Shown here: positions 1 to 23,926 of the stretch, piece by piece
How positions within the stretch are numbered: the stretch's first letter is position 1
Layout of the letters: each line of letters begins with the position of its first letter
NCBI GenBank assembly: GCA_024278345.1
Contig: JAJRTK010000546.1
Coordinates: forward strand, 1 to 23,926
DNA length: 23,926 nucleotides
Source: a bacterium
GTDB lineage: Bacteria; CSSED10-310; JAJRTK01
Direction of reading: 5' to 3'
Notes under the pieces: model-generated
What the model was told of the DNA's origin: nothing
Databases searched by the model: none
Seen by the model: only the letters and a program-made list of their open reading frames with translations
Made by a program: the position numbers and the translations under genes

Positions 1-921
1 GACGTGCTGGATCTTGGGTGCCGGTTCAAAGTTTTCGCGCCCGAGGCTCTTTACCAGCGGGCGGCATCCTTCCTGGAGAAGGCGGGCAGAGACCTCTCCA
101 GGTTCCGGGACGGAATGCGGAACGGGCGAATCGAGTTTTCCGAAATCGCCCTGGCGGGTTGGCCCAAGCCGGGCCAGCAAGACCCGGCGCACGACCGAGC
201 CGTGGTGGAGTCGATCCGCCTTGCCACGAAACGTGTTTTGGAAGGCCGGGCATCCGGATTGGTGACACCGCCCATCGACAAGCGGGCCCTCTTCCGGCAG
301 GGTTACCCCGGCTGGGGACATACGGAGTTCCTGGCCAAGTTGACCGGAGCCCGGCACCCCACCATGCTTCTTGCCTCACGCCCCCGTGAAGGAGCGCACT
401 TTCTGCGGGTGGCCCTGGTGACGAACCACGTGCCCTTCGCCCAGATCCCTCTTCTTGTGGACGAGGCGGCCATCGCCAACCACGCGCGAACCGTGGCCGA
501 CGACCTGGGGCGTCTCTTGGAACGGCCGCCGCGCATGGCCCTGGCGGCTCTGAATCCCCACGCCGGGGAAGGCGGCAAGTTGGGAAACGAGGAAACGCGA
601 ATCCTGGAACCGGCGGTTCGGATGCTTCAAGGGGAGGGAATCGAAATCAGCGGACCCTGGAGCTCCGATACCGTGTTCCTCCGGGCCTCCAAGGGCGAAT
701 TCGACGCGGTCATTGCCATCTACCACGATCAAGCGACCATCGCCGTGAAGATGTATGGCTTCGGGAGAGGGATCAACTGGACGTTGGGGCTGCCCATGGT
801 GAGGACCTCCCCGGATCACGGGACAGCCTACGATCTGGCGGGGACCGGGAAAGCGGACGAATCGAGCATGGTGGAAGCGATCCGCCTGGCGGCACGGCTC
901 ACCCAGCGGAAGGGATCATGA
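1..921 (+). CDS. pdxA: 4-hydroxythreonine-4-phosphate dehydrogenase PdxA, 5' end outside window
   Basis: PdxA oxidises 4-phosphohydroxy-L-threonine in the DXP-dependent pathway to pyridoxal 5'-phosphate and acts as a cytosolic dimer. The frame is already open at base 1. About 305 codons are present against roughly 330 for the family, so around 30 N-terminal residues are missing and the GTG at 4 is not a real start. Family landmarks in order, counting from the GTG, are GHTEFLA, the metal-ligand histidines in VTNHVPF (H142), NPHAGEGG (H186) and YHDQ (H241), then GFGRGINWTLGLP and DHGTAYDLAGTGKAD. All three metal histidines known from E. coli PdxA are kept. The gene precedes rsmA, the same order as in the E. 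coli pdxA-rsmA cluster, but here 317 bp separate them. Confidence 0.95.
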   Translation, partial: DVLDLGCRFKVFAPEALYQRAASFLEKAGRDLSRFRDGMRNGRIEFSEIALAGWPKPGQQDPAHDRAVVESIRLATKRVLEGRASGLVTPPIDKRALFRQGYPGWGHTEFLAKLTGARHPTMLLASRPREGAHFLRVALVTNHVPFAQIPLLVDEAAIANHARTVADDLGRLLERPPRMALAALNPHAGEGGKLGNEETRILEPAVRMLQGEGIEISGPWSSDTVFLRASKGEFDAVIAIYHDQATIAVKMYGFGRGINWTLGLPMVRTSPDHGTAYDLAGTGKADESSMVEAIRLAARLTQRKGS

Positions 922-1152
922 GCGGCCTTCGGGGTAATAACGACGATGAAGGGAGCCAAGGAGCCAATTCCCATCGAACCCATCGTTTTCCTTTGGACTG
1001 GGGTCCGCTCCCATCGCGCGCCGGCCGGCGCCCCCTGGTCGCCGGGATTCACCGCCGGCCCAAGCCTCGACCCGAAACAAGGGCCAACCGGGAGATCGGC
1101 CTCGGTCATCGGGGGTGCCGTCGGCGGGCCACGGACCTCTGCCTGGGAGCGC

Positions 1153-1186
1153 GCAAGGATCCCTTGCAATGAAAAGCAACGAGTTC
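1153..1186 (+). repeat. Element 1 remnant E (3' hairpin module only)
   Basis: These 34 bases match element 1 copy A at 3947-3980 in 32 of 34 positions. They carry the hairpin TTGC-loop-GCAA and the following GAGTTC. Neither terminal inverted repeat is visible nearby, so this is a small relic or an internally copied module. Confidence 0.6.
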
Positions 1187-1223
1187 ACCGGTGTGGGACT
1201 GACCAATCAACGACGATGGAATC

Positions 1224-1229
1224 AAGGAG
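1224..1229 (+). promoter_or_regulatory. Ribosome binding site that sets the rsmA start
   Basis: AAGGAG directly abuts an ATG at 1230 (no spacing) and is 9 nt from the ATG at 1239, so 1239 is the favoured start. The conventional-looking start at 1428, just before the conserved GQSFL motif, has no ribosome binding site. This supports translation of the basic N-terminal extension. Confidence 0.6.
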
Positions 1230-1238
1230 ATGGGAAAA

Positions 1239-2216
1239 ATGGCGGCCGCCAAGGGAAAGAATCGGCAGCGCGATGAAAAAAGAAAGGGCCGCCGCAAGGG
1301 CCGGGAAATCCGTAAGGGCGGCCGCTACGGACGGGAAATTCGAAAGGGAGGCCAGCGGAGCCGGGAAATCCAACAGGGAGAGAGCAGTCTTTACGCCAGA
1401 ACCCGCGGCCTTGCCCACAAAGCTGGCATGCGGCCAAGCCGAAAGCTGGGACAGAGCTTCCTGGTGGAAATCGCGGCAGCACGATCCATCGTGGAGACAG
1501 CCGCCGCGAAACCGGGGGAGTGGATCCTGGAGATCGGGCCCGGCTTGGGCGCCTTGACCTTCGAGTTAGCGGAACGGGGCTTGCCTGTGGTGGCCGTAGA
1601 AAAGGATTTGCGGCTGGTCCAAGTCTTGGCCCCGCTGCTGCGTGGCCGGATCCAGTTCGTGGCCATGGACGCCAGGCGACTCGGCTGGGACACCATGGCC
1701 GCCCGGCCACCGGTGCTTTTGAGCAACCTGCCCTACCCCATCACCACGGAAATTCTGCTCCAGCTCTGCCGGACGCCCCAGCCGGTCCTGCGGGCCCTGA
1801 TCCTAGTGCAGCGGGAAGTTGCGCAAAGAGTGGCCGCCAAGGCCGGAGCTTCCCAGCGGGGGGCGCTGAGCGTCATGGTCCAACTCGTCTACAATGTCTC
1901 CGTCGAGCTGGAAATCGGGCCACACCTGTTTTGGCCCAGGCCAAGTGTCCAAAGCTCCCTCCTCCGCCTGGAACCCAAGGCAAGCGCCGTGGAGATGGGG
2001 CGCCTCCTTCGGGGGCTGGTCCGCGACGGCTTTGGTCAACGCCGAAAAAAACTGGCCAACGCGTTGGGGATTGGCCGGCGAAGACCCGCGGAGCTGCTGG
2101 AAAAGGTCGGCCTTCCCGCCAATGTGCGTGCTCAAGACCTCGACAACGAGGACTGGATCCGCCTCGCCCAGTGGTTGGAACAGGGCGACGACCCCATCGC
2201 TCTTCCAGGCCGGTAG
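1239..2216 (+). CDS. rsmA: 16S rRNA (adenine1518-N6/adenine1519-N6)-dimethyltransferase RsmA (KsgA) with basic N-terminal tail
   Basis: RsmA dimethylates two adjacent adenines in the 3' hairpin of 16S rRNA, using S-adenosylmethionine, during late 30S assembly. The family motifs are clear: RPSRKLGQSFL near residue 64, the SAM loop EIGPGLG (E98 to G104), VEKD, the catalytic NLPY (N163-Y166), and the C-terminal helical domain ending DNEDWIRLAQWLEQ. The product is 325 residues from 1239. The conserved core alone, from the Met codon at 1428, would be 262, which is the usual size. The extra 63 residues are rich in Lys, Arg and Gly and contain three 10-residue repeats of the form GREIRKGG. Because the good ribosome binding site lies before the extension, I infer that it is translated and may add RNA-binding charge; a later start remains possible. 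Confidence 0.93.
   Translation: MAAAKGKNRQRDEKRKGRRKGREIRKGGRYGREIRKGGQRSREIQQGESSLYARTRGLAHKAGMRPSRKLGQSFLVEIAAARSIVETAAAKPGEWILEIGPGLGALTFELAERGLPVVAVEKDLRLVQVLAPLLRGRIQFVAMDARRLGWDTMAARPPVLLSNLPYPITTEILLQLCRTPQPVLRALILVQREVAQRVAAKAGASQRGALSVMVQLVYNVSVELEIGPHLFWPRPSVQSSLLRLEPKASAVEMGRLLRGLVRDGFGQRRKKLANALGIGRRRPAELLEKVGLPANVRAQDLDNEDWIRLAQWLEQGDDPIALPGR
1303..1392 (+). repeat. Three tandem 30-bp repeats inside the rsmA N-terminal extension
   Basis: GGGAAAT recurs at 1303, 1333 and 1363, exactly 30 bp apart. The first two units are closest (GREIRKGGRY, GREIRKGGQR) and the third has diverged (SREIQQGESS). A 30-bp period keeps the frame, so copy-number change would lengthen or shorten the tail without breaking rsmA. 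Confidence 0.75.
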
Positions 2217-2243
2217 ACAGATCCGACGACCCGAAACCGGGCG

Positions 2244-2453
2244 TCACCGAAGAGCCAGACCCTCTTGCAGATCCTTCATGTTCTTTGCAATCAATCGCTG
2301 GAGATTCCCTGGACCGGCCTTGGTCATCGTGCCGGACTGGAACCAGGCAAGGAGGGCGCAGTCGCCCCTGGGCTGGATGAAATGGCCTTTTACCTTGGAA
2401 ATCCCCCGCGAAAAGTCAACACTTCCGATCTCTCCCTTATTGACTCGCCCGTC
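2244..2453 (-). other. Short open frame with coding-like composition, unrecognised
   Basis: On the minus strand, converging on rsmA, 69 sense codons run between stops. Third positions are mostly G or C, and the reading looks protein-like (for example HFIQPRGDCALLAWFQ and LQRLIAKNMKDLQEGL). The only good internal start is an ATG well inside the frame. It may be the C-terminal remnant of a lost gene, possibly of the SRPBCC/cyclase type, but I do not recognise it with confidence. Confidence 0.2.
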
Positions 2454-2487
2454 CTATTGACCCGCCCGTCCCAAAAAGCGGTAGAAT
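2440..2487 (+). promoter_or_regulatory. Tandem 17-bp direct repeat and candidate promoter for the NHL-like gene
   Basis: TTGACTCGCCCGTCCTA (2440-2456) is followed at once by TTGACCCGCCCGTCCCA (2457-2473), with 15 of 17 positions identical. The second copy could supply a -35 (TTGACC) to a -10 TAGAAT at 2482-2487, although the 19-bp spacer is long. Transcription would then start at about the ATG at 2495, giving a leaderless message. The paired repeats could also be an operator. Confidence 0.3.
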
Positions 2488-2494
2488 CCCTTCC

Positions 2495-3670
2495 ATGATG
2501 GTCATCTTCTTCATGATCCTCGGGCAGATGGTTCTCTTCCTTCCCTCCTGCTGGGCAGATGGCACGGTTTCGCAGCCATCAAGCCGGGGCTCCGATTTTC
2601 GTCTTTTTTCGGTGGTGACCGGATCGCTGGATGCCGATGCGTACCGGCTCTGGTGGGGCGGGGACGGGACTCCGGAGGCCGGGGCGACTCTGGCCGTGGG
2701 GGACGTGGTGAGCCGGATTTCCACGCCAGCGGGACTTCGGGCCGTGGTCCATGCCCGTGGACTCTCTTCGCCGGATGGTTTGGCTCTCCATCCGGTCACT
2801 GGCGACCTCTACGTGGCGGAAGAAACGGCCGGCCAGGTCTGCCGGGTCTCCGGCGATGCCTGTATTCCGGTGCTGTGGGGATTGTCATCGCCGGAGGGAA
2901 TCGCCTTTTCGGCCGCTGGCGACCTCTATGCGTTGGAAGACGTGGAAGACGGCAGGCTCTGGAAGCTTCCGGCGGGCTCGGCGGATCCGCTTGTGGTGGC
3001 GGAGCACCTGGACGCGCCGGAAGATATCGAGCTTGAGCCTGGCGGTACCTTTGTCTTTACCGAATCGACGGTCCAGTTTTCCCAGCCGTTGCAATACCGG
3101 ACCCGGGTATCGAGGTTCGATCCTTCGTCGGGCCAGATTGTGCAGCTTCGCCAGGACGCTCTGTTATGGAGTTATTCCGGGCTGGAGATCTCGGCAGGCG
3201 GGCAGATCTATGTTTGCAACGAGGCTTCTGGGGTGGGGACCCGGCACAGCGTTTTCAAGCTCGACCCAGTCACGGGTGAGCGCAGTCTTTTCGTGACGAA
3301 TCTGGTGGCTCCGGAGGGATTGTCCCTGACAGCCGCGGGAGAGTTTCCCCTGCTGGTAGCGGAGGAGGATACGGGAGCCGGAAACGGGCGGTTGACCAGC
3401 GTGGCGGAAAATGGAAGCAGGTCGGTTTTCGCCACCGGGTTTCTGAATATCGAGGATGTCGTGGTAGATGGTGAAGGTCGGATCTATGTGACGGAAGACA
3501 GCTCCGGCATGGTGCTCCGGATCGAGCCGGAACCTTCCCCGGTGGGCCTCGGATGGGGTTGGGCTGGATTCCTCATCCTCTTTTTCGCCATCATGGACGG
3601 GGGCGGGCCACCATGGCTTGGGCGGCCATGGAACGCCTCCCGGACTCGGATAAATAGTCCGGAATCCTGA
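2495..3670 (+). CDS. Exported NHL/SMP-30-like beta-propeller protein
   Basis: The 391-residue product begins with a hydrophobic export signal of about 21 residues ending SCWA-DG. The LPSC sequence just before it resembles a lipobox, so a lipoprotein is possible. From about residue 80 to 345 it has repeated blades of the form SSPDGLALHPVTGDLYVAEE, APEDIELEPGGTFVFTE and APEGLSLTAAGEFPLLVAEE, ending NIEDVVVDGEGRIYVTED. This is the NHL / SMP-30 pattern of a six-bladed propeller. Such proteins include lactonases and binding proteins; no catalytic set can be assigned here. A hydrophobic Gly/Trp-rich stretch (GLGWGWAGFLILFFAIM) near residues 349-367 could anchor the C-terminus. The start is the first of two overlapping ATGs, and no strong ribosome binding site precedes it. 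Neighbouring genes give no functional clue. Confidence 0.75.
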   Translation: MMVIFFMILGQMVLFLPSCWADGTVSQPSSRGSDFRLFSVVTGSLDADAYRLWWGGDGTPEAGATLAVGDVVSRISTPAGLRAVVHARGLSSPDGLALHPVTGDLYVAEETAGQVCRVSGDACIPVLWGLSSPEGIAFSAAGDLYALEDVEDGRLWKLPAGSADPLVVAEHLDAPEDIELEPGGTFVFTESTVQFSQPLQYRTRVSRFDPSSGQIVQLRQDALLWSYSGLEISAGGQIYVCNEASGVGTRHSVFKLDPVTGERSLFVTNLVAPEGLSLTAAGEFPLLVAEEDTGAGNGRLTSVAENGSRSVFATGFLNIEDVVVDGEGRIYVTEDSSGMVLRIEPEPSPVGLGWGWAGFLILFFAIMDGGGPPWLGRPWNASRTRINSPES

Positions 3671-3681
3671 CAGGCGGCCGG

Positions 3682-3704
3682 CGGCGGTCAGAAGGAGACC
3701 GCCG
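3682..3704 (+). terminator. Hairpin downstream of the NHL-like gene
   Basis: CGGCGGTC (3682-3689) pairs perfectly with GACCGCCG (3697-3704) across a 7-base loop, starting 12 bases after the stop codon. No T-run follows, so it may be a weak or protein-assisted terminator. Confidence 0.35.
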
Positions 3705-3747
3705 GAAGCAAACCTCGCCCCTGAGACGACCGAATGATTGCATGTCT

Positions 3748-4041
3748 GGGTTTCCACGCAAAGCGGGACAATGGGTTGTCGGAAAAAAACTTGGCCCCGG
3801 ACAACGCCGCGCTCCGCTCGGCGGGTCACGTTTGCGTGACTCGAAGGGTCACGCCTCGCGTTACCCGGCGGTGGTCCGGGAATTGTAGCGTGCGGGCCTT
3901 CTGGCCCGCACGCATCGGGCTTTGCCCTGCCCCCACCAAAGTGCTTGCAAGGACCCGTTGCAATGAAAAGCAACGAGTTCCCCACTCCTCTTTGTACGCT
4001 GCGCCTTTTTCCTGTTTCTGTCCCGCCTTGGGTAGATACCT
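3748..4041 (+). mobile_element. Element 1 copy A: multi-hairpin non-autonomous insertion element
   Basis: This 294-bp element has 23-bp imperfect terminal inverted repeats, left GGGTTTCCACGCAAAGCGGG and onward, right end at 4019-4041, with 18 of 23 positions matching. Inside are stacked hairpins: GTCACG-TTTG-CGTGAC (3825-3840); GGGTCACGC-CTC-GCGTTACCC (3846-3866, one mismatch); an 11-bp stem GCGTGCGGGCC-TTCT-GGCCCGCACGC (3888-3913); GGGC-TTT-GCCC; and a CGTTGC/GCAACG hairpin near 3957-3976. There is no transposase gene. No matching target duplication is visible, so this copy is older or has lost it. It lies between the NHL-like gene and addB-addA. Confidence 0.8.
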
Positions 4042-4209
4042 GCCCATCATCATGCCCCCGGGTGGGGTTTCCTCCGTTTTTTTCAGACGGGCCGAGGCTC
4101 GGCCATCGGTGGCCGCTTTGGCGGTTCTCGCTGCGCCGGGCACCGTTGACTAACGCTGGTGGGGGCGTTATGGGGCGGCTTTGAATGGCCAAGGGGGACT
4201 GTTTTGTCC
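4042..4209. other. Leader region of the addB-addA gene
   Basis: Two hairpins overlap at 4091-4115 (GCCGAGGCTCGGC, then CGGCCA-TCGG-TGGCCG). TTGACT at 4146-4151 with TATGGG 17 bp downstream is a weak promoter candidate. If it is used, the GTG at 4159 would lie too far upstream to be the start, which favours 4204 (TTG) or 4210 (ATG) after AAGGGGG at 4190-4196. Confidence 0.3.
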
Positions 4210-7200
4210 ATGGAAACGAAAATTTGGGGAGAAGAACTTGGGATTCTCGGCCTGGATTGGGCAGGGGAGGAACTGATCTGGATCGTAGTGCCGACGAAAC
4301 GACGGCAGACCTTGATCCAACGGGAACTTCGTTCAGCGGGACTCCGATGGCGGATTCGGGTTCTCTTGCAGGTGGGTGTGGACCGCCTCTTGGGTGAGGC
4401 ACTGGAGCTTCGTGGCAAACCGCTGGAAAACGACGAGAGCCACGGCCTGATCCAGTGGATCCTGGGGAATCGCCGGGAGGAGCTTGGCTCGCTGAATGCG
4501 TTGATTCCGGCGACGCAGGCCGAGGATCGCGTCGTTCCCGGGGTGGCGGTTCGGCTGCGGGAAATGCTGGACAACCTGCGGCTCCAAGAGTCGGAGCACA
4601 TGCTCCTCAACGCCGCCGTAGACGAACAGGGAGAACCGCTTCCCGGGGCGGAGCTCAATCGAGAGCTCCATCGGATGCTCCAGTATTACGAGGCAACCCT
4701 GGATCAGATGGAGTGGGAGGATGGCCCGAGCCTCCGGCGCAAGGTGGCCGAGGCCTTGGAAGCGGATCGGCGGCCCGAGGAATTGCCTGCGGCAATCATC
4801 CTGGATCAGCCCACCTATTTCTATCCGTTGGAGCAGAGGCTTTGGGGGGCTTTGGCGCGGATGGTGCCAATTCATTTGGTGGTGGACCAGGAAATCTTGG
4901 AGTTTTCCCCGTGTGACGGGGCCAATGAAGAATGTCCGCCGTCGCGGCAGCACGTGGCCGGGCTGGCGGCTTGGATTTCCGGTCTGCGGGACCGCCTGGA
5001 GGGGATCTATCCGGTCCGATCCAAGAATCCCGGGGGAAGCGTCGTTGTCCGGGCACTCTTCGACGGGCGGATTCCGAGAAAGATGGATGCCGAGTCCATC
5101 GTGGTGTGGCGTGAGCACGACCGGCGGCGGGAAGTTGAGCGGTTGGTGAGAACGGTGAAGCGGGGCATCCTGGAAGGGCGGTTCATGCCGCAGGACGTCC
5201 AGATCGTGGCGCCGCGTCTGGACCCTTACCTGCCGCTTCTGCGGCGGGGCTTCGACGAGGCTGGGGTTCCGTGCAGTCTGCCCAAGGGGGAGCCGCTGTG
5301 GGGATCGGCGCCGGCTACGATTCTTCGCTCACTCCTTCGGTGGATCGAGACCGGGGCTTCCGCGGAAATGGTGGCTTACCTTGGGAACCCTGCTGTGCGG
5401 CGGCCCTCGTGTAATGGGGACACGGTTCGGGATTTCCTTCGCCGGTTCGAGGAAAGGCTGCCCGCCTTCCCACGGGGGCTTGTGAAAGAGAACGTCTGGG
5501 AAGAGCGGTTGGCCAGGGTGCCACGAAAGCTCCAGCCATTCCGGCTAGACGAGATCGCCCGCCAAGCGCGGGTTCACGGTGGCCCGGACATGGAGGCTGA
5601 CTGGATCGCGCCTCTTTTACGCCACGTGAGGGGCCGTCTGGCGGACGAGAAGCTCCGGCCCGAGTCCGCCGGGCGGCTTCTGGAGGTGGTGGGCGATCTG
5701 GCGGTGCTGGAGGCGACCTGGGTCGATCTTGTGGATCTTCGGCGGGCGGACCTGGATCTTCTGGAGGGTCTACGGATGCTCCAGAAGCGGATTTCCTCGG
5801 ATCAGGCGATGCAGGGCATCCTGCGGCAGAGTCTTCGAGAGCGAACGGCGGGGCGGCGGTTCCTGGCGGAGGTTGCCGCCGCCGACCGGGCACTGGGCGA
5901 AATCCGGCACCTCTTCCAGCAGGTGGAGAAGCTCATCCGGTTCCGAAGCCAAGAGCTTTCCATGGAGGAGGACAAGGGCTTCAATGTCTTGCGGAACCTG
6001 CTTCTTGAGCGGCTTCGTGGGGGGCATCTGGGGCGGAAGCCGGTTCGCGGCGCGGTGATGGCGTCGGAGTTCTTGGATACTCGGACCGAGAGGTACGAGG
6101 CTCTCTTCGTGCTGGGTCTGATCCAGCGGGAGTTTCCACCCTTGGACGACGAGAGCTATCTTCTTCCGGAAGGGCTCCCGTCGGCGCTTGCGCGGCCGCT
6201 GGATCCGGCCGACGAAGCACGTTACCTGCTGGGCCGCCTTCTTCGGCAGAGCTCTCTGGTGGTGATCTCGGCACCGCGGCATACGGTGGATGGCCCCGTG
6301 GAACCAGCGACCCTGGTGGGAGACCTGGAGCGCTGGGGCGAAGGTCCTCGGATGGGGCTCGGAAACCTGGCCCCGCCGCCGGACAACTGGGCGGCGAACT
6401 TGGACGAGCTGGCGCGACGGGATCCGGACCATCCGCTGTTGCCCACGGAGCTCAAGGATTCCGTCAAGCGAGGGCAACTGGTCCTTGGCGAGCGTTCCTC
6501 TTCCCGGCTAACCGCTTTTGACGGCCTGATTTCCAGCCATCCGCTCCCGGGGAAGTGGGAAAAGCCCACGACGGTCTCGAAGCTGGAGACCTTCCTGGAC
6601 TGCCCGCACCGCTACTTTTTCCGGCATCTGCTGGATCTTCGGCCACTGGCGGAGATCCCGTCGGAACTGGAGGAAAACCGCATCGGCAGCCTTGTCCACA
6701 AGATCCTTGCACGCTTTTTCGGGGAGGCTTCCCACTGGCACGGACGGCGAATCACGGAGGAAAGTTTTGGCGCGGCCTGCGCCGCGATGCTGGAGTTGGG
6801 GAAGGAACTCCTGGAGGAAAGCGGTGTGGCGTGGGACTCGAGCCCGGTGTTGCAAGCACAGCGGCTGGAAATCCTTCGTGGCCTCGAGTCGCCGGAGTCC
6901 GGGGGAAAACGAGGCTACCTGGTGGCCGCCCTGATCTGCCAGCGAGACCTTCTGGAAACGGTTCCTCGCTGGTGCGAGCTGGAATTCGGCGTGGGCAAGG
7001 TCAAGGCCTTGGAGGTTTCTGAGTCGCTCCGCATCCGAGGGACGATTGATCGGGTGGATATCACCCAGGATGAGCTCAAGATCTGGGACTACAAGACGGG
7101 CGGACACAAGGAAGCCAAGGATGTGGAGGCGGGCCGCTCGCTCCAGATCCCGCTCTATGCCGAGGCGGCACGCCGCAACTTCGACCCGGCGGGACAACGG

Positions 7201-10200
7201 CGCGTCCGAGGTGGAATCATCGCCCTCAAGAACCGGAATGAAACCCAGAGCCTGGAAAACCAGAAGACGGGGCTCCTGGTGGAGCACCTGGCCATCCGCA
7301 AGGGGAAAAACCGGCGCTGGGAATTCGCCCCCTCGGCGGCGGAGGAGCGGATGGAGAAGGCGCTCCAACAAGTCCTGGAGATTGACCGCCGAATTCGGGA
7401 GGGAGAGTTTCACCAGATTGAGGATACGCCGGAGGCTTTGTGCGATCGGTGCGAATTCAACGCCATCTGTTTCCGCGACCTCGCCGGACTGCGGGACAAG
7501 CTTGGGGAAGCCGACGGACAGGAGGGTGAGGTCCGGGGGCGCGGGATGGCCGGGGGCGCGGCCCCGGGGGCCGCTGGGAACGCCGACGACGCGGTCTTTG
7601 GGTTGGAAGCCGGAAGAGCGGTACATGGGGCGGACAGCGGGTCGTGCGGGGAACTCGTGGGATACCCGAACGGACCTCAGCCACCAGGAAAACGTTGGGA
7701 AGGCTGTGGACCCGTGGACTCGAAGGGGGAAATCGATCAAGGAGGCTCCACGAGCGAGGGTTCGGTTGCCTTGGAGCTTTCGGAGGAACAGGCGAGGGCA
7801 TCGGACATCGCGGAGAGCGTGGTACTCAAGGCGGGAGCGGGATCGGGAAAGACGTTCGTTCTGAAGACGCGGGTCAGCCGGTTGGTCCGGAGGGGAGAGC
7901 CCGTGGATTCCATGCTGGCCATTACGTTCACCCGCAAGGCCGCGGAGGAGATCCGGGGGCGCATCGCCCGGAGTCTCGGGGAGGCGCTGGAACGGGGAGA
8001 GCTCGATGGGAGCGTGCTCACGGAGGCGGATCGGTCGCGGATCGTCGAGGCGCGGGCGGGCTTGCCGCGAGGAACGTTTACCACCATACACGGCCTTTGC
8101 CAGCAGATCCTGCGGATGGACCCGAGGCTTTCCCAGGTGGATGATCGGGCCAAGGTCCTGGGGGAGACGCACCAGGAATCGCTGCTCCAGGAGACTTTGC
8201 AAGAAGTTTTTTCGGGAGAGAGTCCCTGCGCGGAAAACGTCTTTCGCCTGCTTTCGGCGGGGATTCCTCTCCGACGGCTGGAGGTGAATCTGAAGAGGCT
8301 GGTGAAGGATTCCCGGAGACGGAGGGAGCTGGAGCGGAACATGACAGGTCGCGACTACGCCCAGTGGCGGGAACTGCTCCAGGAGATCTTCGCGGAGCGG
8401 TTCGTCCAGGCGGCAAGGCGGATCCAACCGCACCTGGAAGCCTGGTTCCGGGATTTTTCGCCGTGGCGGGTCACGCCTGACACCCAGGAGCGCTTGAACA
8501 AGGACGCCGTAAAGCTCCGCGACTTCCTGGAGCTCGAATCCCGGGTCCGGAGACTGCTGAAAGAGGTGGGCGACCAGGGATGGGCGAACCTGGCAGCCTC
8601 GTTGGAGGAGCTTCGCACCTTCCTGAAGGAGAACCGGAAGTCCCAGCTAGCGCGGAGCAGGAAGAATCCCAGAAACTACTGGAAGGAATGCCTGGAGATC
8701 CTGGATCCAAAGCATTTTCCTCCCACGAGCCTCGACGATGCTCGCGAGGAGAAGGGGGTCGAGCTGGCGCGAAATCTTTGTCTAGTGGCCCGGGAAGCCG
8801 GCGCGGTCTACGAGAAGATCAAGCGGGAGCGGAATGTGGTGGATCACGACGATCAACTGGAGCTCGCGTACCAGGTAGTGTGCGGTCGCCAGGCCGACCC
8901 GGGACGTCAGAAGCGGCAGGAGCGGTTGTTGGCTCGCCTTCGCCAAAAGTTCCGGCATATCCTTGTGGACGAGTTCCAGGACACGGATCCGCGGCAGTGG
9001 GAGCTCATCCGGGCCATCGTGGATCCCAGCCGCGTGGCGAGGGGAGAAGCGACGGTCTTCATCGTCGGCGACGTGAAACAGGCAATCTACGGGTTTCGAG
9101 GGGGAGACAACCGGGTTTTCGCGGCGGCGGAGCGCGAACTCTTGCGGGCGGGGACCCAGTCCCGGGTTCTTCGGGAAAACTACCGGTCGAGTCCTCTTCT
9201 AATCCAGACGGTGAACGACCTTTTCGAGAAGTTGTTCTCATCGGAGTTCACCGGAGGCGACCCGGCGGCGCAGCCGCTGGTGGAGACCGCGGTGCCTCCC
9301 GAATCCATGAGCTCACCGGCGGCGATGAAGATGTCGTCGGAGAGACCCACCTCGGTCTCGCTCCTGGTGACGCCCTACGACAAGGCGGACCGTGGGAAGC
9401 GCCGGGAAGCGCGCCTTCTTTCCCTGTTCATCCGCGCTGTCCTGGACGGGCGGATTCCCCGGCATGACGATCTCCCCGGGGAGAATCCTCCATCGGTGGC
9501 CCTGCTCTGCCGCAAAGTCACGGAGCTCATGCTCATGGCCGCGGCCCTGGATCGGGTGGGCGTTCGGTACACCATCAGCCACGGCTCCGGCTTTTTCCGG
9601 TTGCCCGAGGTCCGGATCCTGGAAAACGTTCTTTGCGCCATCGCCGACAGGCGGAATGCCATCGCTCTCGTGGGTACCCTCCGGGGACCTCTCATCGGCT
9701 TCAGCGACCGGGACCTGGCCGACGCCAGGGCCGATCTGGGCCAAGGCTGGTGCCGGGCCATCTGGGCAGGTCGCTGGCAAGATCCACGGGGCCGACGGGC
9801 TCACGAGATTCTCTCCCGCTGGCGCCGGGCAGCGACGGTCTGCAGCACGTCGGCGCTTCTGGCCCTCATCGTGGCCGATTCGGGGCTCAAGGCCATCTAC
9901 GAAACGTCGGGGCGCCCAGAGTCCGTGATCAACCTGGAAAAGCTCATCGAACTCGTCTATGCCGAAGAATGCGGAGCTGGAGCGACGGGGCTCGTCGAGC
10001 TCCTGGAGTGGTTCGACCTCCAGCGGGAAGCCTTCGAAGGACCCGCCATGCCGCCGGGAGAGCAGGCTCCCGTAGGCCTCATGACCATCCATGGAGCCAA
10101 GGGGCTGGAGTTTCCTATGGTGATCCTTCCCTTTCTGGGTGGCTCCCTTTACGCTGAGCGCGACTTCGTGACCGCGGAAGTTCAAACATTGGGGGGCGAG

Positions 10201-11541
10201 ATCCTTGGTATCTGCGTGGAAGATCCCCAAATCGGCTACAAGAGGAAGCCGACCTTTCTCAGTGGCCTGGCCGTCCACCACCAGAGGGAGCGGGGCGCCA
10301 GCGAAGAAAAACGCCTTTTCTATGTCGCCTGCACCAGGGCACGACGCCACCTGGTCTTTTCTTTCACGGAAACAAGGAACCTTTGGGAAGATCAGAAAAA
10401 AGCCGCCTCCATGAGCGAAGAAGACCGGCGGGAAGAGGTCCGGAAGAAAGCCAATGGCCAAAACTGGCTCATCCATCTTTTGGAGGGCAAAAACAAGCCG
10501 CCTACCGAGCTTCGCTTGGCGGGAAGGGATGGCAGGATCACCACCATTCCCGTCGTGGGTCCCGACAGCCTTCCTGAGACACCAGTCCGTCCGCCACCAG
10601 GGAGAGAGCGGCTCAACCTGGATCCCGACACCAGCGGTCTCTACCAAGAGACCGGCGGCAAACATGTGGTGGCTGCCTCCCAGCTCCATCTCCTGGAGCG
10701 CTGCCCTTTAGCCTATTTTCTGGGCCGAATCGCAGGCCTGGAAACCGCCCCAGCCCCTTTCGCACCGCTCTCTGATTCCCAGCCCACGGCCATCGAGGTG
10801 GGCCTTGCCCTCCACGCTGTCCTGGAGGCCTCCGCCGGTAGACTCACGGCCCTGCCCCAGATGACCTCCGCCGACATGCTGCAGGCGGTGAGGAAACTGC
10901 TGGTCCAGGACAGCGACGAAGAACCTTCGCCACAGCTAGTCCGGGAGGTGGTCCTTCATCTCTGCCGCCTTGCGGCCTTCCCCCAATGGCAAGAAGTCCT
11001 GGCCACGGCTCCTCAATTCGAGGTTCCCCTAGAAACGACCCTCTCTCAAGCACTCTTGGAGGGGTCCATCGACTGCCTCCAACGGAAACCGTCCCAAATG
11101 CCGCCCATGGTGAGGCCCCAAGATGGAGAAACCCTCCCCCTCTTCACAGGGCAACACCTTGAGGGGATCCTCCCCAAGAGCGGTTCAAACCTGGTCCTCC
11201 ACGACTTCAAGACCACCAGGCTCCGGAACACCACGCCGGAAGAAGCCGCCACGGCCCACGGCTACGACACCCAGCTTCGGGCCTACGCACTTGTTGCCGA
11301 AGCCATGGGCCTTGGGAAAGCAGCTGACGCCGTTCTGTGGTTCACGAGTCCGGGCGGAGGCCCCGTCCAGATCGACCTGGATGACGCCGGACAAATGACG
11401 ACTCGTCAGGTATTGAACCAGGCTGCGAAGCTCGCGGGAATGACCCTTGCCCAGGCAAGGGAACAGGCCCGCAAGGAGGAGTGCGGAGAGTGCCCCTTCG
11501 CCCGGATCTGCCCGGACGGTGCCCAGGAAGGGACCCACTGA
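4210..11541 (+). CDS. addB-addA: AddB-AddA fusion: single-chain ATP-dependent helicase-nuclease
   Basis: AddAB, the RecBCD counterpart, unwinds and resects DNA double-strand breaks for RecA loading. Here both subunits lie in one 2443-codon frame. Residues 1-1095 are AddB: a UvrD-like fold without a P-loop (VVPTKRRQTLIQREL), the GLIQREFP region near 632, then a PD-(D/E)XK nuclease with C798, H830, D947, D960-x-K962 and cluster cysteines C1078, C1081, C1087. A Gly/Ala/Pro-rich linker spans about 1098-1187. AddA follows, with Walker A GAGSGKT (K1214), DEFQDTD (1587), GDVKQAIYGFRGGD, ENYRSS, IHGAKGLEF (1961) and FYVACTRAR (2038). Its C-terminal nuclease has H2202, D2288, D2332-F-K2334, Q2355, Y2359 and cysteines C2165, C2425, C2428, C2434. 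Separate subunits are usually about 1170 and 1230 residues, so nothing is missing. The start could also be GTG 4159 or TTG 4204. Confidence 0.93.
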   Translation: METKIWGEELGILGLDWAGEELIWIVVPTKRRQTLIQRELRSAGLRWRIRVLLQVGVDRLLGEALELRGKPLENDESHGLIQWILGNRREELGSLNALIPATQAEDRVVPGVAVRLREMLDNLRLQESEHMLLNAAVDEQGEPLPGAELNRELHRMLQYYEATLDQMEWEDGPSLRRKVAEALEADRRPEELPAAIILDQPTYFYPLEQRLWGALARMVPIHLVVDQEILEFSPCDGANEECPPSRQHVAGLAAWISGLRDRLEGIYPVRSKNPGGSVVVRALFDGRIPRKMDAESIVVWREHDRRREVERLVRTVKRGILEGRFMPQDVQIVAPRLDPYLPLLRRGFDEAGVPCSLPKGEPLWGSAPATILRSLLRWIETGASAEMVAYLGNPAVRRPSCNGDTVRDFLRRFEERLPAFPRGLVKENVWEERLARVPRKLQPFRLDEIARQARVHGGPDMEADWIAPLLRHVRGRLADEKLRPESAGRLLEVVGDLAVLEATWVDLVDLRRADLDLLEGLRMLQKRISSDQAMQGILRQSLRERTAGRRFLAEVAAADRALGEIRHLFQQVEKLIRFRSQELSMEEDKGFNVLRNLLLERLRGGHLGRKPVRGAVMASEFLDTRTERYEALFVLGLIQREFPPLDDESYLLPEGLPSALARPLDPADEARYLLGRLLRQSSLVVISAPRHTVDGPVEPATLVGDLERWGEGPRMGLGNLAPPPDNWAANLDELARRDPDHPLLPTELKDSVKRGQLVLGERSSSRLTAFDGLISSHPLPGKWEKPTTVSKLETFLDCPHRYFFRHLLDLRPLAEIPSELEENRIGSLVHKILARFFGEASHWHGRRITEESFGAACAAMLELGKELLEESGVAWDSSPVLQAQRLEILRGLESPESGGKRGYLVAALICQRDLLETVPRWCELEFGVGKVKALEVSESLRIRGTIDRVDITQDELKIWDYKTGGHKEAKDVEAGRSLQIPLYAEAARRNFDPAGQRRVRGGIIALKNRNETQSLENQKTGLLVEHLAIRKGKNRRWEFAPSAAEERMEKALQQVLEIDRRIREGEFHQIEDTPEALCDRCEFNAICFRDLAGLRDKLGEADGQEGEVRGRGMAGGAAPGAAGNADDAVFGLEAGRAVHGADSGSCGELVGYPNGPQPPGKRWEGCGPVDSKGEIDQGGSTSEGSVALELSEEQARASDIAESVVLKAGAGSGKTFVLKTRVSRLVRRGEPVDSMLAITFTRKAAEEIRGRIARSLGEALERGELDGSVLTEADRSRIVEARAGLPRGTFTTIHGLCQQILRMDPRLSQVDDRAKVLGETHQESLLQETLQEVFSGESPCAENVFRLLSAGIPLRRLEVNLKRLVKDSRRRRELERNMTGRDYAQWRELLQEIFAERFVQAARRIQPHLEAWFRDFSPWRVTPDTQERLNKDAVKLRDFLELESRVRRLLKEVGDQGWANLAASLEELRTFLKENRKSQLARSRKNPRNYWKECLEILDPKHFPPTSLDDAREEKGVELARNLCLVAREAGAVYEKIKRERNVVDHDDQLELAYQVVCGRQADPGRQKRQERLLARLRQKFRHILVDEFQDTDPRQWELIRAIVDPSRVARGEATVFIVGDVKQAIYGFRGGDNRVFAAAERELLRAGTQSRVLRENYRSSPLLIQTVNDLFEKLFSSEFTGGDPAAQPLVETAVPPESMSSPAAMKMSSERPTSVSLLVTPYDKADRGKRREARLLSLFIRAVLDGRIPRHDDLPGENPPSVALLCRKVTELMLMAAALDRVGVRYTISHGSGFFRLPEVRILENVLCAIADRRNAIALVGTLRGPLIGFSDRDLADARADLGQGWCRAIWAGRWQDPRGRRAHEILSRWRRAATVCSTSALLALIVADSGLKAIYETSGRPESVINLEKLIELVYAEECGAGATGLVELLEWFDLQREAFEGPAMPPGEQAPVGLMTIHGAKGLEFPMVILPFLGGSLYAERDFVTAEVQTLGGEILGICVEDPQIGYKRKPTFLSGLAVHHQRERGASEEKRLFYVACTRARRHLVFSFTETRNLWEDQKKAASMSEEDRREEVRKKANGQNWLIHLLEGKNKPPTELRLAGRDGRITTIPVVGPDSLPETPVRPPPGRERLNLDPDTSGLYQETGGKHVVAASQLHLLERCPLAYFLGRIAGLETAPAPFAPLSDSQPTAIEVGLALHAVLEASAGRLTALPQMTSADMLQAVRKLLVQDSDEEPSPQLVREVVLHLCRLAAFPQWQEVLATAPQFEVPLETTLSQALLEGSIDCLQRKPSQMPPMVRPQDGETLPLFTGQHLEGILPKSGSNLVLHDFKTTRLRNTTPEEAATAHGYDTQLRAYALVAEAMGLGKAADAVLWFTSPGGGPVQIDLDDAGQMTTRQVLNQAAKLAGMTLAQAREQARKEECGECPFARICPDGAQEGTH
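7501..7770 (+). other. Linker-coding segment between AddB and AddA, possible former intergenic DNA
   Basis: The encoded segment is low complexity (GRGMAGGAAPGAAGNADDA and similar) and matches neither subunit. Its DNA holds a strong hairpin, CCGGGG (7550-7555) with CCCCGG (7562-7567), similar in style to the third hairpin of element 1. An AAGGAGG sequence at 7739-7745 precedes the AddA domain, with no normally spaced in-frame start behind it; the nearest is TTG at 7771. I infer that this was once an intergenic region with the addA ribosome binding site, later read through in frame. Confidence 0.4.
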
Positions 11542-11790
11542 AAGCCCGCGGCTCGAGGGAAGCAACAATCCAGCAGCGGGTGGCGGATGGCTCTTTTGAA
11601 TCGACTCCTCCGGCGTGCTAAGCCTGAAAACCAGAACCCGCTTCTTGCTTCTTCCATGCCCCAGACGAAGAGCACGGTCGGTTTTTTGGGGGGCCGTTTT
11701 CGGTTCGAGGAAAGTCTTCAGGGCTCTGAGCAGAGCCGCTTTGGAACCCCCTTGATCGTGGGAAGCGATGGATAGAGCAAAGGAGAACCG
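11542..11790. other. 249-bp gap with no supported gene
   Basis: A 62-codon frame (11587-11775) has neither a convincing start site nor a recognisable product. The useful signal is AAAGGAG at 11779-11785, five bases before the GTG start of the next gene. Confidence 0.5.
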
Positions 11791-12768
11791 GTGTCCCAAG
11801 GCGCGAAAAGAAACTACCGAGGCATCATACTGGCCGCTGGCTTCGGCACGCGCCTCTTGCCTTTGACACGGCTGATTCCGAAGCCTCTGGTACCTCTTGG
11901 CAGGCAAACTCTCGTGGAAATGGCCATCGAGCGCCTCACTGGGGCCGGCATCCACGAAATAGCTATCAACCTCCACCATCTTGGTCAGCGGATCCAGCAT
12001 TTTTTGGGTTCTGGCGAGAGGTATGGTTGCGAGTTCCATTACTTCGAGGAGCCCAAGATTCTGGGAACCGGGGGGGCGCTTGCCAACGCCGGCGGTTTTC
12101 TTATGGAAGCTCCTTTTATCGTCCTCAACAGCGATGCGGTTTGCGACCTGGATCTCGGGAAGGTCCTGACGGCCCACGAACTGGCTGGAGGGTGTGGGAC
12201 ACTGGTGCTCCGGGCCCAAGAGGGAGAGCGGTACGGCAGGCTCCGGGTGGACAGGGAATCGAACGTGGTGGATATTCTAGGGTGGCTGGATCACGATGGA
12301 GATGCCACGGTGAGCGGCCATTTCATGGGAGCGCAAGTGTGGGAACCAGAAGTGTTGGAGCTTTTTCCGCGAGGTTACTCCGAGACCCCGAAAGACCTTT
12401 GGCTGCCTCTGCTGAAAGGCCGGGGCGTAGGGGCCATCAAGGCCTATTTCTACGAAGGCTATTTTAGCGACGTGGGGACGTGGCCAAGGCTCCTGGAAAC
12501 GCATCGCCGACAGCTCCGAATCGGTGTCAGCATGGCAAAAGCATCAGTTGCCGGATCGGCTCCGCCACATCCCGGGTATGGGAACGGGTTTTCGCATGGC
12601 CAGTGCCTCCGCCAAGCAGATGGAGCGCCAGGGAACGAAACCGGGCGGCAGGAAGAGGTCCTGTCCCGTGATGAGATAGAGATTGCAGGGCCGGTCTGGA
12701 TCGACTCGACGGCGCGATTTTCGGGGGGAGTTGCGATCGGGCCGTTCGTGACGATCAGTGCGGGTTAA
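11791..12768 (+). CDS. Sugar-phosphate nucleotidyltransferase, C-terminus cut by in-frame TAA
   Basis: The protein belongs to the NTP_transferase family, which joins an NTP to a sugar 1-phosphate to make an NDP-sugar for cell-envelope polymers. Residues 11-33 carry the signature ILAAGFGTRLLPLT followed by IPKPLVPLG. EEPKILGTGGAL lies near 87-98. The metal-binding aspartates are probably D115 in VLNSDAV and D227 in YFSDVGTW. The layout resembles MurU or GDP-mannose pyrophosphorylase-like enzymes; the substrate cannot be told. The GTG start is fixed by AAAGGAG five bases upstream. A C-terminal left-handed beta-helix begins at about residue 290 (IAGPVWIDSTARFSGGVAIG) but stops at TAA 12766-12768. 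The same frame then reads on as coherent beta-helix sequence to 12894, so the intact gene should be 367 codons. The catalytic domain is complete and may still work. Confidence 0.88.
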   Translation: MSQGAKRNYRGIILAAGFGTRLLPLTRLIPKPLVPLGRQTLVEMAIERLTGAGIHEIAINLHHLGQRIQHFLGSGERYGCEFHYFEEPKILGTGGALANAGGFLMEAPFIVLNSDAVCDLDLGKVLTAHELAGGCGTLVLRAQEGERYGRLRVDRESNVVDILGWLDHDGDATVSGHFMGAQVWEPEVLELFPRGYSETPKDLWLPLLKGRGVGAIKAYFYEGYFSDVGTWPRLLETHRRQLRIGVSMAKASVAGSAPPHPGYGNGFSHGQCLRQADGAPGNETGRQEEVLSRDEIEIAGPVWIDSTARFSGGVAIGPFVTISAG

Positions 12769-12894
12769 GAGATCAAAGGTCCGGCCGTCCTATCGGACGT
12801 CATCGCACTCCCGGACAGCCGCGTTCCACCGGGCGAGTATTGCTTTGGCGTCTACGCCGTGGACCGATTCATTCCCGGGCTGAGAGAAAGGTGA
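12769..12894 (+). pseudogene. In-frame continuation of the nucleotidyltransferase after the TAA stop
   Basis: Directly after the stop, in the same frame, 41 sense codons read EIKGPAVLSDVIALPD, SRVPPGEYCFGVYAVD and so on to a TGA at 12892-12894. The pattern GPAVLSDVIALPDSRVPPGE is what a left-handed beta-helix end looks like in this enzyme family. No reading-frame shift is needed. A single codon change (TAA from, for example, GCA, or a sequencing error) explains it. Confidence 0.75.
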
Positions 12895-12960
12895 GTCCGG
12901 TGCGATAAGAGGTGTGTGTCTGTGCTCGATGCGCATCGAAAGCTGGGTGTCTATTGCCTT

Positions 12961-12990
12961 TTGACACAACCGGAGATGTGAGTCTACTAA
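12961..12990 (+). promoter_or_regulatory. Candidate promoter upstream of the giant surface protein gene
   Basis: A consensus -35 TTGACA (12961-12966) is followed after 18 bp by TACTAA (12985-12990), which matches the -10 consensus at only three positions. It sits in the only gap before the giant gene, about 135 bp from its start. Confidence 0.25.
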
Positions 12991-12992
12991 GG

Positions 12993-13109
12993 ATGAGAAA
13001 CCCGAGTATTTTACTTATTCTCGTTTCGGGCATGCCGGTCTTTGCCAGTCCGAAGGGTAGTTTTTTCCGCAGGGGCAGTATTGGAAGATTCCCTACTTTT
13101 TCACCATGA
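12993..13109 (+). CDS. Possible 38-residue secreted peptide
   Basis: The frame reads MRNPSILLILVSGMPVFA then SPKGSFFRRGSIGRF and a short tail. This looks like a signal peptide with an Ala-x-Ala-like cleavage point followed by a basic, Phe-rich mature part of about 20 residues. The start has AAGGA only two bases away, too close for a normal ribosome binding site. It ends 15 bp before the giant gene. It could be a real leader peptide or chance; no family is recognised. Confidence 0.25.
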   Translation: MRNPSILLILVSGMPVFASPKGSFFRRGSIGRFPTFSP

Positions 13110-13124
13110 GTCAAGGAGCCCTTC

Positions 13125-16100
13125 ATGCCGTGGGCAAATTTTGAGTGTGGTCATCCATCGCGGAACGCTCTTCCAGTCACCATCGGGATAGCGCTCTTGT
13201 TTTGTTGTCTACTTTTCTCCGTTGAAGCAACCGCGGCTCTTCCTTACACCGAGAACTTCAGCGACACGACGCTTCGTGACAGCGGCGCAACGACCGCTAA
13301 CTGGTCCACGAAGGAACAGGCAGTTCTGTTGGCCTGGCGGGAGAAGCAGTTTGGGGTTTTCGGCGCGGGGCTTGCGGGGACCGACATCACGGTCGAGGCC
13401 GACAGCACGACGTCGGTGGCGCTGGGAGACGTGGACGGTGATGGGGACCTTGACCTGGTGGCGGGGAGTTCGAGTGGTGCAAACCGGCTCTATCTGAACA
13501 ACGGCACGGCGGCGCCGTGGAGCGGCGTGACGGGCAGTGACATTACGACCGATGTTCTTGGTAGTTCGGCTGTGGCTCTGGGGGACGTGGATGGCGATGG
13601 TGACCTGGATCTTGTCGTGGGGAATTCCGGCAATCCCAACCGGCTCTACTTGAACAACGGTACGGCGGCGCCGTGGAGTGGGGTCACGGGAAGCGACATC
13701 ACGACTGATACCGACAACACAAACTCAGTGGCGTTGGCGGACGTGGATGGTGATGGCGACCTGGATTTGCTCTCCGGAAATGCGGGCTTGAACCGGCTCT
13801 ACCTGAACAACGGAAGCACAGCCCCTTGGAGCGGCGTGGCCGGTAGCGACGTTACCACCGATGCCCATGACACGAGGTCGGTGTCGCTGGGAGATGCGGA
13901 TGACGATGGCGACGTGGATCTTGTGGTGGGAAACTATGGGCAGACGAACCGGGTCTACCTGAACAACGGAACCGCCGATCCTTGGGGCGGCGTAACTGGT
14001 AGCGACATCTCCGCGGACACAAACGGAACCACATCACTGGGCTTGTGGGATGTGGATGGAGATGGAGACATCGATCTTGTTGTGGGAAACGATCCGGAGG
14101 CCAATCGGCTCTACCTGAACAACGGAACGGCTGACCCGTGGAATGGGGTCACGGGAAGCAACATCACGGCTGATACCGCCAACACCATGTCGATGGTTAT
14201 GGGGGACGTGGATGGCGACGGTGACCTCGATTTCATCGCGGGAAATGTTGGCCTGAATCGTCTCTATTTGAACAACGGGACGGCCGATCCATGGGGTGGT
14301 GTCACGGGCAGCGACATTTCGGCTGACGCCCACACGACCTATTCCGTGGCTCTGGAAGATGTGGACGGGGACGGCAATCTCGATCTTGTGGCGGGAAACT
14401 CGAACCAGGCGAACCGCCTCTACCTGAACGACGGGGTTGCCAACCCCTGGAATGGCGTCACTGGCAGCGACATCACGGCTGACACTAACATTTCGCAATC
14501 CGTTGTTCTGGGAGACGTAGATGGCGATGGCGACCTTGACCTCGTCGCGGGAAACGACAACGAGACCAACAGGCTCTACCTGAACAACGGGACCGCGGAC
14601 CCGTGGGGCGGGGTTACGGGCATTGACATCACGGGGGATGCCCAGATGACCCGCTCGGTGGCCCTGGGGGACGTTGATGGCGACGGCGACCTCGACCTCG
14701 TCGTGGGAAACAGCGGGGCAGAAAACCGGCTCTACTTGAACAACGGGACGGCGGACCCGTGGAACGGGGTTACCGGCAGCAGTATCACCACGGACATCCA
14801 TACGACCTACTCGGTGGTCTTGGGAGACGTGGATAGCGACGGGGATCTTGACGTCATTGTGGGGAACAACGGGGCAAAAAACCGTCTCTACCTGAACAAC
14901 GGGACCACCAATCCATGGAGTGGGGTTTCCGGCAGCGACATCACATTGGATACCGATCTCACGACGGAGGTTGTCCTGGGCGACGTAGACGGCGATGGGG
15001 ACCTCGACCTCGTCGTGGGAAACAGCGGGGCAGAAAACCGGCTCTACTTGAACAACGGGACGACGGACCCGTGGAACGGGGTTTCCAGCAGCACGATCTC
15101 GAACGATTTGGACACCACTACCTCGGTGGCCCTGGGGGACGTGGACGACGACGGCGATCTCGACCTCGTCACGGGGAATGACGGCCCCTCGCTCACCCAC
15201 CGCCTCTATTTGAACAACGGGACGGCGGCGCCCTGGAGCGGCGTTGCGGGCAGCAGTATTACATCGGATGCCGTGGTTACTCGATCGGTGGCTCTGGCAG
15301 ACGTAGACGGCGATGGCAGCCTCGACCTCATCGCGGGAAACGACTCGGCGCCCAACCGGCTCTACCTGAACAACGGAACAGCCAGCCCTTGGGAGGGTGT
15401 CACCGGTAGCGACATTGCGGCCACCACGAGCGTTACCGCCTCGGTGGCCCTGGGCGATGTGGACGGTGATGGCGACATTGACGTGGTTACGGGAAATACC
15501 GGGCAAACAAACCGGCTCAGTCTGAACGGGGGGAGGCCAGATCCGTGGAGCGGGGTGAAGGGTAGCGGCATCAATACTCAGGGAGACGGTACTTACTCCG
15601 TAGCGCTGGGCGACGTAGACGGTGACGGCGATCTTGACTTGGTCTCGGGAAACGACGCGATGGCCAACGCCCTCTACCTCAACAACGGGACGGTCGATCC
15701 CTGGGCCGGTGTCGTCGGCAGCGACATCACCACCGACACTCAAAATACTTACTCGGTAGCCCTGGGTGACGTGGATGGCGACGGCGACTTGGACTTCGTC
15801 GCAGGAAATCAAAGCGCGAACCGGCTCTACCTGAACAATGGGACGAGCGACCCGTTCGGGGGAGTTACGGGCAGCGACATCACGACCGATGCCGCCACCA
15901 CCATCTCTGCGCACCTGGCGGACATGGACGGAGATGGCGACGTTGATTTCATCGCGGGGAATGGCGGTGTGCATCGGCTCTACCTGAACAACGGGTCTAG
16001 CGACCCGTTTGGCGGGGTTACGGGTAGCGACATCGGTGTCAGCGCGTCCCCCAACACGTCGATGGCTCTTGGGGACGTGGACGGCGATGGCGATCTTGAC

Positions 16101-19100
16101 ATCGTCGTTGGAACTGGCTTCGAGAATCAGCTTTTCCTGAACAATGGAACGTCAGATCCATTCAACGGAGTCGTGGCCAGCGATATCACCGCTGACACTG
16201 ACAGTACGGTTTCCGTGGCGCTGGGAGACGTGGATGGCGACGGCGACCTGGACATTGTGGCCGGAAACACTTCGGTCAACAGACTTTACCTGAACAATGG
16301 GGGAGACCCCTGGAACGGATTCGCGGCAGGCAGCGATATCACCAGCGACAGCGACAACACGAGATCGGTTGCCCTGGGCGACCTGGACCGTGACGGCGAT
16401 CTCGACCTCGTTGCGGTCAATGACAATGCAACTGACCGACTTTACCTGAACGATGGCACCACCAGCCCATTTGCCACGGTTGCCGGCATCGACATTTCGA
16501 GCGATGTCGATCACACCGAATCCGTGGCCCTCGGTGACGTGGACGGCGACGGCACGCTGGACATCGTGGCGGGAAACCGGCTCTCCACAGAGAGCGATCG
16601 CTTTTACAACAGGCCGCGATTCCACACGGCTCGAGGGCAGGCCACATCGTTGACGGTGGATGGGAATACCGTCACGAATGTGAAGCTTGATGCCACAACG
16701 TTACTACCCACAAATACTGCCATGAACTACTGGGCGAGCAATGACGGAGGAGCACGTTGGTATATGGTGCCAACCGGGCAATATTTCCCATTTTCCACAA
16801 CCGGCAGCGATCTTCGGTGGAAAGTGACGTTGCGCTCTCTTTCGCCTGTTCGGACGCCACGGATAGATCAGTTGATCCTCAGTACGGATGCCACGGCTCC
16901 CTCGGTCGGGACTGTCAACGACGGTAACGATCCAAATGCCGAAATCGATTACCAGGCCTCGACGACAACCATCCAGGGCAACTGGTCAGGATTTTCTGAT
17001 GGGGAGAGCGGCCTCGCCTCCTACGAGTGGGCCATTGGCACCACGGATGGTGGAATCAACGTCTTGGGCTGGACCGACGTGGGGATGGCCACGACGGCGA
17101 ACCAATCAGGTCTCGCCATGAGTCATGGCCAGATTTACTACGTCTCTGTCCGTGCCATGGACGCCGTGGCCAACGTGAGCCTCGTGGCCACGTCCGACGG
17201 GGTAACGGTGGACACGACCGGCCCATCGCCAGGTACCGTCCTCGATGGATCGGGGGCGGATATCGGTTTTCAGGCATCGGCAACGACCATCCAGGCCAAC
17301 TGGTCCGGATTCGCGGATTCCATCAGTGGTATCACGTCGTATGAGTGGGCCATCGGGACCACGGCCGGGGGCGCCGACATCTTGGCCTGGGCAAACGTCG
17401 GTATGACCACGGGCGCTAGCCAATCGGGGCTGAGCCTGACGGAGGGGCAAACTTACTACGTTTCCGTGCGAGGCATAGACGCCGTGAGCAACGTGGGGGC
17501 GATGGCCACGTCTGATGGCGTCACCGTCGATTCGGTGGCACCAGCGCCAGGCACCGTCAGCGATGGTTCGGGAGCCGACATCGATTACCAGACCTCAACG
17601 ACGACGATCCAGGCCAACTGGGCCGGATTCACCGATACTGGCAGTGGCGTCGCCTCTTACGAATGGGCCATCGGCACCAACTCCGGAGGGTTCGACGTCT
17701 TGGGCTGGACCAACGTGGGCAACGTCTCCGGAGCGACCAAATCTGGGCTTTCTCTGGCCCAAAGCCAAGTTTACTACGTCTCCGTCCGGGCTATCGACGC
17801 CGTGGACCAGATAGGAGCCGTCGCCACATCCGATGGAGTAGCCGTCGATACGACCGGGCCTGTCCCCTGGAAAGTGTTCGACGGTTCGGGCGCCGATATT
17901 GACTTTCAAGGATCTTCGACCACCATGGAAGCCAACTGGTCCAGTTTTTCCGATGCCGGCAGCGGCATCGCCTCTTACGAATTGGCCATTGGCACCGCCC
18001 AAGACCCTACTAATATCATGGGCTGGACCGACGTTGGCAACGTCTCAAGTTTCAGCCAGCCGGGGCTGACGCTAGGGGAGGGCACCACTTATTTCGCCAG
18101 CGTTCGCGGCGTGGACTCCCTGGGAAATGTGGGTAATCCAGCCAGCTCTGACGGCGTCACCATCGACACGACCGCCCCAGTGGCCGGAGCTGTGTTCGAC
18201 GGTGACACCGTCGATGCCGACTACCAGGGCTCCACCACCATCCTCAAGGCCAACTGGTCCGGCTTCTCCGACTCCGGCAGCGGCATCACCTCGTACCAGT
18301 GGGCCATCGGCACGAGTCCTGGCGGAACGCAGGTACAGGGCTACACGGATGTAGGTAACGTCACTTTGGGCAAAACTACGAATCTGACCCTCGACAACGG
18401 CAAAACCTATATCGTCAGCGTCCGGGCCATGGACGGTGCCGGAAACCAAGGATCCATCGCTTTTTCCGATGGGATCATGGTGGATGCGGAACCGCCGGGA
18501 GGTGGAACGGTCAACGACGGCCCCGGCAACGACATCGACGCCCAAACCTCCGTGACCGTCCTCCAGGCAAACTGGCCGAGCTTCTCTGACTCCGGCAGCG
18601 GGATCGCCAGTTACGAGTGGGCCATTGGCATCACGCCTGGAGGCGCGGAGATCATGGGGTGGAGCAACTCTGGCAACGCCACGGAAGCCTCCAAATCGAA
18701 CCTCGCACTGGGAGTCGGCACGACCTATTACGCCAGTGTCCGGGTTACCGATAACGTGGGCAACGTCTCGCCGGTGGCAGTCTCCGACGGGGTGACCATC
18801 CAGGAGGGAGCGTGGCCCTTTGCGGTACCGGAAGAGTTTCGGGTGACCCAGGACATATCTACGGCCATCCTAAGCTGGCACTCGCCGTTGAATCCGGACG
18901 GCAGCCCCGATCTCCGGCCAGGCGTGTACCGGATTTACCGGCGACAACAGCCACCAACGGGCGCAACCTTCGACGCACTCGTAGACATGCCGGTGAGCCC
19001 CGGTACTGAGTTCAGCTACAACGATGCCCTCTCCCCCCTTGACCCCAACGGCGCTTATGACTACAAGGTTGCGGCCCTGTACAACGGCGAAGAGGGGCCC

Positions 19101-20312
19101 CCCACGGCTGCGGAACCGGCAGGTGGAATCCGACCGAACCAAGGAGCCGGAGGCGCCGGCAATGCCCGGAAGGCTCCATCGGGCAGGGGCACGGCAAACC
19201 AGGTCGCATTTCCCGTCTACCTGAGCGGATCCGGCTTGTTGATGCAGGGACTGGACATTCGTCTTCGGTTCGATCCCCAGATGCTCACACCCAAAGATGT
19301 GGTGCCGAGCATTCTAGGCCAGGGCCTGACCCTGACCTTCAACGAAACAGAGCCGGGTCTTCTGGCCATCGCCGGTTTAGGCAGCCTGACCGACCCCGTG
19401 GAGGTATACGCTGGCGGGCGCGTCTTGGACGTGCGGTTCGACGTGACGCCGGGCACCGCGATCAATGCTGAGAGCAGCCTAATCTTCGACCTTTACGAGG
19501 TTTCCGCCATCGTCGAGGGGCAACTCAGGACAGTGCCTATCGATGCGGCACCGGCAACGTTCCGGGCTACGAACCGTTATCGGCGAGGCGACGTCACCGG
19601 TGATGAAAATGTCCTCGCTAGCGATGCACTTTGGGCCCTCTATCTGGCAACCGGAAAGGGGATCCCCACCCTGGACGAAGCCATCGCCGGGGACGTGGAT
19701 CTAGACGGCTCGTTCACAGCCGGGGATGCGGTGTCGATTCTGCGTCTTGCCGTTGGGCTGGAGGTGAACCCACCGCCGAAAAGAATGCAGGAGACCAGCG
19801 CTGAAGCCTTGGCCCACAACCTCAGTGTAGGTCGCGTGATCTGGGCCGGGGAGACGGAGCTAGACGTGCCAATTGTCTTGGACGAAGGCAGCGGGGTCGC
19901 GGGAATCCAGTTGGGCGTTTCCTGGGTGCCGGGGGCAGTGGAAATCATTGGTGTTGCGACGGACGGGCGTTTCCAGGCGGCGGAACGCCTGTATGGCTCT
20001 GGCTTTGAACTGGCGCTGTCGGCGGCGGAAAGCCTACCCGCCGGGCCGGCACAAGTGGCAACTCTTCGGCTCTGGGTGAACGAGCAAAAGCTGATGGACC
20101 AGAAACGAGTCGTTCTAAAAGTGGGCTCGCTGCACTTGTACGGCCCTTACGGTGGGGAGCTTTCGTGGACCCGGACGGTGCTTGGCGGCAACGGAATGGT
20201 TGCGACCCCGGGCGGTGCGGTTCCAACTGGAAACGAGCACCTCCTGATCCTTGTCGCGCTCCTGGTAATGGGATCATGGCTGGTGGCGCGAAGGCGAAAG
20301 CAAAGAAGCTGA
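13125..20312 (+). CDS. Giant secreted FG-GAP/Fn3 protein with cohesin-like and dockerin domains and C-terminal anchor
   Basis: The 2395-residue protein starts from ATG 13125, six bases after AAGGAG. Residues 1-37 are a signal peptide (cleavage near ATA-ALPY). Residues about 82-1163 hold 21 FG-GAP/VCBS repeats of about 52 residues with calcium loops DVDGDGDLD and the phrase NRLYLNN. A domain of about 90 residues containing NYWASNDGGARWY follows. Residues about 1256-1892 are six Fn3-like repeats of about 106 residues (ASYEWAIGTT, YYVSVRAMDA, SDGVTVDTT). A further Fn3 domain lies at about 1897-1996. The tail holds a cohesin-like domain (about 2024-2150), a type I dockerin (about 2152-2213) with loops DVTGDENVLASD and DVDLDGSFTAGD, and a second cohesin-like region (about 2228-2350). 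The end, PTGNEHLLILVALLVMGSW plus RRRKQRS, resembles an IPTL/PEP-CTERM sorting signal. It is probably a calcium-binding surface adhesin or scaffold; its ligand is unknown. Confidence 0.88.
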   Translation: MPWANFECGHPSRNALPVTIGIALLFCCLLFSVEATAALPYTENFSDTTLRDSGATTANWSTKEQAVLLAWREKQFGVFGAGLAGTDITVEADSTTSVALGDVDGDGDLDLVAGSSSGANRLYLNNGTAAPWSGVTGSDITTDVLGSSAVALGDVDGDGDLDLVVGNSGNPNRLYLNNGTAAPWSGVTGSDITTDTDNTNSVALADVDGDGDLDLLSGNAGLNRLYLNNGSTAPWSGVAGSDVTTDAHDTRSVSLGDADDDGDVDLVVGNYGQTNRVYLNNGTADPWGGVTGSDISADTNGTTSLGLWDVDGDGDIDLVVGNDPEANRLYLNNGTADPWNGVTGSNITADTANTMSMVMGDVDGDGDLDFIAGNVGLNRLYLNNGTADPWGGVTGSDISADAHTTYSVALEDVDGDGNLDLVAGNSNQANRLYLNDGVANPWNGVTGSDITADTNISQSVVLGDVDGDGDLDLVAGNDNETNRLYLNNGTADPWGGVTGIDITGDAQMTRSVALGDVDGDGDLDLVVGNSGAENRLYLNNGTADPWNGVTGSSITTDIHTTYSVVLGDVDSDGDLDVIVGNNGAKNRLYLNNGTTNPWSGVSGSDITLDTDLTTEVVLGDVDGDGDLDLVVGNSGAENRLYLNNGTTDPWNGVSSSTISNDLDTTTSVALGDVDDDGDLDLVTGNDGPSLTHRLYLNNGTAAPWSGVAGSSITSDAVVTRSVALADVDGDGSLDLIAGNDSAPNRLYLNNGTASPWEGVTGSDIAATTSVTASVALGDVDGDGDIDVVTGNTGQTNRLSLNGGRPDPWSGVKGSGINTQGDGTYSVALGDVDGDGDLDLVSGNDAMANALYLNNGTVDPWAGVVGSDITTDTQNTYSVALGDVDGDGDLDFVAGNQSANRLYLNNGTSDPFGGVTGSDITTDAATTISAHLADMDGDGDVDFIAGNGGVHRLYLNNGSSDPFGGVTGSDIGVSASPNTSMALGDVDGDGDLDIVVGTGFENQLFLNNGTSDPFNGVVASDITADTDSTVSVALGDVDGDGDLDIVAGNTSVNRLYLNNGGDPWNGFAAGSDITSDSDNTRSVALGDLDRDGDLDLVAVNDNATDRLYLNDGTTSPFATVAGIDISSDVDHTESVALGDVDGDGTLDIVAGNRLSTESDRFYNRPRFHTARGQATSLTVDGNTVTNVKLDATTLLPTNTAMNYWASNDGGARWYMVPTGQYFPFSTTGSDLRWKVTLRSLSPVRTPRIDQLILSTDATAPSVGTVNDGNDPNAEIDYQASTTTIQGNWSGFSDGESGLASYEWAIGTTDGGINVLGWTDVGMATTANQSGLAMSHGQIYYVSVRAMDAVANVSLVATSDGVTVDTTGPSPGTVLDGSGADIGFQASATTIQANWSGFADSISGITSYEWAIGTTAGGADILAWANVGMTTGASQSGLSLTEGQTYYVSVRGIDAVSNVGAMATSDGVTVDSVAPAPGTVSDGSGADIDYQTSTTTIQANWAGFTDTGSGVASYEWAIGTNSGGFDVLGWTNVGNVSGATKSGLSLAQSQVYYVSVRAIDAVDQIGAVATSDGVAVDTTGPVPWKVFDGSGADIDFQGSSTTMEANWSSFSDAGSGIASYELAIGTAQDPTNIMGWTDVGNVSSFSQPGLTLGEGTTYFASVRGVDSLGNVGNPASSDGVTIDTTAPVAGAVFDGDTVDADYQGSTTILKANWSGFSDSGSGITSYQWAIGTSPGGTQVQGYTDVGNVTLGKTTNLTLDNGKTYIVSVRAMDGAGNQGSIAFSDGIMVDAEPPGGGTVNDGPGNDIDAQTSVTVLQANWPSFSDSGSGIASYEWAIGITPGGAEIMGWSNSGNATEASKSNLALGVGTTYYASVRVTDNVGNVSPVAVSDGVTIQEGAWPFAVPEEFRVTQDISTAILSWHSPLNPDGSPDLRPGVYRIYRRQQPPTGATFDALVDMPVSPGTEFSYNDALSPLDPNGAYDYKVAALYNGEEGPPTAAEPAGGIRPNQGAGGAGNARKAPSGRGTANQVAFPVYLSGSGLLMQGLDIRLRFDPQMLTPKDVVPSILGQGLTLTFNETEPGLLAIAGLGSLTDPVEVYAGGRVLDVRFDVTPGTAINAESSLIFDLYEVSAIVEGQLRTVPIDAAPATFRATNRYRRGDVTGDENVLASDALWALYLATGKGIPTLDEAIAGDVDLDGSFTAGDAVSILRLAVGLEVNPPPKRMQETSAEALAHNLSVGRVIWAGETELDVPIVLDEGSGVAGIQLGVSWVPGAVEIIGVATDGRFQAAERLYGSGFELALSAAESLPAGPAQVATLRLWVNEQKLMDQKRVVLKVGSLHLYGPYGGELSWTRTVLGGNGMVATPGGAVPTGNEHLLILVALLVMGSWLVARRRKQRS
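13370..16612 (+). repeat. 21 tandem FG-GAP/VCBS coding repeats, about 156 bp each
   Basis: The unit encodes a calcium-binding loop of the DxDGDGxxD type followed by GN...NRLYLNNGT..PW.GV.GSDIT. I counted 21 units from the DVDGDGDLD-like loops. Most units are 52 codons; a few differ by one or two. Divergence between units is moderate, except units 9 and 11, which share 84 bp with one mismatch (14688-14771 and 15000-15083). Confidence 0.9.
16891..18800 (+). repeat. Six tandem Fn3-like coding repeats, about 318 bp each
   Basis: The marker NWSGFSD or a variant recurs at about 16980, 17298, 17615, 17935, 18251 and 18571, a period close to 106 codons. Each unit contains SGIASYEWAIGTT, a central GWTDVG and YYVSVRAMDA followed by SDGVTVDTTGP. 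These are likely extended stalk domains between the propeller region and the cell-anchoring tail. Confidence 0.85.
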
Positions 20313-20504
20313 ACGGCTCCTGAATGCCCATAAATAGGGTAATTTTGAGACTCGACCGAGGAGGACAAAGGAGACCATCGACGGCAAGGTCATTCTTTCG
20401 AGCCTGGATCCGCTGAGCACGTTCCCGGGCGTCTGCGAGGCGGCCTCCCTGGAGCCGCGATTTCTCCAGAAGGTCTTCCGCCGGCGGACCAATGGCGCCA
20501 CGGC

Positions 20505-20788
20505 GGGCATCCACGCAACGCGGGACAATTCCAGGACTGTGGAACTGCAAGCGCCAACGCCTCGCGCTATCGCTTGGCGGGTCACGTTTGCGTGACTCGA
20601 AGGGTCACGCCGTGCGTTACCCGAAGGTCGTCCGGGGCCTCCGGCCCCGGTCCCCGGTCCCCGGCAGGGCTTTGCCCTGCACCCCTCATCTTCCCGTTGC
20701 AACGAAGGGCAACGGGATCCCTGCCCACATTCATGTACGACGCGTTGCGTCTTGGTTTTGGCGGGTGTCCCGGCTTACGTTGATACCC
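20505..20788 (+). mobile_element. Element 1 copy B, with 8-bp target duplication
   Basis: The 284-bp element is flanked by GCCACGGC at 20497-20504 and 20789-20796. Its 23-bp ends (left GGGCATCCACGCAACGCGGG and onward; right end 20766-20788) match inverted at 18 of 23 positions. It shares with copy A the hairpins GTCACG-TTTG-CGTGAC (20581-20596), GGGTCACGC/GCGTTACCC, GGGC-TTT-GCCC and CCCGTTGC/GCAACGGG. The third hairpin keeps its shape with a different sequence (CCGGGGCC-TCC-GGCCCCGG, 20632-20650). Removing the element plus one duplication rejoins the oxidoreductase codons for TNG-ATAKVDL. There is no transposase, so it must be mobilised in trans. Confidence 0.88.
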
Positions 20789-21118
20789 GCCACGGCCAAG
20801 GTTGATCTGGTGCTGTCCGGATTGCCGACTTTTGGGGAATCGGATGACCGGGATGGCCTCATCGTGCAATCGGTGATCCGTCCGGCTGCCAGCCTGAAAC
20901 CATGGAACGCGCCGCCGACGCTGCCAAATATGGCCGAATCCCGGAAACACCCTGGCTGGAAATGCTCATCCCCACGGCCCCCGACCCAAGCCAGGCTGCC
21001 ACGTGGCCTCCATCCAGGTGCAATACGTCCCCAGAAATCTCAGGGAGTCAAGTTGGGACAAGGAACGGGAAAGACTCGGTGACATCGTCGTTTGGGTCTT
21101 GGCCAAGGTCTGCCCGGA

Positions 21119-21270
21119 GGGGACCTATCAAATCCCCGCGTTTTTGCTTTACACTCCGCGGCGCCGCCCTGGTGGCACCGGCATCTTGCCGGTGGCGGGC
21201 TGGACGGGATTCACGGAATTGAACGGTGGGTTTTCGTGCGTGGACTTGTCAACCGGATCTGATAGGTCCC
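21119..21270 (-). mobile_element. Element 2 copy 1, 152-bp insertion with 7-bp target duplication
   Basis: GCCCGGA stands at 21112-21118 and again at 21271-21277. The insert's ends are inverted repeats: GGGACCTATCAAATCC from 21120, and the complement of the right end reads GGGACCTATCAGATCC. One extra G at 21119 makes the left boundary uncertain by one base. The centre holds the palindrome CACCGGCA-TCT-TGCCGGTG (21176-21194). Insert plus duplication adds 159 bp, a multiple of three, so the frame stays open through it. Removal restores the oxidoreductase reading KVCP-DLPGKIV. The minus sign means opposite orientation to the copy at 23652. Confidence 0.85.
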
Positions 21271-21557
21271 GCCCGGACCTGCCGGGGAAGATCGTCCACA
21301 GGCGCATCACGACGCCAGAAGGTCTGGAACGGCGGTATAGAGCAAGCGGCGGCCATGTTTTCCACGGAGACCATGCGCCGGAGCAACTCTTCTTCTTCCG
21401 GCCCTTTGCCGGGTATGCGGACTATCGGCCCCCCTAGGGATTTTACCTGTGCGGCGCCAGCACCTCCCGGAGGCGGGTTGACGGGCCTCCCGGGGCAAAA
21501 CGGAGCACGGCGGGCGTTGGGAGACCTCATCCGAAGCAATTCGTAGAGGAAAACCGC

Positions 21558-22730
21558 TCAATCAAGTCCTAAAACCGCTTCTACAAACTTCTTGCCCACC
21601 CCCCGGTAGTCGTAAAAATCCCGAACTCTTTGGCGGCCGGCCCGACCCAAGGCCCGCCGAAGATCCCGATCCTCCAGCAGCCCGGCCACGGCTAGGGCCA
21701 GGGCCGCCGGGCCGTTGACTTCCACCAAGGCTCCGTCATGATCGATACCGGCGCAACCCAGGGATGTGGTCACCACCGGCAAGCCCCACGCCATCGCCTC
21801 TAGGATCTTGACCCGCATCCCTCCGCCAGTGAGAAGCGGAACGACGACAATGGTGTCGCCGGAAAGAACCTCCTCCATCTTCGGAACGAACCCCGTCACC
21901 TGGACCCTTGGCCCCGCAAGGGCACGGACCGCCGGTAGTGGCCTCTTCCCCGCCAACACGACTTCTGGCAAAAAGCCCAGCTCCCGCTCCAGGAGAGGCA
22001 ACACGGCGCTGCAAAGGTGGAGCGCCGCCTCGACATTGGGCAGCCATCCCATATCCCCGAAAAAACAGAGCCGGACCTTCCCGGACCGCCACAAATCCGG
22101 ATAGTCGGTGGTGGCGATGGAGATAGGCACCGTTCGGACAACGGCTTCCGGCACCAACTCCCGAAAGTCCCGGCAATCGGCCTCTGTCACGGCCAGGACC
22201 CGATCCACGTCACACAACAGCCGCGCCTCGTAGCGACGCACTTTCCGAGCTTCCCGGGCAGCGTGCCCACGGCGTATCCAGCTTTTGCCGGATCGAGCCG
22301 TCTGCTCCAGGATGGAGGACTCCACGTTGTTGGCGTCGTAGCAAGTCCTGGCGCGGGGGCAAGCCGCGAGATACTGAGCCATGGCCAAGTGCTCGGCCAC
22401 CACGAGATCCACGTCGGTCGAAAGCTCCGCCACCAGCCGCCACATCGCCCGGCTCCACCACTCCCTCACCATCCAGGGCCGTGGCGAGCCCAGGCCGGCA
22501 AGATAGCTCAGGCCGCGCCGCAAGCGGCTGGGATGAACGGGAGACCGGACAACCTCGATTCCCCGGCAAAGATCGGTTAAGGGCGGAGAAATCGGCATTT
22601 CCGGATCCCCGAAGCATGCCAGCTTCAGATGGTGCTCGCCACCCAGGGCCCGTAGAAGCGACCAGTGGCGCACCGCGCCGCCGCCGTGGGGTGGATAGGG
22701 CAACTCCTGGGCCAAAAACAAGATCCGCAT
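21558..22730 (-). CDS. GT4-type glycosyltransferase
   Basis: The 390-residue protein transfers a sugar from a nucleotide donor, probably during exopolysaccharide or envelope glycan synthesis. The N-terminal Rossmann domain starts MRILFLAQELPYPPHGGGAV, where the glycine-rich loop binds the acceptor side. The C-terminal domain has FFGDMGWLPNVEAALHL, VQVTGFVPKMEEVL and the donor-binding GGGMRVKILEAMAWGLPVV (the E-x7-E region of GT4). The overall pattern resembles sugar transferases found with PEP-CTERM/EpsH systems, but no other gene of such a locus is here. The start at 22730 is preceded by GGAG eight bases upstream; an earlier in-frame ATG at 22772 lies inside element 1 and is less likely. Acceptor and sugar are unknown. 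It converges on the CrtI-like pseudogene. Confidence 0.88.
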   Translation of the reverse strand: MRILFLAQELPYPPHGGGAVRHWSLLRALGGEHHLKLACFGDPEMPISPPLTDLCRGIEVVRSPVHPSRLRRGLSYLAGLGSPRPWMVREWWSRAMWRLVAELSTDVDLVVAEHLAMAQYLAACPRARTCYDANNVESSILEQTARSGKSWIRRGHAAREARKVRRYEARLLCDVDRVLAVTEADCRDFRELVPEAVVRTVPISIATTDYPDLWRSGKVRLCFFGDMGWLPNVEAALHLCSAVLPLLERELGFLPEVVLAGKRPLPAVRALAGPRVQVTGFVPKMEEVLSGDTIVVVPLLTGGGMRVKILEAMAWGLPVVTTSLGCAGIDHDGALVEVNGPAALALAVAGLLEDRDLRRALGRAGRQRVRDFYDYRGVGKKFVEAVLGLD

Positions 22731-22762
22731 GAAGTGCGCTCCAAATTCAAAATAGGGGAATC

Positions 22763-22824
22763 GGGTATACACGCAAAGCGGGACAATGGGTCGCGGGGAA
22801 AAAACTCGGCCTCGGAGAACGCCG
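22763..22824 (+). mobile_element. Element 1 copy C, truncated left end
   Basis: GGGTATACACGCAAAGCGGG and the next 40 or so bases align with the left end of copy A (3748 onward), through the run of A residues to AACGCCG. Similarity then stops, and the hairpins and right end are absent. Its outer tip lies 32 bp upstream of the glycosyltransferase start codon. Confidence 0.7.
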
Positions 22825-22859
22825 GCACTCCACGAAACGACCCCAAGAAGCGGGCAGGG

Positions 22860-23528
22860 TCAAGGCGGGGCGTCATCGATGGGCTCGGCGCTGCTCATTT
22901 TGGAGAATCTGAAGTTGCAAAGATTCTCCCCCCCAGCAAGTGTCTTGTCTCTCTTGAGGTCTACCCCCCAGATTTTCGCAAGTGGATAGTCCAGGTCACA
23001 CCAGCTCCGAACGCAGAGCTCACTTAGCTCATGTTCTTCAAAAAACTCTGCCGAGGGGCATTTGAAGACATTGAACGCATAATCATTGTTTTCCGTCTCC
23101 AAAATTTTGATATCGTAATCTGGTTTTCGATAAGGAAAAACTTTGATAAAGAAGTTCATAGCCTTTTCTACCCTTATGATCGGCCTTTTTGACAATAATC
23201 TTGTAAGAACCCAGAACCTGTTCGTCAGTTTTTCATACACAATCCAGTTAATCTCTGACGTCAACTTTATCGCTTTATTCCTTGACAAGCCACGACAAAC
23301 TAATTGTTCAAACACGATCAATGTTAACAATGATAGCCGGATCATGACTTTCGATCCGAATGCATTCTGCTTCTTGAGGTCTGCGACCCTTCTGCCGTAG
23401 TCCCTCCAAATATCACTGTTTAGCGCAAGTATCGAGTCTCTCGGTAGAACTCCCGACAAGACGCTGATCATCGCCTTCTTTGTCATCTTGCCAATCAACA
23501 AAAATATGGATTTGTCTAGCATTTTCAT
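22860..23528 (-). CDS. L-2-amino-thiazoline-4-carboxylate hydrolase family protein
   Basis: The 222-residue product ends with the hallmark block of this family (ATC hydrolase, PF14196 as I recall it): NVFKCPSAEFFEEHEL, LCVRSWCDLDYPLAKIWGVD, then KRDKTLAGGENLCNFRF. The conserved Cys, Cys-Asp and terminal Cys-x-Phe pattern is present. Characterised members open the thiazoline ring of ATC on the way to L-cysteine, but most members are uncharacterised, so the true substrate is unknown. The N-terminal half is helical and basic. The start at 23528 follows GGAAG; longer frames run into element 1. Base composition is clearly lower in GC than all neighbours from about 22900 to 23540, and the last dozen codons (ending EPIDDAPP) return to GC-rich DNA, as if the original end was replaced. 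This suggests acquired DNA. Confidence 0.7.
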   Translation of the reverse strand: MKMLDKSIFLLIGKMTKKAMISVLSGVLPRDSILALNSDIWRDYGRRVADLKKQNAFGSKVMIRLSLLTLIVFEQLVCRGLSRNKAIKLTSEINWIVYEKLTNRFWVLTRLLSKRPIIRVEKAMNFFIKVFPYRKPDYDIKILETENNDYAFNVFKCPSAEFFEEHELSELCVRSWCDLDYPLAKIWGVDLKRDKTLAGGENLCNFRFSKMSSAEPIDDAPP

Positions 23529-23549
23529 GATTCTTCCATGGATGAGGTT

Positions 23550-23651
23550 GGATATCCACGCAAGGCGGGACAATGCATCGGGCTTTGCCCCGCACCCACC
23601 AGGGAGCTCGCTCAACTTCCCGTTGCAACAAAGGGCAACGGGATCCAAGCT
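23550..23651 (+). mobile_element. Element 1 copy D, interrupted or truncated
   Basis: The left end GGATATCCACGCAAGGCGGG is followed after a deletion by the GGGC-TTT-GCCC module and the CCCGTTGC/GCAACGGG hairpin (near 23617-23640), then by element 2 at 23652. The two long GTCACG hairpins and the right inverted repeat are missing. The outer tip lies 21 bp upstream of the hydrolase-family start codon. Confidence 0.7.
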
Positions 23652-23926
23652 GGGACCTATCAGATCCGGTTGACAACTTCACCGCTGGGGCGGGCCTCCT
23701 TCCCGGCTCCGTGCAACCCGGAGGGCCCTACACCGGCAAGATGCCGGTGCCACCGTTTCGGCGAAGGGCCCTACACCGGCAAGATGCCGGTGCCACCGTT
23801 TCGGCGGAGGGCCCTACACCGGCAAGATGCCGGTGCCACCGTTTCGGCGAAGGGCCCTACACCGGCAAGATGCCGGTGCCACCGTTTCGGCGGAGGGCCC
23901 TACACCGGCAAGATGCCGGTGCCACC
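23652..23926 (+). mobile_element. Element 2 copy 2, expanded, runs off the window
   Basis: The first 25 bases (GGGACCTATCAGATCCGG and 7 more) are identical to the right end of copy 1 read in reverse (21246-21270). The palindrome CACCGGCA-AGA-TGCCGGTG follows in the same order as in copy 1, but here in several tandem units. It abuts copy D of element 1, so it may have inserted into it. The far end and any target duplication lie outside the window. Confidence 0.65.
23723..23926 (+). repeat. 43-bp tandem repeats built on a palindrome
   Basis: GGGCCCTAC recurs at 23723, 23766, 23809, 23852 and 23895, each exactly 43 bp apart, giving four full units and a fifth cut by the window end. Units are near identical and alternate in their last bases (GCGAA, GCGGA, GCGAA, GCGGA), so the real period is 86 bp, as expected if a two-unit block was duplicated. 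Each unit contains the 8-bp stem palindrome CACCGGCA-AGA-TGCCGGTG. Confidence 0.95.

Follow-up and report, generated by a model that had tools for sequence, protein, structure and literature searches.

The window, by which we mean the whole 23,926-nucleotide stretch of DNA analysed here, comes from an uncultured bacterium and comprises an entire contig (G000:C494) of a 6.06 Mb assembly of 550 contigs that is 87.9% complete and most likely a metagenome-assembled genome. The sole match to rsmA found in the source genome sits within the window, which argues against the window being a stray contig. On the forward strand a single open frame, addBA, reads from its ATG to its stop through 2443 codons with no internal stop (Table 1); the same frame is open already from a GTG at 4159, and the product has a computed mass of about 273 kDa. 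The window also holds a 2395-aa protein (13125-20312) with about 19 FG-GAP repeats, which a 156-bp-period array encodes, and a possible membrane anchor at its end, as well as a nearly perfect 43-bp tandem repeat (23722-23926, 4.8 copies) that runs off the contig end.

Table 1. Features of the addBA locus, in window positions
Feature	Positions	Strand	Basis
addBA single open frame, AddB-AddA protein, 2443 aa	4210..11541	+	Translation; homologous fused frames elsewhere
AddB helicase-like (Chi-scanner-type) N-terminal region	4267..6549	+	AlphaFold and Foldseek to B. subtilis AddB chains
AddB nuclease, PD-(D/E)XK, Fe-S-type cysteines	6571..7470	+	Pfam; conserved residues
Interdomain linker, 94 residues, Gly/Ala/Asp/Glu/Pro-rich	7489..7770	+	AICFRDLAG to LELSEEQ
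AAGGAGG (7739-7745), then in-frame ACG (7750-7752), at AddA boundary	7739..7752	+	Direct reading
AddA SF1 UvrD-type helicase motor	7771..10371	+	Pfam; motif table; PDB 3u44_A
AddA C-terminal nuclease with four-Cys signature	10687..11538	+	Catalytic residues; fold matches

The original prediction placed a complete AddB and then a complete AddA in one uninterrupted frame of 2443 residues; translation of 4210-11541 reproduces that length, and the open frame together with Pfam, NCBIfam and PDB matches bears out the arrangement. In Pfam the product matches PDDEXK_1 (E 1.5e-56, 788-1087), UvrD-helicase (E 1.9e-47, 1193-1642) and UvrD_C (E 6e-21), in NCBIfam it matches AddA models down to E 1e-72 and AddB models at E 7e-14 and 2e-10, and a profile of the fused family compared with the PDB recovers 3u44_A (AddA, 4.5e-77) and 3u44_B (AddB, 5.5e-18). 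The scores lie far under the NCBIfam AddA and AddB equivalog cut-offs, which are clade-specific (e.g., 245.6 as compared to 707.65 bits), so the protein is divergent.

An AlphaFold model of the AddB half (mean pLDDT 76, from 39 sequences comprising the window and related loci) has B. subtilis AddB as its first Foldseek match over the whole length (4ceh_B, 3u4q_B; E ~7e-30, TM ~0.6), ranked above RecC and AdnA. No P-loop was seen on direct reading of the AddB N-terminus. The AddB nuclease has H830, E923, D947, D960, K962, Q979 and Y983, and all of its Fe-S-type cysteines (798, 1078, 1081 and 1087) are present; a PD-(D/E)XK nuclease with Fe-S cysteines at this end is found in many AddB proteins. 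In the AddA half the motor motifs are intact (I, GAGSGKT, 1209-1215; II, DEFQD, 1587-1591; III, GD..Q..Y..RG; VI, YVACTR), and the nuclease has H2202, E2271, D2288, D2332, K2334, Q2355 and Y2359 together with a Cas4/AddB-like four-Cys pattern (C2165, C2425, C2428, C2434). The CxxC...C tail of this pattern is uncommon in AddA, occurring in only 11 of 162 AddA-type ORF records (duplicates included), and is present too in the unfused sister lineage described below. A model of the AddA nuclease (pLDDT 74) matches AdnA first, and also AddA and Cas4-family nucleases. The catalytic residues of both nucleases and of the motor are thus intact in the window. Among the features that define AddAB, the window has the AddB-type helicase-like half with its C-terminal Fe-S-type nuclease, the AddA-type SF1 helicase (motifs I, II, III and VI) and the PD-(D/E)XK nuclease at the AddA end; in place of two subunits from two genes, it has one frame.

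The low-complexity linker of about 90 residues that had been predicted is likewise found: measured from the last conserved AddB residues (AICFRDLAG) to the AddA Q-motif (LELSEEQ), it is 94 residues long, hydrophilic and 81% disorder-promoting. Its GC content is 0.69. An open linker by itself is weak evidence, because 8% of mononucleotide shuffles and 23% of dinucleotide shuffles are equally open, and the occurrence of the same fusion in relatives is the stronger evidence. Three-base periodicity across the linker (p ~0.004 overall) comes from the first half, with none in the second, and some 55 residues of the linker, at roughly nt 7525-7750, lack an equivalent in any of the other fusions, all of them from other phyla. 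Several candidates for the linker were rejected: a hidden RNA gene (no Rfam matches, and folding no better than that of shuffles), a second gene (the minus-strand ORF at 7457-7801 is low-complexity) and a repeat or mobile element (there is one copy in the genome).

We note that the AAGGAGG and the ACG at 7750, as read from the sequence, are possibly a relic of a separate AddA start, or a weak internal start. The frame might then be fused and AddA nevertheless be made also, or mainly, from within it, at ACG 7750 or TTG 7771, in which case the cell would hold free AddA together with AddB or the fusion. AAGGAGG occurs three times on the plus strand of the 23.9 kb, with one copy 4 nt ahead of the in-frame ACG, and the lack of codon periodicity in the second half of the linker is in keeping with such a start. 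ACG is, however, rare as a start codon and the spacing here is short, TTG 7771 lies 25 nt from AAGGAGG, and with no stop after AddB ribosomes would still read through; on balance we consider internal initiation improbable.

Alternatively, two genes might seem fused through a sequencing or assembly error, such as a lost stop or an indel, where a high GC content happens to leave the frame open. The sequence comes from a metagenome assembly, the linker has the composition and chance openness given above, and a TGA lies near 7524 in the third frame, so that an indel at about 7490-7525 would introduce a stop. Since the fusion could be an error in a single metagenome assembly, other fusions were sought. 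A survey of 290 genomes gave two further long AddA frames, in G182 and G163. The former was rejected as a fusion, being a high-GC open frame (local GC ~0.7) with AddB in a different frame, and is itself an artefact of the kind in question; long frames in G217, G124, G279 and G144 were also rejected, AddB being a separate ORF in each. The frame in G163, by comparison, is a fusion of 2125 aa at GC 0.47, with about 30% identity to the window across both halves.

Among 45 genomes examined from the phylum of G163, hereafter the second phylum, both halves were found in single frames in G292 (1826 aa, starting at the contig start), G293 (2042 aa), G295 (1941 aa) and G297 (1559 aa; L080:5238-9914), the last with its AddB part shortened to about 650 residues. 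The GC content of the five second-phylum fusions is 0.42-0.61. A further fusion, in the order AddB-AddA, was found in G203 (L184:2359-8358, G203:C151): it is 2000 aa long at GC 0.32, with the AddB cysteines and a 33-residue linker. At E 1e-30 no match was obtained in the other genomes of the nine examined from the phylum of G203. In total, fused AddB-AddA frames are thus present in seven genomes from three phyla, and homologues of the same fused architecture, the search for which had been proposed at the outset, are those of the five second-phylum genomes and of G203. A scan of contigs with the single window protein as query found nothing, and on plasmids the matches listed were of AddA type only, none covering 80% of the query.

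These relatives also bear on the suspicion, voiced with the original prediction, that an error at 7500-7770 hides a stop or frameshift. Chance error is a poor explanation, because homologous single frames occur in five genomes from a different phylum, most of them at GC 0.42-0.47, and another fusion lies at GC 0.32. No stop interrupts the coding frame of any linker among the other six fusions, five of which have 3-6 stops in at least one of the alternative frames. We therefore regard an artefactual joining as very unlikely.

The second-phylum fusions differ in their nucleases. All four relatives aligned retain the residues of the AddB nuclease and the key residues of the motor, and the AddA C-terminal nuclease is missing from all four checked (L064, L077, L078 and L079); all of the AddB Fe-S cysteines are preserved in G163 but only some of them in G292, G293 and G295. 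We also observed, on direct reading, galU-like genes adjoining the fusion in G163, G293, G295 and G297.

Unfused arrangements were also found. None of 80 loci in named genomes is fused, and in 47 of them AddB is an ORF of its own. Searching 382 genomes around G163 led to family f125, from a third phylum, an unfused lineage in which addB lies immediately upstream of addA as a separate gene. In G004 and G005, from the phylum of the window, addA and addB are separate neighbours of a different AddAB lineage. The original prediction had recognised that close relatives with two genes at this locus would speak against it; G004 and G005 are indeed unfused within the phylum, but their AddAB falls elsewhere in the tree, and the nearest relatives of the window protein are fused, next to the unfused third lineage.

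In an AddA tree that lacked the unfused third-phylum lineage, all six fused sequences, those of the second phylum and the window's own, formed one clade (99). With that lineage added, the six fused and two unfused sequences grouped together (100/100), and the fused G297 fell outside the unfused pair. A combined AddB and AddA tree under a mixture model again placed the six fused in one clade (84/80), beside the unfused third lineage, with the five of the second phylum at 100/99, the eight-row group at 100/100 and G203 outside that group. Alternatively, there may have been several independent fusions in the group, the one in the window having arisen apart from those of the second phylum; an AddB-only tree does set the window beside the unfused G264 and G127 (93/90), and its linker of 94 residues differs in length from the 32-42 residues of the second-phylum linkers. 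The AddB-only tree is, however, less reliable because of long branches, and the six fused form one clade in both the combined tree and the AddA tree made before the unfused lineage was added, so that we find independent origins within the group rather unlikely. The best reading of these trees, with moderate support, is a single fusion that occurred before the lineage of the window diverged from the second phylum. The fusion in G203 is probably a second, independent event, and the seven fused genomes probably derive from two fusion events.

AddAB-type enzymes, described as machines of two or three subunits, initiate DNA break repair in many bacteria. The closest likeness of the window is to AddAB/RexAB (B. 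subtilis AddAB, PDB 3U44, 4CEJ), with which it shares the two components and their internal domain order, namely an AddB half of helicase-like region and Fe-S nuclease and an AddA half of SF1 motor and nuclease, in AddAB from adjacent genes with addB first. It differs in having one chain with a linker instead of two subunits, an AddB without a visible P-loop and an AddA nuclease with a four-Cys signature of its own, and the four second-phylum fusions checked differ further in lacking the AddA nuclease. Mycobacterial AdnAB is likewise a two-nuclease helicase-nuclease, and AdnA is the first structural match of the window's AddA nuclease, but AdnAB consists of two separate chains and the AddB half of the window is closer to AddB than to AdnA. 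RecBCD has a comparable RecB-type motor with nuclease and RecC-type helicase-like scanner, and shares its nuclease count with the one-nuclease second-phylum fusions. It has, however, three chains including RecD, for which no recD-like neighbour was seen among the window genes scanned; its single nuclease is on the motor chain RecB, as compared to the scanner half in the reduced fusions, and its RecC is nuclease-dead, whereas the AddB nuclease active site of the window is intact.

The UvrD-Cas4-type fusions (PMC5704561) and the bacterial Dna2-like Bad (PMC7430649) likewise join a helicase and an Fe-S nuclease in one chain, but with one helicase unit and one nuclease and without the AddB scanner half. 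A defence-system reading was rejected, the PADLOC matches being to generic UvrD helicases (e.g., GajB) and unspecific. In the same genome as the window, a 316-aa PDDEXK_1 ORF lies directly upstream of a 1177-aa UvrD-type helicase (L172:3716-8261, G000:C30), possibly another helicase-nuclease pair. We found no published description of a fused AddAB in the accessible literature, and a prior mention is possible; the searched text of two comparative studies contains neither "fused" nor "fusion" (PMC1193525, PMC6452273). The window looks like a natural single-chain variant of AddAB and no new type of machine.

Judging from the sequence, it is likely that addBA codes for a natural single-chain AddAB, in the order AddB-linker-AddA, which arose by in-frame joining of adjacent genes and works much as AddAB does. 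Adjacency of addB and addA is the normal gene layout, and the two would have been joined in frame by loss of the addB stop, after which the fusion would have been retained through deep divergence. The AddA half would act as the ATP-driven 3'-5' motor and bear one nuclease, and scanning would fall to the helicase-like AddB half, which has an Fe-S nuclease. A flexible linker would presumably allow the halves to dock in cis as in the AddAB crystal structures, so that AddAB would be pre-assembled, folding in cis amounting to assembly. The single chain, if expressed uncut, would resect double-strand DNA ends, under Chi control if there is any; in AddAB, Chi scanning is done by the AddB helicase-like domain (PMC4824097). 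A fixed 1:1 ratio of the two halves would follow only if the chain stays uncut and there is no re-initiation.

The natural fusion suggests that two halves arranged as AddB-AddA can function within a single polypeptide, and it provides biochemical and structural work with an enzyme encoded by one gene. Genomes with the fusion would be overlooked by automatic rules that pair addA with addB. The relatives that lack the AddA nuclease or the AddB Fe-S cysteines represent a natural experiment on the role of each nuclease. Of the two strands, the 3'-ended one is assigned to the AddA nuclease and the 5'-ended one to the AddB nuclease; if that is correct, cutting by relatives that lack the AddA nuclease would be confined to the 5'-ended strand. 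More tentatively, and at somewhat less than even chances, we speculate that there is a conserved single-chain AddBA class in several phyla, in which covalent linkage took the place of subunit assembly and then permitted reductive loss, in one phylum, of the AddA nuclease and of AddB Fe-S cysteines. If so, the class would include a one-nuclease resection enzyme with its only nuclease on the scanner half.
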